Below, piece by piece: positions 1 to 64,000 of a stretch of DNA of 64,000 nt; within the stretch, counting starts at the first letter, position 1, and every line of letters starts with the position of its first letter. This stretch comes from Polynucleobacter sp. Its GTDB lineage: Bacteria; Pseudomonadota; Gammaproteobacteria; Burkholderiales; Burkholderiaceae. The DNA lies in assembly GCF_030693775.1 (NCBI RefSeq), contig NZ_JAUXZY010000004.1, positions 434,001 through 498,000 of the forward strand, read 5' to 3'. The notes beneath the pieces were generated by a model, which saw only the letters and a program-made list of their open reading frames with translations, did not search any database and had not been told where the DNA came from. Position numbers and translations under genes: made by a program.

Positions 1-1641
1 CCCCAGGTATTTGCTAATAGTGCCAGTATCTATTTCAATGGCGACATCCTGACCATGGAGGGCGCTAAGCCGCAGTATGTGGAAGCAGTTGTAGTGAAGG
101 ACAAGAAGATCGCTTATGTCGGTAAATTGCAAGATGCTTTAAATGGCGCTGGCGCCAATCCAGTGATGCATGATTTAAAGGGCCAAACTTTGTTACCGGG
201 CTTTATTGATGCCTGGGGCCACTTCACCTTGATTGCTCAGAACACGCTTGCCGTTAATTTAGGGTACTTTTCAAAGAATCCACCGACTACGACTCAGCAG
301 TTAATTAATCGCTTGAAAGCCGAGGCAAAGCCATTTAATGGCTGGATTATTGGTGCAGAGTATGCAGATGCTTTTCTGACCGACGGGCCGTTAACGATTG
401 CCCAGCTGGATAAAGCCTTTCCGAATCAACCCGTGTTTGTGAATAACATTTCTACCTTGACCGGGATTGTGAATACAGCCGGCTTAAATAAGTTGGGGAT
501 TACCAAAGATACCAAAGTGGAGCAAGGCATGATTCCGGTTGATCCCAAAACTGGAAAGCTCACGGGTGAATTGATTGGTAACCCAAACATCAGTGCCACG
601 GCGAAGGTGTTTGGTAGCTATTCCAAGGACTTGACCATAGAGACCTACCGTAAAGCAGAAACGATTTATGCCTCAAATGGCTTCACTACTGCGCAAAGCT
701 ATGAAACCACCACTCAAGATATTCAGAATATGGGTGAAGCTGTGGAGCGCAAGCTAATTAGTCTCGATCTGATTGCCTTGCCAACCTATGATGTAGTTGA
801 TCAATTGCTAGCCAGCAATAAAAATTATCCATTTGGGATTTACAGCAAGGGCGATGGCGGCTTTAAGGTTGCCGGAATCCTGGTATCCACTGATGGTGCG
901 CCCCAATTGCGTTTAGCCTATTTCAGTAAACCTTATGCAGATACAACTGGTCTCCCAAAGGATTGGCGCGGCATGGCGGTTATCACGCAAGATGCAGTGG
1001 ATCGTTACGCCAAGTTAGCCTACGAAAAAAACATCCAGTATTACGGCTATTCCAATGGCGATGCGGGGATTGATATGACGCTTTCTGCTATTGCAAAAGC
1101 AATTCGAGAGACAGGCGTTACCGAAGATCGCAGAACCGCTATTGCCCATTCCTTTTTTATTCGTGACGATCAATTGGATCAATACAAGGCCAATAAAATT
1201 CTTCCCCAATTTATGCCTAATCACATCTGGATGTATGGCGATGTGTATAGAAAAATTCTAGGCGAAGATAGGGCGAAAAATATGGTCCCCCTCAATTCAG
1301 CTAAGGCAAAAGGGATGCAATTCGGCATCCATAATGACACCCCATCGTCCGGTCCAAGTGTATTGTTTTCCATCTGGACTGCAGTGAATCGCCAAACATA
1401 CGGAGGCGCCACCTTAGGCCCCAATCAACGGATTGATCCCTATCTTGCACTGCGTGGATTTACTGCGGTCGCCGCCTATCAATATAAAGAAGAGGCATCC
1501 AAGGGCAGCATTACGACCGGAAAACTGGCTGATCTGGTTCTCCTAGATCGCAATCCTCTGAAAGTGAATCCTATGGAAATTAAGGATATTCAGATTGTGA
1601 AGACCATCAAGAATGGTAAAGATCTGTATGTTCGTCCATAG
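1..1641 (+). CDS. Exported YtcJ-like amidohydrolase, 5' end outside window, metal site degenerate
   Basis: The frame is open from base 1, and the codons before the first ATG (base 55) still read like the family N-terminus, so the true start and probably a signal peptide lie outside the window. The fold is amidohydrolase_3 (YtcJ-like): LLPGFID, SNGD, HNDTP and a C-terminal GKLADLVLLDRNPL strand. Numbering from base 55, three expected metal ligands are replaced: the first His of HxH is Trp54, the lysine position is Leu276, and the His before SNGD is Tyr332. His56, His365 and Asp428 remain. The intact paralogue at 5.5 kb has all six. Either the enzyme uses one metal in another way or it is not a hydrolase. 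Substrate unknown. Confidence 0.85.
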   Translation, partial: PQVFANSASIYFNGDILTMEGAKPQYVEAVVVKDKKIAYVGKLQDALNGAGANPVMHDLKGQTLLPGFIDAWGHFTLIAQNTLAVNLGYFSKNPPTTTQQLINRLKAEAKPFNGWIIGAEYADAFLTDGPLTIAQLDKAFPNQPVFVNNISTLTGIVNTAGLNKLGITKDTKVEQGMIPVDPKTGKLTGELIGNPNISATAKVFGSYSKDLTIETYRKAETIYASNGFTTAQSYETTTQDIQNMGEAVERKLISLDLIALPTYDVVDQLLASNKNYPFGIYSKGDGGFKVAGILVSTDGAPQLRLAYFSKPYADTTGLPKDWRGMAVITQDAVDRYAKLAYEKNIQYYGYSNGDAGIDMTLSAIAKAIRETGVTEDRRTAIAHSFFIRDDQLDQYKANKILPQFMPNHIWMYGDVYRKILGEDRAKNMVPLNSAKAKGMQFGIHNDTPSSGPSVLFSIWTAVNRQTYGGATLGPNQRIDPYLALRGFTAVAAYQYKEEASKGSITTGKLADLVLLDRNPLKVNPMEIKDIQIVKTIKNGKDLYVRP

Positions 1642-1797
1642 GTCAAGTAATCCTACGAGGATGCCCAGAATATTGAGACTGTAGTGACTAAAAATACAAG
1701 CCTGGAACAATAATCCTATAAAATTTATATCAGAAATGATGATGTTATCTAGCCCCTAGAGTAAGTAAGAACCCCCTAATAATTAGAGCTCAAGACA

Positions 1798-2592
1798 ATG
1801 AAAAAAACCTCAAAAATCTTCCTTTTTTGTGCAGCTGCATTTTTAGCGCAAACTGCATCCGCTCAGGGTAGTCGCGATGCCTCTCCCATTCCTAAAGTTT
1901 CAGACGAATGGCGCTTTGAAGTAACTCCCTATTTATGGGGTACCGGCATTCGAGGCACTGCAAATCTGAATAATGGTCTGGCCAAGTCCGCTGACATGTC
2001 CACTAGTAATGTGCTTAGTAACCTGAAATCCGGCGCCATGATTGCTGCTGAGGCGCACAAAGGTAAGTGGGGGATCATGGGCGACCTGGTCTCTGCTACC
2101 TTACAGAATTCGGGATCGGTTCCGGTTGAAGGCGGCGCGGCTACAGTTGCAGACAAGATTACGCTGCAGCAAACCATCTTAACTGGCGCTTTTACGTACA
2201 CCCTTGCCAATACAAAAGATGCCTATCTTGATGCCTTGCTTGGCGTTCGTGCAATTGATGTTACGGCTACACTCAGTGGAAGTTTGATGGGTACGCCTGA
2301 CAAAGAATCCATCTCTAAAAAGACCTCAACGGTTGACCCCATTATTGGCGCCAAGGGCCGCTACCGGATTGCCGATTCCACTTGGTATATCCCGTTTTAT
2401 GGCGATATTGGTAGTGGTGGTGGCACCACGGATTTAACCTGGCAAGTCATGGCTGGTATTGGCAAGACCTTTAATAAGATGGTGGATGCTTCCCTGACGT
2501 ATCGCGCTCTTTATTACGATATGAAAGACGGTGGTGTGCTGCAAAAGACCACCATGCTTGGGCCGCAAGTTGCCGTTACCTTTAAGTTTTGA
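1798..2592 (+). CDS. Outer-membrane beta-barrel protein
   Basis: 264 residues with a clear signal peptide (MKKTSK, hydrophobic core, cleavage near TASAQ). The mature part has alternating hydrophobic strands and aromatic belts typical of barrels (FEVTPYLWGTGIRG near residue 40) and ends in Phe (VAVTFKF), the usual C-terminal signature for BAM assembly. It resembles uncharacterised periplasm-facing barrel proteins of Burkholderiales. It lies 156 bp after the first amidohydrolase and 18 bp before a second outer-membrane-type gene, so a shared transcript is likely. A channel or uptake role for the substrate of the neighbouring hydrolases is inference only. Confidence 0.75.
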   Translation: MKKTSKIFLFCAAAFLAQTASAQGSRDASPIPKVSDEWRFEVTPYLWGTGIRGTANLNNGLAKSADMSTSNVLSNLKSGAMIAAEAHKGKWGIMGDLVSATLQNSGSVPVEGGAATVADKITLQQTILTGAFTYTLANTKDAYLDALLGVRAIDVTATLSGSLMGTPDKESISKKTSTVDPIIGAKGRYRIADSTWYIPFYGDIGSGGGTTDLTWQVMAGIGKTFNKMVDASLTYRALYYDMKDGGVLQKTTMLGPQVAVTFKF

Positions 2593-2610
2593 CCCCTTCA
2601 CATATCTTTT

Positions 2611-3453
2611 ATGAAATCCTTAAAAATTATCAGCACCCTATTGATCATGGGAGTATTACCCTGCACGGCATTAGCTCAGCAGGCAACCTCAAATACCTCA
2701 ATAGCCCCAGGCGCTGTTGATAAAGTTGGGATTGCAAAAAAATTAGCAAACCCGATTGCTAACATGATCTCAGTGCCATTGCAGTACGAGTTCAGCCGTG
2801 GCGTGGGAAGGAATCAAGGCGGCTCCGAGCAAACTTTGTTATTTCAGCCGGTAATACCATTTAATTTGGGTGGTGGTGATACCTTCATCGTGCGCCCCAT
2901 TGTGGCCGGCGTTAGAGAGGTGAGCGTTCAGGGTGCGAGTGGCCAGCCTTATTCTGGTTACGGTATTGCAAGCGTAACAATCGAATCGTTTTATGCGCCA
3001 AATACCAATTCTTCTTGGATTTGGGGTATTGGTCCCTATGCGCAATCGCCATCGGGTAATAGCGGCAAGTTTGGCTCTCAACAAACGGGTGCGGGTGTCA
3101 CGGGGGTAGTACTGAATCGCCATGGTCCATGGACCTATGGTTTGCTTGGTTATCAATCGTGGGAAGTGGGCGGTAATCCTGCATTTGGAACACAAAATAA
3201 TTTATATGGCCAGCCATTTCTCGCTTACACGAATAAAGATGCTTGGACTTTTACAACCAATATGGAAGCACTTTATAACTACGATACCCGTCGTACCTCA
3301 AACCCGCTCTATGCTGGAGTCTCCAAACTTGCAGTGATCGATGGCATACCATTCTCTTTTAGTGCTGGTCCCATGTATTACGTCAGTAACACACCGGGCG
3401 GCGCATCGGGCTGGGGTGCTCGCGCAACCGTCACCCTAGTTGTTCTGAAATAA
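2611..3453 (+). CDS. Outer-membrane transporter-like protein (neuromedin U-like fold)
   Basis: 280 residues with a signal peptide (MKSLKIISTLLIMG, cleavage near ALAQQ). The motif ANPIANMISVPLQYEF followed by glycine-rich strands and 'LLFQPVIPFNLG' is characteristic of the bacterial 'neuromedin U / transporter' barrel annotation group. Its role is not established in that group. It starts 18 bp after the preceding barrel gene and ends 40 bp before the secreted lipase, so the three likely form one transcript. Function beyond an envelope location is not known. Confidence 0.75.
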   Translation: MKSLKIISTLLIMGVLPCTALAQQATSNTSIAPGAVDKVGIAKKLANPIANMISVPLQYEFSRGVGRNQGGSEQTLLFQPVIPFNLGGGDTFIVRPIVAGVREVSVQGASGQPYSGYGIASVTIESFYAPNTNSSWIWGIGPYAQSPSGNSGKFGSQQTGAGVTGVVLNRHGPWTYGLLGYQSWEVGGNPAFGTQNNLYGQPFLAYTNKDAWTFTTNMEALYNYDTRRTSNPLYAGVSKLAVIDGIPFSFSAGPMYYVSNTPGGASGWGARATVTLVVLK

Positions 3454-3493
3454 GCCACCTAATTTCAATACTTTCTATTCTCTGGAGTTAAAT

Positions 3494-4792
3494 ATGAGAA
3501 AGCTACTTTCTACATTAATCATTGGCTCTACCTTAGCTTTTTCTTTTGCTGCAGTTAATGCCAATCCATCGATGCCACCCTTCTATGCCGATGTCATGAA
3601 AATGACGCCCGAAGGCAAATTAGGGCAAGTCATCAAACAAGAAAAAATTATCACCCCAGTCAAGGGGGCACAGGCTTGGAAGATTGCCTATATTTCATCG
3701 GATGTTGCTGGGCGGGCAACCATCTCTACTGGTCTAGTAGTTGCACCAGTTGGGCAAGCTCCTAAAGAGGGGCGTCCCGTATTGGCATGGGCGCATGGCA
3801 CAACAGGAACCGCTCAAAATTGTGGACCTTCGCAGGTGACTAATCCAGTAGTACCGCTCAATCAGTATTTCTTGGTGGGTGGTAATTCGTGGACGGACTA
3901 TGGCATTCCAAATCTTGAGGAGTTTATTAAAGAGGGCTATGTCATCGTAGCTACGGATTATCAAGGCTTGGGTGGGGGTGGCAAGCATCAATACGCAGTG
4001 GCAGGTAGCAATGGCCGTGATTTAATTAATTCAGCGCGGGCAGCAATTTCCATGAAAGATACTGGGGCAGGTAAGCGTACCATTTTTTATGGCTGGTCGC
4101 AGGGCGGCGGGGCAACGATTGCTGCCGCTAGCTTAGGCGACTACCTCAAGAAGAAGGGTGCCGTGACCGATGATTTGCAGGTCCTAGGATTTGTTGCCAT
4201 GGCTCCCGATGATGCTGGGGTGATGATCCAAAACGCCACTAAAGATCAGGCGTCTGCTGATAAAGCCATTAACGGACTGATTCAGTTATTTTCCGACAAT
4301 GTATTTAACTTCTCCCATTTTACGATGACGATGTGGGGCACTCAAGCAGCCTATCCCAATCTTAAGCTCAGTGATCTATTTACAGATCAGGGTTCCAAAG
4401 TGATCGATCAAGTGCTCTTGAATAAATGCATGCATGTGACTTCCGATACCTTCAATTACACCTATGGCAATCAGTTCAAAACTCTTCTGCGTGATAAGCC
4501 TGTTAATACCATGCCCTGGGTAAAGGCCCTAATTGATGGCAGCGTTTTGCCCGTGAAGCCGGTCGCACCGGTGGTGATTTATTGGGGCACGAAAGACACT
4601 GCCGTGCCGCCAATCATGCACGAACTGTATCAAAAACAAATGTGCGCCATGGGTGGCAATATTGAGCGCATTCAGTTACCGGGTGAGCAAACGCATTTCT
4701 CAACACCTGGGTTATCAGCCCCCATGTATTTGACCTGGGTTAAAGACCGCTTGGCAGGTAAGCCGTTACCTAATGGCTGTCCAAAAAGCTAA
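3494..4792 (+). CDS. Secretory lipase-family alpha/beta hydrolase
   Basis: 432 residues with a Sec signal peptide (MRKLLSTLIIGSTLAFSFA, cleavage after VNA). The layout matches the secretory lipase (LIP) family: an oxyanion-side motif AHGTTG, nucleophile elbow GWSQGG with Ser202, acid in WGTKDTAVPP (Asp368) and His401 in QTHFSTP, so the triad looks complete. Four or more Cys suggest disulfides, in keeping with export. It should hydrolyse esters or small lipids in the periplasm or outside the cell. It is preceded by SD-like TGGAG 8 bases before ATG and follows two outer-membrane genes. The exact substrate cannot be read from sequence. Confidence 0.85.
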   Translation: MRKLLSTLIIGSTLAFSFAAVNANPSMPPFYADVMKMTPEGKLGQVIKQEKIITPVKGAQAWKIAYISSDVAGRATISTGLVVAPVGQAPKEGRPVLAWAHGTTGTAQNCGPSQVTNPVVPLNQYFLVGGNSWTDYGIPNLEEFIKEGYVIVATDYQGLGGGGKHQYAVAGSNGRDLINSARAAISMKDTGAGKRTIFYGWSQGGGATIAAASLGDYLKKKGAVTDDLQVLGFVAMAPDDAGVMIQNATKDQASADKAINGLIQLFSDNVFNFSHFTMTMWGTQAAYPNLKLSDLFTDQGSKVIDQVLLNKCMHVTSDTFNYTYGNQFKTLLRDKPVNTMPWVKALIDGSVLPVKPVAPVVIYWGTKDTAVPPIMHELYQKQMCAMGGNIERIQLPGEQTHFSTPGLSAPMYLTWVKDRLAGKPLPNGCPKS

Positions 4793-4870
4793 ATAATATA
4801 ATGCATCAAATAATCGTTAACTTTTCGGGTGGCTTTTATTTAATTATTGGCTACTAAGCGTTCGTAATCG

Positions 4871-5146
4871 TTATTTATAAATCTCCTTTCGATTGCCAAT
4901 ACGCAAAATAAGGATACAGATGGTTTTATCCTGAATGCTTGCAATGATGCGAAAATCTCCAACTCGGTACTTCCAAAATTCACCAAGTGTTGATCCTTTG
5001 AGCGCTTCACCATTTTTTCTAGGATCAACTTGGGTAGCAAGCCGTTCCTTCAGAAATTTTAATATTCGTTTTGCTATTTGGGGATCGAGTTTTCCTAATT
5101 CTTTTTTTGCTGCCGGATCAAATTCAATCTGCCAAACCAAGTTCAC
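4871..5146 (-). CDS. RelE/ParE-family toxin
   Basis: 91 residues of the compact RelE/ParE fold: N-terminal helix with FDPAAKKELGKLD, then ALKGSTLGEFWKYRVGDFRIIASI and the closing strand ILRIGNRKEIYK. The RVGDFRII motif and basic C-terminus fit the mRNA-interferase group rather than gyrase-targeting ParE, although sequence alone does not settle this. The start is a GTG lying inside the 3' end of the antitoxin gene (23-bp overlap), which implies translational coupling. The gene is convergent with the lipase gene, 78 bp away. Confidence 0.85.
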   Translation of the reverse strand: MNLVWQIEFDPAAKKELGKLDPQIAKRILKFLKERLATQVDPRKNGEALKGSTLGEFWKYRVGDFRIIASIQDKTICILILRIGNRKEIYK

Positions 5147-5348
5147 GCTCCAGTTGGTTTAATTTAATGGCTTTCGTTTTGCCATTTTTTATATTACTCA
5201 GCCGCTTTTCAGCTAAGTAGAGATCCTCTAGATTATCTAGGTATTCTAGAATCGCCTCGCGCGCATAAAATGTTTTAGTGCGGCCAGTTTTCTTGGCTAA
5301 ATTACCAAGGCGTAATTCAATTTCTTCAGGCAATCGAATTGCTAACAT
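5124..5348 (-). CDS. RelB/DinJ-type antitoxin
   Basis: 74 residues. The N-terminal half (MLAIRLPEEIELRLGNLAKKTG) is a ribbon-helix-helix DNA-binding domain, and the rest is a charged helix expected to wrap the toxin. A perfect Shine-Dalgarno (AAGGAGGT, 5 bases before ATG) fixes the start and fits the need for excess antitoxin. It is the first gene of the pair and overlaps the toxin gene. An 18-bp palindrome lies 15 bp upstream and is the likely operator for autorepression. Confidence 0.85.
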   Translation of the reverse strand: MLAIRLPEEIELRLGNLAKKTGRTKTFYAREAILEYLDNLEDLYLAEKRLSNIKNGKTKAIKLNQLERELGLAD

Positions 5349-5363
5349 ACTACCTCCTTAAAA

Positions 5364-5381
5364 TGCTATACAAGTATAGCA
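5364..5381. promoter_or_regulatory. Operator palindrome of the RelBE-type module
   Basis: TGCTATACAAGTATAGCA is a perfect inverted repeat (8-bp arms, 2-bp spacer) centred about 25 bp before the antitoxin start. Ribbon-helix-helix antitoxins of this family bind such symmetric sites, so this is the expected place for RelB-RelE autoregulation. Binding is inference. Confidence 0.7.
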
Positions 5382-5536
5382 AAATAGGACTCTATTGGCA
5401 ATGACCACAAGCAAACTCGATAAATCGCCTGATGTCAGGCTCAGCCTATCTGCCCTTGGTAACCCTCCTCTATAAAATAAGCCAAAGATCGTTTTTCTAT
5501 GTCTAAAATAAGACTATTCAATTCTAGAGAGTCATC

Positions 5537-7240
5537 ATGAAAATCGCTTCTCAATTCCTTGCGCTCGCCCTCTTGGCCCAATGCGGATTTGCGCTTGCCA
5601 AAGGCAATGCCGATACGATTTTTTATGGCGGCCCGGTGGTTACCGTGAATGCAAAGAATGAAGAGGTGCAGGCAATTGCTGTGCAGGGTGGGAAAATTGT
5701 TGCGCTGGGCACAAAGGATGCGATCACCAAAGACTGGCAATCCAAGACAACGCAGGTCATTGATTTAAAGGGGCAGACCCTGATGCCTGGTTTTGTCGAG
5801 CCCCACGTTCATATTATGGTGACTGCAGTATTTGAGGGCCTTGGACTTAACTTAAGTAACTTTACCCTGCCCTACGACACTAAAGAGACCCTCATTGCAA
5901 AAATGAAAGCGCATCTCAAGACAATTCCGCCCGGGGGTTGGCTTTTTGGTTTTGGGGTAGATCCATCGCGCACAAGTCCATTTATGTCAGAACTTACGGC
6001 AGATGATTTAGATAAAGTATCTAAAGACGTACCCATTTTTATTGTCAATCAATCGGGCCATATTGGGTATGTGAATAACAAGGCAATCGAACTTGCTGGC
6101 ATTACGAATAAGACCCCGAACCCTGCCGGTGGCGGGATTTATGTGAAGGATGCACAAGGAAGGCTGACGGGAAAATTGGTTGAGCCACCTTCTTACTTAG
6201 CATTTATGGCAAAGATGCCAGTGCCAACCGAGGCGCAATTGTTTGGCGCTATCCAGCAAACGATGAAGCGGTTTGCAGCAACGGGAGTAACCACGGCCTC
6301 CGAGATGAGTGTTGGCGGCAATTTCGGGGTGGATAAAGAGATTGCAATTTATCGGGCAATCTTTGCAAAGAATGCATCCCCTATTCGCATGCGTGGCTAT
6401 CTCTTCAGTCAGGCTTTGCCAGAAGGCTATAAGACCATCAAACCCAATGATGGCGATGATATGTTGCGTTTTATTGGGATTAAATACATCTCGGATGGAT
6501 CAACCCAGGGCTTAACTGCAGCTTTAAATGATCCCTACACTTACCCAAAGGGCTCAAAGTGGAGCGGCGCCCTTAATTATAGAGATGCTGATATCCAAGC
6601 CTCGATGAAGTCTTACTTTGATCAGGGTTGGCAGATTTCAACGCACTCCAATGGCGATAAGGCAATTGAACAAGCACTGAATAGTTACTCTAAATTACTA
6701 GCGGGCAATCCGAAGCCGCAAGATCGCCGTTTGCGGATTGAGCATTTCACTGTAAATAATGAATCTCAGACCAAGAGAGCAGTGCAGCTTGGTGTGGTTC
6801 CTAGCTTTACGATTGGGCATGTGCATTATTGGGGATCGGCATTTGATAACTTTATTATTGGGCCAGAGCGAGCCAAGCGCATTGATCCCGCCGGCGAAAT
6901 CAAACGTTTAGGTGGAAAATTCACATTGCACAGCGATACACCGGTTTCGAATGTAGGCCCCCTCAATTACATAACCGAAGCAGTTACTCGCGTATGGCAG
7001 TTATCACCCAAAAAAGTATTGGGCCCAGACCAAGTCATTAGTGTCGATGATGCCATTCGTGCTGTCACTATTGATGCGGCATACCAAATTTTTGCTGACA
7101 ATAAGGTGGGCAGCCTAGAAGTAGGCAAGCAAGCCGACTTTGTCGTACTAGAAAAAAATCCGCGTACCACTCCGGCTGCAGATATTCGGGATATTAAGGT
7201 TAAAGAAACCTGGGTAGACGGCAAAAAGCAGACTTGGTAA
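5537..7240 (+). CDS. Exported YtcJ-like amidohydrolase
   Basis: 567 residues with a signal peptide (MKIASQFLALALLAQCGFALA). A complete amidohydrolase_3 metal site is visible: HxH at His90/His92 in GFVEPHVH, Lys316 in IGIKYISDG, His370 in THSNGD, His403 in RIEHF and Asp467 in LHSDTP. The last 60 residues form the usual beta-sandwich return (GKQADFVVLEKNPR). The family hydrolyses amides, formamides or cyclic ureides, and an exported form acts in the periplasm. SD-like GAGAG stands 9 bases before ATG. It is a full-active-site paralogue of the gene at the window start. Substrate unknown. Confidence 0.88.
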   Translation: MKIASQFLALALLAQCGFALAKGNADTIFYGGPVVTVNAKNEEVQAIAVQGGKIVALGTKDAITKDWQSKTTQVIDLKGQTLMPGFVEPHVHIMVTAVFEGLGLNLSNFTLPYDTKETLIAKMKAHLKTIPPGGWLFGFGVDPSRTSPFMSELTADDLDKVSKDVPIFIVNQSGHIGYVNNKAIELAGITNKTPNPAGGGIYVKDAQGRLTGKLVEPPSYLAFMAKMPVPTEAQLFGAIQQTMKRFAATGVTTASEMSVGGNFGVDKEIAIYRAIFAKNASPIRMRGYLFSQALPEGYKTIKPNDGDDMLRFIGIKYISDGSTQGLTAALNDPYTYPKGSKWSGALNYRDADIQASMKSYFDQGWQISTHSNGDKAIEQALNSYSKLLAGNPKPQDRRLRIEHFTVNNESQTKRAVQLGVVPSFTIGHVHYWGSAFDNFIIGPERAKRIDPAGEIKRLGGKFTLHSDTPVSNVGPLNYITEAVTRVWQLSPKKVLGPDQVISVDDAIRAVTIDAAYQIFADNKVGSLEVGKQADFVVLEKNPRTTPAADIRDIKVKETWVDGKKQTW

Positions 7241-7266
7241 GGCTTCTATAGTTAAGCGGCGAGGTT

Positions 7267-8091
7267 TTAAAAATTGAATGACACCTTGCTATAAACAGAC
7301 CAATCGTATTGAAGATACGATTGGACAATTTGCTTGCTTGCGCCAACTGCAAATAAAAAGTGTTTGTTCACGCGGTGCGTCACCATGCCATCAATGGGAA
7401 TAAACCAGCCCCCACCAGCAGAGTTAAAGACTGCGCCATTTTCATCCCATAGTCGCAGTTGTGTATTGGCACTTAATCGAAATCCAACGGTGGGAAAGAG
7501 TTGGAGATTGCGTATCAATGATGGCTGATTGGGATTTACTTGAAACGAATTGCTTTTCGTATCAAAGCCATACATATAGCGCGCCAGGGGTGAGAAGTCT
7601 GTAATCTCTAAGGGGTTATTCCCCTTGGGCCTAAAGCTAGCGCCAATCTGAGGCCCAGCTGCCCACTGGCCGTTATTGCCAAAAGGAAAAATGACCCGAG
7701 CACCTAAATTTGCGCCCCATCTTGGTAGGAAGTTGGGGTGGTTTCCCCAAAAGGTGAGCATTGTATTGCCTTCGCTGTAGCGATCAGAGGAGCTGATGGG
7801 GATGCCAGGGCCGTATGCCCGCACATACGATGTATCCAGACGCAAAGTGCCATTAAAGCGATGGATGTTCAGGGGCTGATAGTAGCGTAGCCGAATGGTG
7901 TTGTTGTAGACCTCACTTCCTTGCGAGTCATGGTAGCCCCAAAACTCTAAAATGCGATCCCGATCATATTGCTCTGAGATATTTTCAAACCGAGATGAAA
8001 ACTTGTTTTCATCTTCTGATGCAAATGCAAATCCAACCATTAGCTGGGCGGATGAAATGAGTACAACAATCTTAAATAGAGTTTTGCTCAA
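7267..8091 (-). CDS. Outer-membrane protein, porin-like
   Basis: 274 residues, signal peptide MSKTLFKIVVLISSAQLMVGFAFA. The mature chain has barrel-like strands (NNTIRLRYYQPLN, NGTLRLDTSYVR, LGARVIFPFG) and ends in Phe (SKVSFNF). No known family name comes to mind with certainty. It is convergent with the 5.5-kb amidohydrolase (26 bp between stops) and follows another minus-strand barrel gene about 100 bp upstream, so the pair may be co-transcribed. A role in envelope permeability is inference. Confidence 0.7.
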   Translation of the reverse strand: MSKTLFKIVVLISSAQLMVGFAFASEDENKFSSRFENISEQYDRDRILEFWGYHDSQGSEVYNNTIRLRYYQPLNIHRFNGTLRLDTSYVRAYGPGIPISSSDRYSEGNTMLTFWGNHPNFLPRWGANLGARVIFPFGNNGQWAAGPQIGASFRPKGNNPLEITDFSPLARYMYGFDTKSNSFQVNPNQPSLIRNLQLFPTVGFRLSANTQLRLWDENGAVFNSAGGGWFIPIDGMVTHRVNKHFLFAVGASKQIVQSYLQYDWSVYSKVSFNF

Positions 8092-8193
8092 CTAAGCCTC
8101 ATCAGGACTCAACACTTCAAGTTACAGTTAGGAATAAATTATAAAAGTAACTTTTGCTGCGGCTTGAAATCGATGGGTGCGTGTTATGGATGC

Positions 8194-9078
8194 CTAAAAT
8201 GCCTTGGCATAACGCACAACAAGACGATTGCTTTCCATGAAACCATTCATCGTAGTAATGTCGTTGCCGTATTGAACAGTAAATCGACCGACGCGCGTGT
8301 GGGCTACGCCACTGACGAAATAGCGCTGGGTAACGAGGGTATTGTTGCGCTCCACTCCATTCCATGCAGTTTCACCGCCGGTAACGTAGACATACGTTGC
8401 CCCTACCGTATAGGTTTGATTAATCCGGTAAATGGGTCCGGCTTGGGCGGTATACAAGGGTTTTTGCGTAAGCTGCAGATTTTGATTGGATAAACAGGCT
8501 GCAGCGCATGCACTATTGGCACCAAACCAGGTGGAGTCGACGGCAACTGCAGCATCGATATTTTTGCTGATAGGGCGCTGGTAGCCCATTTGTAATGCTT
8601 GCGCATATCGATTGCTGCCTAGATTAAAGGCCTTGGCATTGGAATACTCACCCGTAGGTAAATAAAGATATCCGGCAACTCCAAAATATGTCCGAGTGGC
8701 ATGATTGGCGTAGGGCCAAATTGCCGTCACAATGGCGGAGTCTGTCATGCCCTTGCTGCCCGGAAAGGCTGCAAGGGAGCCATCGGTTGAGAGGGCGCCA
8801 GTTCCGGTTTGTAGGTAAGTGACGGCCGGCAGCGAGCCAATGGTGTAAGTGTGCGTTAACCGTAAAAATACAGCATTGCTTTCGAGCTTGGGATCCTGGC
8901 CGGTGTTGACGCCGTTCCGAAATAGGTCATTATTTTGGCTGTTGACGTAGGATATGGTTACCGCATTAATATTGGGTGGTGGAGCAACAATGTCACCCGG
9001 CTGCAGGTCAATGCCCAAGGCATGCCGTGACAGGCCGCTTAAAGCGCTTAAAAGGAGTAAATAAGCTGCATTTTTCAT
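8194..9078 (-). CDS. Outer-membrane transporter of the MetA-pathway type
   Basis: The frame opens at 9201, but only from base 9078 (MKNAAYLLLLSALSGLS) does it look like a signal peptide, so that start is chosen; GGAG stands 3 bases before it. The mature start, DLQPGDIVAPPPNINAVTISY, and repeated TYLQTG, YQRPISKNIDAAVAVDSTWF strands match the 'phenol MetA pathway / transporter' barrel family (PF13557-like). The family is thought to help hydrophobic compounds cross the outer membrane. One disulfide-forming loop is suggested by CAAAC. It ends in YAKAF (C-terminal Phe). Confidence 0.75.
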   Translation of the reverse strand: MKNAAYLLLLSALSGLSRHALGIDLQPGDIVAPPPNINAVTISYVNSQNNDLFRNGVNTGQDPKLESNAVFLRLTHTYTIGSLPAVTYLQTGTGALSTDGSLAAFPGSKGMTDSAIVTAIWPYANHATRTYFGVAGYLYLPTGEYSNAKAFNLGSNRYAQALQMGYQRPISKNIDAAVAVDSTWFGANSACAAACLSNQNLQLTQKPLYTAQAGPIYRINQTYTVGATYVYVTGGETAWNGVERNNTLVTQRYFVSGVAHTRVGRFTVQYGNDITTMNGFMESNRLVVRYAKAF

Positions 9079-9218
9079 CGACTCCATTCTACTGAATCGG
9101 GTAGCTAGGTTAGTCAAAAGCCACCATGAGTTGTTTAGGATCGGATTTGGAGTGCAAACCATCCTATTTTTGCAATTTCTATTACAGTAGGCTGTTACCA
9201 AAAATTAATAGGAGCCAT

Positions 9219-9821
9219 ATGAACACACTTGATGCCATCCGTCAGCGTAGAGCAGTGAAGCACTTTGATGCTACGCACCAAATTACCCCTGCTGAAACCG
9301 ATGCTTTAATTGATCTAGCGATGCAAGCTCCATCTTCCTTCAATATTCAGCACTGGCGCTTAGTCAATGTAAAAGATAAGGCCTTGCGAGTGCAGTTGCG
9401 TGCAGCAGCTCATGATCAGGCACAGGTCACCGATGGCTCTCTCTTGTTTGTGGTGACCGTTGATATCAAAGCATGGGATAAAGATCCTGCGCGTTATTGG
9501 GTAAATGCGCCTAAGGCTGCGCAAGACATCTTGGTGCCATGGATTAATCCATTTTATTCTGGCAATGAGCAGTTGCAGCGCGATGAAGCCATGCGCTCTG
9601 CCGGTATCCTATTGCAAACCATGATGTTGGCAGCAAAGGCGATGGGGTATGACTCATGCCCAATGGTCGGTTTCGATTTTAAGAAGGTTGCTGAACTCAT
9701 TCATCTGCCAAAAGACTATGCAGTTGCCGCAATGCTGGTGATTGGTAAAGGAACTCAGGCGGCATGGCCCAAGCCCGGATTCATTCCTAAATCAGAAATG
9801 GTGATCGACAATCATTTTTAA
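9219..9821 (+). CDS. Nitroreductase-family flavoprotein
   Basis: 200 residues from the ATG at 9219, chosen because AGGAG stands 4 bases before it and because the family begins with a short helix then RRAVKHFD. FMN-contact motifs are visible: RQRRAVKHFD, QAPSSFNIQHWR and the C-terminal MLVIGKG. The family reduces nitroaromatics, quinones or flavins with NAD(P)H, in the cytosol. It is divergent from the barrel gene at 8.2-9.1 kb and is followed after one base by an exported protein, so those two may be co-transcribed. Physiological substrate unknown. Confidence 0.87.
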   Translation: MNTLDAIRQRRAVKHFDATHQITPAETDALIDLAMQAPSSFNIQHWRLVNVKDKALRVQLRAAAHDQAQVTDGSLLFVVTVDIKAWDKDPARYWVNAPKAAQDILVPWINPFYSGNEQLQRDEAMRSAGILLQTMMLAAKAMGYDSCPMVGFDFKKVAELIHLPKDYAVAAMLVIGKGTQAAWPKPGFIPKSEMVIDNHF

Positions 9822-9822
9822 T

Positions 9823-10446
9823 ATGCTCAAAAGCCTGTCCTTAGCCACTCTGCTGTTCTGTAGTGCGTCCGCATTCGCGCTGGAGTTCTCGGATATTGCT
9901 GCGGAAGGCCAGATTAAATACCTGAAAGAGCGCCCCGATCCTGGTGCCTACTCGTACGAGTCTCGGGTCAAGATTACCGCCGCCAGTTTGGAGAGCGGTA
10001 GTGTGCAGATTGCAACATGCCACTACCAGCTCGACCCCATCCGCAAGGTGGTGATTGTGTTTAATCCAAACCGTATTCAAGCAATTGCAGTCAAAAGTAT
10101 TGATAGAATGGCCTCAGCTGAAGTGAAGAATAATCAAGTGGTTTTAACTGACGTTGAGCGTGGCGCATCGATTTGCATTGATCTGCAATCCAAAGCCTTG
10201 GATCAGGTGGGGGCAGGCCAGTATCGCTTAAATGCCGGCCCTCTGATGCGCCGCTATTTGGATGGCTATTTGCCTATGGCGGCAAAAATACGCGTGGACT
10301 GGCCTAGCAATATGTTGATTGTAGAAAAAACCGCCCCGTCTGAGAAAGAAGGCATTCAGGTGGTGCGGGGAAATGACGGTGTGCAATTGGATATGGTTTT
10401 TGCGGGCAAGATGACGGCGCAGATTGATCTGAAAAAGCCTGATTAA
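9823..10446 (+). CDS. Exported protein of unknown function
   Basis: 207 residues with a signal peptide (MLKSLSLATLLFCSASAFA). Two Cys (in IATCHYQ and SICIDL) could form a disulfide in the periplasm. The body is beta-rich with no membrane segment and no enzyme motif that I recognise. It starts one base after the nitroreductase stop, so it is translated from the same message. Function unknown. Confidence 0.75.
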   Translation: MLKSLSLATLLFCSASAFALEFSDIAAEGQIKYLKERPDPGAYSYESRVKITAASLESGSVQIATCHYQLDPIRKVVIVFNPNRIQAIAVKSIDRMASAEVKNNQVVLTDVERGASICIDLQSKALDQVGAGQYRLNAGPLMRRYLDGYLPMAAKIRVDWPSNMLIVEKTAPSEKEGIQVVRGNDGVQLDMVFAGKMTAQIDLKKPD

Positions 10447-10509
10447 TAGCTAGCCCCGTCTTTTTTTACAGCACTATTTTTATTTTTAACCCATTAACGA
10501 AAAGCAGCT

Positions 10510-10899
10510 ATGTCACTCAACTTAATTAGCCTCTACATTGTTGCAGCCATGGTCGGCATCATGGTGTTCTTTACGATTGCAGTTGCGCCCACCGTATTTA
10601 AGGTGTTGCCAGCCGAATGGTCTAGTAAGTATGTGCGGAGTTTTTTCCCGAAATACTACGCCTTTATGTGCTTCGCCTGCATTGCTTCTTCCTTGCTGGC
10701 CAACGATGCATTGATTAGTAGCTTGACGTTTATATGCGCGGTTCTTTTTGCGATAGCGCAATTCATTCTTACGCCTGCGATCAATAAAGCGTCAGACAAT
10801 AAAGACAAGAAGCGTTTTGGTCTTTTGCATGGACTGAGCGTGGTGATCAATGTGCTGCAGTTGGGTATTTTTATTTATGTATTGTGGGTAACAGCCTAA
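10510..10899 (+). CDS. DUF4149-type membrane protein
   Basis: 129 residues with four predicted membrane helices (residues about 4-27, 47-68, 70-92 and 103-125). The pattern FFTIAVAPTVFKVLP followed by FFPKYYAF matches the DUF4149 (TMEM205-like) family of small inner-membrane proteins. No catalytic residues are evident. It lies alone between two exported-protein genes, all on the same strand. Biochemical role unknown. Confidence 0.75.
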   Translation: MSLNLISLYIVAAMVGIMVFFTIAVAPTVFKVLPAEWSSKYVRSFFPKYYAFMCFACIASSLLANDALISSLTFICAVLFAIAQFILTPAINKASDNKDKKRFGLLHGLSVVINVLQLGIFIYVLWVTA

Positions 10900-11014
10900 T
10901 CAGATCAATTAAATGCTGCCAAATGAGCGTATTTAAACTAAGATTATTAGGCCATGATTTTTATTTATCAAAAAGTGATAGCTCTTGCTGCCTCTAACGT
11001 ATAGGATTAAAAAA

Positions 11015-11395
11015 ATGAAAACACTTCTCAAAGCGATGTTTACAGGAATTCTTTTATTCTCATCCGCAGTATTTGCTGCAGGCCAACCGATTACCGCGAC
11101 TGAGCTGGCAGATATCGAAAAGCAGGGCAAGTCAGCGGTGATATCAACCCACGCAGATTGGTGCTCAACCTGCAAAAAGCAGGATAAAGTGTTGGCGAAT
11201 TTCATGAAAGACCCTGATTACAAAAACGTTGTGTTCTATCAGGTTGACTATGACAATCAAAAAGACCTTTTAAAAGCCCTCAACGTGCGCTCGCAAAGTA
11301 CGATCATTGTTTATAAAAATGGCAAAGAAGTCGCACGCGCTACGGGCGATACGAAAGAGGCTGCGTTGTCTAAATTAACGCGCCAGGCAATTTAG
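11015..11395 (+). CDS. Periplasmic thioredoxin-like protein
   Basis: 126 residues from the ATG at 11015, selected because AGGA stands 9 bases before it and it yields a proper signal peptide (MKTLLKAMFTGILLFSSAVFAA). The active site is DWCSTC followed by KK, with the cis-Pro strand replaced by SQSTIIVYKNGKEV, as in thioredoxin-like partners of CcdA/DsbD proteins. It should be a periplasmic dithiol carrier. Its stop codon overlaps the GTG start of the next gene by one base (TAGTG), so it is almost surely made together with the membrane electron carrier that follows. Confidence 0.85.
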   Translation: MKTLLKAMFTGILLFSSAVFAAGQPITATELADIEKQGKSAVISTHADWCSTCKKQDKVLANFMKDPDYKNVVFYQVDYDNQKDLLKALNVRSQSTIIVYKNGKEVARATGDTKEAALSKLTRQAI

Positions 11396-12123
11396 TGGAT
11401 TTTGGTCTTGGATCTTTCCTCTTTGCTTTTTTAGCCGGGGTTTTATCGACACTATCACCCTGCGTTCTCCCCTTAATTCCCATTATTATTGGCGCTGCTG
11501 CAAATCAGCATCGGTTTGGGCCGCTTGCTCTTGCAGGGGGTTTAGCAGCATCCTTCGCAGTTATCGGCACAGGCTTAGCTAGCATTGGATCCAGTATCGG
11601 ATTGGCACAGGATAGCTTTCGTTTATTTGCCGCGGTTGTGATGGGCATCATTGGTATTGTGCTTATTTCTAGCCAATTGCAGGAGCGCTTTGCTGTTGCG
11701 ATGTCGGGCATTAGTGGAACTGGTAATTCTTTGTTATCCAAGGTGACCATCGATGGTCTACTTGGGCAGTTTTTAATCGGAATTCTATTGGGCTTGGTTT
11801 GGACGCCCTGCGTAGGACCCACATTGGGCGCTGCCATTACCTTGGCGAGCCAAGGTAGGGATTTAGGCAAAATTGTGTTTGTCATGGCCATATTTGGCTT
11901 AGGAGCCGGCTTGCCATTGGCCCTACTAGGAATGCTATCCCGTGGCGCCATGATGAAGGCCAAAGGAAAGCTGGGCAATGCAGGTAAGTTTGGCAAGCAA
12001 CTGCTAGGTGGATTTTTAATGATGATTAGCTTGCTGGTCATCACAGGCCAAGATAAGCAACTTGAATCTTTCTTGCTAAAGCATTCGCCAGCGTGGCTGA
12101 CTGATTTGACAACAACTTTCTAA
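11395..12123 (+). CDS. CcdA/DsbD-type transmembrane thiol electron carrier
   Basis: 242 residues, GTG start overlapping the previous stop. Six membrane helices with the two conserved cysteines in LSTLSPCVLPLIP (near residue 23) and VWTPCVGP (near residue 139), which form the redox pair of the CcdA/DsbD membrane domain. It carries reducing equivalents from cytosolic thioredoxin to periplasmic thiols, here most likely to the thioredoxin-like protein encoded just before. The pair could serve haem-ligation cysteines of c-type cytochromes (the ccm operon is at 53-59 kb) or oxidative repair; the sequence does not decide. Confidence 0.88.
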   Translation: MDFGLGSFLFAFLAGVLSTLSPCVLPLIPIIIGAAANQHRFGPLALAGGLAASFAVIGTGLASIGSSIGLAQDSFRLFAAVVMGIIGIVLISSQLQERFAVAMSGISGTGNSLLSKVTIDGLLGQFLIGILLGLVWTPCVGPTLGAAITLASQGRDLGKIVFVMAIFGLGAGLPLALLGMLSRGAMMKAKGKLGNAGKFGKQLLGGFLMMISLLVITGQDKQLESFLLKHSPAWLTDLTTTF

Positions 12124-12148
12124 CGCCTTATCAGAATCGAGCGCCTAA

Positions 12149-12718
12149 ATGACGTGGCTATTGAGAGGACTATGGATTGGCCTTTCTATTTTGGGTGGCG
12201 CAACCCATGCCAGTAATGTGGATAGCTCGATTGCTATTCAGGTTTCACGGGCCAATGGGGGTTTTGAAGTCAACGCAAGCTACTTTGCGCCATTAAGCCA
12301 GTGCCAGTCATATGTACTGCTAACTGATTTTTCGGACAGCATGCCTTCGGAGGGGATTCAGTCCAGTAAAGTCACGCGCTTGAATGAAAATACAGTCCGC
12401 GTTGAGCAGCAAGTGGAAGATAAAGTACTGTTTTTCTCGACCCGCTTTGAGTCCATTATTGATTACACAGAGTACCCCATGACTGGAATGGATTTGAAGC
12501 AAATTCAGGGCTACTTTAAGGAATATCGCGGCTCATGGCGTTTAAAGCCCAGTACGGGTGGCACACTGTTTGTCTATAACGCCTTTTTGCTACCCGATTC
12601 AGCCATTCCCATGTTTGTGATTGAGCACTTTATGAACGGGCGGATTCAAAAGCGCTTTGAAAAAATGGCGCTGCGTGCCAACAGTAAAATGGGCATCATT
12701 CCCGATCAATGCAAATGA
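12149..12718 (+). CDS. Exported protein of unknown function, coupled to an ATP-grasp protein
   Basis: 189 residues with a hydrophobic leader (MTWLLRGLWIGLSILGGATHAS). The body is beta-rich (SSIAIQVSRANGGFEVNASYF, VFSTRFESIIDY-like strands) and resembles small exported START/SRPBCC-type uncharacterised proteins, but I cannot assign a family. The stop overlaps the next start (ATGA), so translation is coupled to the ATP-grasp gene. It follows ccdA by 25 bp. Function unknown. Confidence 0.75.
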   Translation: MTWLLRGLWIGLSILGGATHASNVDSSIAIQVSRANGGFEVNASYFAPLSQCQSYVLLTDFSDSMPSEGIQSSKVTRLNENTVRVEQQVEDKVLFFSTRFESIIDYTEYPMTGMDLKQIQGYFKEYRGSWRLKPSTGGTLFVYNAFLLPDSAIPMFVIEHFMNGRIQKRFEKMALRANSKMGIIPDQCK

Positions 12719-14004
12719 AGAAAATACTGATTCTTTTCGCTAAAGATTGGGATCAGCTGGCGCTACAGGCGCAACAGTATTCTGAGCAGTATCAGTTTTT
12801 CTATGAAGGGTTTGATTTATTTCGCTTCCCAGAAAACGCGCAGTTACTCGGATTTAATGCGGTTCGCTACATTGAAAAATTAGAGCGAAAATATCGCGCC
12901 ATTGGATTGGATGGTGTCGTTAGTAATCATGAGCAATTTGGCACTTTAATTGCGGCGGTATTGGCTCAGCGCCTCGGCTTGCCTGGTAATGATCCACTAG
13001 CTATCATCGCCTGCCAACATAAGTTCTATGGTCGTTTAGTGCAGCAAAAAATTGTCCCTGAGGCAGTGCCCCGTTTTAGCTATATCCCTTATCCATTCGA
13101 TCCCCAGAATCCATTGGATATGACCTATCCCTTTTTTATTAAGCCGATTAAGGCGACTTATTCGGTATTGGCTAAGCAAATTGATAATGAAGCGACCTTA
13201 GTACGGCACTTAAAATTTAACCTGTTTGAGGAATTCTTGATACGCAGGCTAGTCAAGCCCTTTGCTGAGATCATGCCCTTGTTTACACCAATGCAAGTCG
13301 ATCCGAATGGCTTATTGGCTGAGGAAATCATGCGAGGGGAACAAATCAATATTGATGGCTACTGTAGTGATGGCGAGGTGTTTTTCTTGGGGGTTATCGA
13401 TGAGGTCATGTACCCAGAAACCCAAGCATTTATGCGCTTTGAATACCCCTCTCGGTTGGAAGCCTCAGTGCAAGATCGTGCTAAAGCGATTACTCGAAAG
13501 GTGCTAGAAGGACTCGGTTACCGACACGGTTTTTTTAATATTGAGTTTATCTATGAGCAAAAAACCGATCGATTAAAGATCATTGAAATTAACCCACGCA
13601 TGGCCTCACAATTGAGCAATTTATATGAGCGGGTAGACGGGTGTCAGCCCTATGGCATGCTCTTTGCCTTGGCGGTAGGCGATCAGCCTGAGGTCATTCG
13701 AGGGCGGGGGCGTTTTACTTCGGCAGCTAGCTTTATTTTTCGAGCATTCCAAAAGCTACTGACACAACATCTTCCCAGCAAGAGTGAGTTAGCCAAGGCC
13801 CTAGCCCCTTATCCAGATGCTAGCTTGATGCTGTATTACAAAAAAGGCGCTAGCTTGGATCGCGAGATAAAATGGCTTGGAAGCTATCGCTATGCCGTCC
13901 TCAATATAGGCGGTTTGAGTAGAAGCGATTTATTTGATCGGTTTCAGAATATCTGCAAAAAACTGTATCGGGATGATCCTATTTGCAAGGCACAGCAACC
14001 ATAA
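12715..14004 (+). CDS. ATP-grasp domain protein
   Basis: About 429 residues. The ATG at 12715 (ATGA overlap with the gene before) is preferred over 12709. The N-terminal third is a Rossmann-like preATP domain. ATP-grasp motifs follow: FFIKPIKATYS (ATP-binding Lys), EEIMRGEQINIDGYCSDGEV and the Mg-binding IIEINPRMASQLSNLY. The family joins carboxylates to amines or thiols through acyl-phosphates. The substrate side does not match a standard member that I recognise (not purine, biotin or peptide-ligase type). Its coupling to an exported protein is unexplained. Confidence 0.83.
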   Translation: MKKILILFAKDWDQLALQAQQYSEQYQFFYEGFDLFRFPENAQLLGFNAVRYIEKLERKYRAIGLDGVVSNHEQFGTLIAAVLAQRLGLPGNDPLAIIACQHKFYGRLVQQKIVPEAVPRFSYIPYPFDPQNPLDMTYPFFIKPIKATYSVLAKQIDNEATLVRHLKFNLFEEFLIRRLVKPFAEIMPLFTPMQVDPNGLLAEEIMRGEQINIDGYCSDGEVFFLGVIDEVMYPETQAFMRFEYPSRLEASVQDRAKAITRKVLEGLGYRHGFFNIEFIYEQKTDRLKIIEINPRMASQLSNLYERVDGCQPYGMLFALAVGDQPEVIRGRGRFTSAASFIFRAFQKLLTQHLPSKSELAKALAPYPDASLMLYYKKGASLDREIKWLGSYRYAVLNIGGLSRSDLFDRFQNICKKLYRDDPICKAQQP

Positions 14005-14029
14005 TTCTTAAAGATAAGGGGAAATGCCC

Positions 14030-14731
14030 ATGATGCACCTACGCAAATCCAGTGACCGTGGCTACGCCGACCACGGTTGGCTCAAGAGCTTTCATTCATT
14101 TTCATTTGCCAACTATTACGACCCACAATTTATGGGCTGGGGTAATTTGCGTGTCATTAATGAGGACCGGGTTGCAGCTGGCCGAGGTTTTGGTAAGCAC
14201 GGTCATCGCGATATGGAGATCGTGAGTTATGTCCTTTCGGGCGCATTGGCGCATGAAGACAGTATGGGCAATGTCGAAAGCATTCCACCGGGGGATGTGC
14301 AACGCATGAGTGCAGGAACGGGTGTTGAGCACAGTGAGTTTAATCACGCCCCAAATCAAGAAACCCACTTTTTACAAATCTGGATTGAGCCTCTGAAGAA
14401 AGGGGTTGAGCCCGGGTATGAGCAAAAGACCATTTCACCTGCCACTAAGCGAGGTACTTTACGCTTAATCGCATCGCATGATGGCGCGCATGATTCAGTC
14501 CGTATCAATGCCGATGCAAAAATCTATGCAGGCTTGTTTGATGGTGCCGAAACGGCTAAGCTGCAGATGGGCCCTGAACGCAAAGCATATGTTCACCTGA
14601 TTGCCGGGCAGCTGATGGTGCAGGGTCAGAAGCTACAGGCGGGAGATGCATTAATGCTCGAGGGTGAGGACATGCTTGTATTCGAGCACGGTGTAAATGC
14701 GGAAGTCTTGGTGTTTGATTTGCTGCCGTAA
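14030..14731 (+). CDS. Pirin-family bicupin
   Basis: About 233 residues. ATGs occur at 14024, 14030 and 14033; 14030 is chosen because AGGGGA sits 7 bases before it. The N-cupin carries the pirin metal motif: FGKHGHRDMEI (two His) and GTGVEHSEFN (His and Glu). The second cupin lacks obvious metal ligands, as is usual. Bacterial pirins of the YhhW type can show quercetin 2,3-dioxygenase activity, but the physiological role is usually unknown. It starts 26 bp after the ATP-grasp gene. Confidence 0.87.
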   Translation: MMHLRKSSDRGYADHGWLKSFHSFSFANYYDPQFMGWGNLRVINEDRVAAGRGFGKHGHRDMEIVSYVLSGALAHEDSMGNVESIPPGDVQRMSAGTGVEHSEFNHAPNQETHFLQIWIEPLKKGVEPGYEQKTISPATKRGTLRLIASHDGAHDSVRINADAKIYAGLFDGAETAKLQMGPERKAYVHLIAGQLMVQGQKLQAGDALMLEGEDMLVFEHGVNAEVLVFDLLP

Positions 14732-14773
14732 TACTGGTCATGCGCTGCGTAATGATGAAATAACTCTTTTGTA

Positions 14774-14920
14774 ATGGACGACTTTAATTTCTATCGCTTT
14801 ATTGCTTACCTGATTGGCTTTGCCATAGCGGCGATGCTGCTGGTGAAGTTGTACTTGATTTATGCCTTTCGAAAACTAGAAAAAGAAGAACGGCAACGAC
14901 AGGAAGAGCAGCCTAAATAG
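14774..14920 (+). CDS. Single-helix membrane microprotein
   Basis: 48 codons, ATG at 14774 and TAG at 14918. The protein has one membrane helix (YRFIAYLIGFAIAAMLLVKL, about residues 7-26) and a strongly charged tail (RKLEKEERQRQEEQ), predicted cytosolic. No strong SD is seen before it. It lies between pirin and the puc control region, about 234 bp before pucB. Codon use and the clean helix-plus-tail design argue for a real gene. Function unknown; it may or may not belong with the light-harvesting genes. Confidence 0.55.
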   Translation: MDDFNFYRFIAYLIGFAIAAMLLVKLYLIYAFRKLEKEERQRQEEQPK

Positions 14921-15024
14921 GTTTCAGCGCTTGCTGCACTGCATTGACTTATATTCTGTAAGTCATTGATTATTATGAATTTAAGCAATAACCCTATAAA
15001 TAAATTGACTTTTTTTGCTTATAT

Positions 15025-15068
15025 TGTAAATATATTGTGACATTCGTCTATGTAAATTTTAATTTACT
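15025..15068 (+). promoter_or_regulatory. Tandem PpsR/CrtJ-type sites before pucB
   Basis: Site 1 is TGT-N12-ACA at 15025-15042, an exact match to the PpsR/CrtJ consensus. Site 2 is TGT-N12-ACT at 15051-15068, one base off, and its core GTAAATTTTAATTTAC is a perfect inverted repeat (7-bp arms, TT spacer). Exactly 8 bp separate the sites, the spacing known for cooperative CrtJ binding at bchC of Rhodobacter. A TTGACT hexamer at 15005-15010 suggests that the -10 region lies within site 1, so binding would block transcription. Repression of puc by a PpsR homologue under oxygen or light is inference; no ppsR gene is in the window. Confidence 0.65.
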
Positions 15069-15070
15069 TA

Positions 15071-15108
15071 GTCGGATGTATTTATGGGTACCCATAAATA
15101 AATCCGAC
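15071..15108 (+). repeat. 38-bp near-perfect palindrome in the pucB leader
   Basis: Arms of 19 bases (GTCGGATGTATTTATGGGT at 15071-15089 and its complement at 15090-15108) pair with a single mismatch around the centre GGGTACCC. It begins 2 bp after the second PpsR-type site and ends 46 bp before the pucB ATG. It could be an operator for a dimeric regulator or, if transcribed, a stable 5' hairpin protecting the puc messenger. It lacks a following T-run, so it is not a simple terminator. Confidence 0.75.
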
Positions 15109-15154
15109 GTGCAGGATTGGCACGGGTATTGAAGTCGAGCTAGGAGATATCACT

Positions 15155-15307
15155 ATGTCAGACGCAAACAAGGTTTGGCCTACTGGCCTTACCGAAGACG
15201 AGTCTCAGGAGTTGCATCGAAGCCTGATTCAAGGCACACAGTTTTTTGGCATGATTGCAGCATTTGCCCATTTGCTGGCCTACATCTATTCACCTTGGCT
15301 GAAATAA
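15155..15307 (+). CDS. pucB: LH2 light-harvesting protein, beta subunit
   Basis: 50 residues: charged N-terminus, then LTEDESQELH, one membrane helix and SPWLK at the end. It aligns without gaps to known LH2 beta chains: the B850 ligand is the His in FAHLLAY and the N-terminal-side conserved His is in ELHRS. The residue equivalent to beta-Arg20 of Rhodoblastus acidophilus (a B800 hydrogen-bond donor) is Gln (GTQ). It binds bacteriochlorophyll a in the inner membrane and pairs with PucA. AGGAG sits 8 bases before ATG. First gene of the operon; 9 bp separate it from pucA. Confidence 0.93.
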   Translation: MSDANKVWPTGLTEDESQELHRSLIQGTQFFGMIAAFAHLLAYIYSPWLK

Positions 15308-15316
15308 GGAGATGAC

Positions 15317-15520
15317 ATGATCTACGGAAAAATGTGGTGCGTAGTTAAACCAACGGTTGGTCTTCCTCTTATCATCGGGGCAGTAGCTGTCGGTTCATTT
15401 GCCGTTCACACAATGATTTTGAACAATACAACTTGGGTCAAAGCATTTTTGAATGGTAATGCCAGCGTACAAGCTGGCGCTCCAGCAGCCGCACCCGCGG
15501 CGCCTGTGGCGAAAAAGTAG
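15317..15520 (+). CDS. pucA: LH2 light-harvesting protein, alpha subunit, B800-820-type residues
   Basis: 67 residues. Residues 1-48 align without gaps to R. acidophilus LH2 alpha: GKMWCVVKP (Trp7), His31 (B850 ligand) in FAVHTMIL and TTW at 38-40. Positions 44-45, Tyr-Trp in B800-850 complexes, are Phe44-Leu45 here, the change known from B800-820 (LH3) antennas; loss of these hydrogen bonds blue-shifts the B850 band. A flexible Ala/Pro-rich tail ending in KK extends beyond residue 50. TAAGGAG overlaps the pucB stop and sets the start. The absorption prediction is inference. Confidence 0.93.
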   Translation: MIYGKMWCVVKPTVGLPLIIGAVAVGSFAVHTMILNNTTWVKAFLNGNASVQAGAPAAAPAAPVAKK

Positions 15521-15533
15521 TGATTGGTCTGTG

Positions 15534-15570
15534 AAAAAGGGTCTGGCAGCATGTGGCACGACCCTTTTTT
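15534..15570 (+). terminator. Hairpin with T-run between pucA and pucC
   Basis: AAAAAGGGTC (15534-15543) pairs perfectly with GACCCTTTTT (15560-15569) around a 16-base loop. Placed just after pucA, it would end most transcripts and leave a lower read-through into pucC, or protect the 3' end of the abundant pucBA message. Either fits the excess of antenna peptides over assembly factor. Confidence 0.7.
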
Positions 15571-15612
15571 ACAGCCATTTAAATTCAGGCAGGACAGCCT
15601 TGGTTCTGCACT

Positions 15613-16995
15613 ATGAAACGCATTAGTCAAAAATTAATTGATACGTGGGTTCACTTCGGACCCCGCTTCTTGCCGTTCGCCGACGTGGCGACCGATGATC
15701 TCCCACTCTCGCGCTTGTTGCGTTTATCTTTATTCCAGGTCTCGGTTGGGATCATGTTGGTTTTGCTGGTTGGAACCCTCAACCGCGTGATGATTGTTGA
15801 GCTAAAAGTTCCAGCATCGCTGGTGGCGATCATGATCTCTTTGCCTTTGCTGTTTGCCCCTTTTCGCGCACTGATTGGCTACCGGTCCGATACCCATCGA
15901 TCCCATCTGGGTTGGCGCCGAGTACCCTACATGTGGATGGGCACGATGTTGCAATTTGGTGGGCTATCGATCATGCCGTTTGCGCTCCTGGTTTTGTCTG
16001 GAGCGGGGCAGTCTAGTAATGCACCTGCTTGGATAGGGCAATTGGGCGCTGCAGTGGCTTTTCTGCTCGTCGGCGCGGGCGTGCACATTACACAAACCGT
16101 TGGATTGGCTTTGGCCAATGATCTCGTTAAAGAAGAGTCGCAACCTAAAGTAGTTGGATTAATGTATGTGATGATGCTCGTCGGCATGATTGCCAGCGCA
16201 CTGATTTTTGGTGAGCTTTTATCCGAGTACAGCCCAGGGCGTTTAATTCAGGTGATTCAAGGCGCCGCTATTGTGATCATGGTGCTCAATGTGGTGGCAT
16301 TGTGGAAACAAGAGTGCCGCGATCGCGCCAAAGTAGCGGCGCGGGAAGTAAATGTTAGTTTTTCAGAATCGTGGGGTATCTTTTGCAAAGGCAATCATGC
16401 GATTCGGCGTTTGCTTGCGGTGGGTCTGGGGACCATGGCATTCACGATGGAAGATATTTTGCTCGAGCCCTACGGCGGCGAAATACTGAATATGAGCGTA
16501 GGTGCAACCACCTCGCTGACCGCAACCCTGGCCATTGGTGGACTATTTGGTTTTGCCTTGGCATCGCATGTCTTGGGCAAAGGGTACGATGCATTTCGGA
16601 TGGCAATGAATGGCGCATTTGTTGGCCTACCCGCATTTTTAGCGGTGATTTTGGCCGCCCCCTTGGGGTCGCCCACTTTGTTTGCAGTTGGCATCCTATT
16701 AATTGGCTTTGGTAGTGGCTTATTTGGGCATGGAACGCTCACCGCCACCATGCGCCTAGCCCCCAAAAAACAAAGTGGCTTAGCTTTGGGTGCCTGGGGC
16801 GCAGTTCAGGCGACGGCAGCTGGCACCGCAATTGCCTTGGGCGGGGTGATTCGGGACCTCGCTAGCCCGCTTGCAGGGGCTGCAGGCGGCTATATTGTTG
16901 TGTATATTATTGAAATAGTCTTATTACTGGCAGCCATTGTGGTCATGTTGCCGCTGATAAAAAGCAGGTTTAATCTGGCCACAAACACCGCTTAG
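15613..16995 (+). CDS. pucC: PucC-family antenna assembly protein (BCD-type MFS)
   Basis: 460 residues, twelve membrane helices. The family hallmark is plain: FAPFRALIGYRSDTHRS then GWRRVPYMWMG, and later GVHITQTVGLALANDL. PucC/LhaA/BchG-partner proteins of this bacteriochlorophyll delivery family are needed for assembly of LH complexes, probably by handing over pigment or holding the peptides. Its position 92 bp after pucA makes it PucC for LH2 rather than LhaA for LH1. The SD is weak, and a terminator-like hairpin precedes it, suggesting low expression. A 30-residue membrane protein follows. Confidence 0.9.
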   Translation: MKRISQKLIDTWVHFGPRFLPFADVATDDLPLSRLLRLSLFQVSVGIMLVLLVGTLNRVMIVELKVPASLVAIMISLPLLFAPFRALIGYRSDTHRSHLGWRRVPYMWMGTMLQFGGLSIMPFALLVLSGAGQSSNAPAWIGQLGAAVAFLLVGAGVHITQTVGLALANDLVKEESQPKVVGLMYVMMLVGMIASALIFGELLSEYSPGRLIQVIQGAAIVIMVLNVVALWKQECRDRAKVAAREVNVSFSESWGIFCKGNHAIRRLLAVGLGTMAFTMEDILLEPYGGEILNMSVGATTSLTATLAIGGLFGFALASHVLGKGYDAFRMAMNGAFVGLPAFLAVILAAPLGSPTLFAVGILLIGFGSGLFGHGTLTATMRLAPKKQSGLALGAWGAVQATAAGTAIALGGVIRDLASPLAGAAGGYIVVYIIEIVLLLAAIVVMLPLIKSRFNLATNTA

Positions 16996-17038
16996 CACTG
17001 CATTTAAATGGCTAGGTGGATAACATAAGGAGCGTACG

Positions 17039-17131
17039 ATGGGTTTCGGAACTGTATTTGCAATTTTGCTGGTGGTTGTATTCACCGTTGTTATTTTGAA
17101 AGACATGAATCAAAACAACAAGTGGAAGTAA
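17039..17131 (+). CDS. 30-residue membrane microprotein at the end of the puc operon
   Basis: ATG at 17039 with an excellent SD (TAAGGAG, 6-7 bases before) and TAA at 17129. The product is one hydrophobic helix (VFAILLVVVFTVVIL, residues 6-20) with a polar lysine-rich end. It lies 43 bp after pucC and 35 bp before a strong terminator, so it is the last gene of the operon. It does not look like an alpha or beta antenna peptide because it has no His. Single-helix accessory subunits are known in some LH2 and RC-LH1 complexes, so an antenna or assembly role is a reasonable inference. Confidence 0.7.
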   Translation: MGFGTVFAILLVVVFTVVILKDMNQNNKWK

Positions 17132-17166
17132 AGGTGATTTAGCTCTTTACAGAGCCCAGTATTAGT

Positions 17167-17196
17167 AAAAACCCACTCAATGCAGTGGGTTTTTTT
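17167..17196 (+). terminator. Rho-independent terminator of the puc operon
   Basis: AAAAACCCACT (17167-17177) pairs with AGTGGGTTTTT (17184-17194) around the loop CAATGC, followed by further T residues. It stands 35 bp after the microprotein stop and cleanly ends the operon before the BLUF gene. Confidence 0.88.
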
Positions 17197-17300
17197 ATGT
17201 CTGCAGCGCATGCCACTTGCAATTACATTGGGGGTTTACGACTACTGCCATTTTTAGATTAAGTGCGTAGTATGGGTTAATACCTTAATAAAAGTGAAGT

Positions 17301-17717
17301 ATGCCAACGCCCTCATCTGATTTAGTTGAACTGACCTACGTCAGCGAGCCTGCTGAGGAAATGTCTTTTTTGGGATTAATGCGCCTTCTCTATCACTCCT
17401 ATTTACGCAATCAAGCGCTTGGCATTACTGGGGTTTTGATTTTCGAAGACCAGCGCTTTGGCCAAGTGATCGAAGGTCCAGCGAACTCGATCGATCGTCT
17501 GTGGGATAAGATCAAAAAAGACGATCGCCATAAAAACGTTAAGCTCATTAACCGCAAAACCATTGAACGTCGCAGTTTTCTCAAGTGGACCATGATCTTT
17601 CAGGGGAACGAAGAAATTGCTAATCGCCTTCCTGAGGTGAAGGCTGCAGTAGACCATGGCGACTTTCCAAGCGACCACCCCTTGCTCGTTGCCCTGCGTC
17701 ACGAAATCCAGCGTTAA
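17301..17717 (+). CDS. Short BLUF-domain blue-light sensor
   Basis: 138 residues, almost all BLUF fold. The photocycle residues are all present: Tyr13 (LTYVS), Asn37 (LRNQ), Gln55 (FGQ), Trp96 and Met98 (KWTM). DDRH near residue 75 is the usual conserved patch. FAD is bound non-covalently, and blue light rearranges Gln-Tyr hydrogen bonds. There is no output domain, so it must signal through a partner, as PapB, BlrB or PixD do. It begins 105 bp after the puc terminator. A regulatory link to antenna genes, as in AppA-PpsR, is inference. Its 3' end is 9 bp from the convergent patB-like gene. Confidence 0.92.
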   Translation: MPTPSSDLVELTYVSEPAEEMSFLGLMRLLYHSYLRNQALGITGVLIFEDQRFGQVIEGPANSIDRLWDKIKKDDRHKNVKLINRKTIERRSFLKWTMIFQGNEEIANRLPEVKAAVDHGDFPSDHPLLVALRHEIQR

Positions 17718-17726
17718 TAAAACTGC

Positions 17727-18878
17727 TTATCTTTTGATGGATGCCAGCGCTAGGGCCATGCGGTCCATCGCTTGTGCAAGTAGTGCGCGCTGCGTACCAA
17801 AATTGAGGCGCACAAATTGCGGTGCATTAAATTGAGCGCCGGGCGATAGTGCTAAGCCGAAACTCAAAAATAGAGCATGGGGATCGGCGCATTTGAGCGC
17901 CCTGCAATCAATCCACGCCAAATAACTGGCCTCGGTCTTTGCTAGGGTGAGTGGGGACATAGTCTCTATCCGCTTCGCAACATAATCCCGATTGCCCCGT
18001 AGGTATTGCAGTAAGGATTGACGCCATTCCTCCCCATCACGCAGTGCAGCCATAGTAGCGGTATAGGCCATCAGGCCAGGCTCTGCAATGGTGCGGTGTA
18101 AATCGGTTTGCATCGCTGCGCGCAAGCGGGGATTTTCAGCAACAGCCCATGCCAAACCAATGCCGGGAAAATTAAATACTTTATTGAGTGACATCAGGGT
18201 GACGGTGCGCATCGAAATGCGCTGATCAAGGCTAGCAATCGGAACATGGCGGTTTTGCTGATCAAGCACTAGCCCTGCATGAATTTCATCGGAGCAAATG
18301 AGGATATCGCGTGCCTCACAAAACTCAGCAAACTGCAGCAGCTCAGATTTGGTGTAAACCGTTCCGCCTGGATTTTGCGGATTGCACAGCAAAGCTAACT
18401 TCGTATTGGTTTGGTGAAATTGGTCGAGCGCTTGCCATGGCAAAACCCAGCGATCATGTTCGAGCGCCAAGGGTATCTCGGTGTAGGCCCGTGGACCTTC
18501 TACGCAGGCGAGGCGTAAATGGTGATAGACCGGCTGCGGAACTAAAATGTGTTCCGTTGGATTGGTCAGTTGACGCACGGCAGTGTAAAGCCCAGAAACG
18601 ACGCTGGGCAAAATCACAATCCAGTCGGGATCCACTTCCCAGTGGTAGTGTTCTACTAAGTAACTCGCAATTGAACTGCGCAAGTTATCGGGCGCATGGG
18701 TGTAGCCAAAAACACCATCTTGAACACGTTTCGCAAGTGCCTCCATCACGCAAGGCGGTGACTGAAAATCCATGTCGGCGACCCACAAGGGTATGACATC
18801 ATCACCGGCGTACCGATCCCAGCGAATCGAGTCACTGTGGCTTCGATTGACTGGAGTATCAAAGTTAAAGGTCATCAA
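17727..18878 (-). CDS. PatB/MalY-type PLP C-S lyase or aminotransferase
   Basis: 383 residues of the fold-type I aminotransferase class I/II family. Visible: LWVADMDFQSP (the PatB/MalY N-terminal motif), NPQNPGG (Asn169), SDEIH (Asp197, pairs with the PLP nitrogen) and SLNKVFNFPG with the PLP lysine Lys233. PatB/MalY enzymes cleave cystathionine or cysteine conjugates to a thiol, pyruvate and ammonia. Cytosolic. ATG at 18878 or 18875 are equivalent. It is a lone minus-strand gene between the BLUF gene and a group of microproteins. Confidence 0.88.
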   Translation of the reverse strand: MMTFNFDTPVNRSHSDSIRWDRYAGDDVIPLWVADMDFQSPPCVMEALAKRVQDGVFGYTHAPDNLRSSIASYLVEHYHWEVDPDWIVILPSVVSGLYTAVRQLTNPTEHILVPQPVYHHLRLACVEGPRAYTEIPLALEHDRWVLPWQALDQFHQTNTKLALLCNPQNPGGTVYTKSELLQFAEFCEARDILICSDEIHAGLVLDQQNRHVPIASLDQRISMRTVTLMSLNKVFNFPGIGLAWAVAENPRLRAAMQTDLHRTIAEPGLMAYTATMAALRDGEEWRQSLLQYLRGNRDYVAKRIETMSPLTLAKTEASYLAWIDCRALKCADPHALFLSFGLALSPGAQFNAPQFVRLNFGTQRALLAQAMDRMALALASIKR

Positions 18879-18995
18879 CGGATTGTACTAAGCGGTCGAA
18901 TCAGTGATTTTGATGTGAAAAATACAACACGGCAGCAAATCAAGCGATTTAAGGCTACTATTGGCAAATTATTTCAATTGAGAAGGTAGTCTGTG

Positions 18996-19139
18996 ATGGT
19001 AAAAGCCCTTAGAATTAAGTTAGCCCGATGGATTTTGGGCGAGCATTGTGCCTGCTACAAGATGGGCTATCACCCTCTTGTGGACTTTCGTCAAAAAAGT
19101 GCAGACACAGAAGCGAAGGCAAAAGCACGTCAAGCCTAA
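18996..19139 (+). CDS. Cationic 47-residue microprotein
   Basis: ATG 18996, TAA 19137. The N-terminal half is an amphipathic basic segment with Cys residues (LARWILGEHCACYKMG), and the C-terminal half is charged and alanine-rich (KSADTEAKAKARQA). There is no membrane helix. AGAAGG lies about 10 bases before ATG. It is followed after 24 bp by a single-helix membrane microprotein with its own SD, so the two look like a small operon. I recognise no family. Function unknown. Confidence 0.5.
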   Translation: MVKALRIKLARWILGEHCACYKMGYHPLVDFRQKSADTEAKAKARQA

Positions 19140-19163
19140 TGCGGTTAACCATGGGGAAATGCA

Positions 19164-19295
19164 ATGAGCAATAGCAAAGCAATCGAAACAAAAAACAAGC
19201 TGGTAACAATTTACGGTGGATTAGCCATTGCATTCATTGCAATCTTCTCGACGATCTCCATTCTGTCTTGGTTCGTCTCGGCACTGAACTTTTAA
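19164..19295 (+). CDS. Single-helix membrane microprotein, 43 residues
   Basis: ATG 19164, TAA 19293. A polar N-terminus (MSNSKAIETKNK) is followed by one long hydrophobic stretch (residues about 13-41, YGGLAIAFIAIFSTISIL). GGGGA stands 7 bases before ATG. It lies 24 bp after the cationic microprotein gene and is convergent with another microprotein on the minus strand (34 bp apart). No family recognised; the orientation of the helix is probably N-in. Confidence 0.6.
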   Translation: MSNSKAIETKNKLVTIYGGLAIAFIAIFSTISILSWFVSALNF

Positions 19296-19329
19296 ATCTA
19301 GTTTATTGCCGTAAGGCAGGACAGCGATT

Positions 19330-19479
19330 TCATTCGCTCTTGCCTGTTTTCTTATCTTCCAGCCGTATTCGCTTTTCGCGCTCCTTGCGTAGGTCGCGAA
19401 ATTGCCACCAAGCAAATACCACCACGCCACCAAAGACGAGAAAAAGCTCGATGATGATGACGGGTGCAAACTCACTCAT
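19330..19479 (-). CDS. Single-helix membrane microprotein, 49 residues
   Basis: Complement of 19330-19479: ATG at 19479, TGA at 19330. One N-terminal membrane helix (FAPVIIIELFLVFGGVVVF, residues 4-22) and a highly charged tail (RDLRKEREKRIRLEDKK). The design is close to the 48-residue protein at 14774: short N-terminus, helix, arginine/glutamate-rich tail. It is divergent from the dehydratase-like gene, 54 bp away. Function unknown. Confidence 0.6.
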   Translation of the reverse strand: MSEFAPVIIIELFLVFGGVVVFAWWQFRDLRKEREKRIRLEDKKTGKSE

Positions 19480-19533
19480 GACTTGGATTGGTATGCCTCA
19501 TAGCGGAAATAATACAGCGCGGCTAGCACCCTC

Positions 19534-20532
19534 GTGAAGATCTTTCTTACTGGTGCAACCGGCTTTATTGGCAGCCACTTTCTCAAGCACTGTCTGGCCG
19601 CTGGCCATAGCGTGACCTGTTCAGTACGCTTAGCAAAGCAAGCGGATGCCATCCGCGCATTGGGAGCTTCTGCATGGGAGGGTGACTTACAAAACCACGG
19701 CAAGCTAAGTTTGGCCCTAGCTGGAATGGACGTGCTGATTCATGCGGCGGGATGTCGTGATTTAACCGCTCCAGCCAATCTCCTTCTGCAGAGTAATGTC
19801 AGATTGACGCAGGCACTGGTAGACGCGGCCGCAACAGCAAAGGTGGCGCAGTTTATTTACATCAGCGCGGCATCAGTCGTGATGAGTAAGCCCGTTGCGC
19901 TATTGAATGTAACCGAGTCCGCACCGATTACATCGCAAGCGTATTTGCCCTATACCCGCAGTAAAGCCATTGCCGAGGCATCTGTATTGGCTGCGCAACA
20001 AACAGGTATGAGGGTAGTGGTACTGCGCCCGAGTTTTGTTTGGGGCAAGGGCGATAGTATCGACACCGAAATTGGCCCCGCATCGAATCGCGGTCAATTT
20101 GGCTGGTTTAGTCAGGGGCATTATCCATTTGCAAGCTGCTCCATTGCCAACCTATGCGATGCATTGCAACGCGCAATGCAACACACTCAGTCGGGCTGTG
20201 TATTTAATATCAGTGATCGTGAGCCAGTTGATTTTCGAGTATTTATGACCAGGCGTCTGGAAGTCAGTGGCTTTCAGGTACCAACCTTATCGGTTCCACG
20301 AAAGCTGGCTTGGTGGCTCGGCGCTTTTACCGAAACGGGCTGGACGTATTTGCCGATGCCGGGAAAACCGCCGATTGTGCGCGAAATGGTGCGTTTGATG
20401 GGATTTCCATTTACGGTCTCGATTGAGCGGGCAAAGCGTGACTTGGGTTATCTGGGACACCATTCGACCGAGGCAGGCATGTCTAATATTGCCTCTTTAA
20501 TCCAGGCTGGGCAGGGTAGTGCTCAGCAATAA
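19534..20532 (+). CDS. NAD(P)-dependent epimerase/dehydratase-like (extended SDR)
   Basis: 332 residues from a GTG start. The Rossmann motif TGATGFIGSHF stands at the very N-terminus, so the start is secure. Then DVLIHAAG and the YLPYTRSKAIAE catalytic Tyr/Lys pair follow, with a Ser (YISAASVV) completing the triad. The C-terminal part (PRKLAWWLGAFTE) resembles 3-beta-hydroxysteroid dehydrogenase/isomerase-like members. It acts in the cytosol on a sugar nucleotide, flavanone or steroid-like substrate; the sequence does not say which. A -10-like box and hairpin follow it. Confidence 0.85.
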   Translation: MKIFLTGATGFIGSHFLKHCLAAGHSVTCSVRLAKQADAIRALGASAWEGDLQNHGKLSLALAGMDVLIHAAGCRDLTAPANLLLQSNVRLTQALVDAAATAKVAQFIYISAASVVMSKPVALLNVTESAPITSQAYLPYTRSKAIAEASVLAAQQTGMRVVVLRPSFVWGKGDSIDTEIGPASNRGQFGWFSQGHYPFASCSIANLCDALQRAMQHTQSGCVFNISDREPVDFRVFMTRRLEVSGFQVPTLSVPRKLAWWLGAFTETGWTYLPMPGKPPIVREMVRLMGFPFTVSIERAKRDLGYLGHHSTEAGMSNIASLIQAGQGSAQQ

Positions 20533-20546
20533 TTGCCTGAAATTAC

Positions 20547-20584
20547 TATAATCAGTTCATTGTGAAGGGCGGCATCCGTCCTTT
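20547..20584 (+). promoter_or_regulatory. -10-like box and hairpin before the DUF2452-cryptochrome pair
   Basis: TATAAT at 20547-20552 matches the -10 consensus, but no good -35 box is seen. AAGGGCGG (20565-20572) pairs with CCGTCCTT (20576-20583) around a 3-base loop and is followed by TTTGG. The hairpin may be a weak terminator for the upstream gene or a leader structure of the next one. Confidence 0.35.
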
Positions 20585-20608
20585 GGTTTACCTCAGCTAG
20601 GAATGACG

Positions 20609-21037
20609 ATGCGCATTGAAGATAAGGATCCGGCACGGCATGCGGGAATTGAGTACCCGATGGAAGTGGGCGCTCCTGTTTTTGCGCCCATCAAGGTAAC
20701 CGAAGAAAAAGACAAGGCAGTCAATGTCGCCCGCCAAAATGCCAAGCAAGAGTATGACCGTATCATGGAGCAGGCCACCGTTCTCATGAAGCAGGCAAAA
20801 GCCTTGCAGTCTCGCCTTGACGCTACTGAAATGGTCCATGCCGCTAAATTTGGTTTTAACCCCATCCATGGAAAAACCTATTTTCTGTATTACGATCAGC
20901 GCAATCAAACCAATTTGCTGCTGCAAAATGGCCCACACGATTGGACCTGCGGTATCCCGGCAAACTGGAACTACCTGATGACGGTCAAAAAACTAGGCGA
21001 TAGCACCTGGGAACAAATCGAAGAAACAGTGGAATAG
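20609..21037 (+). CDS. DUF2452 protein
   Basis: About 142 residues. ATGs at 20603 and 20609 are both possible; 20609 has TAGGA at better spacing. The C-terminal half carries the DUF2452 signature: VHAAKFGFNPIHGKTYFLY and then a WTCGIP/WNY stretch. The middle is a helical coiled-coil-like region (DRIMEQATVLMKQAKALQSR). No function is known for the family. It lies 30 bp before the cryptochrome gene on the same strand, so co-transcription is likely. Confidence 0.83.
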   Translation: MRIEDKDPARHAGIEYPMEVGAPVFAPIKVTEEKDKAVNVARQNAKQEYDRIMEQATVLMKQAKALQSRLDATEMVHAAKFGFNPIHGKTYFLYYDQRNQTNLLLQNGPHDWTCGIPANWNYLMTVKKLGDSTWEQIEETVE

Positions 21038-21067
21038 TTTTTTATTTCCACAGCGACCGCAGCCGCA

Positions 21068-22372
21068 GTGAACACAGCCCTTTATTGGTTTCGGTCCGAC
21101 CTGCGGCTGATAGATAACCCCAACTTTTTATCTGCATGCAAGGCCTCGGACGCTCTGCTCCCGATCTATGTGCATGCCCCACAAGAATCGCTCATCTGGG
21201 GCTTTGAGCGAATCAGCGAACACCGCCAGCAGTTTTTGTGCGATGCCCTGCGCGATTTGCAGCAGCAGCTAGAGCAGCTTGGATCAGATCTACTGGAATT
21301 GCAAGTGCCCCAGGCTAGCTCCAGCGGCGCCGTCGATCTCGTCGTCAATCTAGCGCATCACCTTGGTATTCAAACGATCTACTGTGAAGTGATTGAGGCA
21401 CCCGAGGAAATGCAGGCGCTGACTGCATTAAGGCAGGCCGGACTCACCGTACATGCCGATCTCGAATCAACCATGATTGCCATGCGTGATTTACCATTCG
21501 CCCCCGATGCAATGCCAGATCAATTTACGCAGTTTCGGAACAAGATTGAAAAAGCAAAATACCTTTTCGCCGAACCAGTTCTAGCCCCAAGCCATATTCC
21601 ACCACTGCCAAATGATTTCAAGCGATCGGAGTTGATTTCAGGTGTGCAGACTCCAATTCAACCCACGGGTCATCCACACAGCTCCTTCCCGCATTATCTT
21701 GACGCCTACCGTGGCGGTACAAGTACTGCAGTAGCCCATCTAAAGCAGTATCTAGGGCGCGCACTACCGCATTCGTATAAGGCAACCCGGAATCAATTGC
21801 ATGGTCTTGATTATTCGAGCAAGCTGTCCCCATGGCTTGCCTTGGGTTGTATTTCAGCGCGCAGTATCATGCGGGAGCTAAAGCAGTTTGAGTCAGAGCA
21901 GGGCGCCAATGAGGGAAGTTATTGGCTTTGGTTTGAGCTGCTCTGGCGTGATTATTTCCGCCTACTCCATCTGAAATATGGAAAACAGCTGTATTGTGCA
22001 AGCGGTTTAAATCAATCGGATAAGCCTATCCACAATGCCCGCGGTTTTGAGCATTGGTGCTCTGGCACGACGGGAGAGTCGATTGTCGATGCGGGAATGC
22101 GTGAGCTTAAAGCAACGGGCTATCTATCGAATCGATTACGCCAAGTAGTAGCCAGTTATCTTATTTATGATTTGCATTCGGACTGGCGTGCAGGCGCCGC
22201 TTGGTTTGAGGCTCAGTTACTTGATTACGATGTGTATAGCAATCAAGGCAATTGGCTCTACATTGCTGGCAGGGGCACTGATCCGCGGGGTGGGCGACGC
22301 TTTAATCCGCAAAAACAAGCCCAAGACCACGATGCCAATGGCAGCTATCGCGCATTGTGGTTAAGCGACTGA
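21068..22372 (+). CDS. Cryptochrome DASH / photolyase
   Basis: 434 residues, GTG start (the MNTALYWFRSDLRL motif begins the family). An N-terminal Rossmann photolyase domain is followed by a helical FAD domain. FELLWRDYFRLLHLKYG and NQGNWLYIAGRGTDPRGG are diagnostic of the DASH class, as against CPD class I photolyases. DASH proteins repair cyclobutane dimers in single-stranded DNA with blue light and may also signal. Its 3' end overlaps the convergent HDAC-like gene by 28 bp. It is the second flavin photoreceptor-type gene in the window after the BLUF gene. Confidence 0.9.
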   Translation: MNTALYWFRSDLRLIDNPNFLSACKASDALLPIYVHAPQESLIWGFERISEHRQQFLCDALRDLQQQLEQLGSDLLELQVPQASSSGAVDLVVNLAHHLGIQTIYCEVIEAPEEMQALTALRQAGLTVHADLESTMIAMRDLPFAPDAMPDQFTQFRNKIEKAKYLFAEPVLAPSHIPPLPNDFKRSELISGVQTPIQPTGHPHSSFPHYLDAYRGGTSTAVAHLKQYLGRALPHSYKATRNQLHGLDYSSKLSPWLALGCISARSIMRELKQFESEQGANEGSYWLWFELLWRDYFRLLHLKYGKQLYCASGLNQSDKPIHNARGFEHWCSGTTGESIVDAGMRELKATGYLSNRLRQVVASYLIYDLHSDWRAGAAWFEAQLLDYDVYSNQGNWLYIAGRGTDPRGGRRFNPQKQAQDHDANGSYRALWLSD

Positions 22373-23259
22373 TCAAGACACAAGGCGGAGAGGATGGTTT
22401 GTGCATGGATCTCGACAGTGAGGTTAATGTCTTTACCGTAGCCGCCTGCCATCGCAATGGCCACTGGTAGCGCATTGGCTGCAGCCCAGTTGTAGACCTG
22501 TTGATCGCGTTTGCACATTCCTTCCTTGCTCAAGCTAAGCTTACCTAAGCGATCATTTTCATGGGGATCTGCACCGGCAAGGTAGATGATAAATTGGGGG
22601 TCAAAATGAACTTTGACCGTATGCAGCGCCTCACTTAAGGCATCTAAGTACACGGCATCGCCGCACCCATCGGGTAGCGCTACATCCAAATTACTTTCCT
22701 CTTTTTGAAACGGAAAATTATTTTCACCGTGCAGGGACAAGGTAAAAATACGTTCATCGTTTTTTAGAATAGCGGCAGTGCCATTGCCTTGGTGCACATC
22801 CAAATCAACAATGGCAACTCGAAAATCACTGCCTTGGGTCTTTTGCAGCACGCGCGCAGCAATCGCCGCATCATTAAATACGCAAAAGCCAGCACCATGA
22901 TCGCGGTAGGCGTGGTGGGTGCCGCCAGCCAAATTGACGGCTACCCCATCGATGAGGGCCGCTTGGCAGGCTGCAATGGTAGCGCCCGCTGAGCGCCGAG
23001 AGCGCTCGACCATACGCTCGCTCCACGGAAAACCAATGGCACGCTGCTCTTGATCGCTGAGTTCACCGGCAACCACCTTTTGAATGTAGCTTGGTGCATG
23101 GGCATAAAGTAATTGGGTATCGTTCGCTGATGGTGCTTCGATCAATTTAATCTGGGAGTGCGTTGCAATGGCTTCTCGCAATAAGCGGTACTTTTGCATG
23201 GGAAAGCGATGGCCCTCTGGTAATGGCAGAACAAAGTGGTCGGTGTAAAAAGCCTTCAC
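22345..23259 (-). CDS. Histone-deacetylase-superfamily hydrolase
   Basis: 304 residues. The zinc site is complete: DLDVH with Asp154 and His156, and Asp231 in AGADPHEND. The tandem catalytic His115-His116 stands in GGTHHAY. The N-terminal MKAFYTDHFVLPLPEGHRFP and overall length fit the bacterial class related to HDAC11/class IV. In bacteria such enzymes remove acyl groups from small polyamines or proteins. It ends inside the 3' end of the cryptochrome gene and starts 12 bp after the renalase-like gene, with which it is likely co-transcribed. Confidence 0.88.
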   Translation of the reverse strand: MKAFYTDHFVLPLPEGHRFPMQKYRLLREAIATHSQIKLIEAPSANDTQLLYAHAPSYIQKVVAGELSDQEQRAIGFPWSERMVERSRRSAGATIAACQAALIDGVAVNLAGGTHHAYRDHGAGFCVFNDAAIAARVLQKTQGSDFRVAIVDLDVHQGNGTAAILKNDERIFTLSLHGENNFPFQKEESNLDVALPDGCGDAVYLDALSEALHTVKVHFDPQFIIYLAGADPHENDRLGKLSLSKEGMCKRDQQVYNWAAANALPVAIAMAGGYGKDINLTVEIHAQTILSALCLDQSLNHNAR

Positions 23260-23271
23260 TGAAGTAGCAGC

Positions 23272-24276
23272 TTAACGCGCGGCGATAATGGTATTTGCCA
23301 ATGCGTGGCCACTCAGCCATGCGCCTTCGACTCGGCCGCCATGCAACCAATCGCCGCAATATCCAATGCCGCGTTCTAAATCGCAATGGAAGCGCGGCTG
23401 ATACGCGGGGTCACTACTGGCATAGCGCCAACGGTGGATCGAATATTCTGCTGGAGCTTTGCCACCAATCGCAATAAACGCTGCAATCATTTGTGGGGCA
23501 ATGGTCTGCGGGTCGGCGTCAATCTGGTCTTGGCTCCATTGCGATTGACCGTGAATCACCCATACTTCTTCGCCAGTGCGCTGGGGTTTTGCATTATTAC
23601 GCGCTACCCAACTGAGAATACCCTCATTAATAAAGGCGGCTTCAAACGGCATAATGATCTCTTCATTAAAGCGCAGCATCATGGTCCAGCACCCTTCGGT
23701 TTTTGCCTGGCCATGCAAGGCGGCAATAGCAGGATCGATTGCTTGGCTGAGTGCAAGCGCTTGTGGTGCTGGTACCGCCAAAATCACCCAATCGGGTTTG
23801 TACTCCAGCAAGCCATGTTCCGCCGTATGCAATAGCCACTGCTGTTGCGCTCGATTGATTTGCGTGATGGTATGACTCTGATGGATGTCAAGGGGCTTTG
23901 CCAAATGCTGGGCGGGTGAGGTCATCCACGGTGTACCTACGTAGCGGGGATCGCTGGGTTTACTACTTTGCCAGGCTTGGTTTTCATAAACCCCAATTGG
24001 GGTATCCCATTGCGCAGCTATTCCCTGGCGAAGCCAAATTGCCAGTTGATTCTGAAAGGCGGGATCGCGCGCTGTAAAGTAGCGCGCACCATGGTCGCAT
24101 TGCCAGCCGTCACCCTTGCGCGTACTCATGCGTCCAGCAAGGCCGCGACTCTTTTCAAATACCTTGACCTGCATTCCTGCCTTGGTTAAAGCGCTCGCAC
24201 AGCTGAGTCCAGCTAGGCCGGCACCGATGATGGCGACCTGACTTTTTTCCTCTATCCTAGGTAGAATCAGTGCCAT
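23272..24276 (-). CDS. Renalase-like FAD-dependent amine oxidase
   Basis: 334 residues. The FAD dinucleotide-binding motif is VAIIGAGLAGLSCA (residues 14-27), followed by the GR-rich segment VFEKSRGLAGRMSTR and DHGARYFTARDP, typical of the renalase/amine-oxidase-like group. The C-terminal FAD contact is GIGYCGDWLHGGRVEGAWLSG. Bacterial renalases oxidise isomeric dihydronicotinamides; others of the group are uncharacterised. Its start is only 27 bp from a divergent small gene, so regulatory space is tight. Confidence 0.85.
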   Translation of the reverse strand: MALILPRIEEKSQVAIIGAGLAGLSCASALTKAGMQVKVFEKSRGLAGRMSTRKGDGWQCDHGARYFTARDPAFQNQLAIWLRQGIAAQWDTPIGVYENQAWQSSKPSDPRYVGTPWMTSPAQHLAKPLDIHQSHTITQINRAQQQWLLHTAEHGLLEYKPDWVILAVPAPQALALSQAIDPAIAALHGQAKTEGCWTMMLRFNEEIIMPFEAAFINEGILSWVARNNAKPQRTGEEVWVIHGQSQWSQDQIDADPQTIAPQMIAAFIAIGGKAPAEYSIHRWRYASSDPAYQPRFHCDLERGIGYCGDWLHGGRVEGAWLSGHALANTIIAAR

Positions 24277-24303
24277 GGCGTATTTTTATGGGCGGAGTCT
24301 GAA

Positions 24304-24504
24304 ATGAGTAATTTAGATAAGCGGTGTTGCGGTTCCGGCGTTTGCATTATCAACGAAGCAGGTGAGTGTTGGTGCGGCCAACGTTGGGATGGAACGAAGA
24401 TGAGTTTTGTGCCGCTGAATAGCACTTCAGCAACCGAAGCAAACCGTGATGGCCAAGCGGCAACTCCCAATCAATCCAATAATCAGAGTAGCCCGAAGTC
24501 CTAG
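24304..24504 (+). CDS. Small cysteine-rich protein
   Basis: 66 residues. CCGSGVC followed by CWCGQRWDG gives five Cys within the first 28 residues, a pattern suited to metal binding or disulfides in the cytosol; there is no signal peptide. The tail is Asn/Ser-rich and low complexity. GGAG sits 8 bases before ATG. It is convergent with the exported 114-residue protein, with a 4-bp overlap. I recall similar small proteins in Burkholderiales but know no function. Confidence 0.68.
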   Translation: MSNLDKRCCGSGVCIINEAGECWCGQRWDGTKMSFVPLNSTSATEANRDGQAATPNQSNNQSSPKS

Positions 24505-24845
24505 ACTTGTAGCTTCGGTTCAGATGGGATGCAGGAGCGGCCGGCTTGCTGCTCCGCCTGCTTTAGCCAAGCTGGCTTTGCCCCTTTTACGTTGGCACCT
24601 AGCTCGCGAAATTGCTCTGGGGTTAGGTTCTTTTCTAAAGCGCTCGCAACGCAGCTGCAATACGGAATAAAGTCCGCATCACTCACCTTGTCACTTAGTC
24701 GCTGATGAATGGTGCGTTGTTGCTGAACGCACTGTTGCGTATAGCGTTCCTGCGGTTTCAAATTGCCTTGGGCCAGTACTGGGTTAGCGCCGAGTAAGCA
24801 TGTGATTGCAATGCTGAGGCCCAGGGTTTTCAAGATCGAGTGCAT
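24501..24845 (-). CDS. Exported cysteine-containing protein of unknown function
   Basis: 114 residues with a signal peptide (MHSILKTLGLSIAITCLLGANPVLAQ). The mature part has four Cys (CVQQQR, YCSCVAS, SCIPSE), likely two disulfides in the periplasm, and a helical LTPEQFRELGANV segment. I recognise no enzyme motif. The stop overlaps the 3' end of the cysteine-rich gene on the other strand. Function unknown. Confidence 0.75.
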   Translation of the reverse strand: MHSILKTLGLSIAITCLLGANPVLAQGNLKPQERYTQQCVQQQRTIHQRLSDKVSDADFIPYCSCVASALEKNLTPEQFRELGANVKGAKPAWLKQAEQQAGRSCIPSEPKLQV

Positions 24846-24921
24846 TTAGTATCCAATACGAAAATGGCGGGAATAAACCAAATCGCGGTCGGCAAGCTGG
24901 CTACAAGCAATACTAGGGGAA

Positions 24922-25017
24922 CTAGCGAATTCGTGCTGCTTGATAACGCAGGAAGGCTTTTCTACCAGCCAGGAGGGCGCTGAAGATCAATGCGAAGTTG
25001 GCAAAAAATGGTTTCAT
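24922..25017 (-). CDS. Possible 31-residue microprotein
   Basis: Complement 24922-25017: ATG at 25017, TAG at 24922. It would encode a short hydrophobic helix (MKPFFANFALIFSALLAG) and a basic tail (RKAFLRYQAARIR). AAAGAG stands a few bases before ATG. It fills most of the gap between two minus-strand genes at 24.8-25.1 kb. It could also be a chance frame; no family is known. Confidence 0.35.
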   Translation of the reverse strand: MKPFFANFALIFSALLAGRKAFLRYQAARIR

Positions 25018-25127
25018 CAGGCTCTTTCTAGTTAAATTAGACGATTTTTAAGGGAAAACCCTTATTTCGACTATACGCCTTTAATTTCCTTTGTGCAGAG
25101 CACCATAAGACCATAATCCCAGTAGCC

Positions 25128-25613
25128 TTATTCTGGGCTTTGCAGCGCCTTTTGAATGTCCTTTGCGATGCTGGCTGGATCTTCTGCCGAGCCATAGCGG
25201 CGAACAACTTGGCCCTTCCGATCCACTAAAAACTTGGTGAAATTCCACTTGATTGCTTCTGTTCCCAAAATGCCTGGGGCAGCATGCTTGATAAATTTAA
25301 AGAGTGGGTGGGCATTGTCGCCATTGACATCGGTTTTGTTAAACAGCGGGAAAGTAGTCAGATAGCGCGTGCTACAAAATTGCTCGATTTCAGATGCGCT
25401 ACCCGGTTCCTGCCCACCAAATTGATTGCACGGAAAAGCAAGTACTTCAAATCCGCGATCCTGAAACTGCGTATAGATGTTTTGCAGGCCAGCGTATTGG
25501 CTAGTGAAGCCACAGCGACTAGCAACATTGACGATCAGCAGGACTTTGCCGGCGTAGTCGTTCATCTGTTCGGTAGCGCCATTTAATCGTGTAAGGCTAA
25601 TGTTCGGCAGCAT
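25128..25613 (-). CDS. Glutathione peroxidase family protein
   Basis: About 161 residues from the ATG at 25613, preferred because AAAGGA precedes it at good spacing and the family starts just there (MLPNISLTRLNG). The active-site triad is visible: Cys34 in ASRCGFT, Gln in FPCNQFGGQEPG and Trp in KWNFTKFLVD. The enzyme has Cys, not selenocysteine, so it probably uses thioredoxin to reduce lipid or hydrogen peroxides. Its start overlaps the end of the upstream MpaB-like gene by 17 bp, so the two are translated from one message. Confidence 0.9.
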   Translation of the reverse strand: MLPNISLTRLNGATEQMNDYAGKVLLIVNVASRCGFTSQYAGLQNIYTQFQDRGFEVLAFPCNQFGGQEPGSASEIEQFCSTRYLTTFPLFNKTDVNGDNAHPLFKFIKHAAPGILGTEAIKWNFTKFLVDRKGQVVRRYGSAEDPASIAKDIQKALQSPE

Positions 25614-26499
25614 GGGATTTTCCTTTATTGGAATTAAGTCCATAAATACGGCGGTAGGAGTGGGCAGCTACCCCGTTTTGCAGCGCCTTACGAACGGGTT
25701 TTGCGATCAGGTTGATAGCGGATTGAACGGCGTTTCGTTCGAAGGCGGAGGGCACTTTACGATCAATCAGAGGATATGCCCAGTCGGGCAAATTGAGGAA
25801 ACCAGCTTTGCTGACGAGCCGAACAAATGGTCTTGAATGCAGGCTGCTGGGATATTCGTCCAGCAGTGTGACGATTGCACGCGCTCGTTCGCCGTAATGC
25901 AGCTCGGGTAGATAGGCGGCAATGGCTTGATCCGTTGCAAGTGCGGTGCTCGGCAAATCAATGGCGCCGAGCCTATTTCCGATACAGCGCATTTCGACAA
26001 AGTAGCGATCGATCTCTGCGCTTGCTAAATCGGGATTGCGGTAACGCAGGTATGCGCGCATAAAGCTACTGGTTTCGGTCAGGTGGACCCAGTTTAATAA
26101 ATGCGGATCACTGGCGCTGTAGGGCTTTCCAAACTCATCGGTGCCTGTGATGTGCCCATGGATGCGATTGACCTTGTCGATCATCTGATTGGCCATGGCG
26201 GTCGGACCATAGGTGGTAGCGGCGATAAAAAAAGCAGTGCGACCAAGACGACCCTGCAAGTCGGTACGAAAACTCGAATGATCCCAGACCCCAGCAAGGG
26301 CACCGGGATGCAATGCCTGCAAGACTAGCGATGAAATACCGCCGATCATCATGGACATGAAATCAGCATGTACTTCCCATGGCATGGAGTCCGGACCCAG
26401 TAAACCAGGATCGCCGGCGGGAGTAAGGAAGGCGGTAGGTGGGCCGCTTCCACCAACGAGTTGACGCACCATTTGCTGAATAAAGAGATCTACCATCAC
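25597..26499 (-). CDS. MpaB/rubber-oxygenase-like protein (DUF2236)
   Basis: 300 residues. The motif SLVLQALHPGALAGVWDHSSF and later HLTETSSFMRAYLRYRNP fit the DUF2236 (oxygenase MpaB) family, haem-b proteins related to latex-clearing protein. The conserved His of LHPGALAG and the Arg/Asp pair around it would line the haem pocket. No signal peptide. It overlaps the peroxidase gene. Substrate unknown; lipid or polyisoprene-type chemistry would be consistent with a peroxidase partner, but that is inference. Confidence 0.82.
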   Translation of the reverse strand: MMVDLFIQQMVRQLVGGSGPPTAFLTPAGDPGLLGPDSMPWEVHADFMSMMIGGISSLVLQALHPGALAGVWDHSSFRTDLQGRLGRTAFFIAATTYGPTAMANQMIDKVNRIHGHITGTDEFGKPYSASDPHLLNWVHLTETSSFMRAYLRYRNPDLASAEIDRYFVEMRCIGNRLGAIDLPSTALATDQAIAAYLPELHYGERARAIVTLLDEYPSSLHSRPFVRLVSKAGFLNLPDWAYPLIDRKVPSAFERNAVQSAINLIAKPVRKALQNGVAAHSYRRIYGLNSNKGKSHAAEH

Positions 26500-26528
26500 G
26501 ACCCTTGATCCAAGTTAACTGTAGAAGA

Positions 26529-27176
26529 TCAATGGAGTGTTGAATTTAAATCAACGCCGTCCTCGAGTAGCTCATGAATTAAATCAAGGCGTAATCGCGG
26601 ATTGTCTTGCATCAACAGGTGATTTTTTTGGGAGACTGAAAGCGGTAGTATCTCCGCCAAGCGATTGGAGACCCAGGCGCAATCTTCGAGGCGATAGGGT
26701 TCCTGAAAAGGCAGCTGACTCTCACTCAGGCCTTGCTTTTGGACTGAAGTAATGATTTCTGAAAGGAGGAGGGCGGTGTCACTCAATTCATCCGGAACCG
26801 CGATCTCTGGATCGGCGGCAACGCACTGGACTTCACCCATCCATAAGCCGTTTTTTTCGCGCTTAGATTGCAATAGCGAAAATCGCGCATGCCCTACAGA
26901 GCGGGTCATATAAAGAGCTGGCTGGATTGGATCAAACTCAATGATTTTGGCGAGGGTACCAAACTCAGACAAGAGGATGTCCGGCTTTGCTGGATCTTGT
27001 GTTTCTGCACCTTCTTCGATGCCAACAATCCCAAAGAATTCCTGATTTTTAAAGCATGACTTCATCATATCGAGGTAGCGCACCTCAAATATCTTGAGCG
27101 CAATCAGCCCCTCTGGAAATAAAACCGTTTGCAGCGGAAACAAGGGAATCCAAAAAGGTTTTGTGAGATCGGTCAT
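26529..27176 (-). CDS. Stand-alone LON substrate-binding domain protein
   Basis: 215 residues matching the N-terminal (LAN) domain of Lon proteases: WIPLFPLQTVLFPEGLIALKIFEVRYLDMM is the family opening. No AAA+ or protease domain follows, so it is the stand-alone form common in Proteobacteria. It probably binds proteins, but the role is not settled. It lies 29 bp upstream of the MpaB-like gene on the same strand. Confidence 0.85.
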   Translation of the reverse strand: MTDLTKPFWIPLFPLQTVLFPEGLIALKIFEVRYLDMMKSCFKNQEFFGIVGIEEGAETQDPAKPDILLSEFGTLAKIIEFDPIQPALYMTRSVGHARFSLLQSKREKNGLWMGEVQCVAADPEIAVPDELSDTALLLSEIITSVQKQGLSESQLPFQEPYRLEDCAWVSNRLAEILPLSVSQKNHLLMQDNPRLRLDLIHELLEDGVDLNSTLH

Positions 27177-27229
27177 AAGTGCAATGTACAGGATCTAATG
27201 CAAATCTGCAGTGGGCCAGCAGACCCCAC

Positions 27230-28207
27230 TTAGGAAACGACCTTCGATAGAATCGCCTCGTGGCGCATGGCCCATGACGGAATGCCGGACTCTTGGTTGT
27301 TTAAAACCTGCGCTATAAAGTCAAGACTGAGCTCCTGGGTCGCTTCTTTCACTTGGTGATTTAAAACCGCGCCCCCGGTACGGGTGCGGTCCGTAAACAT
27401 GCTGTGTGAGCCGCCCTCAAAAACAGCCAAGGCTTTGCGTTCACTCCCAATGGCTTCAAAAATAGCCAAGCGATCGGGATAGCCGCTAAAGTAGCCTGGA
27501 ATTTGGATATTGTCTTCGGTGGCCGTAATGTGCAGGGTAGGCAAGCGGACCGGCTGCAAGATCGAGTCCACTGCATTTTGGCCATAAAACCGCGGCGCTG
27601 AAATCAGGATGGCAGCTTTAATGCGGGGATCGTTCAGATCAATTGGAACGGCATTGCGACTAACGCGCGCGCCAGACGCAAGCAGGGTGGTGTTCGCCCC
27701 ATAGGAGTGCCCGGCAGCAATAATTTGATTTGGATTGATTGCCTGACCCAGAGAATCACTCAATATTTGTGTCAATGCAAAGCGTAAATCAAATACCCTA
27801 GCAAGCGCTTCTTGTTCTTGCGCTGCTTCTTGTAGTCGGGACACTAAATTAAACGGATTGCCAAACCAGATCGAGCGATCACTGCCAACGTGCTGCACAT
27901 GTAAGCTGGCTAGACCATGGCTTGCCCAGTAACTTCCTAGGTAGCTATAGCCCAAGCGCGATCCACCAATGCCGTGGGAAAAAATAATAAGCGGTACAGG
28001 AGCTGCAGAGGATGATGCAATGGGCTGGTAAAGCCGAATGGGCACAGGGCGCTGACGGGCATCATCAAACCAATCGAGATCGTGAGTCTGAAATGTAGAC
28101 GCCGAGGCCAATCCCTGCAGTGGAAAAAGAGCAAGCGAGGGCGCGGCTACTGCCAGTCCGGCAGCAGGAAGCCGTTTTAGAAATTGCCTTCTAGAAAAAT
28201 GAACCAT
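27230..28207 (-). CDS. Tat-exported alpha/beta hydrolase (PAF-acetylhydrolase-like)
   Basis: About 325 residues from the ATG at 28207, which puts SRRQFLKRLP, a twin-arginine signal, at the N-terminus; an earlier start at 28237 is possible. The mature domain has an oxyanion strand (IIFSHGIGGS), nucleophile motif AAGHSYGAN and late Asp/His positions (GGSHSMF). The family hydrolyses short esters or lipid acetates. Export by Tat implies folding in the cytosol before transport to the periplasm. It stands between a LON-domain gene and a small membrane gene on the same strand. Confidence 0.82.
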   Translation of the reverse strand: MVHFSRRQFLKRLPAAGLAVAAPSLALFPLQGLASASTFQTHDLDWFDDARQRPVPIRLYQPIASSSAAPVPLIIFSHGIGGSRLGYSYLGSYWASHGLASLHVQHVGSDRSIWFGNPFNLVSRLQEAAQEQEALARVFDLRFALTQILSDSLGQAINPNQIIAAGHSYGANTTLLASGARVSRNAVPIDLNDPRIKAAILISAPRFYGQNAVDSILQPVRLPTLHITATEDNIQIPGYFSGYPDRLAIFEAIGSERKALAVFEGGSHSMFTDRTRTGGAVLNHQVKEATQELSLDFIAQVLNNQESGIPSWAMRHEAILSKVVS

Positions 28208-28273
28208 GGTGCATTCTATTTTGCTTTTGCAAATCAAGCAGCAGGGCTTCTAACTCAGGAAACTTCGGCCCTA

Positions 28274-28537
28274 TTACTTATTACGTCGACGCTGTGCCAA
28301 GAATTGCACCAAACGAAAATGACCATAACCCAAAACGAGTGCAAATACGGCGATTGAGTATTTAATCTCAATTCCAGTCAGGGAGTGCGTAATGGTAGAA
28401 AACAGAGCAGACCACAGCATGATGCTGAGGTAAGAAACCACAATCAGGGGCTCTTTAATGCGCGTGCCATCAAATGCTTTGGTGTACGCAACTGCGATGG
28501 GTGCGAGAGAGAGGAGTAGGTAGAGGAATATCTTCAT
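28274..28537 (-). CDS. Small three-helix membrane protein
   Basis: 87 residues. Hydrophobic segments at about residues 2-19, 31-50 and 58-80, ending in a basic tail (RRRNK). The N-terminus could also be read as a signal sequence. I recognise no family. It lies between the cytochrome c gene and the Tat hydrolase gene on one strand. Function unknown. Confidence 0.6.
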   Translation of the reverse strand: MKIFLYLLLSLAPIAVAYTKAFDGTRIKEPLIVVSYLSIMLWSALFSTITHSLTGIEIKYSIAVFALVLGYGHFRLVQFLAQRRRNK

Positions 28538-28581
28538 GAATAAGGGTAATGGTATTGCATTTGATCGCTTGAATTCGCTGA

Positions 28582-28920
28582 TTACTTATTGCTATCCAAA
28601 ATCCATTCAGCAAGCTTTTTGGCATCTACCTCGCTTATCTTGGTATTGGCGGGCATCACCACTACACCCCATGCACCGCCACCGCCAAGCCGGATTTTAG
28701 TTGCCAGTGTATCGACCATTTGCGCCCGTGGCTGGCTTTGATAGCGCGCAGCAATTGCCTTATAAGATGGACCGACTACTTTGCGATCCATGGCATGGCA
28801 ACCCATACAGGTATTCTGTTTGGCTAAATCAGGCGATGCATGCGCAGGGATAAACGGGATAGCAAGTAAACCAAATGCTAAACCAGTACTAATGACAGTA
28901 TTCAATTTGAATGGAATCAT
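28582..28920 (-). CDS. Small class I cytochrome c (c551-like)
   Basis: About 112 residues from the ATG at 28920, which gives a signal peptide (MIPFKLNTVISTGLAFGLLAIP, cleavage near AHA). Haem-binding CMGCH is at the mature N-terminus, and the distal Met ligand stands in VVVMPANTKIS, with GGGGAWG before it as in c551/c552-type cytochromes. It is a soluble periplasmic electron carrier, a plausible donor to the cbb3 oxidase at 43-46 kb. Haem attachment would depend on the ccm system at 52.7-59.3 kb. Confidence 0.88.
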   Translation of the reverse strand: MIPFKLNTVISTGLAFGLLAIPFIPAHASPDLAKQNTCMGCHAMDRKVVGPSYKAIAARYQSQPRAQMVDTLATKIRLGGGGAWGVVVMPANTKISEVDAKKLAEWILDSNK

Positions 28921-28985
28921 AATCAGCACTTTACAGGGTTTTGGCAAGGCAATAACCCCATGTATCAACCCATTATTGGTTGAAC

Positions 28986-30056
28986 TTAGTCTGAAAATGT
29001 GACAACGTGATCCGCACCCAAGCGAATCCCAATTTTCTCGCCAATGTGGTGGTCGTGGTGGCTTGGGACGTACGCAAATACCTCTTGGCCTGATGCGAGC
29101 TTTAAGGTGTATAAAAAATCAGCACCCCGAAAGGTTTTACGAATTACTTCCGCTAGTAATGGACTTGCATCATCGTGCTGAATATCATCGGCACGCAAGA
29201 GCACATCCACTATTCTGCCAATCGGATCGTGGTGATCATTGTCTAATTTGAGTTTGCCGAGTTCAATTTCAACCATGGCATTGTCTTGAATTGCGCCCTT
29301 TACAAATACCCCGCGGCCAATAAAGTCGGCTACATAGCGATTGATCGGTTGGTGATACAAATCATAGGGTGTATCCCATTGCACAATATTGCCGTCATTC
29401 ATGACGCCGATGTGATCAGCAATCGCGAATGCCTCGAATTGATCATGCGTTACTAAAAGTGCCGTTACTCCATTGCTTTTTAAGATCTCACGCATTTCGG
29501 AAGCAAGGCGCTCGCGCAAATCGACATCAAGACTGGAGAAGGGTTCGTCCAGCAGAATTAAATCGGGCTCGGGTGCCATTGCCCTTGCCAATGCAACCCG
29601 TTGCTGTTGGCCGCCGCTAAGTTCATGTGGATAGGCTTGGCTCTTATTGGCTAGCGAAACCTTCCCGAGCCAATCCATGGCAACCGCGTGACGCTGATTT
29701 GCGGGAAGGGCGCCAAGACCAAACATCACATTCTCAATTACCGACAAATGGGGAAACAGGGCGAAATCCTGAAATACCATCCCCACTCGGCGCTGGCTGG
29801 GGGCTAGATTCACTGTGGGGGAGCTAACCACCTTGTCGTGCAACTTAATTTGACCGTGTTGTAAGGGCTCAAAGCCACAAATAGCCCTTAAAACGGTTGA
29901 CTTACCGCAGCCCGATGGCCCTAGCAGGCAGGCAATGCCGCCTGGCTCAAGCTGAAGATTAAGATCATGCACGATGCGCATCAAGCCCTTGCCATCCGGT
30001 TTGGGATAGGCAATTTCAACTTCCTCAAGCGAAAGTAGGGGTTGAACTGGATTCAT
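28986..30056 (-). CDS. Iron(III)-type ABC transporter ATPase
   Basis: 356 residues. Full ABC set: Walker A GPSGCGKST, Q-loop MVFQDFALFPHLS, signature LSGGQQQRVALARA, Walker B LILLDEPFSSLD, then a TOBE-like C-terminus (VLLRADDIQ). Sequence style is FbpC/PotA-like. The permease gene is divergent, 71 bp away, and the pair looks like an Fbp iron uptake system. No periplasmic binding protein is found next to them in the window. Confidence 0.87.
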   Translation of the reverse strand: MNPVQPLLSLEEVEIAYPKPDGKGLMRIVHDLNLQLEPGGIACLLGPSGCGKSTVLRAICGFEPLQHGQIKLHDKVVSSPTVNLAPSQRRVGMVFQDFALFPHLSVIENVMFGLGALPANQRHAVAMDWLGKVSLANKSQAYPHELSGGQQQRVALARAMAPEPDLILLDEPFSSLDVDLRERLASEMREILKSNGVTALLVTHDQFEAFAIADHIGVMNDGNIVQWDTPYDLYHQPINRYVADFIGRGVFVKGAIQDNAMVEIELGKLKLDNDHHDPIGRIVDVLLRADDIQHDDASPLLAEVIRKTFRGADFLYTLKLASGQEVFAYVPSHHDHHIGEKIGIRLGADHVVTFSD

Positions 30057-30076
30057 CCCTATAATTTTCGCATTAA

Positions 30077-30093
30077 CCGGTTAAATTCACCGG
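30077..30093. promoter_or_regulatory. Inverted repeat between divergent ABC transporter genes
   Basis: CCGGT-N7-ACCGG, a perfect 17-bp inverted repeat, sits in the 71-bp gap between the ATPase (minus) and permease (plus) genes. It is well placed for a regulator acting on both. It does not resemble the usual AT-rich Fur box. Regulator unknown. Confidence 0.4.
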
Positions 30094-30127
30094 ATTCACT
30101 GTTTTAGCCCTTACGATCGCCCCCGAA

Positions 30128-31720
30128 ATGAGCCGAATTGTTGTTCTGATCGCACTATTGCTCTCCTTGCCATTGCTTGGCTTGGGCGTTCCTTTTTTGT
30201 TTCCAGAGAGTATTCCGGGCGCTGCCAGCATCGGGGGTCAAGGAACCTTGGCGCACCTATGGGAATTTGTGCTCGGCGACTATTTGATATCCACGGTTAT
30301 TTTGCTAGTGGGTGTAGCGCTTGGCGTCTTTGTTTTAGGGGTAGGTAATGCATGGTTAGTAGCCAATTACCAGTTCCCGGGTAAGCGTATTTTTGAGTGG
30401 GCATTAATTTTGCCCCTCGCAGTGCCCACCTATGTCATGGCCTACTTATTTGTCGATATGCTGGATTTTTCTGGCCCAGTACAAACTGGACTGCGGCAAG
30501 TATTTGGGCTGGAGCGTTTGTGGTTTTTCCCGGACCCCAGATCCTTAGGTGGTGCCATTTGGACTTTTTCATTTTGCCTTTTCCCTTATGTCTACTTGAT
30601 CGCACGCACTGCGTTTTTGGATCGCAGTGGACGCCTTTCTGAGGTCGCTGAAACCCTGGGCTACAGCGGCTTTCAGGCCTTTTACAAACTGGTTCTCCCG
30701 ATGGCTCGCCCCGCTATTTTTGCGGGCATGGCGCTGGCTTTAATGGAGGTCTTGGCTGATTACGGCGCCGTATCGTATTTCGGCATACAAACATTCGCTA
30801 CCGGAATTTTTCGTGCTTGGCTATCTTTTGGTGATCGATTGGCTGCGGTGCAGCTCTCACTGGGCTTATTGGCTTTCGTATTCCTTATTTTTTACATTGA
30901 ACAGCATAATCGGGCGCGGCTTCGTTACGCCACATCAGGCAGTGTGCCGCGTGCAACGATGGCAAAAAAACTAAGCGGCAAAAACGCCTTATTTGCTTTT
31001 ACGGTTTGTGGTCTTACCGTTTTATGTTCTTTTGTATTGCCCGTATTGGGCTTGCTGCAGTTGCAGTGGGAGCAGGGCATTACGATCGATGCGCGTTACA
31101 CCACCTGGCTTGGCAACTCCATCTGGTTAGCGAGCGTGACCGCGCTTATTTCAGTTGTTTGCGCACTTTTTCTAGCTTACTTTGCTAGAGCTTCTAAGAG
31201 CGCCATGATGCGCACCGTCAATCGCCTGTTAGGCCTGGGCTACGCCTTACCTGGTGCAGTATTGGCCGTCGGTATTCTTTCTTTGCTTGGTCTAATTGAC
31301 TCGGCATGGATTATGTCGGCAACAGTATGGGTATTAATTTATGCCTACCTGATTCGCTTTTTATCTTCTAGCTTACAAAGTGTCGAGACGGGGCTATCGC
31401 GTATTACACCCGCGATGGATGGAACAGCTGCTTTATTAGGGGCGTCGCAATGGCAAACCATGACGCAAATTCATTTGCCTTTGCTTAAGCGCAGTTTGTT
31501 GACCGCCGGTCTATTTGTTTTTGTCGACGTGATGAAAGAATTGCCGGCGACCTTACTATTGCGACCATTTAACTTTGATACTTTAGCGGTGGCCACCTAC
31601 CAATTGGCGGCAGATGAGCGTTTATCAGAGCTCGCTTTGCCGTCCCTTACGATTGTGTTAGCAGGCCTGATTCCAGTGATTGTGTTGTCGCAGGCTATGT
31701 CGAAGACTAGGGCTTATTAG
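30128..31720 (+). CDS. Iron(III)-type ABC transporter permease (fused, two-domain)
   Basis: 530 residues with about twelve membrane helices and two permease domains, as in FbpB. EAA-type loops that contact the ATPase are visible: EVAETLGYSGFQAFYKLVLPMARP in the first half and a matching GASQWQTMTQIHLPLLKRS in the second. It works with the divergent ATPase to import ferric iron across the inner membrane. The missing binding protein must be elsewhere or shared. Confidence 0.87.
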   Translation: MSRIVVLIALLLSLPLLGLGVPFLFPESIPGAASIGGQGTLAHLWEFVLGDYLISTVILLVGVALGVFVLGVGNAWLVANYQFPGKRIFEWALILPLAVPTYVMAYLFVDMLDFSGPVQTGLRQVFGLERLWFFPDPRSLGGAIWTFSFCLFPYVYLIARTAFLDRSGRLSEVAETLGYSGFQAFYKLVLPMARPAIFAGMALALMEVLADYGAVSYFGIQTFATGIFRAWLSFGDRLAAVQLSLGLLAFVFLIFYIEQHNRARLRYATSGSVPRATMAKKLSGKNALFAFTVCGLTVLCSFVLPVLGLLQLQWEQGITIDARYTTWLGNSIWLASVTALISVVCALFLAYFARASKSAMMRTVNRLLGLGYALPGAVLAVGILSLLGLIDSAWIMSATVWVLIYAYLIRFLSSSLQSVETGLSRITPAMDGTAALLGASQWQTMTQIHLPLLKRSLLTAGLFVFVDVMKELPATLLLRPFNFDTLAVATYQLAADERLSELALPSLTIVLAGLIPVIVLSQAMSKTRAY

Positions 31721-31850
31721 TTACAAAATGGCTTTATTTCATCCATACCAAGGTTGAAACAATGATGAAGTGGCTTTATATTCAAATTGATATATTGATA
31801 TAGCTTTTTATTCGTTTTAGCTATGAAAAAACTCCATAACAATGGAGCTC

Positions 31851-33539
31851 ATGTATAGATATGACCAAAACGATCAAGCACTTATCCAAGAGCGGGTAGC
31901 GCAATTTAGAAATCAGGTCGCCCGCCGTGTGCAGGGCACACTGCTTGAGGACGAGTTTAAGCCCCTGCGTTTACAAAACGGCTTATATCTTCAGCGCCAC
32001 GCCTATATGCTGCGTGTTGCCATTCCCTACGGGATGTTGAGTTCCGATCAATTGCGCACCTTAGCTGACATTGCACTTCGTTATGACCGTGGTTACGGGC
32101 ACTTTACTACTCGCCAGAATATTCAATTTAACTGGGTTGAGTTAGAGCAGGTACCAGATATTTTGGCTGAGCTGGCGAAAGTAGAGATGCATGCAATACA
32201 AACCTCAGGTAATTGCATACGTAATATCACAAGCGATCCTTTTGCTGGAGTGGCAAGTGATGAGGTAGTGGATACAAGGCCAATTTGCGAATTACTGCGG
32301 CAGTGGTCAACACTGCATCCTGAATTCGCGTATCTACCCCGTAAATTTAAGATTGCTGTCAATGGAGCAAAGCAGGATAGAACAGTATTGTTGTGTCATG
32401 ACGTCGGAATCGAGCTTAAGAAAAATATAGACAATCAGTTGGTTGCCAATCTGTATGTGGGCGGCGGTATGGGTAGAACGCCAATTCTTGCGGAATTAAT
32501 AAGAACCGAATTAGATTGGAAAAATCTTCCATCCTATTTAACGGCCTTAGTGCGGGTATATAACCTTCACGGTCGACGTGACAATATCTATAAAGCGCGC
32601 ATTAAGATATTGGTTAAATCGTTGGGTATAAATGAATTTGCTCGGCAGGTCGAGGAAGAGTGGAATGAGATTAAGGATACACAACCTGACTTTACTCAAG
32701 CAGATTGGGATAATGTCGCGAGGCATTTCTCTAAGCCGGCATATATAAATGCTCCAGTAGTCACCCATCAAGACTTAATTTCCTCCGTAACACCACAGGA
32801 GCAGCTAGCTATTGGGCGCTGGTTACAGCGGAATGTGCGCGCTCATCAAGTGCCGGGCTACTCTAGCGTCACTTTGTCGCTGAAACCCCACGGAGTAAAT
32901 GCACCTGGAGACGTGACGGTTGCTCAAATGCAGGCAATCGCAGATGTGGCAGATCATTTTAGTTTTGGCGAACTCAGAGTTACCCATGAACAAAACCTGG
33001 TTCTGGCTGACATAGAAACTGTGCGACTAGTCGATCTTTGGAGGCGTTTAAAAAAATTGGGGTTGGCCTTAAGTAATATTGGACTACTCACGGATATTAT
33101 CGCTTGCCCCGGAGGAGATTTTTGTTCGCTGGCAAATGCCAAGTCCTTACCGATTACCAAGGCTATTCAAGAGCGCTTTGATGATATTGATTATTTGCAT
33201 GACCTTGGGGATATCTCTATCAATATCTCGGGATGCATCAATTCCTGCGGGCATCACCATGTTGGCAATATTGGAATATTGGGCGTCGATAAAGATGGAG
33301 AGGAATGGTTTCAGGTGAGTTTGGGCGGCACTCAAGGAAATGAGACTGCCATTGGAAAAATAATCGGCCGTGCCTTTTTGGCAGAAGAGATTCCGGAAGT
33401 AATAGAGCGACTGCTCAGGGTTTATGTGGAAAAACGCCATGAGGGAGAGCTTTTTTCTCAAACTTATTTACGCCTAGGTCTTGAGCCTTTTAAAGAGGCT
33501 GCCTATGCACACAATGCATTTTCGGCGAGGGTTACATGA
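31851..33539 (+). CDS. cysI: Sulfite reductase, sirohaem subunit
   Basis: 562 residues from the ATG at 31851 (MYRYDQND, the usual betaproteobacterial start; an upstream ATG at 31842 is in frame). The four Cys that hold the 4Fe-4S cluster and sirohaem are in ACPGGDFCSLA and SGCINSCGHHH. The N-terminal FTTRQNIQFNW repeats the sulfite/nitrite reductase fold. It reduces sulfite to sulfide in the cytosol for cysteine synthesis. It heads an operon with DUF934 (4-bp overlap) and cobA. No CysJ flavoprotein is nearby; the Fpr at 35.5 kb may feed it through a ferredoxin. Confidence 0.93.
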   Translation: MYRYDQNDQALIQERVAQFRNQVARRVQGTLLEDEFKPLRLQNGLYLQRHAYMLRVAIPYGMLSSDQLRTLADIALRYDRGYGHFTTRQNIQFNWVELEQVPDILAELAKVEMHAIQTSGNCIRNITSDPFAGVASDEVVDTRPICELLRQWSTLHPEFAYLPRKFKIAVNGAKQDRTVLLCHDVGIELKKNIDNQLVANLYVGGGMGRTPILAELIRTELDWKNLPSYLTALVRVYNLHGRRDNIYKARIKILVKSLGINEFARQVEEEWNEIKDTQPDFTQADWDNVARHFSKPAYINAPVVTHQDLISSVTPQEQLAIGRWLQRNVRAHQVPGYSSVTLSLKPHGVNAPGDVTVAQMQAIADVADHFSFGELRVTHEQNLVLADIETVRLVDLWRRLKKLGLALSNIGLLTDIIACPGGDFCSLANAKSLPITKAIQERFDDIDYLHDLGDISINISGCINSCGHHHVGNIGILGVDKDGEEWFQVSLGGTQGNETAIGKIIGRAFLAEEIPEVIERLLRVYVEKRHEGELFSQTYLRLGLEPFKEAAYAHNAFSARVT

Positions 33540-34078
33540 GTAAGTTAATTCATTACCCCCTTGGCGAGGCTCCACAGATTCTTGAATCTGATTGGCTGCT
33601 ATGGCAACCAAAAGACACCGCTGCACCAGTTCCATCTGGCAGACAGATCATCCCTTTTAAGTATTGGGTTCACCACAGTCAGGATTCTGAGCTATTAAAT
33701 CGGGCGCTTGCGGGGGAAATTGGTGTATGGTTTTCTGAAGATGATGATGTTCTGCAGTCTAGCCAACTAATTCATGCAGGAAAAAAATTTTGGCCTTTAG
33801 TGGCTATCAATTTTTCGATATTCCGAGATGGACGCGGTTATAGCACCGCTGCTCTATTGCGAGATCGCTTAGCCTGGAATGGACCAATTTGGGCAACTGG
33901 AGATGTATTAATCGATCAGCTCAACCAGCTCGCTCGAGTCGGCTTCGACCATTTTGTATTGCGAGCGGACCAAGACAGTAATTTAGCTCTAACTCAATTT
34001 AGCCAATATAGCGTTTTTATGCAGAATAGTTGGCGAAGCCCGCGTACGAAAAGTGAGCTCGAGAAGGTTTTAAGCTGA
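33536..34078 (+). CDS. DUF934 protein of the sulfite-reductase operon
   Basis: 180 residues. Conserved blocks IGVWFSEDDDV, FPLVAINFSIFRDGRGYSTA-like and LARVGFDHFVLR are those of DUF934, which nearly always follows cysI in Betaproteobacteria. It overlaps cysI by 4 bp and cobA by 1 bp, so all three are translationally coupled. No function has been shown; an assembly or electron-transfer role for CysI is inference from context. Confidence 0.87.
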   Translation: MSKLIHYPLGEAPQILESDWLLWQPKDTAAPVPSGRQIIPFKYWVHHSQDSELLNRALAGEIGVWFSEDDDVLQSSQLIHAGKKFWPLVAINFSIFRDGRGYSTAALLRDRLAWNGPIWATGDVLIDQLNQLARVGFDHFVLRADQDSNLALTQFSQYSVFMQNSWRSPRTKSELEKVLS

Positions 34079-34890
34079 TGAGCTCATTGGGGAAGGTATT
34101 TCTGGTGGGTGCGGGCCCAGGTGCGGCTGATCTTATTACAGTGCGCGGAGCGGCGCTATTAGCAGCAGCCGATATTGTGCTGCACGATGCGTTGATTGAG
34201 CCAGAGATGTTGGCTTTGTGCACAAAAGCCAAGTTAATCCCGGTGGGTAAGCGCTGTGGGAAGCTATCTACGGCACAACGCTTCATTAATAAGATGCTCG
34301 TGGATGCGGCACAAAAGTACGCTACGGTAGTGCGCCTTAAAGGTGGCGATCCAATGCTGTTCGGAAGGGCAGATGAGGAATTATCAGCATTGGATGAGGC
34401 GGGGATTGCATACGAAATAGTACCAGGCATTACTTCTGCACTTGCGGGCGCTGCTAGTTTAGGGAGATCCTTAACCTTAAGAGGTGTGTCTCGTAGCATT
34501 GCGTTTATTACTCATGCCAAGGCTGTAAGCGAGGCCAATCAACCAAAAAAGCTATTTGAAAATCCATCGGCAGATACTTTGATTTATTACATGGGTAGAT
34601 GCCATGCCAGTGCTATTGCAAAGCAATTACTGGAGCAAGGCAGGGCAGCATCAACGCCAGTGCATATACTCGAAGCCATCAGCACTAAACGTGAACGTAA
34701 ATGGTCGATGTCTTTATTCGACTTGGCAAGTCTTAATATTGATCATGAACCAGATGAGTCAACCTGGCAGCAAAGCGACGAGCCATTGCTAATACTGATC
34801 GGCGAGGCCTTGGCTGAGCGTGCTAGCGCTAAATTGAATAACGGCTTGCAAGACAGCTTTACTCTCACCAACAGCAGGAGAAGAGCTTAA
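34078..34890 (+). CDS. cobA: Uroporphyrinogen-III C-methyltransferase
   Basis: 270 residues. SUMT motifs are clear: VFLVGAGPGAADLITVRGA (SAM-binding N-loop), RLKGGDPMLFGRADEE, YEIVPGITSALAGAA. It makes precorrin-2, the first step to sirohaem for CysI. The catalytic domain ends near LLILIGEAL (residue 243); the last ~25 residues are unusual and lie antisense to the 3' end of cbiX over 102 bp, which suggests loss of an earlier stop. The stand-alone form without CysG dehydrogenase/chelatase fits a separate CbiX next door. Confidence 0.92.
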   Translation: MSSLGKVFLVGAGPGAADLITVRGAALLAAADIVLHDALIEPEMLALCTKAKLIPVGKRCGKLSTAQRFINKMLVDAAQKYATVVRLKGGDPMLFGRADEELSALDEAGIAYEIVPGITSALAGAASLGRSLTLRGVSRSIAFITHAKAVSEANQPKKLFENPSADTLIYYMGRCHASAIAKQLLEQGRAASTPVHILEAISTKRERKWSMSLFDLASLNIDHEPDESTWQQSDEPLLILIGEALAERASAKLNNGLQDSFTLTNSRRRA

Positions 34891-35175
34891 ATGCAGATCG
34901 GGGAATTGCGCTTTAGCATCCTGCAAAAGCCGAGGAAAATCTTCGCGCAAATGCCCACCTTGACCAAAAAATACAGGAACAATTTGAATGTTCTTGGCTC
35001 CTTGATCGCGTAATAAACCAACTGCCATGACTAAGCTAGGCTGCATCAATTCCAAAAACGCTAATTCAACTGGAATATCTGGGAATTGCTCTTGCCACAT
35101 GCGCTTCAGGCAATCAAACGGTTCGCGCCAGCGTATATCACGTGCTCCATGTCCAAAAAGAATGAGTGCTTTCAT
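34789..35175 (-). CDS. cbiX: Short sirohydrochlorin chelatase
   Basis: 128 residues, the single-domain CbiX(S) size. It opens with ALILFGHGARDIRW and has GQGGHLREDFPRLL, giving the conserved His residues used in metal insertion. It inserts Fe into sirohydrochlorin (or Co in cobamide makers). It is convergent with cobA and overlaps it by 102 bp; it likely completes the sirohaem route for the neighbouring CysI. The dehydrogenase that makes sirohydrochlorin from precorrin-2 is not in the window. Confidence 0.88.
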   Translation of the reverse strand: MKALILFGHGARDIRWREPFDCLKRMWQEQFPDIPVELAFLELMQPSLVMAVGLLRDQGAKNIQIVPVFFGQGGHLREDFPRLLQDAKAQFPDLHLSSSPAVGESKAVLQAVIQFSASTLSQGLADQY

Positions 35176-35203
35176 TATTTCAATTGTATAGAAAGAGTCG
35201 GCA

Positions 35204-35386
35204 ATGCATTTTTATCCTCAAGCTTTATACATTCATTATCCACAAGAAAAAGTGGAGGGTAAGTTATATGAATATCGTTGCCAGTTTTGCAAAAAGTCGA
35301 CTACAGAAGTGAATGGCAAGCTAGAAAATCATGATGTCAACTGCCAGTATCGTAAGCAGCACACGTATCTTGAGATTGAGGATTAG
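35204..35386 (+). CDS. Small protein with a zinc-ribbon-like motif
   Basis: 60 residues. CQFCKK near residue 27 and a later ENHDVNCQYR give a C-x2-C...H-x4-C arrangement suited to binding zinc. The protein is hydrophilic and without signal peptide. It is divergent from cbiX (28 bp) and precedes fpr. I recall similar short proteins next to sulfite-reductase genes in related bacteria, but no function is known. Confidence 0.65.
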   Translation: MHFYPQALYIHYPQEKVEGKLYEYRCQFCKKSTTEVNGKLENHDVNCQYRKQHTYLEIED

Positions 35387-35463
35387 GTGATGTCTAAAAT
35401 AGTAACAAAAGAGAGATTATTGGGAATCAATTCCTCGAGCAAATTGCTACGACTCTAAAAATA

Positions 35464-36240
35464 ATGGCTACCTACAATACCGAAACCGTTCTCTCGATTC
35501 ACCACTGGAACGATACCCTGTTTAGCTTCACGACTACCCGCCATCAAGGCCTGCGCTTTCGCAATGGTCACTTCTTAATGATTGGCCTAGAAGTCGATGG
35601 TAGGCCGTTGGCTAGAGCCTATAGCGTGGCTAGCCCCAACTATGCTGAGCACCTCGAGTTTTTAAGCATTAAGGTGCCCGATGGCCCCTTAACCTCGCGT
35701 TTGCAGCACATCAAAGTGGGCGATCCCATTTTGGTCAGCGAAAAGTCAGTCGGCACCCTGGTGATTGATGACCTCAATCCCGGCAAACACCTCTACCTCT
35801 TTAGTACCGGTACTGGCTTAGCTCCCTTTATGAGCATTATTCGGGATCCCGATACCTATGAGCGCTTTGAGAAGGTGATCCTCATCCATGGGGTACGCCT
35901 CGTTAGCGAGCTCGCCTATGGTGAATACATCAAAAACGAATTGACCCAAGATGAATACATTGGCGAGCTCGTACAGAAGCAGTTGATTTATTACCCCACG
36001 GTGACCCGGGAGGCATTTAAGCAAACGGGACGTCTGACCACGGCAATTGAGTCGGGTCAACTCTTCAAAGACATTGGATTACCGCCTTTAGACCCCAAAA
36101 CGGATCGCGGCATGATTTGCGGTAGCCCCGCCATGCTTAAAGAAACCTGCGCCATGTTAGATGCCAGAGGCTTTGTGGTCTCTCCTAGCCTCGGGCAACT
36201 CGGGGATTATGTCTTTGAGCGGGCGTTTGTTGAGAAGTAG
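35464..36240 (+). CDS. fpr: Ferredoxin-NADP reductase
   Basis: 258 residues. FAD site RAYSVASP (residues 48-55), NADP(H) site STGTGLAPFMS (near 117) and a C-terminal GDYVFERAFVEK that stacks near FAD: the bacterial subclass I Fpr. It moves electrons between NADPH and ferredoxin or flavodoxin. Next to the cysI operon, which lacks cysJ, it is a plausible electron source for sulfite reductase; it may equally serve oxidative stress. Confidence 0.9.
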   Translation: MATYNTETVLSIHHWNDTLFSFTTTRHQGLRFRNGHFLMIGLEVDGRPLARAYSVASPNYAEHLEFLSIKVPDGPLTSRLQHIKVGDPILVSEKSVGTLVIDDLNPGKHLYLFSTGTGLAPFMSIIRDPDTYERFEKVILIHGVRLVSELAYGEYIKNELTQDEYIGELVQKQLIYYPTVTREAFKQTGRLTTAIESGQLFKDIGLPPLDPKTDRGMICGSPAMLKETCAMLDARGFVVSPSLGQLGDYVFERAFVEK

Positions 36241-36342
36241 GTCGGGAGCGGGTGAGTTACGGAAGTTGAGCAGTAAAGCCCAGCTGATTTTGTTGAAATG
36301 CAAACGAATGCTTCTATTCATGCTGGCAAGGGAAGGGTGGAA

Positions 36343-37104
36343 TTAGCCCCGACCAACATACGGCATATTAGTGGCCATAATCGTCATGAATTGAATATTG
36401 CTTTCCAGTGGAAGCTGAGCCATGTGTAATACGGCCTGCCCAACATGATCAACATCCATGCGTGGCTCGACTTTAATTGAGCCGTCGGCTTGCATAATTC
36501 CAGCAGCCATTCGTTCAGTCATCTCAGTAGCAGCGTTGCCAATATCGATCTGGCCGCAGGCGATATTAAATGGGCGACCGTCTAATGAGATTGACTTTGT
36601 TAAGCCGGTAATGGCATGCTTTGTTGCAGTGTAAGGCGCCGTCATCGGGCGCGGTGCATGCGCCGAAATCGATCCATTATTGATGATGCGACCACCTTGA
36701 GGAGTCTGCGCTTTCATCATACGGATCGCCTCTTGTGAGCATAAAAAAGTGCCGCATAAATTACTGTTGACGGCATTCATCCATTGCTCGTAGCTGAGCT
36801 CTTCCATCGGAATAGCTGGGGCACCTGTGCCAGCATTATTAAAGAGAACATCAATTCGTCCCCATTTGGCTTTCAGGGTGCTAAAGAGATTTTTAACATC
36901 CTCTGGTTTGCCTACGTCACATGCAACAGCAAGGCAATTACTATCATTGCCACCGATTAACTGGATGGCATTCTGCAGAGCATCAAGCCTGCGTCCGGTG
37001 AGGACAACACAGTAGCCACCGCCGAGCAGGGCCTTAGCAGCGGCTCGGCCAATACCGCTACCGGCACCGGTTACGAGGGCTACGCGCAAGGAGGATATAT
37101 TCAT
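36343..37104 (-). CDS. Short-chain dehydrogenase/reductase
   Basis: 253 residues, classical SDR. Cofactor motif [17 protein letters not shown] near residue 90, catalytic Ser in NNGSISA and the Tyr/Lys pair in YTATKHA. Arg residues after the second strand (TGRRLD) favour NADP(H). Substrate not predictable. It is a single gene facing fpr (convergent, 102 bp between stops). Confidence 0.87.
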
Positions 37105-37204
37105 GGACTACTTTCTGATTGGATGGGTTCTTATATTGCTATCTTAGCGTGAAAATAGCAGATGCCCTCAGAGGCAGGGCATAATCCAAAAAACGCCCAC
37201 GATC

Positions 37205-38506
37205 ATGAACCGCATTCAAGGACTCCGCTACAACCCATATGCCTTATTGGCAATATTGGTGCTACTCATCGTATTTGTATTTGGCCTATTGTGGACGCTC
37301 ATTCCGGCCCCGCCCAAGTCGATTGTGATTGCTACTGGATTTCAGGATGGCCTGTATTACCGCTTCGGCGAACGGATGCAATCCTCTTTGAAAAAAGAAG
37401 GGGTTGAACTTCAGGTTTTGAAGACGGGGGGCACGCAAGACAATCTGGCTTTATTGGCAGATCCCAAATCGGGCGTAGATCTAGCAATGATTCAGGGCGG
37501 CGTTGCGGATGTGTCGCAATATCCGCATTTCGTATCGATCGCCGGGATGTTTTATGAGCCGGTATGGGTTTTTTATCGCGAGTCTAGTTTTAAGGGGGTT
37601 CCAGATGGACTGACCCTCCTTACCCAGCTAAAGGGGAAGCGAGTCTCGATTGGCAATGCAGGAAGCGGTACTAATTCGATAGCAAAACTCCTGCTCGATA
37701 CCAGCGGAATCAAGCCAACGGATCTTGAAATACAGACCCTGACTCCGCAGGAAGGAGCTGCAAAATTAGCCGCTGGAAATCTGGATGCCGTTTTTGTGGT
37801 GGCTGCAGCCGAAGCGCCGCTGCTCAAAAGCTTTATCAACTTGCCCGGTGTGCAGCTGATGAATTTTGTGCAGGCGGACGCCTATACTCGCGCTCTCCCA
37901 TTTTTAACCAAAGTGGATTTAGCTCGCGGTCTACTGAGTATCGAAAATGATTTTCCTAGGCTCAACCGGCAGATGATTGCAGCAACTGCAACCTTGGTCA
38001 GTCGTGAGACGATCAGTCCAGCCATCGTCAGTCTACTCCTAGAAAATGCGCAAGCTATTTTGAAATCCTATTCGCGCTTACAAAAGCAGGGTGAATTTCC
38101 ATCGATCAATGGCCTTGATTTTCCATTGCAAATGGATTCGGAGATTTATTTAAAAGACGGCCCCTCTTTTTTGCATCGCCATTTGCCATTTTGGACTGCC
38201 GTTTGGGTTGGTCGCTTTGCGCGGGTTGTCATTCCTATTTTGGCTATTTTGATTCCTTTAATAGCCTACATTCCGGCATTGCGTGATTTAAGTCTGCGCA
38301 TTCGTTTATCCCGTATTTACGCTGAGCTCAAAGTATTAGAGCGCACTGCTGCAGACCCCGCTGCGCGCGAAGCGAGTCGTCAGGCCTTGGCGGACATACA
38401 AATGCGCGTGAATGCCATGAAGGTATCTTCCCTTGAGTCTAAAGAGCTCTATGACTTAAAGGGGCACGTCAATATGGTGCGAGAACGTCTAAAACTCGAT
38501 TCGTGA
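37205..38506 (+). CDS. Membrane-anchored TAXI-type TRAP receptor with a cytosolic tail
   Basis: 433 residues. An N-terminal anchor helix (residues about 11-35) precedes a TAXI solute-binding domain (IVIATGFQDGLYYRFGERM, GKRVSIGNAGSGTNSIA, AGNLDAVFVV). Near residue 340 a second membrane helix (FARVVIPILAILIPLIAYI) is followed by about 75 charged residues predicted helical and cytosolic. Ordinary TAXI receptors are free in the periplasm, so this is a transmembrane variant. No TRAP permease is adjacent; the one at 62.8-64 kb is the nearest. A sensing role is possible. Confidence 0.83.
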   Translation: MNRIQGLRYNPYALLAILVLLIVFVFGLLWTLIPAPPKSIVIATGFQDGLYYRFGERMQSSLKKEGVELQVLKTGGTQDNLALLADPKSGVDLAMIQGGVADVSQYPHFVSIAGMFYEPVWVFYRESSFKGVPDGLTLLTQLKGKRVSIGNAGSGTNSIAKLLLDTSGIKPTDLEIQTLTPQEGAAKLAAGNLDAVFVVAAAEAPLLKSFINLPGVQLMNFVQADAYTRALPFLTKVDLARGLLSIENDFPRLNRQMIAATATLVSRETISPAIVSLLLENAQAILKSYSRLQKQGEFPSINGLDFPLQMDSEIYLKDGPSFLHRHLPFWTAVWVGRFARVVIPILAILIPLIAYIPALRDLSLRIRLSRIYAELKVLERTAADPAAREASRQALADIQMRVNAMKVSSLESKELYDLKGHVNMVRERLKLDS

Positions 38507-38538
38507 CAGTAAGTGCGTCGATGTCCTAAAATAAGACG

Positions 38539-39285
38539 GTGAATCTCTCTCCGCCGTTAACGCCTACCCCACAAATTGCGCCTGCAATCCAAGGCAGTGG
38601 ATTTGCAATTGCCGCCGCCGCCTCGGTTGCGGAGTTGGCCCATGTTAGCGTCAGCGATTTACTTGGTTTGGGGGTGCATTGGCAGGATCTGCCGCGTGAT
38701 CCTTACTTAAAAGACGGCGGGCGTTATCGCTATCGGCGGCACGCTAGTTATACGGTAAGCGGATCAGAACTAAAGATGGTTCCGCATCGCGCCCACTGGC
38801 AGTCAGTCGACTATAACGCCTTGCATGGCGGTATTGAGCGTTGGTTTGAGCCGATTACACCAGCCTTGGCAAATGACGTCTACTGGCAAGCGCTAATCAA
38901 AAATACCGCAGGACTCTTAAATTCCCTTAAGCCAGTCACAACCTGGTTTATTGAAGCGCATCAATTTCGCATCGATACGAGCGATGGCATTGGCCGACCA
39001 ACCCCGGAAGGTGCTCACCGGGATGGTGTGGATTTCGTTGCCGTATTTTTAATTGACCGCCATAACATCAAAGGCGGCGAGACCCGCATCTTCGAGGTCA
39101 ATACCTCCTCTGGCTTACGCTTTACCTTAACTGAGCCATGGTCCGTCTTGTTGATGAATGATGAGCGAATGATTCATGAAACAACACCGATTCAGCCAAC
39201 CATGCCACACGGCTATCGAGACACCTTGGTGCTGACCTTTCGGTCCAATGGGTTTCAGAATTCACCTCATGCCAACTCACAGTAA
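38539..39285 (+). CDS. Fe(II)/2-oxoglutarate dioxygenase (isoleucine-hydroxylase family)
   Basis: 248 residues, GTG start. The 2-His-1-Asp iron triad is His160, Asp162 (GAHRDGVDFV) and His213 (MIHETTPI), with Arg227 (GYRDTLVLTF) for 2-oxoglutarate. PTPEGAHRDG is the signature of the family that includes L-isoleucine 4-hydroxylase (PF10014). It hydroxylates a free amino acid or a similar small acid. An MFS gene starts 20 bp later on the same strand, suggesting uptake or export of the substrate or product. Confidence 0.87.
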   Translation: MNLSPPLTPTPQIAPAIQGSGFAIAAAASVAELAHVSVSDLLGLGVHWQDLPRDPYLKDGGRYRYRRHASYTVSGSELKMVPHRAHWQSVDYNALHGGIERWFEPITPALANDVYWQALIKNTAGLLNSLKPVTTWFIEAHQFRIDTSDGIGRPTPEGAHRDGVDFVAVFLIDRHNIKGGETRIFEVNTSSGLRFTLTEPWSVLLMNDERMIHETTPIQPTMPHGYRDTLVLTFRSNGFQNSPHANSQ

Positions 39286-39305
39286 CTGCTAAGCGAACCC
39301 ATTCT

Positions 39306-40559
39306 GTGCCTACGATTGCCGGAAAAATAAACTGCACCCCCTTGATGTTGGCTGCACAAGTTTGTGCACTTTTAGGGTTTGCATGCTATGCCGTCACTCT
39401 GACTACCTTGCAGAACCAATGGGGCCTGAGTAATTTTGAAGCCGGTTTAATAGCAAGTGCCTATTTTGTTGGTTACATCATAGTTGTGCCTCTGGCAACG
39501 GTATTAACCGACCGAGTTGATGCGCGGAAGATTTATTTAATTGGCGGCTTATCGGGCATAACAGGTCTATTGGGCATGGGCCTTTTTGCAAGCGGCTTTT
39601 ATTCTGCCTTTTTCTTTATGGCTTTGAATGGTGCCGGTTTGGCAGGTACCTATATGCCCGGTTTGAAGGTACTGTCTGACCGCGTGCAGCACGGTGAGGT
39701 TACCCGGCATATTTCCTTCTACACGGCTTTTTTTGGCATTGGCGCGGGCTTGTCTTATCTCATCTCAGGCTGGATATTGGAGGCTTTGGGGTGGGAGGCA
39801 GTTTACGAGTGGATTGCTCTCGGACCATTGCTCGCATTCTTGATTGTTTGGCTTCTAATTCCGGCTTTAGATAAGCCTGAATGGCATGGCCCCATTCAGA
39901 TTCAGCTAAGTGATATTTTTCCCTTAAAAAAATGGCAGATGGTGTTGCAGAATAAAGAGGCATCAGGCTATATTTTTGGATACACCGCGCATTCCCTTGA
40001 GTTGTTTGCATCACGTAGTTGGTTGGTGGCTTTCTTTGCGTTCTGTACAGCCTACACCGGCGAAACTTTTTTCTTAGCAGCGACTACCTTGGCTGGTGTG
40101 ATTAATTTCTTTGGCGTGCCTGCATCCATTCTGGGTAATGAAATGGCGCTCAAAATCGGCAGGCAGAATTGGATTTGTTTTGTCATGCTGACTAGCGCCA
40201 TCTTGGGTATTGGATTAGCCTCTGCTACTGGTCAGGGCTGGTGGGTGATTGCCTTACTTGCTACGAGTCATTCGATTTTTATTATGGCGGACTCAGCCAC
40301 CTTGACTGCGGGGCTAGTAACGAGTGCGCAGCCGCAGATCAAAGGCGCCGCAATGGGCCTGCACTCCCTCATGGGTTTTGGTGGTGGCTTGTTAGGCCCT
40401 GCCATCTTTGGCTTTGTTTTGGATCTCTCTGGATCGCAGGAATCCCAGTCAGCCTGGGTGTGGGCCTACTTCTCGATTGTGATTTGGGGAGTGCTATTTG
40501 TGCTCTTTGAGCGTCGCAATGGGTGGTCCAAGCGAAAACCCAGCCCACCTTCGCGCTGA
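39306..40559 (+). CDS. MFS transporter
   Basis: 417 residues from a GTG at 39306; an ATG at 39345 is an alternative start. Twelve membrane helices. The loop 2-3 motif (TDRVDARKIYLIGG) and FEAGLIASAYFVGYI are typical of MFS carriers for small anions or metabolites. It is a neighbour of the dioxygenase (20 bp) and stands just before ccoI. Substrate unknown. Confidence 0.82.
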   Translation: MPTIAGKINCTPLMLAAQVCALLGFACYAVTLTTLQNQWGLSNFEAGLIASAYFVGYIIVVPLATVLTDRVDARKIYLIGGLSGITGLLGMGLFASGFYSAFFFMALNGAGLAGTYMPGLKVLSDRVQHGEVTRHISFYTAFFGIGAGLSYLISGWILEALGWEAVYEWIALGPLLAFLIVWLLIPALDKPEWHGPIQIQLSDIFPLKKWQMVLQNKEASGYIFGYTAHSLELFASRSWLVAFFAFCTAYTGETFFLAATTLAGVINFFGVPASILGNEMALKIGRQNWICFVMLTSAILGIGLASATGQGWWVIALLATSHSIFIMADSATLTAGLVTSAQPQIKGAAMGLHSLMGFGGGLLGPAIFGFVLDLSGSQESQSAWVWAYFSIVIWGVLFVLFERRNGWSKRKPSPPSR

Positions 40560-40566
40560 GGTGAAT

Positions 40567-43002
40567 ATGACTCAGGTGTGCTATCACTGCGGTAATGACG
40601 TTGCTGCAAATACACAACTGAAGTTAGAACTGGGCGGCACCTACCATTCCTTTTGTTGTACAGGCTGTATGGCGATTGCTCAAACCATTCATGGTGAGGG
40701 GCTGGAAGTATTTTATGCTCGGCGAGTACCGGGCGATAAGCCGGATGCGGATGGTATCGGTGAGGCAATACCAGAGCGATTGCTGCCCTATGATGATCCG
40801 CTCTTACTCTCGCGTTTTACTAAAACTATCGGCGATACCCAGCTAGAAGCGACCTTAAAACTAGAAAAGATTCGCTGCGCTGCGTGTGTATGGCTATGCG
40901 AACATTTTGTGAGGCGTATGCCAGGTGTTCACGATGTCCAAATTAATTATGCAACGCAAAAGGCCCGCATTCAGTTTGACCCGAGTAAAACTAGTTTGGC
41001 TAGCTTATTGCATGCGATAGAGCGTATCGGTTATGGTGCTTGGCCATTTGAGCCTGCGCTTGCGCTTGAAAGGGCTAAGAAAGAGCGGCGGCAACTACTT
41101 ACCCGTTTGGGGGTCGCCCTGTTGGGCATGATGCAGGTCATGATGTATGCGTGGCCTACTTATCTGGGTGATAGCGACATCAGTGTGGAATCCGAGCTAC
41201 TCCTTAATTGGGCAAGCTGGTTATTAACCATACCTGTGATGGTCTATTCGGCAGGCCCCATCTTTCAATCCGCATGGCATAGTATTCGGCTATTTAGATC
41301 AAGCAAGATGCTAGGGATGGATGTGCCCATTGCCTTGGCTTTAGCGCTCGCCTTTATTGCTGGAACCATCAATTTGCTTAATGGTTCTGGTGAGCATTAT
41401 TTTGATTCAATCACGATGTTCGTTGCTTTTATTCTTGGAGCACGCTATGTCGAATTGCTAGCGCGCCAGGATGCGCAGGGTGGGGCAGAGGCGCTTGCCA
41501 AGCAGTTACCTGCGACCTGCGAGCGTTTTACGCATTACCCCGAATCAGCCGAGCTGAAATCCGTGCCTGTTGTGAAATGCCAAATAGGTGACTATTTGCG
41601 AGTACCGGCAGGCGCTGTGATTCCGGCCGACGGCAGTTTAATTGCGGGGGAATGTAGCGTAGACGAGTCACTGCTGACCGGTGAATCAAAACCCATTCGA
41701 AAAGAGCTTGGCGACACCTTGTATGCAGGGACGCATAATATTCAAAATCCATTGGTGATGATCATTACTGCGCTTGGGCAATCCACTCGTATTGCTAGCA
41801 TTGCCTCTTTGCTAGATAATGCCTTGCAGGCTAAGCCTGCAGTCCTTGGCTTGGCTGAAAAATGGGCAGGTCATTTTGTTCTCTTTTTAATTGTGAGCGC
41901 CGTTCTATCGACCGCTGTTTGGCTTGCCATTGATCCCACTCGGGCCTGGACAGTTTTAGTTGCGGTATTGGTAGCGAGTTGCCCATGTGCACTCTCCCTC
42001 GCAGTGCCCACCGCCATGGCAGCTTCCCAGGGAGCCGTCACGAAACTGGGACTCCTGATCGTGCGGGGCCATGTGATGGAAAGCTTAGTTAAGGTTACGG
42101 ACATTGTTTTAGATAAGACCGGCACTTTGACTATGGGTGAGCCTGAGTTAAAAGAAGTCGAATTGTTCCGGACTGATTTCGATCAATCAATGGCGCTTGC
42201 GATTGCGGCAGGACTAGAGGAGGGGCAATCCCACCCCTTGGCGCTGGCATTTATTCGTGCCGCACACCAAGCAGGACTTACTCCTCACTCTCCTGGAATG
42301 CTTGTTAATAATCAGCTGGGCTCTGGAGTGCGTGCCGGCAATTTTGTTTTGGGTAGTCAAGTATGGATGCAGTCGCTCGGTTATATGAAAGGGGCCATAC
42401 ATCCGCATTCTGGTGAATATGGCACTGTTTTTTTAGCGGATGAGCAAGGCTTGATTGCCCGCTTCACTTTTTTAGATACGCCAAGGGCTGGCGTCAGTGA
42501 ATTGCTTGCTATGGCCAAGCGCCGCAACATTAACGTTCACATGGTCTCTGGCGATGATGTGGTGACGGTAAGCTGGTGGGCAAGCTATTTTGGAATGACA
42601 CATTTCCATGGCGCCATCTCCCCTGAGGGTAAGTATGCATTTATTGAGGCCCTTCAGGCCGATGGCCGAATCTGCCTAGCAATTGGGGATGGCATCAATG
42701 ATGCACCCCTATTAGCGAAGGCTAATGTTTCAGTGGCGATTGGCTCGGGCTCGCCCCTGGCCTCTGCTAGTGCGGATGCCATCCTCACTGCCACCTCCTT
42801 GGCGCCACTAGCCAAAGCACTCTTAATGGCAGATCGCACAAAAGCTGTCATTCAGCAAAGCCTATTGTGGGCCTTCGTTTATAACGTCGTAGCAATTCCG
42901 GTAGCGATGATGGGTTGGGTGAATCCTTGGGTTGCGGGCATCGGCATGGCTTTATCTTCGCTAGCCGTTACCCTCAATGCATGGCGTCTGCGTAAAGCAT
43001 AG
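40567..43002 (+). CDS. ccoI: Copper-type P1B-ATPase for cbb3 oxidase assembly
   Basis: 811 residues from the ATG at 40567 (GAGGTG 3-8 bases before). The N-terminus is Cys-rich (CYHCGND, SFCCTGCMA) with an HMA-type domain (EKIRCAACVWLCEHF). Then come eight membrane helices with the CPC ion site (VASCPCALSLAVP), DKTGTLTM phosphorylation site and GDGINDAPLL. CcoI/FixI exports copper for the CcoN binuclear site. It is followed by ccoS and the ccoNOQP operon, which confirms the role. Confidence 0.92.
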   Translation: MTQVCYHCGNDVAANTQLKLELGGTYHSFCCTGCMAIAQTIHGEGLEVFYARRVPGDKPDADGIGEAIPERLLPYDDPLLLSRFTKTIGDTQLEATLKLEKIRCAACVWLCEHFVRRMPGVHDVQINYATQKARIQFDPSKTSLASLLHAIERIGYGAWPFEPALALERAKKERRQLLTRLGVALLGMMQVMMYAWPTYLGDSDISVESELLLNWASWLLTIPVMVYSAGPIFQSAWHSIRLFRSSKMLGMDVPIALALALAFIAGTINLLNGSGEHYFDSITMFVAFILGARYVELLARQDAQGGAEALAKQLPATCERFTHYPESAELKSVPVVKCQIGDYLRVPAGAVIPADGSLIAGECSVDESLLTGESKPIRKELGDTLYAGTHNIQNPLVMIITALGQSTRIASIASLLDNALQAKPAVLGLAEKWAGHFVLFLIVSAVLSTAVWLAIDPTRAWTVLVAVLVASCPCALSLAVPTAMAASQGAVTKLGLLIVRGHVMESLVKVTDIVLDKTGTLTMGEPELKEVELFRTDFDQSMALAIAAGLEEGQSHPLALAFIRAAHQAGLTPHSPGMLVNNQLGSGVRAGNFVLGSQVWMQSLGYMKGAIHPHSGEYGTVFLADEQGLIARFTFLDTPRAGVSELLAMAKRRNINVHMVSGDDVVTVSWWASYFGMTHFHGAISPEGKYAFIEALQADGRICLAIGDGINDAPLLAKANVSVAIGSGSPLASASADAILTATSLAPLAKALLMADRTKAVIQQSLLWAFVYNVVAIPVAMMGWVNPWVAGIGMALSSLAVTLNAWRLRKA

Positions 43003-43051
43003 TTTGCTCGTTCGTATTCCATGCAGCAGGTGATTGCGCTAGACTGCGGTA

Positions 43052-43252
43052 ATGGAAAGCTTGCTTCTTTTAATACCGCTGTCATTGCTGCTGATTCCTT
43101 TTTTAGCCTATCTCTTTTATTGGGCTGTCAAAACCGGTCAGTTTGATGATTTAAATGGTCCAGGCGAGGCTATTCTGATGGACGATGATGCGCCAAAAGC
43201 GGAGAAGTTAAATCCCGCTCCCGATCTCAAGTCAAAATCGAAATCCCGCTAG
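43052..43252 (+). CDS. ccoS: cbb3 oxidase maturation protein CcoS
   Basis: 66 residues: one N-terminal helix (LLLIPLSLLLIPFLAYLFYWAV) then KTGQFDDLNGPGEAILMDDD, the CcoS signature, and a Lys/Ser tail. CcoS is needed for cofactor insertion into the oxidase. It follows ccoI by 49 bp; the SD is weak. The 160-bp gap after it contains the FNR box. Confidence 0.9.
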   Translation: MESLLLLIPLSLLLIPFLAYLFYWAVKTGQFDDLNGPGEAILMDDDAPKAEKLNPAPDLKSKSKSR

Positions 43253-43307
43253 TAACCACTGGCCGCAGAGAATAAGTTAGCTCACTAGAGCAATTAGGCC
43301 GAGCTCG

Positions 43308-43323
43308 TTTGATATAGATCAAA
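43308..43323 (+). promoter_or_regulatory. FNR/Anr box upstream of ccoN
   Basis: TTTGATATAGATCAAA contains a perfect TTGAT-N4-ATCAA FNR box, 91 bp before the ccoN ATG. An fnr gene with all Fe-S cysteines lies at the end of the same cluster, so activation of ccoNOQPG at low oxygen is strongly implied. Confidence 0.85.
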
Positions 43324-43413
43324 TCAGTAATACACCCTTAAATCGATAATAAATTGCGCTGTTGAGCATTATTTAGGGCGACTGATCGCCACGATTTGCA
43401 TAAGGGAGAAGCC

Positions 43414-44856
43414 ATGGGCAGCACCGTGGGTAGTTACCAAGATCACTTCAATTACAAGGTGGTTAGTCAATTTGCGATTGCAACCATCGTCTGGGGCATT
43501 GTAGGCATGCTCGTGGGGGTGATACTGGCAGCGCAATTGGTTTGGCCAGAAATTACCTTTAACATCGCCTGGTTGAGTTATGGGCGTTTGCGCCCCCTGC
43601 ACACAAACGCAGTGATTTTTGCATTCGGTGGTAGTGCGCTGTTTGCGACCTCTTATTACATCGTCCAGCGCACCTGCCAGGTACGTTTGTTTTCGGACAA
43701 GTTAGCTGCATTTACATTCTGGGGCTGGCAAGCCGTCATCGTTGCTGCAGCAATTACCTTACCTTTAGGGATTAGTACCTCGAAAGAGTATGCGGAGCTT
43801 GAATGGCCGATTGATATCTTAATAACGGTAGTGTGGGTTGCCTACGCGGTAGTTTTCTTTGGCACCATCATGCAACGTAAAACAAAACACATTTATGTGT
43901 CGAACTGGTTTTTTGGTGCTTATATTTTGACGATCGCGCTGTTGCACATTGTCAATAATATTGAAATGCCAGCAAGTCTTTTTAAGTCTTACTCGGCATA
44001 TTCGGGTACGCAAGATGCGATGATTCAGTGGTGGTATGGGCATAATGCGGTCGGTTTTTTCTTGACCACTAGCTTTTTGGGGATGATGTATTACTTCATC
44101 CCAAAGCAGGCTGAGCGCCCAATCTATTCCTATCGTTTATCCATTGTGCACTTTTGGGCCCTGAACTTTACCTACATGTGGGCTGGTCCGCACCATTTAC
44201 AGCATACCGCTTTGCCAGACTGGACACAGTCTTTGGGTATGGTTTTTTCTATCATCCTGCTTGCGCCATCGTGGGGCGGCATGATCAACGGCATTATGAC
44301 GCTTTCGGGAGCCTGGCATAAATTACGCAGTGATCCGATATTGAAGTTCTTGGTTGTTGCGCTGTCCTTTTATGGCATGTCGACTTTTGAGGGTTCGATG
44401 ATGTCAATTAAAACGGTCAATAGCTTATCCCATTACACCGACTGGACCATTGGTCATGTCCATTCCGGCGCACTCGGTTGGGTGGCAATGATTACGATTG
44501 GCTCGCTGTATTACCTAATACCGCGCCTTGTTGGAAAAAAAGACATGTACAGCACGCGCTTGATTGAGCTTCATTTCTGGATCGCAACCTTGGGTGTGGT
44601 TATCTACATTGCAGCGATGTGGATTGCTGGCGTGATGCAAGGTTTAATGTGGCGCGCATTTGAGCCAGACGGTACTTTGACTTATAGCTTTGTGGAGTCA
44701 GTCAAGGCAACTTACCCCTTCTATGTCATTCGGTTAATTGGCGGGATCTGCTATTTAGGCGGCATGCTCCTGATGGCATACAACGTCTACAAGACACTTC
44801 ACAACAAGAGATTCATTGACGCGCCTATACCTGCGCCGTTGGTGATGGCCCATTAA
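43414..44856 (+). CDS. ccoN: cbb3 cytochrome oxidase subunit I
   Basis: 480 residues from the ATG at 43414 (AGGGAGAAGCC before it). Haem-copper oxidase core: [11 protein letters not shown] (haem ligand), [18 protein letters not shown] (Cu-binding His) and [13 protein letters not shown], and [17 protein letters not shown]. It is the low-spin b/b3-CuB catalytic subunit that reduces oxygen in the inner membrane with high affinity. First gene of ccoNOQPG. Confidence 0.95.
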
Positions 44857-44870
44857 GGAGAAGAAAAGCC

Positions 44871-45539
44871 ATGTCCAAGCCATACAAATTCTTTTCCCAT
44901 GAAACCTTTGAGCGCAATATTGGTTGGTTGATTATTGCCACGATTGTGGTGGTGTCGATAGCCGGTTTGGTGCAAATTGTGCCGCTCTTTTTTCAGCACT
45001 CGACGACTCAGCCATCGCCAGGTGTAGTCCCTTTTCCGGCGCTAAGTCTTGCGGGCCGAGATATCTACCAACGTGAGGGCTGTGTGGGCTGTCACTCGCA
45101 GCAAATTCGTACGCTACGCTCAGAAACAGAGCGCTACGGCCCTTACTCATTAGCCGGTGAATCGGTTTACGACCATCCATTTTTATGGGGCAGTAAGCGG
45201 ACGGGCCCAGATCTTGCACGCGTAGGCGGGCGTTACTCCGATGAGTGGCATCGCATTCATTTTCGTAATCCGCGGGATGTGGTTCCAGAGTCGAATATGC
45301 CGGCCTACCCCTATCTTCAGCATACCGCTGCAAATGCCGGCAGCATCCAGGCGCATATGAAGGCCTTGCGCCGACTCGGTGTTCCGTATACCGAGGAAGA
45401 AATTGCCAATGCGCCTAAAGAGCTGGAAGGTAAAACGGAGGAGGATGCCTTAATTGCCTATATGCAAGGTTTAGGTATTCACCGCAGATCAACTAATCCA
45501 GCGGCCACCACTAGCTCTGCTACTGGCATCGGCAAATAA
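44871..45539 (+). CDS. ccoO: cbb3 oxidase subunit II, monohaem cytochrome c
   Basis: 222 residues. N-terminal membrane anchor (residues about 18-37), haem motif [15 protein letters not shown], and the hallmark [15 protein letters not shown] with Met ligand in [10 protein letters not shown]. The haem c is attached in the periplasm by the Ccm system. The gene starts 14 bp after ccoN with GGAG before it. Confidence 0.94.
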
Positions 45540-45551
45540 AGGAGAAATGAC

Positions 45552-45722
45552 ATGATCGAAATCATCGCCCCTTATTTGTCTGCTATTTCAACGATATTGG
45601 GTTTAACCGCTTTTCTGCTCATTATTTGGTGGGCATGGTCTGCTAAGCGACAGCCAGCCAATCAGGAGTCAGCAGAATTGCCGTTTGATCTTCCGGATGA
45701 ATTTACAAAGGAAAAGAAATGA
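45552..45722 (+). CDS. ccoQ: cbb3 oxidase small subunit CcoQ
   Basis: 56 residues: one membrane helix (ISTILGLTAFLLIIWWAW) followed by an acidic tail (PFDLPDEFTKEKK), the usual CcoQ form. AAAGGAGAAATGAC sits just before ATG. The stop overlaps the ccoP start by 4 bp (ATGA). CcoQ stabilises the oxidase. Confidence 0.9.
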   Translation: MIEIIAPYLSAISTILGLTAFLLIIWWAWSAKRQPANQESAELPFDLPDEFTKEKK

Positions 45723-46645
45723 GCGACTTTATCGATTCCTACTGGAGCATATTTATTGCCGCCATTACCTTAATTGGGATTGTGTGGTGCGTGTGGTTAC
45801 TATCCTCCCAGCGCAAGGTAACGGTAGAGCAAAATGCAGACGGTAGTGTTGCTGATACTGGACATGTCTGGGATGGTGATTTACGCGAACTCAACAATCC
45901 ATTACCGCGCTGGTGGGCTTGGATGTTCTTGTTATCGTGTGTTTTTGGCCTAATTTACCTCGTGCTATATCCTGGCCTTGGATCCTACCCAGGCCTGCTG
46001 GGCTACACCACCGACACTGCCTACACCACTTCGGTTATCAAAGCCAATGAAGAACTCAAACCCATTTACGCAAAGTACATGGAGCTTGATGTGCAGCAAG
46101 TAGCTGCTGATCCAAAGGCCCGTGAAATGGGCCAACGCCTGTACTTAAATTACTGCGCACAATGCCACGGATCAGATGCAGGAGGCTCGAAAGGTTTTCC
46201 CAATCTGACCGATAACGATTGGTTGTATGGGGGTAGTCCCGAGATGATTAAGACAGCTATTTTGCAAGGTCGCAGCGGTGTGATGCCGGCATTTTCCCAT
46301 TTAAGTAAAGAGAATATTGTTGACTTAACCAGCTATGTTCGTAGCTTATCCGGATTATCGGTTGATCCTGCAAAAGCAGAACGCGGTAGTACATTGTTTG
46401 CCGCAAACTGTGTTGCATGCCATGCGGTAGATGGGAAGGGCAATACCGCCATCGGCGCCCCTAATTTAACGGACAAAACATGGTTATATGGCAGTACCGA
46501 AGCGGCGGTTACCGAGTCGATTGCAAAAGGGCGAAATGGGCAGATGCCTGCCCATGAAGCAATCCTAACACCTGAAAAAGTACAGTTGATTTCCGCATAC
46601 GTGTGGAGCTTAACGAATATTCGCGTCGATCAGGCAAAAAAATAG
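45719..46645 (+). CDS. ccoP: cbb3 oxidase subunit III, dihaem cytochrome c
   Basis: 308 residues. N-terminal anchor helices (residues about 8-29 and 61-82), then two cytochrome c domains with CAQCHGSDAG and CVACHAVDGKG and Met ligands in GVMPAFSH and GQMPAHEAIL. WDGDLRELNNPLPRWW is the CcoP signature. It passes electrons to CcoO. The stop TAG overlaps the presumed GTG start of ccoG. Confidence 0.94.
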   Translation: MSDFIDSYWSIFIAAITLIGIVWCVWLLSSQRKVTVEQNADGSVADTGHVWDGDLRELNNPLPRWWAWMFLLSCVFGLIYLVLYPGLGSYPGLLGYTTDTAYTTSVIKANEELKPIYAKYMELDVQQVAADPKAREMGQRLYLNYCAQCHGSDAGGSKGFPNLTDNDWLYGGSPEMIKTAILQGRSGVMPAFSHLSKENIVDLTSYVRSLSGLSVDPAKAERGSTLFAANCVACHAVDGKGNTAIGAPNLTDKTWLYGSTEAAVTESIAKGRNGQMPAHEAILTPEKVQLISAYVWSLTNIRVDQAKK

Positions 46646-48105
46646 TGCTCGAAGTTTTACCTAATCCAAAGGTGATTCCGATCCAATCGGTTGAGGAATC
46701 ACTTTATGAGGTGCGCCGTAAGATTCACCCCAGATCGGTATCTGGAATCTTTGCCCGCTGGCGGATTGTATTTGTATTTCTGACTCAAATCCTTTTTTAC
46801 GGCTTGCCTTGGCTCAGTTGGAATGATCGTCAGGCTGTGTTGTTTGATTTAGTCCAGCGTAAGTTTTATATCTTTGGTTTGGTTCTGTGGCCTCAGGATG
46901 TGATTTATCTTACGCTGCTATTAATACTCTCTGCGCTAAGTTTATTTTTGTTTACTGCCGTTGCGGGACGACTCTTTTGTGGCTATGCCTGTCCGCAAAC
47001 TGTCTATACCGAAGTATTTATGTGGATCGAGCGTAAGGTGGAGGGTGATCGGTTTGCCCGCATACGTTTGGATGGGCAAGAGTGGCCTTGGAATTTCAAT
47101 AAGTGGCGGCTTAAAATCACAAAACATGCTCTGTGGATTGCTGTCGCTGCTTGGACTGGCTTTACTTTTGTGGGTTATTTCACGCCGATTCATGTATTAG
47201 CCGGCGAAGTCATGAGCGCCACCTTAGGCCCATGGCAGGGCTTTTGGCTCTTCTTTTATAGCTTTGCCACCTGGGGCAATGCCGGCTTTATGCGAGAGCA
47301 GGTCTGCAAATACATGTGCCCCTATGCTCGATTTCAAAGCGTGATGGTAGATAAGGATACCTTTCTGGTGACCTATGACACGGTCCGAGGCGATCCTCGT
47401 GGAAGCCGTAGTAAATCGGAAAACTATCTCGCAAGCGGCCTAGGCGATTGCGTTGATTGCAGTATTTGTGTCCAAGTTTGTCCAACCGGCATTGATATTC
47501 GGGATGGTTTGCAATACATGTGCATTGGTTGTGGCGCCTGCATTGATGCCTGTAATCAAGTGATGGACAAGATGCAGTACCCTAAAGGCCTCATTCGCTA
47601 CACAAGTGAGCGAGCAATTCTGGAGCGCGCGCCTCAAGAGACGGCAGTCCGCCGAATTTTTCGCCCGCGGATTATCTTTTATACGGCGATTATTGTGATC
47701 TTAACGACCGTTTTTTTAGCTTCCTTGGCGACCCGTAATCCATTGCGAGCGGATGTGATGCGCGATCGTGGCGCTTTGGCACGGGAAGTCGACGGCACTC
47801 GAATTGAGAATGTGTACCGTATTCAGGTAATGAATTCATCTGAAAACGCATTACAAGTTAACTTTAAGGTGACAGGCTTACCGAATTTAGAAATACTAAG
47901 CTCACAAGGCAGGCCTCTAAAGGATATATTGGTTGAGCCTTCCAGTAATCAACTGATACCCATTCGCGTCAGTTCTCCACTTGGCGAGATGGATCCAGGA
48001 AATTACCCGATTCATTTTGAGGTAGAGGGCTTAGAGCTCAGCAAGGGTAAAGATACAGTTATTCGGATTCGGGATGAAAAATCCTCATTCATCGTGCCGC
48101 GTTAG
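46645..48105 (+). CDS. ccoG: CcoG/FixG Fe-S membrane protein
   Basis: 486 residues from the GTG at 46645, which overlaps the ccoP stop by one base; an in-frame ATG at 46603 would overlap ccoP by 43 bp. It opens with LYEVRRKIHPRSVSG. Five membrane helices, CGYACPQTVYTEV, CKYMCPYARFQ, then two 4Fe-4S ferredoxin motifs (CVDCSICVQVCPTG and CIGCGACIDACNQ) and a C-terminal Ig-like periplasmic domain. CcoG reduces copper for delivery to the oxidase. Confidence 0.92.
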   Translation: MLEVLPNPKVIPIQSVEESLYEVRRKIHPRSVSGIFARWRIVFVFLTQILFYGLPWLSWNDRQAVLFDLVQRKFYIFGLVLWPQDVIYLTLLLILSALSLFLFTAVAGRLFCGYACPQTVYTEVFMWIERKVEGDRFARIRLDGQEWPWNFNKWRLKITKHALWIAVAAWTGFTFVGYFTPIHVLAGEVMSATLGPWQGFWLFFYSFATWGNAGFMREQVCKYMCPYARFQSVMVDKDTFLVTYDTVRGDPRGSRSKSENYLASGLGDCVDCSICVQVCPTGIDIRDGLQYMCIGCGACIDACNQVMDKMQYPKGLIRYTSERAILERAPQETAVRRIFRPRIIFYTAIIVILTTVFLASLATRNPLRADVMRDRGALAREVDGTRIENVYRIQVMNSSENALQVNFKVTGLPNLEILSSQGRPLKDILVEPSSNQLIPIRVSSPLGEMDPGNYPIHFEVEGLELSKGKDTVIRIRDEKSSFIVPR

Positions 48106-48128
48106 GTTTGTTGTGAAAGGAAAAAGGG

Positions 48129-48317
48129 ATGTCAAATCAATCTTGCATTAAGCCCTGGTGGAAGCAATTGTGGCCTTGGCTTTTAATCAGTGGCCCTGCG
48201 GTGGCAGCGATTGGCTGTGCAATTACTATTTGGCTCGCCTTTACGCACCATGCTGACCAGCCGATTCGCGATGGTGTGAATAAAAAAGGACTCAAGATTG
48301 AGGCCGTTACTAAATGA
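48129..48317 (+). CDS. Short FixH/CcoH-like protein
   Basis: 62 residues. WWKQLWPWLLISGPAVAA and one membrane helix match the N-terminus of FixH/CcoH, but the usual periplasmic domain of about 80-100 residues is missing; the protein ends soon after the GVNKKGL segment. It lies between ccoG and another small membrane gene with a 4-bp overlap. It may keep the anchor role in oxidase assembly. Some Betaproteobacteria have similar short forms, so this need not be a broken gene. Confidence 0.72.
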   Translation: MSNQSCIKPWWKQLWPWLLISGPAVAAIGCAITIWLAFTHHADQPIRDGVNKKGLKIEAVTK

Positions 48318-48577
48318 GATTACGCCAGATTATTTGGATCTTGTGGCCCTCATTTTTGGTGGCGGGTATTGCTGAAGGTTTATTGTTTACCGCCATTCAC
48401 CCAGACGATATTCTGCTCTTCGGTGAGCCTATTGCGCTATCAAATGAGGGGGTCTACACCCTGGGATTTTTGATTATTTGGCTCTTCTGTGCCATTTCGA
48501 GTGGGCTTAGCTTTTTTGTTTTGCCAAAAACAGAGGGCAGCACAAGGACTCGCTCAGATGAGCCTGATTTGATTTAG
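48314..48577 (+). CDS. Small membrane protein of the cco operon
   Basis: 87 residues with two membrane helices (about 7-25 and 46-68) and a polar tail. Its ATG overlaps the previous stop (ATGA), so it is part of the cco operon. It meets the fnr gene head-on with a 4-bp overlap. I recognise no named family. A role in oxidase assembly is plausible by position only. Confidence 0.72.
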   Translation: MRLRQIIWILWPSFLVAGIAEGLLFTAIHPDDILLFGEPIALSNEGVYTLGFLIIWLFCAISSGLSFFVLPKTEGSTRTRSDEPDLI

Positions 48578-49329
48578 GTGCAAATTCGAATGGCGCTAGT
48601 ATCTGCGGGCTTGTTTAGTCCAGCCAACTCGTATAGCCCATCGACGTCAATTAGTTTGATATGGCGCTGTTTGATTTGAATTAAACCGGCCTCAACGAAG
48701 CGGGAGAGCATACGACTGACGGTTTCAATCTGAATGCCTAAATAGCTTCCCATTTCCTCACGGCTCATTCGCAAGTCAAACTCATGATTGGTGTAGCCTC
48801 TAGCGGTAAGTCGTTCGGATAGATTGAGTAAAAAACCAGCCAAGCGCTCCTCTGCTCTCATACTTCCAAGAGAAAGTAGGTGGCGTTGATCTTGGGTTAG
48901 CTCGCGGCTCAGAATGCGGTGGAATTGATTTTGTAAGGTGGGTATTTGACTGGCAAGAGACTCAAACTCAGTAAAGCGAATAATGCACGCCTCACTATCC
49001 TCAAGGGCGATGGCATCGGATTGATGGTAGCCATCGCCGATGGCATCAAGGCCTAGAATTTCTCCGGGCAGATGAAAGCCAATGATTTGTGCTCGTCCAT
49101 CCGCGAGAGTATGTTCTGTTTTGAGTGTGCCAAAGCGAACGCTATAGACTGATGACATTGGGTTGCCGTGACGGTAGAGGGCATCTCCCTTCTTTAATGA
49201 GATTCTCTCTTTTACTAGGGCGTCGACTTTTTCAAGATCTTGATTGCTGAGTCCCACTGGAATGCAAAATTGACCCAACACACAAGTAGAGCATTTGTTG
49301 ATCGAGTTTAATTTAGGCGCTTGGTTCAT
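48574..49329 (-). CDS. fnr: FNR-type oxygen-responsive regulator
   Basis: 251 residues. All four cluster cysteines are present: Cys13, Cys16 and Cys22 (C-x2-C-x5-C) and Cys115. A cNMP-like fold and dimer helix are followed by a winged HTH with the recognition helix IQIETVSRMLSRF (Glu, Ser, Arg as in FNR), which reads TTGAT half-sites. It binds 4Fe-4S without oxygen and would activate the FNR box at 43308. It is convergent with the cco operon and divergent from the SafE-like gene. Confidence 0.93.
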   Translation of the reverse strand: MNQAPKLNSINKCSTCVLGQFCIPVGLSNQDLEKVDALVKERISLKKGDALYRHGNPMSSVYSVRFGTLKTEHTLADGRAQIIGFHLPGEILGLDAIGDGYHQSDAIALEDSEACIIRFTEFESLASQIPTLQNQFHRILSRELTQDQRHLLSLGSMRAEERLAGFLLNLSERLTARGYTNHEFDLRMSREEMGSYLGIQIETVSRMLSRFVEAGLIQIKQRHIKLIDVDGLYELAGLNKPADTSAIRICT

Positions 49330-49399
49330 GGTGTACTAGTTTGTCTATAGCGCTATTCTATTCCGTTGTACACTTTTTGAATCACTTTCTTGTGAAATC

Positions 49400-50113
49400 A
49401 TGGTAACTACTAGCCTATTCGCCACGCTTTTTTTGAGTACCCTTGTTAGTGGCTGGCATTGCGCCCTAATGTGTGGTGGAATTGCGGCTGCAGTTGAGCG
49501 TCCTCGAGCCAGTGAAATTACCCTAGTATCGAAATCGACCCTTTTTTATCATCAGCTGATCATGCATCTTGGTCGATTGACGACCTATGTTTTGTTGGGT
49601 GCTGCGGCTGGGCAAATTGGCGCGATCGTATGGCAACAAAATGTAGTGCCAATTCAGAGGCCCTTATTCGCCTTGAGTGCATTGATTTTGATTGCCATGG
49701 CCTTTCGCTTGTGGCGCCAGCAACAACCCAAACCGTCTTCGACTTGGCTGGGACTCAAGGCGGCAAAGCTCTGGTCAAAGTACCTCGGCACTTTGGCTAG
49801 CGGGCCGTCCCGTTGGTTTAGCGGCATGTTGTGGGGCCTCGTTCCTTGCGGCCTGGTTTATAGCGTGCTGCCCTTGGCATTTTTATCTGGTAGTGCGCTT
49901 TCGGGGGCTAGCCTGATGTTTGCATTTGGCCTAGGAACTTTGCCAAACTTGCTGTTGATTTCTCGCTTCTCGGCAAGTCTAGTGCAGTTCAGCCATTACG
50001 CCTGGGTCCGTTATTTAGCCATTACCCTACTCATGGGCTCGGGCGTGTATGGTCTATATCGCGCCTGGACTCTACCTCAAGCACTTTTAGAGGGTGGCTT
50101 TTGTATTTCCTGA
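49400..50113 (+). CDS. SafE/DsbD-like membrane protein linked to cbb3
   Basis: 237 residues, six membrane helices. Two Cys motifs, GWHCALMCGG (residues 20-27) and WGLVPCGLVYSVLPLA, are those of the TauE/SafE or 'DsbD-2' family often found next to cco and fnr. A role in copper or thiol handling for oxidase assembly is suggested by the context and motifs. It is divergent from fnr (70 bp) and its end overlaps the SulP gene by 27 bp. Confidence 0.83.
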   Translation: MVTTSLFATLFLSTLVSGWHCALMCGGIAAAVERPRASEITLVSKSTLFYHQLIMHLGRLTTYVLLGAAAGQIGAIVWQQNVVPIQRPLFALSALILIAMAFRLWRQQQPKPSSTWLGLKAAKLWSKYLGTLASGPSRWFSGMLWGLVPCGLVYSVLPLAFLSGSALSGASLMFAFGLGTLPNLLLISRFSASLVQFSHYAWVRYLAITLLMGSGVYGLYRAWTLPQALLEGGFCIS

Positions 50114-51748
50114 GAATGTTGTTTGCTGTAATGCAGCCAAAATGCCAGCCTGAAGATCTTCGCAAATGCACTCTGTATTAATGCGCGCAAGAAAGCCGCT
50201 TCGTTTCAGGGTTTCTAGGGGCTGATGGGAGAGGCCGCACAAAATCATCACGAGGCCAGATGAAATGCATTGCCTATGAAGATCTGCAATAGCATCGATT
50301 CCTGAAGAGTCGATGTATATGACGTTTTTCATGTCCAATACAAGGGCTTTATTGGGAAGTTGATTTTCAATGGCATCGAGTATGCGAACTGCCCCAAAAA
50401 ATAGAGCTCCGTATAAGCGATATGCGCTAATATCACCCGCATGCGAATACAGCTCCGGGTATGCGCCTAGGGAGGCAGGTTCGCAGCGAGAGAGGTTGGA
50501 TATCCGATAGATAAACGTAATAAAAGCCAGAATTAATCCAACCTGAAACGCCACGGTTAAGTCAACCACAATGGTCAGAATAAAGACGCTCAGTAGAGTC
50601 ACGCGATACGGTAATTTGAATTGCTTGAGTTCGGCTAATTTACGCCACTCACCCATATTCCATGCGATGTAAATCAAAATAGCAGCAAGCGAGGCTAAGG
50701 GGATATTTGCAGCAAGTGGCGCTGCAACTAAAACAAAAAACAATAAAGTCAGAGAATGTACTAAGCCAGAGAGGGGCGTAGTAGCCCCGCTATGCACATT
50801 GGTCACTGTTCTGGCGATTGTGCCAGTGGCCGGCATGCCACCAAAAAAGGGCGTAATAAAATTAGCGCATCCTTGGGCCATCAATTCTTGATTTGGTTTA
50901 TGACGGTCATGAATTAGTCCATCCGCTATTCGAGCGCATACGAGGGACTCAATTGCGCCAAGCACAGCAAGGGTGAGTGCTGGTACCACCATAAATTGAG
51001 CGCTAGACCAGGTGATGGGTATCCACTCAAATTGAGGCAGTGAAGCAGGAATACCGCCAAAACGACTGCCAATCGTTTCAATGGGTAAGTTCAAGATTGC
51101 TGTAATAAGGGTTGCGCACCCCATTGCAACCACCGTACCGGGAAGATAAGTACAGAATGGACTTCGAGCTTGCAGTCGCTTCCAGGCAATGAGGAGCGCT
51201 AAGCTTCCGAGGGAAACGCATAGAGCTGCTGGATTGATGGTATTGGCCGCATGAAATAGCGCAGGCATTAAATCAAAAAAAGATGCAGGAATTTTTTCCA
51301 TTGAAAGCCCAAAAAAATCCTTTACTTGGGTCATCCCAATTAATACAGCAATACCATTAGTGAAGCCAATAATGACGGCGATTGGAATAAAACGAACCAA
51401 GGTTCCCAGCCGAAATAAGCCCATTAAAAAAAGAAATACGCCAGACATGGCGGTGGCAAGTAAGAGATTCGCAACGCCAAAGCGATCAACAATGCCAAAC
51501 ACAATAATGATGAATGCCCCAGCTGGCCCACTAATTTGAACGCGGCTGCCACCCAGCAAAGAAATTAAGCTGCCTGCAATAATGGCAGTAAAAATACCGG
51601 CCTCAGGCTTGAGTCCACTAGCAATAGCAAATGCCATCGCCAATGGTAGGGCAACAATTCCTACCGTAATGCCAGCGAAAACATCGCGAATAAAGCGATT
51701 TTGGTTATAGCCCTGAAAGCATTCCAGGATCTTGGGCTGAAAAAACAT
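50087..51748 (-). CDS. SulP-family anion transporter with STAS domain
   Basis: 553 residues. The membrane domain has about 12-14 helices starting with DVFAGITVGIVALPLAMAFAIASG, the SulP signature. A cytosolic STAS domain follows (residues about 440-540) with VIYIDSSGIDAIADL. Such proteins carry sulfate, bicarbonate or dicarboxylates; specificity cannot be read from sequence. It is convergent with the SafE-like gene. Confidence 0.88.
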   Translation of the reverse strand: MFFQPKILECFQGYNQNRFIRDVFAGITVGIVALPLAMAFAIASGLKPEAGIFTAIIAGSLISLLGGSRVQISGPAGAFIIIVFGIVDRFGVANLLLATAMSGVFLFLMGLFRLGTLVRFIPIAVIIGFTNGIAVLIGMTQVKDFFGLSMEKIPASFFDLMPALFHAANTINPAALCVSLGSLALLIAWKRLQARSPFCTYLPGTVVAMGCATLITAILNLPIETIGSRFGGIPASLPQFEWIPITWSSAQFMVVPALTLAVLGAIESLVCARIADGLIHDRHKPNQELMAQGCANFITPFFGGMPATGTIARTVTNVHSGATTPLSGLVHSLTLLFFVLVAAPLAANIPLASLAAILIYIAWNMGEWRKLAELKQFKLPYRVTLLSVFILTIVVDLTVAFQVGLILAFITFIYRISNLSRCEPASLGAYPELYSHAGDISAYRLYGALFFGAVRILDAIENQLPNKALVLDMKNVIYIDSSGIDAIADLHRQCISSGLVMILCGLSHQPLETLKRSGFLARINTECICEDLQAGILAALQQTTFSGNTKATL

Positions 51749-51770
51749 GAGTTAAATAACTTCTATTTGC

Positions 51771-52220
51771 TTAGCCGATGCGACTTCCAACCGCATACGC
51801 CACAGAAGCACTGACTGCAGTCACAAAGACGCCCCAGACAATATCAATCACGGCGAGTCTTGCCGGAAATCCCTCAATCACAGCGAGGTTGGTCAGGTCA
51901 TAGGTCATATAGCAAAAGAAGCCAAAGAGGGCGCCAAAGCCCAGTGCATACATGAAGGACTGTTTTGCAATTGCCGGACTTATGACAAAGATCGTTGTGC
52001 CAAGGGCATAGAGAAGATAAAACGCCAGAGCGACCCAAAGCCGTGGCTCTGTAGCCATCAGTGCGCCCATTTCAGTGCGGTAAAGATTTTTGGCGATACC
52101 AAGTAGCCAAATAAAATCTATCACCAGAAAGGTGATTAAAAAACTTGCATAGACGGCCAGATACTTGATCAATTTACTCACCTTTATGGGATAGAACGAT
52201 TTCCATTCATTATGAGCCAT
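51771..52220 (-). CDS. DUF2177 membrane protein
   Basis: About 149 residues from the ATG at 52220, selected because AGGA lies about 10 bases before it and upstream sequence is not membrane-like; the frame is open to 52295. Four helices with FLVIDFIWLLGIAKNLYR and GFFCYMTYDLTNLAVI, the DUF2177 pattern. No function known. It is divergent from the universal stress gene. Confidence 0.77.
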   Translation of the reverse strand: MAHNEWKSFYPIKVSKLIKYLAVYASFLITFLVIDFIWLLGIAKNLYRTEMGALMATEPRLWVALAFYLLYALGTTIFVISPAIAKQSFMYALGFGALFGFFCYMTYDLTNLAVIEGFPARLAVIDIVWGVFVTAVSASVAYAVGSRIG

Positions 52221-52283
52221 AAGTATCCATTTCCTGAAATCAGGAGTAGGATGAAGTATCAATAGAAATGAAAAGGAAGAGCC

Positions 52284-52724
52284 ATGTTTAAGCATCTATT
52301 AGTGCCGATTGATGGGTCCGACGTGACCAAAAAAGCCCTCAAAAAAGTATTGGATCTTGCCAAGAAAGATAAGGCAAGCATTACCTTAGTCTACGTCTCC
52401 GATCCAATGCCACCAATGGTCTACTCCGATAGCAGTTTAGGGTATGGCTTTTCGCAGCAGGATCATAAAAAAGCCTGCGATGCCTTTGCTAAAAACCTTT
52501 TTAAAAGTGCCCTGGTAGTTCTGGGTACGGGCGTAGCGGTTCGAACCATGCATACCTTTAGTCCTAGTTTGGCTGGCGGTGTATTAGCTGCAGCTAAAAA
52601 AGCGAAGGCCGATGCGATCGTGATGGCCTCGCACAAACGTACGGGTATTAAGGGAATGTTATTGGGCAGTCAAACTAATGAAGTGATTGTCCACTCCAGC
52701 CTGCCTGTGATCGTGCTCGGATAA
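52284..52724 (+). CDS. Universal stress protein
   Basis: 146 residues, one UspA domain. MFKHLLVPIDGSDVTKKAL is the N-terminal strand, and the ATP-binding loop is MASHKRTGIKGMLLGSQTNEV followed by SLPVIVLG. AGGAAGAG sits before ATG. It is a small cytosolic stress-survival protein, probably an ATP-binding one. It stands alone between the DUF2177 and ccm genes. Confidence 0.9.
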   Translation: MFKHLLVPIDGSDVTKKALKKVLDLAKKDKASITLVYVSDPMPPMVYSDSSLGYGFSQQDHKKACDAFAKNLFKSALVVLGTGVAVRTMHTFSPSLAGGVLAAAKKAKADAIVMASHKRTGIKGMLLGSQTNEVIVHSSLPVIVLG

Positions 52725-52727
52725 GCC

Positions 52728-53576
52728 TTACTTTTTCTTTGCGCTTGCTGCCTGCCGGGCGTCAGCAATATTATCGGTAAAGGCTTTGGCTACTTCACCA
52801 TCGGGTGGAACGAGCTTTAAGCCTCTTGCCCAGTATTGCTCGGCTTTAGCAAACTGACCTTCTTCATAATAGGCCGTGCCAGCAAGCGCTAGCGCTTTAA
52901 TGTTATTGGGGTCTAGCTCGAGCGCTTTCATGATCAGGCGCATCGGCTCACCCTTAGCACTTTGGTTTTGATAAGCTAAAAAGTCAGCGTAATCGATGGT
53001 TAACTGGGCATTATTTGGATTGAGCTCCATCGCCTTCTTATATGCTTTGGCGGCCTCAGGAAAGCGCTGCATCGCAGCGTAAGAGCGCGCCAGCATTTGC
53101 CAGCCTTCGGGATTGTTGGGATCTTTCTCCAGGCGAGAAGCCAACTGCTCCACCATGTTTTGGATATCTTGCTGCGTTAGGGCGGGCTGCTGGGTCTGAG
53201 CTAGGGGGTCGGTCGCTACTGGATTGCCAATCAAAATATAAAGCAGCACGCTGCAGACGGGCACGCCGATGCCGATAAGGAGGGCTGGAAATAAAATGCG
53301 CTTGGGTTTAGCGCCTACTGGGGCTTGATCGGCAGCAATCGCGCGCTCTTCTAGTAGTAAGCGTTTTTCAATATCACGCTGCGCCTCTTGCAGTTGATCG
53401 GTAGCAATGCGACCTTCTGCAAAGTCGACATCGAGTTGATTGAGCTGGTCACGCAAAATCACAATATTCTCTTCTTGTTCGCCTGTGGCGGTGACCGTTT
53501 TTTTACGTAAGGGTAAGACTAAGAGAACAGTCGCGATCGCAATCATGCCGATGGCAATAGCTAAGAAGGTCATCAT
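52728..53576 (-). CDS. Cytochrome c maturation TPR protein CcmI/CycH
   Basis: 282 residues. N-terminal helix (TFLAIAIGMIAIATVLLVLP), a cytosolic loop with QLNQLDVDFAEGRI (CcmI signature), a second helix (FPALLIGIGVPVCSVLLYI) and periplasmic TPRs (PEGWQMLARSYAAMQRFPEA and following). CcmI holds apocytochrome c for haem attachment. It is the last gene of the ccm operon, its start overlapping the ccmH stop. Confidence 0.88.
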   Translation of the reverse strand: MMTFLAIAIGMIAIATVLLVLPLRKKTVTATGEQEENIVILRDQLNQLDVDFAEGRIATDQLQEAQRDIEKRLLLEERAIAADQAPVGAKPKRILFPALLIGIGVPVCSVLLYILIGNPVATDPLAQTQQPALTQQDIQNMVEQLASRLEKDPNNPEGWQMLARSYAAMQRFPEAAKAYKKAMELNPNNAQLTIDYADFLAYQNQSAKGEPMRLIMKALELDPNNIKALALAGTAYYEEGQFAKAEQYWARGLKLVPPDGEVAKAFTDNIADARQAASAKKK

Positions 53577-54100
53577 GACCGGTCTCCCGTTGAAGAGTCA
53601 AGTAGTTTGCGAGCTCGGGATAAATCCGTTTGATCGAATTCTTCCGAGGCAAGGCGTTTTTGTCGCACACGAATTTGCTGGACCAAAATAAACATGGCAA
53701 TCAGTAAGAGTGCAAATGGGCCGGCCCACAGCAAGATAGTTTTGTAGCTCAGTGGCGGGCGATATAAAACAAACTCACCATAGCGCTGCACCATGTAATC
53801 CAAAATCTCGCGATCCGATTTACCCTCGCTAAGCTGTTTACGTACTTGATTGCGTAGATCAACCGCTAACTCCGCATTGGAGTCGGCGATGGTTTGATTT
53901 TGGCAAACCAAGCAGCGCAATTCATTGGACAGGGTAATCACTTTTTTCTCAAGCACTGGATCCTGGGCAACAGGCCGAGCCTCTTGTGCAGAAAGCATTG
54001 CTCCTGGTGCAAATAAACTCATCGCTAAGCAGGTGCTAGTCAAAACAGATCGCAAAAGAGATCGGGTTTGGGACAAACTTAGGTTAAGAGAGTGGGCCAT
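53573..54100 (-). CDS. ccmH: Cytochrome c maturation protein CcmH
   Basis: 175 residues with signal peptide, thiol motif LRCLVCQNQTIADSNAELA near residue 60, and a C-terminal membrane helix (TILLWAGPFALLLIAMFIL). CcmH reduces or holds the apocytochrome CXXCH thiols. It lies 3 bp after ccmG and overlaps the CcmI gene. Confidence 0.92.
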   Translation of the reverse strand: MAHSLNLSLSQTRSLLRSVLTSTCLAMSLFAPGAMLSAQEARPVAQDPVLEKKVITLSNELRCLVCQNQTIADSNAELAVDLRNQVRKQLSEGKSDREILDYMVQRYGEFVLYRPPLSYKTILLWAGPFALLLIAMFILVQQIRVRQKRLASEEFDQTDLSRARKLLDSSTGDRS

Positions 54101-54103
54101 ACT

Positions 54104-54628
54104 TTAGCTATTGAGTTTCTGAATCAGCGGCAAGATCTTTTCTTCGATCACGCTTGGGGTCAATGGGCCGATGTGCTTGAGTCGAATTAACCCCGCCTTA
54201 TCAATAACGAAGGTTTCTGGCACGCCGTAGACGCCATAATCAATGCCAACCTGCCCCTTTAAATCGGAGATAGATAGAACGTAAGGGTCTCCAAACTCTT
54301 TTAGCCAGCGCACAGCATCCTCCGGCTTGTCTTTGTAATCTAAGCCGAGCAGGGGGGTTGATTGGGTTTTTGCAAACTGAATTAAATGGGGATGTTCATC
54401 ACGGCACGCTGCACACCACGACGCCCAAACATTCAGAACCCATACCTTACCGCGCATGTCCTCAGGAGAAAAAGTGGCATTCTCTTTGCCAAGCACGGGT
54501 AATGTAAAGTTGGGTGCACTTTTATTGATGAGTGGCGATGGTACTTCACGCGGATTCAGCTGGAGGCCGGCAGCCAAGAAACCAAAAAAGACGATAAAAA
54601 TTCCGAAGGGAATCAAATACCGCTTCAT
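54104..54628 (-). CDS. ccmG: Thiol-disulfide protein CcmG/DsbE
   Basis: 174 residues from the ATG at 54628, which overlaps the ccmF stop. N-terminal anchor (MKRYLIPFGIFIVFFGFLAAG), active site WASWCAACRDEHP and the cis-Pro loop YGVYGVPETFVID that is specific for CcmG. It keeps apocytochrome thiols reduced in the periplasm, taking electrons from a CcdA/DsbD protein such as the one at 11.4 kb. Confidence 0.92.
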   Translation of the reverse strand: MKRYLIPFGIFIVFFGFLAAGLQLNPREVPSPLINKSAPNFTLPVLGKENATFSPEDMRGKVWVLNVWASWCAACRDEHPHLIQFAKTQSTPLLGLDYKDKPEDAVRWLKEFGDPYVLSISDLKGQVGIDYGVYGVPETFVIDKAGLIRLKHIGPLTPSVIEEKILPLIQKLNS

Positions 54629-56559
54629 TTGCGCTTCCGGTAGCGGCGATCGGTGATGGCTAAAAATCCACCCAAGGCCATGAATAAGCAGCCACCCCAA
54701 ATCCAATCCACAAATGGCTTGATATGGATCCGCACCGTCCACTCATTGGCATTGATTGGTTCTCCCAGGGAAACATATAGGTCGCGTGTAAAGCCCGGAT
54801 CAATCGCTGCTTCGGTCATAGGCATTTGGCTGGCGTTATAAACCCGTTTTTCTGGCGCCATGCGCGTGACTAATTTACCGCCCTTAGTCACATCAAACAC
54901 ACCGCGAATGGCCTTGTAATTGGGGCCATCAATGGCTTGAACTCCTAAAAATTGGAAGTCATATCCTCCAGCTTCGATACTGCTGCCAATTGCCATACGA
55001 ATGTCTTTTTCCGACTCAAAGCCACGCACGCCCGTTACGCCAATAATGAAAACCGCAACGCCGATGTGGGCCAGGAACATGCCGTAATAACTTGCCGGCT
55101 GAGCGGCGAGGTTTTTAATTACGCCGCGATCCCGATTACTAAAGGCGCGCTCAATCAATTGGGTGAAGGTCGTTGCAATAATCCAGATCGCTAAAAACAG
55201 TCCAAAGCCAACCAGTGGAGTCCAGCTGCGCAGCACCAGCGGGGCAAGGATAGCGCTGATAACGCTTACCGTAGCAGCCCACTTTAATTTATGCGCTAAA
55301 TCAATTACGGGAGATTGACGCCAGCGTGCGATCGGACCAATACCAATCAAGAAGAGTGCGGGCGTCATCAGCGGAACAAATACTGCCTCAAAGTAAGGAA
55401 CGCCTACCGAGATCTTGCCCAGATCCAGGGCGTCGAGCAGCATCGGATACAAGGTGCCGAGCAGGACCGCTGCGGTTGCTACCAAAAGTAAGACGTTATT
55501 ACTCAGCAACATACTCTCGCGTGACACGGTACCAAAATCACCGCCAATATTGGCTTTGGGCGCGCGCCATGCAAACAGCAATAGTGAACCGCCAACTACC
55601 AGGGCCAAGAAGCCCAGAATGAAAATGCCGCGCTTCGGATCGGTTGCAAATGCATGCACTGAAGTGATAACCCCTGAGCGAACCAAGAAGGTGCCGAGCA
55701 GCGACAGTGAAAAAGCCAAGATTGCCAAGAGTGCAGTCCACATCTTGAAGCCACCGCGTTTTTCAGTGACGGCAAGCGAGTGAATCAGTGCAGTGCCGAC
55801 CAACCAAGGCATGAAGGAAGCGTTTTCAACCGGATCCCAAAACCACCAACCGCCCCAGCCGAGTTCGTAATAAGCCCAAGCGCTACCGAGTGCAATGCCG
55901 ATGGTTAAAAAGCACCATGCCGATGTGACCCATGGTCTTGACCACCGTGCCCATGCCGCATCGAGTCGGCCGGAGAGCAGGGCTGCAATCGCAAATGCAA
56001 AGGCAACCGCAGAGCCAACATAGCCCATGTACAAAAAGGGCGGATGAATAATCATGCCGGGATCTTGCAGCAGGGGATTGAGGTCTTTGCCCTCCAATGC
56101 TGCAGGCAACATCCGATCCAGTGGATTGGATGTAAGCAAGGTAAACAAGAGCACGCCAATATTGAGTAAACCCAATACGCCCAGAATGCGCGAAATCATT
56201 TTGATTGGTAGGTGCTTTGAAAAAACAGCAACGGCAATCGTCCAGCCTGCCATCATGAAGCACCACAATAAAATCGAGCCCTCATGACTGCCCCAGGAAG
56301 CGCCGATGCGATACATCAATGGCAGGGCAGAGTTGGAGTTTTGTGCCACATTGAGCACGCTAAAGTCATTGTTGATAAATGAGATGACGAGGCAGATATA
56401 GGAGACGGTCACCCACAAAAAGAGTGCCATAGCGGATGGTCTCGCTAAATTCATCAAGGCAGGGCGGTTGGTTTGCGCGCCAATGAGGGGAGCAATGCCC
56501 AGCACCAGGGCTGTCATCAATGCCAGGATTAAAGCAACTTGGCCAATTTCAGGAATCAT
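54625..56559 (-). CDS. ccmF: Haem lyase subunit CcmF
   Basis: 644 residues, about fifteen membrane helices. The haem-binding WWD motif is WGGWWFWDPVEN near residue 235, with conserved His residues around it (GSHEGS, HPPFLYMGY). CcmF with CcmH and CcmI attaches haem from CcmE to apocytochromes. It overlaps ccmE and ccmG by 4 bp each. Confidence 0.94.
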   Translation of the reverse strand: MIPEIGQVALILALMTALVLGIAPLIGAQTNRPALMNLARPSAMALFLWVTVSYICLVISFINNDFSVLNVAQNSNSALPLMYRIGASWGSHEGSILLWCFMMAGWTIAVAVFSKHLPIKMISRILGVLGLLNIGVLLFTLLTSNPLDRMLPAALEGKDLNPLLQDPGMIIHPPFLYMGYVGSAVAFAFAIAALLSGRLDAAWARWSRPWVTSAWCFLTIGIALGSAWAYYELGWGGWWFWDPVENASFMPWLVGTALIHSLAVTEKRGGFKMWTALLAILAFSLSLLGTFLVRSGVITSVHAFATDPKRGIFILGFLALVVGGSLLLFAWRAPKANIGGDFGTVSRESMLLSNNVLLLVATAAVLLGTLYPMLLDALDLGKISVGVPYFEAVFVPLMTPALFLIGIGPIARWRQSPVIDLAHKLKWAATVSVISAILAPLVLRSWTPLVGFGLFLAIWIIATTFTQLIERAFSNRDRGVIKNLAAQPASYYGMFLAHIGVAVFIIGVTGVRGFESEKDIRMAIGSSIEAGGYDFQFLGVQAIDGPNYKAIRGVFDVTKGGKLVTRMAPEKRVYNASQMPMTEAAIDPGFTRDLYVSLGEPINANEWTVRIHIKPFVDWIWGGCLFMALGGFLAITDRRYRKRK

Positions 56560-56984
56560 GGTTTCTTCGCTTTAGCTAAGGCTTCTGCTGCTTCGGGTGG
56601 CATGTAGTTTTCATCGTGCTTGGCAAGCACTTGGCTTGCTGTAAAAGAGCCTGTGGAGTTGAGGCGACCCTCGGCAACGACCCCTTTACCTTCTTTAAAT
56701 AAATCCGGTAGTAAGCCCTCATAGTTCACTTCAATGCGGTGCGCAAAATCAGTTACGACAAAGCTCACTTTGAGTCCGCCCGCATCGCGCTTGATGGAAT
56801 TTTCTTCAACCATGCCGCCAACGCGAAATGCACGGTCTTTCGGCGCCTCATTGGCCGCAATTTGACTCGGACTGTAGAAGAACACCAAATTGCTTTGGAA
56901 GGTCTGAAAAACCATATACGTGGCAAATGCAATGCAGGTTACGCCACCAAGGATTGCCAGACCGCGTTTTGTGCGGGGTTTCAT
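56556..56984 (-). CDS. ccmE: Haem chaperone CcmE
   Basis: 142 residues. N-terminal anchor, OB-fold with FRVGGMVEENSI, and the covalent haem site His123 in AKHDENYMPPE. It carries haem from CcmC to CcmF in the periplasm. 15 bp separate it from ccmD. Confidence 0.93.
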   Translation of the reverse strand: MKPRTKRGLAILGGVTCIAFATYMVFQTFQSNLVFFYSPSQIAANEAPKDRAFRVGGMVEENSIKRDAGGLKVSFVVTDFAHRIEVNYEGLLPDLFKEGKGVVAEGRLNSTGSFTASQVLAKHDENYMPPEAAEALAKAKKP

Positions 56985-56999
56985 AAGTCCTTATTTTGC

Positions 57000-57179
57000 C
57001 TAATTTTTTTCAGTGGCGTACGACTCGTCCCGAATGCTGGCTTCGGTCTGGCGACGCTGCCTGCGGATCTGCATGATTTCAATGGCAAAAACAAGGGCAG
57101 TCACCGCGAAGGAGCCCCATACAAAGGGGCCGTGGCCGCCCATTTGCAGAAAATCACTAAGGCTATTCCAGTAAATCAT
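57000..57179 (-). CDS. ccmD: CcmD small membrane protein
   Basis: 59 residues from the ATG at 57179: MIYWNSLSDFLQMGGHGPFVWGS and one helix (FAVTALVFAIEIM), then a basic tail (RRQRRQ). This is the canonical CcmD form. It overlaps the ccmC stop (ATGA). CcmD helps release holo-CcmE from CcmC. The frame continues upstream, but the start is fixed by homology and coupling. Confidence 0.88.
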   Translation of the reverse strand: MIYWNSLSDFLQMGGHGPFVWGSFAVTALVFAIEIMQIRRQRRQTEASIRDESYATEKN

Positions 57180-57916
57180 TTCACTGCCTCCTGCGCCCAC
57201 GCAGTATGGCGCTCCCGCTCCAAAATAAGGGTACGGCAGCGGTAGAAACTCAATGCGAAGGAGTAAGCCCAAAACGCCACTGTCATGATGAGCATGCCAG
57301 TCAACATTTGAGTTGCCATAGTAGGGGCTTTGGTTAGGCTCACCGAAGCACCTTGGTGCAAGGTATTCCACCATTTCACTGAAAAGTAGATGATCGGAAT
57401 ATTCACCACGCCAACGATGGCCAACACAGCAGCGCTACGATCAGCCTTGCGGGTATCTTCAATTGCTGCGTGCAGTGATAAAAAGCCTAGGTACAAGAAA
57501 AGCAAAATGAGTTCTGAGGTCAGGCGTGCGTCCCACACCCAGTAGGTACCCCACGTGGGTTTGCCCCATAAGGATCCGGTCCAGAGGGCAATGAAGGTCA
57601 TGAGGGCGCCAGTGGGTGCTAAGGCAAGTGCAAACATGCTGGCAAGGCGTGCATTAAAAATAAGCCCCATGGCCGCCCAAAATGCCATTGCCAAATAAAT
57701 AATCATCGACATCCATGCGGCAGGCACATGAATAAAAATAATACGGTAGGACTCGCCTTGTTGATGATCGCTTGGTGCAATTAAAAGCCCAATCGTCAAT
57801 CCAATGATGGTGGCAATGACGGCAATCGCAACGCAATACGGAATCCATGTGCCAGATAAGGCATAAAAGCGTTGTGGCGCAGCGAACTTAAACCAATTGA
57901 TGCCAGAGGAGAACAC
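57176..57916 (-). CDS. ccmC: Haem handling protein CcmC
   Basis: 246 residues, six membrane helices. The WWD-type motif is WGTYWVWDARLTSELIL (residues about 123-139), flanked by His ligands (HVPAAWMS and SLHAAIED). It loads haem on CcmE. It follows ccmB by 67 bp; the start codon has no strong SD. Confidence 0.93.
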   Translation of the reverse strand: MFSSGINWFKFAAPQRFYALSGTWIPYCVAIAVIATIIGLTIGLLIAPSDHQQGESYRIIFIHVPAAWMSMIIYLAMAFWAAMGLIFNARLASMFALALAPTGALMTFIALWTGSLWGKPTWGTYWVWDARLTSELILLFLYLGFLSLHAAIEDTRKADRSAAVLAIVGVVNIPIIYFSVKWWNTLHQGASVSLTKAPTMATQMLTGMLIMTVAFWAYSFALSFYRCRTLILERERHTAWAQEAVK

Positions 57917-57983
57917 AGGAAATAGTCTTTATTTAAAAGTAGTTAGAGCATGCGTTAGTGTGCCTGATTTTAGCCTAGCCGGC

Positions 57984-58670
57984 TTATTCCACGGCGATTC
58001 GTAGGCTGGCTGCGGTGGCGATTGGGGCAAAAAACACGGCAATCGCCAGCATCGCACCCAAGAGGTAGAAATGACCATCGATTGGCAGGCCAGCGTGGTG
58101 GGCATCGACTGCGCCGGCGCCAAAAATAAGGACCGGAATGACCAGCGGCAAAACGAGTAAGGACAGCAACATGCCCCCGCCACGCGTTGCTAAGGTTAGG
58201 GCTGCGCCGATCGAGCCAATTAAGCTCAGCAGGGGCGTGCCAATGAGGAGCGAGAGCACCAAAATACCGGTACTTTGCGCGTCCAGATTAAATTGGATCG
58301 CCAGAATAGGAGAAGCGATCGTGAGCACGAGCCCAGAGCTAATCCAATGTGCTGCCGTTTTAGATAGCACTGCCAGCGGCAATGGGATCGCAGTTAAAAC
58401 CAATTGATCCAGGGTGCCATCTTGGAAGTCATCTGCAAATAAACGCCCTAGTGAAAGCATGGCTGCCAATAAAGCAGCGATCCAAAGCATCCCCGGCGCA
58501 ATTTTGGCGAGCAGTGTTGGCTCCGGTCCGATACCCAAGGGAAATAAACTTGCGACCACGATAAAGAAAAACAGGGCAGATAAGCTGTCGTTCTTGCGAC
58601 GCAGAGCCAAACTCAAGTCGCGCCGCACAATGGCGAGCATGACTTTTGGGATAGATAGGTGTGCGCTCAT
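57984..58670 (-). CDS. ccmB: ABC permease subunit CcmB
   Basis: 228 residues, six membrane helices. The opening MLAIVRRDLSLALRRKNDSLSALFFF and ADDFQDGTLDQL segment are typical of CcmB. With CcmA it powers release of holo-CcmE. The start overlaps the ccmA stop (ATGA). Confidence 0.92.
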   Translation of the reverse strand: MSAHLSIPKVMLAIVRRDLSLALRRKNDSLSALFFFIVVASLFPLGIGPEPTLLAKIAPGMLWIAALLAAMLSLGRLFADDFQDGTLDQLVLTAIPLPLAVLSKTAAHWISSGLVLTIASPILAIQFNLDAQSTGILVLSLLIGTPLLSLIGSIGAALTLATRGGGMLLSLLVLPLVIPVLIFGAGAVDAHHAGLPIDGHFYLLGAMLAIAVFFAPIATAASLRIAVE

Positions 58671-59314
58671 AAGCTCACCCGAACGACGCGGTCGATCTGA
58701 TCGAGAGCAACCTGTTGATGGCTACTTAAGGCGACCATGCCACCTCTGGATAAATGCCCTTGAATCAATGCTTGTAGGGCCTCATTGGCATCGTGATCCA
58801 GTGCATTGAATGGCTCGTCGAGCAGCCACAATGGCCTGTCTTGTGCCAACTGCAGGCGAGCTAATGCAACCCGTTGCTTTTGGCCTTGCGAGAAGGTCCG
58901 CGCCAATCTACTGGCCAGATGACCTAAGCCCGAGTTAACTAAGGCGGCGCGAGCCATGCTGCTGGTAATTACATCGCCGCTGAGACTGCCTGCTGCCATG
59001 ATGTTTTCTTCGGCGCTGAGATCGCCCTTGAGCGCTGGAGTGTGGCCCAAGTAAATCAGTTGCGTATGAAAAAAATCCCGATCGGCATCAATTGAGTTTG
59101 CACCCCACTGAATGCTGCCCATGCTAGGTGTTAATAGACCGCAGAGCATGCGCAATAAACTCGACTTTCCGGCACCGTTACTGCCAGTGATCCGCAAGAG
59201 ATGGCCTGGTTCGAGTACAACCGAGAGATCGGTAAATAGAGTTTTACCGCCACGTATGCAGGCTAGGTTTTGTAAATGCAGGGCAGACGAATTCATGGCG
59301 GGAGTATTACTCAT
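58667..59314 (-). CDS. ccmA: ABC ATPase subunit CcmA
   Basis: About 215 residues from the ATG at 59314, whose codons overlap the stop of the upstream M23 peptidase (ATGAGTAA); an ATG at 59296 is also possible. Walker A GSNGAGKSSLL, signature FSQGQKQRVALARL and Walker B LWLLDEPFNALD. CcmA drives CcmB/CcmC/CcmD. It is the first ccm gene but is coupled to the peptidase. Confidence 0.91.
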   Translation of the reverse strand: MSNTPAMNSSALHLQNLACIRGGKTLFTDLSVVLEPGHLLRITGSNGAGKSSLLRMLCGLLTPSMGSIQWGANSIDADRDFFHTQLIYLGHTPALKGDLSAEENIMAAGSLSGDVITSSMARAALVNSGLGHLASRLARTFSQGQKQRVALARLQLAQDRPLWLLDEPFNALDHDANEALQALIQGHLSRGGMVALSSHQQVALDQIDRVVRVSL

Positions 59315-60734
59315 TATTCGGTAGGCTGCCGAGAAGCAGGAGTTGGCGTGTGAACTGACCGCTATCGCTATCTCGCATCGACCACAGATCGAGCTGCGCA
59401 GATGGACTGTAAGGATCAATGTAGGTGCCATCACGCCGCAATTCGTAATGTAAATGGGGTCCGCTCGAGCGACCGGTGGAGCCAACATAACCAATCTCGA
59501 GGCCACGACGCACATCGTTACCAACACTAAGTTCTACGTTGTAATTGCTTAAATGGGCATAGTAGGTGCGGTAGTTGCCTGGGTGTTCGACAATAATGAG
59601 ATTGCCAAATGCTCCGTTGTAGCCAAGGTAAGCAATTTTGCCGTTGGCAACGCTAAACACCGGAGTGCCGGTCGGAGCGGCGTAATCGATGCCCATATGG
59701 GTACGCCAGCGCTGCACCGTGGCTGGGGCTTGGCCTGGCTGCTTGGCGGGGACTTTGGCGCGGCCAGCTCGGACGCTACCTACGCCCCGTGATATGCGGC
59801 GATAGCTCAGTGGATTGGTCCAGAAGGAGCGTTCAATTGACTCACCCGAAGCGGTAAAAAATCCACCGGGAATGTCATTGCGATCAACCCAGAATGCACT
59901 CGCAAGCACCTCTTGACTCAGGGTATTAATAATTTCAACCGCCCAGATTTGAGCCCAGCGATCACGATCACCAAAGTCCACAATCAATCGAACCTGATTG
60001 GCATTAATGGCAGTGGTCGGACTATCTTCAGGATACAACTGCTTCACGATGGAGTTCAGTTCCCAAACTAACTCGACTGGCAACACATCACCTACTTTTT
60101 TGGCGTCGTACAAGACATCGGATAAGGAGAGCTCTACTTCAACCAGGTTCGGCGACTGCGATTGCAGGCGGTCCTCCTGGGTTAAGAATCCACCAAAGGC
60201 CGATGGGGTAAATGTCAAGATTTGAGTGCGCGCATCGCGAATAGGCCCGTTCATGATGCTAAGGGAATCAAAGCGATTGCGATTACCAAATGCCACCGCG
60301 TAGGGAATGCAATTGCCACGCAGCCCAGCAAAGAAGCTGCGGGTTTGACTTTGAAAGAATTCAAAAAAAGCTGGATCGTTGATGCCGAGTCGGGCGGGTA
60401 AATTGCCATCGAGCGAATCGGTTTTAATGCAGCCACGTTGCACCCGAAAATCCAAATTGCCACCCGCATCTCGATTTAATTCACTGTCTTTGCTGGCATC
60501 AACTAAGCTAGAATTTTTGGGCGCAAGGGATTGGCTAGCTGGGCGGGGAGCCTTAATGCCAGTTTGTTTAGGATTATTTTTAACGACTACCTTGCTGCGA
60601 GTTGGAGTCGTTTGTGCATTCGCCTCGGACGAGGCAATTGGCATGCTGAGGTAGCCGCCGAACGCCATGATCGCCAATAAGGGGATGAAGTAGGCTGGTG
60701 CACCACGCAAGAGGGAGATCAAAAACAGATTCAC
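59307..60734 (-). CDS. M23-family peptidoglycan endopeptidase
   Basis: 475 residues. A membrane anchor or signal (LLRGAPAYFIPLLAIMAFGG), then a Lys/Pro linker, a long middle domain, and a C-terminal LytM domain: HMGIDYAAPTGTPV (His-x3-Asp zinc ligands) and GPHLHYELRRDG. A full zinc site suggests an active endopeptidase rather than an EnvC-type activator. It lies upstream of and overlaps ccmA, so ccm transcription may begin before it. Confidence 0.87.
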   Translation of the reverse strand: MNLFLISLLRGAPAYFIPLLAIMAFGGYLSMPIASSEANAQTTPTRSKVVVKNNPKQTGIKAPRPASQSLAPKNSSLVDASKDSELNRDAGGNLDFRVQRGCIKTDSLDGNLPARLGINDPAFFEFFQSQTRSFFAGLRGNCIPYAVAFGNRNRFDSLSIMNGPIRDARTQILTFTPSAFGGFLTQEDRLQSQSPNLVEVELSLSDVLYDAKKVGDVLPVELVWELNSIVKQLYPEDSPTTAINANQVRLIVDFGDRDRWAQIWAVEIINTLSQEVLASAFWVDRNDIPGGFFTASGESIERSFWTNPLSYRRISRGVGSVRAGRAKVPAKQPGQAPATVQRWRTHMGIDYAAPTGTPVFSVANGKIAYLGYNGAFGNLIIVEHPGNYRTYYAHLSNYNVELSVGNDVRRGLEIGYVGSTGRSSGPHLHYELRRDGTYIDPYSPSAQLDLWSMRDSDSGQFTRQLLLLGSLPNNE

Positions 60735-60868
60735 CCCCTGATTATCTAATATTGTGACCCTAGTGTCAGATTATGATTTTGCACTGCAACATTATTTGCT
60801 AATTGCCCATGGTCAAATTAAGTCAGTCTGATTGTGTCTACAATCTTTTTTTCTGACAAGGATCTGCT

Positions 60869-62005
60869 ATGCCCATTATTGAATCAATCCAAGTAGCCGC
60901 GGTAAGCGTCCCATTGGATAAAGTCACCTCATTTTCAACCCGAACGGTTTCAGAGCGCCATTACTGCATCGTCAAAGTACGCAGTAAAGAAGGTGTTGAG
61001 GGTATTGGATTTTGTTATGTGGGTAGTGCGGGTGGCGCTATCGCCAAAATAGCGGTTGAGCAATTACTCGCCAAAAAATTGATTGGTCAAAATAGCCACC
61101 GCTCCGAAGGTTTATGGATGGAGATGTACGATGAATCGATTCTCCAAGGCCGCGCTGGTTCGGTCATGCGCGCCATCTCAATCTTAGATATAGCCTTATG
61201 GGATTTAAATGCCCGTTCCGCCGGCTTGCCGCTGCACCAGTATTTGGGATCGGTGGTGGAGGACCGCGTCCCGGCCTATGCCAGCGGCGGCTATTACCTG
61301 GAGGGTAAAACCCCTGCCAAGCTGGGCAAGGAAATGGAGTCCTATGTTAAGCAGGGCTTTAAGGCCGTCAAAATGAAAGTAGGGCGCCTTTCTCCGCGGG
61401 AAGAGGAAGAGCGGGTCCGGGCAGCACGCATTGCAGTAGGCGATGATGTTTTGCTGACGCTCGACGCCAATAACGCCTGGCGTGATTTACCCACGGCACT
61501 CGAGTACATCCGCCGTTTTGAAGACTACAACCCATACTGGATTGAAGAGCCGTTCTCGCCGGATGCGATTGATTTGCATGCCGCCCTCGCGCAGCGCACC
61601 ACCATCAATGTCGCTACGGGCGAGATGGAGGCGGGACGTTGGCGGTTTAGGGAGTTGATCGAAGCCGGTGGCGCAGCGATCCTGCAATCGGATGCAGCCG
61701 TATGTGGCGGCATTACCGAGTGGCGCCGGATTTCAGCATACGCGGATTGCAAGGGTGTAACAGTTTGTCCGCACTGGATGCATGATTTGCATGCGCCGCT
61801 GGTTGCCGCAACACCCAATGCCCGTTTTGTGGAGTTTTTCCTCGACGACCAAGTGCTCAATTTCCGTAACTTAATCAACAAGCAGTTGACCTTTAAAAAT
61901 GGCGATTTGATTTTGCACAAAACTCCAGGACTGGGTTTTGAGTTCGATGAGAAAGCGATTCAAAAGTACGCAGGTAAATCGGCTTGGAGCAAAATTACCA
62001 AGTAA
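60869..62005 (+). CDS. Enolase-superfamily enzyme (mandelate racemase group)
   Basis: 378 residues. N-terminal capping domain, then the barrel with KAVKMKVGR (Lys168, Lys170 as base), metal ligands Asp199 (LDANNAW), Glu226 (WIEEPF) and Glu252 (TGEMEAG), and a His base at 302 (CPHWMHDLHAP). The K-x-K plus His layout is that of mandelate racemase-type sugar-acid dehydratases and racemases. Substrate unknown. An upstream AAGGA gives the start. Confidence 0.88.
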   Translation: MPIIESIQVAAVSVPLDKVTSFSTRTVSERHYCIVKVRSKEGVEGIGFCYVGSAGGAIAKIAVEQLLAKKLIGQNSHRSEGLWMEMYDESILQGRAGSVMRAISILDIALWDLNARSAGLPLHQYLGSVVEDRVPAYASGGYYLEGKTPAKLGKEMESYVKQGFKAVKMKVGRLSPREEEERVRAARIAVGDDVLLTLDANNAWRDLPTALEYIRRFEDYNPYWIEEPFSPDAIDLHAALAQRTTINVATGEMEAGRWRFRELIEAGGAAILQSDAAVCGGITEWRRISAYADCKGVTVCPHWMHDLHAPLVAATPNARFVEFFLDDQVLNFRNLINKQLTFKNGDLILHKTPGLGFEFDEKAIQKYAGKSAWSKITK

Positions 62006-62069
62006 TCGCCTTATCTAGCCGTTGGCCTTTTAATTTCCACAATCGACCATAAGCAGACATCCAAAAAAT

Positions 62070-62090
62070 AACCACCCGAAGGTGGTTTTG
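62070..62090. terminator. Bidirectional terminator hairpin
   Basis: AACCACC (62070-62076) pairs with GGTGGTT (62081-62087). On the minus strand the loop is TTCG and ATTTTTT follows, an excellent terminator for the brn genes; on the plus strand CGAA and a short T-run follow, serving the enolase-type gene. Confidence 0.78.
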
Positions 62091-62098
62091 GTATTTCT

Positions 62099-62150
62099 TG
62101 GTGGCCTGGGGCGGAATCGAACTAGGGCCTCAGGAGATTCTCACTCTCCC
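62099..62150 (-). pseudogene. tRNA 3'-end remnant
   Basis: Read on the minus strand, the 3' end carries a TTCGATT T-loop and closes with CCCAGGCCACCA, so 62099-62122 has the exact look of a tRNA 3' end. Further 5', GGAGA-GTGAGAA-TCTCC forms a 5-bp stem with a 7-base loop and anticodon GAG, but the T-stem pairs poorly and no 5' half (GGCCTGG) or D-arm is present; the brnA stop lies there instead. It is not a working tRNA. Such fragments are commonly left by integrative elements. Confidence 0.6.
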
Positions 62151-62156
62151 CCTAGA

Positions 62157-62366
62157 CTACTTCCAGCTAAGATTTAATTTCTTATGGGTGGCTGCGCAAT
62201 CTCTTAAATAGAGATTAATAAGGCTTTGATAAGGAATGCCCACCTCTTTTGATACAGATTTAAAGTAGCTCACTGAATCCTCATCCAATCTAATGGTTAT
62301 AGGCTTCTTGAGCATAGAAGCATATGGGTTTTTACGTGCTTTTGAGAAATCATATTCTTTACGCAT
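62157..62366 (-). CDS. brnA: BrnA-type antitoxin
   Basis: 69 residues from the ATG at 62366 (AAAGG about 8 bases before; other starts lie at 62372 and 62375). The motif MLKKPITIRLDEDSVSYFKSVSKEVGIPYQSLINLYLRDCA is a ribbon-helix-helix typical of BrnA. It binds BrnT and represses the operon. It follows brnT by about 11 bp. Its stop lies in the tRNA remnant, so the module joins that remnant directly. Confidence 0.87.
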   Translation of the reverse strand: MRKEYDFSKARKNPYASMLKKPITIRLDEDSVSYFKSVSKEVGIPYQSLINLYLRDCAATHKKLNLSWK

Positions 62367-62377
62367 CTTCATCACCT

Positions 62378-62656
62378 TTAATAAGCTTTTGACTCTTTGG
62401 CAGTTGCCTTACGAGCCGAAATAATACGAACGACATTGCCCTCGCTTCGATAACAATGGCAAACCAAAATTACGCGAAGAGAGTGACTTACTCCCAGCAA
62501 GATAAATCTGTCTTCATCCTCCGAATGATCTGGATCGGAAATTAACTTAGCACTTTCATCATAAAACACAGATTTCGCTTCTTCAAAAGAAATGCCGTGT
62601 TTCTTTAGGTTAGCTGAAGCTTTTCTGGGCTCCCATTCAAATCTTAATAAAGTCAT
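62378..62656 (-). CDS. brnT: BrnT-type ribonuclease toxin
   Basis: 92 residues from the ATG at 62656; an ATG at 62671 within the palindrome is the alternative. FEWEPRKASANLKKHGISFEEAKSVFYD is the BrnT signature, followed by RFILLGVSHSLRVILVCHCYR and RIISARKATAKESKAY with the C-terminal Arg/Tyr. BrnT is a RelE-fold RNA-cleaving toxin. No SD is seen: the start sits inside the operator palindrome, so translation may be leaderless. Confidence 0.88.
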   Translation of the reverse strand: MTLLRFEWEPRKASANLKKHGISFEEAKSVFYDESAKLISDPDHSEDEDRFILLGVSHSLRVILVCHCYRSEGNVVRIISARKATAKESKAY

Positions 62657-62674
62657 ATGTACAGTGTACATATG
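62654..62674. promoter_or_regulatory. Palindromic operator of brnTA
   Basis: A perfect 21-bp inverted repeat (10-bp arms CATATGTACA, centre G) spans the brnT start region. It is the natural site for BrnA autorepression. Confidence 0.72.
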
Positions 62675-62708
62675 TTAATTGAAAGAAGCAAGTTCGTCCA
62701 ACCAAAAG

Positions 62709-62736
62709 AATAATGCCCGCGTGTGCGGGCATTATT
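62709..62736. terminator. Strong terminator hairpin after the TRAP gene
   Basis: AATAATGCCCGC (62709-62720) pairs with GCGGGCATTATT (62725-62736) around a 4-base loop. It lies 35 bp after the TRAP permease stop and upstream of brnT, and would insulate the two minus-strand units. Confidence 0.82.
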
Positions 62737-62771
62737 TTGATCAAAACACAAACGACTAAAGGGAAGTGACC

Positions 62772-64000
62772 CTAAGCAATTGCCGGCGGCCGCTGACGGC
62801 GGTTGCGAATGATTTGGGAGAGGAGAACCAGGCCAAAACCAATGAATCCGCCAACATCGGCTTCATTCGATGGGTAGGCTAGCGCCACGCCGGATGCGAT
62901 CATCACAATACGCTCAATGGGATTGGTTTTTTCGATAAACCACCCTTGCAATCCACCCGCAAGGCAAATAATTCCGGCAATGGCAGTAAAGGTAATCCAG
63001 GCGATTTCGCTCCAATTGGCTTGTTCAAGCGCTGAGGTTGAGCCCATGAGCAACAAACTAACGCCTGACTTATCCAGTACAAACATGAAAGGCACCAAAA
63101 TCGCTGGAGCAACGTATTTCCAAGACTGCAGTGTTGTCTTGTACGGATCACCCTTACAGATCGCTGCGGCAGCAAACGGCGATAGGGCAGTCGGCGGCGA
63201 TACTTCGGAGAGAACAGCGTAATAGAAAATGAACATGTGCGCAGCAAATGCAGGAACGCCTAGGTTAATTAGAGCGGGGGCTGCAATTACAGCACAAATA
63301 ATGTAGGAGGCAGTAACAGGTACGGCTAGGCCAACCACCCACACCACTAAGGCAGTAAAGATCGCGGTCAGCAGTAAAGAGCCATCCGCATACTGAATCA
63401 CAATCGAGCTAAATTTGAGACCAAGGCCGGTGAGGGTAACGGTGCCCACAATCAGTCCGGCACCCGCGCAGGTTGCTGCAATCGAAATAACACCGGTAGA
63501 GCCCGCAGCCAAGGATTTAGTTAGATTGGAGTTGTAGAGGCCAGACAGAATCGGCATCTTTCCTTTAAACCAAGCATACGGAATGATCGCGGTGTCTTCG
63601 CGCAGCATGCTGGTCAGGGCAGAAACCACAGTTGCAGCAAACACGGATAGGACGGGAGAAAAGCCCATCAGCATAAATACAACGATGGAAATCAGCGAAA
63701 AGAAGTGGAACCAATATTTCTTGGCAAGCTGCCATGCACTTTCAGCGCTTTCGAAGTGAATGCTCTTCATCTTGTACTTACGTACATCGATCTCAACCAT
63801 CACAAATAAGCCAAGGTAAAACAAGATGGTTGGAATGCACGCCATTAAGAGCACATCCAAATAGGAAATCTTCAAAAAGTCAGCGATCAAGAAGGCAGCA
63901 GCGCCCAGCACGGGTGGAGAAATAATTGCGCCCAAGCCGCCTGCTGCTAGTAGGCCGCCTGCTGCATTTTTTTCGTAACCGACTTTATCCAGCATGGGCG
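62772..64000 (-). CDS. TRAP transporter fused permease, C-terminal part only
   Basis: The frame is open to the right window edge, so the N-terminus is missing; about 409 residues are visible. Many membrane helices; GGLGAIISPPVLGAAAFLIADFL and the repeat SPPTALSPFAAAAICKGDP are those of DctM-type/fused (4TM-12TM) TRAP permeases used with TAXI receptors. It takes up organic acids with Na+. The receptor gene is probably upstream, outside the window; the TAXI-type gene at 37.2 kb is far away. Confidence 0.87.
   Translation of the reverse strand, partial: PMLDKVGYEKNAAGGLLAAGGLGAIISPPVLGAAAFLIADFLKISYLDVLLMACIPTILFYLGLFVMVEIDVRKYKMKSIHFESAESAWQLAKKYWFHFFSLISIVVFMLMGFSPVLSVFAATVVSALTSMLREDTAIIPYAWFKGKMPILSGLYNSNLTKSLAAGSTGVISIAATCAGAGLIVGTVTLTGLGLKFSSIVIQYADGSLLLTAIFTALVVWVVGLAVPVTASYIICAVIAAPALINLGVPAFAAHMFIFYYAVLSEVSPPTALSPFAAAAICKGDPYKTTLQSWKYVAPAILVPFMFVLDKSGVSLLLMGSTSALEQANWSEIAWITFTAIAGIICLAGGLQGWFIEKTNPIERIVMIASGVALAYPSNEADVGGFIGFGLVLLSQIIRNRRQRPPAIA

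Follow-up and report, generated by a model that had tools for sequence, protein, structure and literature searches.

Which wavelength does an LH2 antenna absorb when its alpha chain carries Phe44-Leu45, the pair best known as the mark of the low-light isoform of this complex? The question is raised by a puc locus in the window, by which we mean the whole stretch of 64,000 nucleotides of Polynucleobacter DNA that was analysed. The initial annotation had taken the pair as the pattern of B800-820 antennas and had placed the band, bluer than that of typical LH2, at about 820 nm, which it proposed might suit a freshwater niche. The answer depends on what else the alpha chain carries, on whether the genome encodes a second LH2, and on what has been reported for related antennas.

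The puc operon and its copy number

The locus encodes pucB, pucA and pucC in that order (Table 1), and the pucA reading frame begins with ATG and has its stop within the span. It has the features of an LH2 operon, namely LHC-domain alpha and beta chains, the histidine ligands of B850 and an adjoining pucC, which also follows pucA in all 66 Polynucleobacter puc loci. The key positions of PucA are occupied by Trp7, Ser27, His31, Thr38-Thr39-Trp40, Val41, Phe44 and Leu45, and those of PucB by His21, Gln29 (ten residues before His39, where Arg is usual), His39 and Trp48. The identification of PucA originally made from Trp7, His31, the TTW motif at 38-40 and Phe44-Leu45 is confirmed by these residue positions and by the PF00556 match, and the gap-free alignment claimed with it was recovered in local alignments against solved LH2 alpha chains, where it extends from residue 3 to about residue 49.

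Table 1. Operon genes and predicted upstream sites at the puc locus (positions in the window).
Feature	Position	Strand	Evidence
pucB, LH2 beta chain, 50 aa	15155..15307	+	PF00556 E 8.6e-9; nearest solved chain 7zdi_B E 5e-19
pucA, LH2 alpha chain, 67 aa	15317..15520	+	PF00556 E 3.6e-9; nearest solved chain 7ze3_A (PucD-LH2) E 1.4e-15
pucC, PUCC family LH2 assembly/transport protein	15613..16995	+	PF03209 E 3e-151
Predicted PpsR/CrtJ-like site, exact TGTN12ACA, upstream of pucB	15025..15042	+	motif search
Predicted second PpsR/CrtJ-like site, one mismatch (TGTN12ACT), 26 b downstream of first	15051..15068	+	motif search

A search of the whole assembly (1.94 Mb in 5 contigs, 94.5% complete) for the LHC family returned four matches, all above the cut-off: pucBA itself and, on contig 2, a single beta/alpha pair. 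Directly after the latter lie ORFs that we take, by eye, to be PufL and the start of PufM, and the pair was therefore assigned to LH1. A second pucBA with Tyr-Trp, which the initial annotation had named as a finding against its reading if expressed dominantly, was looked for and not found, either in the assembly, where at 94.5% completeness the result is strong though not final, or in the genus genomes searched. LHC genes were present in 85 of 186 Polynucleobacter genomes and PucA in 66 of the 186, one copy each (E 1e-5); the one-contig genome of relative G013 contains a single PucA, identical to that of the window. The co-occurring B850-type LH2 expected beside an LH3 was thus missing from the assembly, with its one pucBA, and from the 66 genus genomes. 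Since a B850-type copy was not found, the pucBA of the window probably serves these species as their standing LH2 and not as a low-light substitute for a B850 form. Co-occurrence is not a strict mark of LH3, because Rfx. antarcticus, a member of the same order, has a sole LH3 (819 nm) encoded by a single pucBA and likewise lacks aromatic H-bond donors at 44-45; it differs in being an anaerobic purple bacterium with Phe44-Phe45, and the comparison is confined to positions 44-45 (PMC5374385). The LH3 of Pseudohaliea rubra (804/821 nm) belongs, as a further parallel, to an aerobic phototroph and is described as a blue-shifted antenna made whatever the light and oxygen level, but this organism is a marine gammaproteobacterium and is likened here by description, not by sequence (PMC3679898).

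Tuning of the B850-type ring

Neither aromatic donor to the C3-acetyl groups is present in PucA, so that the loss of the Tyr-Trp pair proposed at the outset stands, and the side chains at 41, 44 and 45 would together offer no H-bond to the C3-acetyls of the B850-type bacteriochlorophylls. In a comparison of nine LH2 structures (PMC9618040), absorption lies at about 850 nm where two C3-acetyl H-bonds are made, at about 825 nm with one and at 803 nm with none. In Rbl. acidophilus 7050 the Phe44-Leu45 complex, absorbing at 820 nm, keeps a single C3-acetyl bond from alpha-Tyr41 (PMC9618040), the residue to which the remaining LH3 bond is also assigned elsewhere (PMC9897067). PucD of Rps. palustris absorbs at 803 nm without H-bonds (PMC9618040), and its chain (7ze3) reads Val41-Phe44-Met45 in our alignment; section 7 of the same source gives Met-44 and Phe-45 for PucD, while the deposited chain 7ze3_A reads Phe44-Met45. 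The absence of donors alone does not set the wavelength, as the Y44F/Y45L double mutant of Rba. sphaeroides, without a C3 donor, absorbs at 826 nm (PMC8775250); the LH2 alpha chain of this species has Leu41 and Ser27 in the alignment. Finally, the Phe44-Phe45 antenna of Rfx. antarcticus has its band at 819 nm (PMC5374385).

LH2 complexes solved or mutated in other bacteria suggest how such a shift might arise: without aromatic donors the acetyl groups would not be held in the ring plane, the site energy would rise and the band would move to the blue. Energy would nevertheless pass downhill to LH1, and less of it would return. A reduction of back-transfer from the core has been described for blue-shifted LH2, with a slower forward transfer as the price (PMC8775250).

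The closest measured relative found is Limnohabitans planktonicus, with bands at 799 and 813 nm (Kasalicky et al. 2018, tabulated in PMC12654162). It too belongs to the freshwater Burkholderiales, and PucA P0097 of a Limnohabitans sp. MAG reads S27-V41-F44-L45, but it represents another genus and its puc genes are said to lie within the photosynthesis cluster (PMC12654162), whereas those of the window are on a different contig than the LH1 genes. By analogy with this 813 nm band and with the donor-poor precedents at 803, 819 and 826 nm, we consider it likely that the sole LH2 found in the genome, with an alpha chain lacking a donor at 41, 44 and 45, has a ring absorbing at about 813 nm (range 803-826 nm) and not at 850 nm, the 813 nm value being that of another genus and the likeness running through the PucA of the Limnohabitans sp. 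MAG, not through that of L. planktonicus. Further points against this estimate are beta-Trp48 as a possible donor and the fact that P. duraquae has never been seen pigmented. A literature search on Polynucleobacter antennas, with most subscription papers beyond reach, yielded no LH2 spectrum that we recognised as coming from this genus.

A band bluer than 850 nm, as first proposed, is therefore likely, given the missing donors, the lack of a second pucBA and the pattern shared by relatives, but a position near 820 nm does not follow, since Val41 replaces the Tyr41 of LH3. The Phe-Leu pair is indeed present as in LH3; what its equation with a B800-820 pattern overlooked is Tyr41, and the precedents span 803 (PucD), 813, 819 and 826 nm. 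Because the Tyr41 donor is absent, the antenna is predicted from its residues to be a blue-shifted LH2 and not a strict LH3. Blue-shifted antennas are already known elsewhere; the pattern seen here is shared by all the genus relatives read that bear an LH2.

It seems unlikely that the complex is in effect a B800-820 antenna with its band at 818-828 nm. In favour of such a reading are Phe44-Leu45, shared with the LH3 of Rbl. acidophilus 7050 (1IJD), the Rba. sphaeroides Y44F/Y45L mutant, at 826 nm with Ser27 kept (PMC8775250), and the 819 nm of Rfx. antarcticus, with Phe44-Phe45 in the same order (PMC5374385). Yet the substitute donor of the 7050 complex, Tyr41, is replaced by Val both in the window and in each of the 66 genus relatives, and L. 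planktonicus is tabulated at 813 nm (PMC12654162). The 7050 complex also differs in being a low-light alternative LH2, the pucBA of the window being the only set found.

We regard as improbable an antenna like LH4 or PucD, in which no H-bonds are made and both bands fuse near 803 nm. PucA resembles PucD-LH2 (7ZE3) in that alpha residues 41, 44 and 45 (V41-F44-L45) provide no donor to the C3-acetyls, and 7ze3_A, a V41-F44-M45 chain without H-bonds from an 803 nm complex (PMC9618040), is its top-scoring solved alpha chain. Against this, L. planktonicus has two distinct peaks, at 799 and 813 nm (PMC12654162). The two chains also differ in the alignment, with Met45 and Val27 in PucD and Leu45 and Ser27 in the window, where Ser27 is the residue fixed in the genus. 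In Rba. sphaeroides LH2, Ser27 forms a bond to a keto group of the ring.

Conservation and predicted regulation of the locus

The alignment of PucA across relatives, suggested at the outset as a check, gave Ser27-Val41-Phe44-Leu45 in all 66 PucA-bearing genomes of the 186 from Polynucleobacter. Phe44 is encoded by TTT in 47 and TTC in 19 of these relatives, and Leu45 by TTA in 47, TTG in 17, CTG in 1 and CTA in 1; fixed in spite of differing codons, the pair is not there by chance. The 65 PucA rows that are full length at the N-terminus comprise 27 distinct sequences over residues 1-47. With 23 of these 47 residues the same in every row, the conservation of 44-45 is real but not exceptional. 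The Phe44-Leu45 form is thus the only one in each Polynucleobacter genome read that bears an LH2, and the rescue donor of LH3, Tyr41, is absent too.

Beyond the genus, the best 120 of 678 database matches to PucA carried FL (113) or YL (7) at 44-45, and together with 112 further listed matches of a second search (771 matches) the count was 212 FL, 19 YL, 1 FV and no YW (n=232). Genome loci (34) gave 33 FL and 1 YL. A search with an LH2 chain of another type returned 159 matches, and the best 120, less 3 already known, read FL 79, YY 9, YW 8, FF 7, FY 5, YL 4, YM 2, FW 2 and FI 1 (117 chains), the use of an FL query overstating FL. Phe-Leu as a rarity can be ruled out, the pair being ordinary among environmental LH2 alpha chains. 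With the pair in place and Tyr41 absent, genome-based 850 nm labels for such lake bacteria are likely wrong; B-800-850 is the name that many of the matching chains have from their source.

In a sample of Burkholderiales, 30 of 399 genomes had a match (31 matches). Twenty-nine loci were read, with the second G815 copy left out and L186 illegible, and the 28 legible ones besides the window comprised 23 FL, 2 YH, 1 YY, 1 FM, 1 FY and 0 YW. Within the window's own family a match occurred in 12 of 398 sampled genomes, all of them Polynucleobacter (1 of 25 genera). Loci L034-L067 overlap the genomes of the genus survey (e.g. L043/G102, L045/G021, L046/G010), and counts from the two sets are not independent. 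On a tree built from PucC (115 rows, 103 of them unique) the 44-45 pair had to change 5 times, which is not less often than with shuffled labels, and many of the deep forks of this tree were weak, so an ancestral Phe-Leu is neither supported nor denied by it.

Upstream of pucB, matches to TGTN12ACA, the PpsR/CrtJ consensus, were found in 62 of 62 genus regions, compared with 394 of 6400 control windows taken from these loci; the regions counted were those of at least 200 b, from 62 of the 64 loci with a usable pucB. Two exact sites occurred in 33 of the 62, spaced 26 b apart each time. A PpsR-CrtJ gene (TIGR02040, 396 bits) lies on contig 2, the contig of the LH1 genes. The conserved PpsR-like sites and the encoded PpsR-CrtJ suggest that certain conditions of light or oxygen probably lead to repression of puc. 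Such repression may, as we infer, lie behind the lack of pigment in cultured P. duraquae (PMC5018217).

P. duraquae MWH-MoK4, in which a photosynthesis cluster is present and pigment is reported as never seen in culture (PMC5018217), might suggest an operon in decay or little used, from which no antenna is made. We think this very improbable: pucBAC is intact, amino acids are fixed over 66 genomes while codons vary, and all 62 loci tested have PpsR-like sites, all of which argues for an operon that is maintained and regulated.

Several other elements lie nearby. Between the PpsR-like sites and pucB is a perfect 20-b palindrome (15080-15099), whose near-exact copies (0-2 mismatches) are confined to the window's genome and to those of four close relatives. 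A 48-aa ORF upstream of pucB (14774-14920) was considered as an LH2-associated chain and rejected, having no Pfam match and strong matches limited to the closest kin (L034 and 5 of the 66 genus loci). Just after pucC is a BLUF blue-light sensor gene (17301-17717; PF04940, E 2.2e-26). It was dismissed as a general puc regulator because it adjoins puc only in the window, G013 and G130, the match in G003 being 3.3 kb off on the other side; in this survey 9 of 66 loci, the window's own included, spanned less than 5 kb, and absence there carries no weight. A gene of the DNA photolyase/cryptochrome family (21068-22372; PF03441, PF00875) lies 4 kb downstream of pucC.

The beta chain and the B800 site

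That some other donor, such as beta-Trp48, returns the band to near 850 nm is hardly credible: Trp does occupy His+9 in 63 of 63 genus PucB and beta-Trp is the donor in Phs. molischianum (PMC9618040), but the PucD beta chain (7ze3) likewise ends SPWL and yet makes no H-bond to the ring (PMC9618040), and we found no relative of the same type reported at 850 nm.

PucB departs from better-known antennas at the B800 site. In Rba. sphaeroides, beta-Arg30, at His-10, H-bonds the C3-acetyl of B800, a contact worth about 10 nm (PMC8775250). At this position the window has Gln29, and each of the 63 PucB extracted from genus loci has Gln too (three loci yielded no PucB). In the combined set of loci, beta-Gln was always paired with an alpha chain starting MIYG (119 rows), whereas none of the five beta-Arg rows had this start (two unreadable loci were dropped). 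As the rows overlap and are related, beta-Gln and the MIYG start are one linked trait, not 119 events.

A tentative extension, less likely than not, is that the MIYGK-type LH2 of freshwater Burkholderiales constitutes a separate spectral class, intermediate between LH3 and LH4 and distinguished by the lack of a C3-acetyl donor on the B850-type ring, by the change of beta-Arg(-10) to Gln with a remodelled alpha N-terminus (Ile2-Tyr3), and by its role as the sole standing LH2; much aerobic phototrophy in lakes would then run on an antenna of about 813 nm without a solved structure. Such chains make up a series given by nature (Val41, with Phe or Tyr at 44, Leu45 and Ser27 kept) in which C3-acetyl H-bonds could be separated from other causes of colour tuning. 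Gln29 may or may not still donate an H-bond to B800. If the PucB of L. planktonicus is alike, its tabulated 799 nm band (PMC12654162) suggests by analogy that B800 would be hardly displaced.
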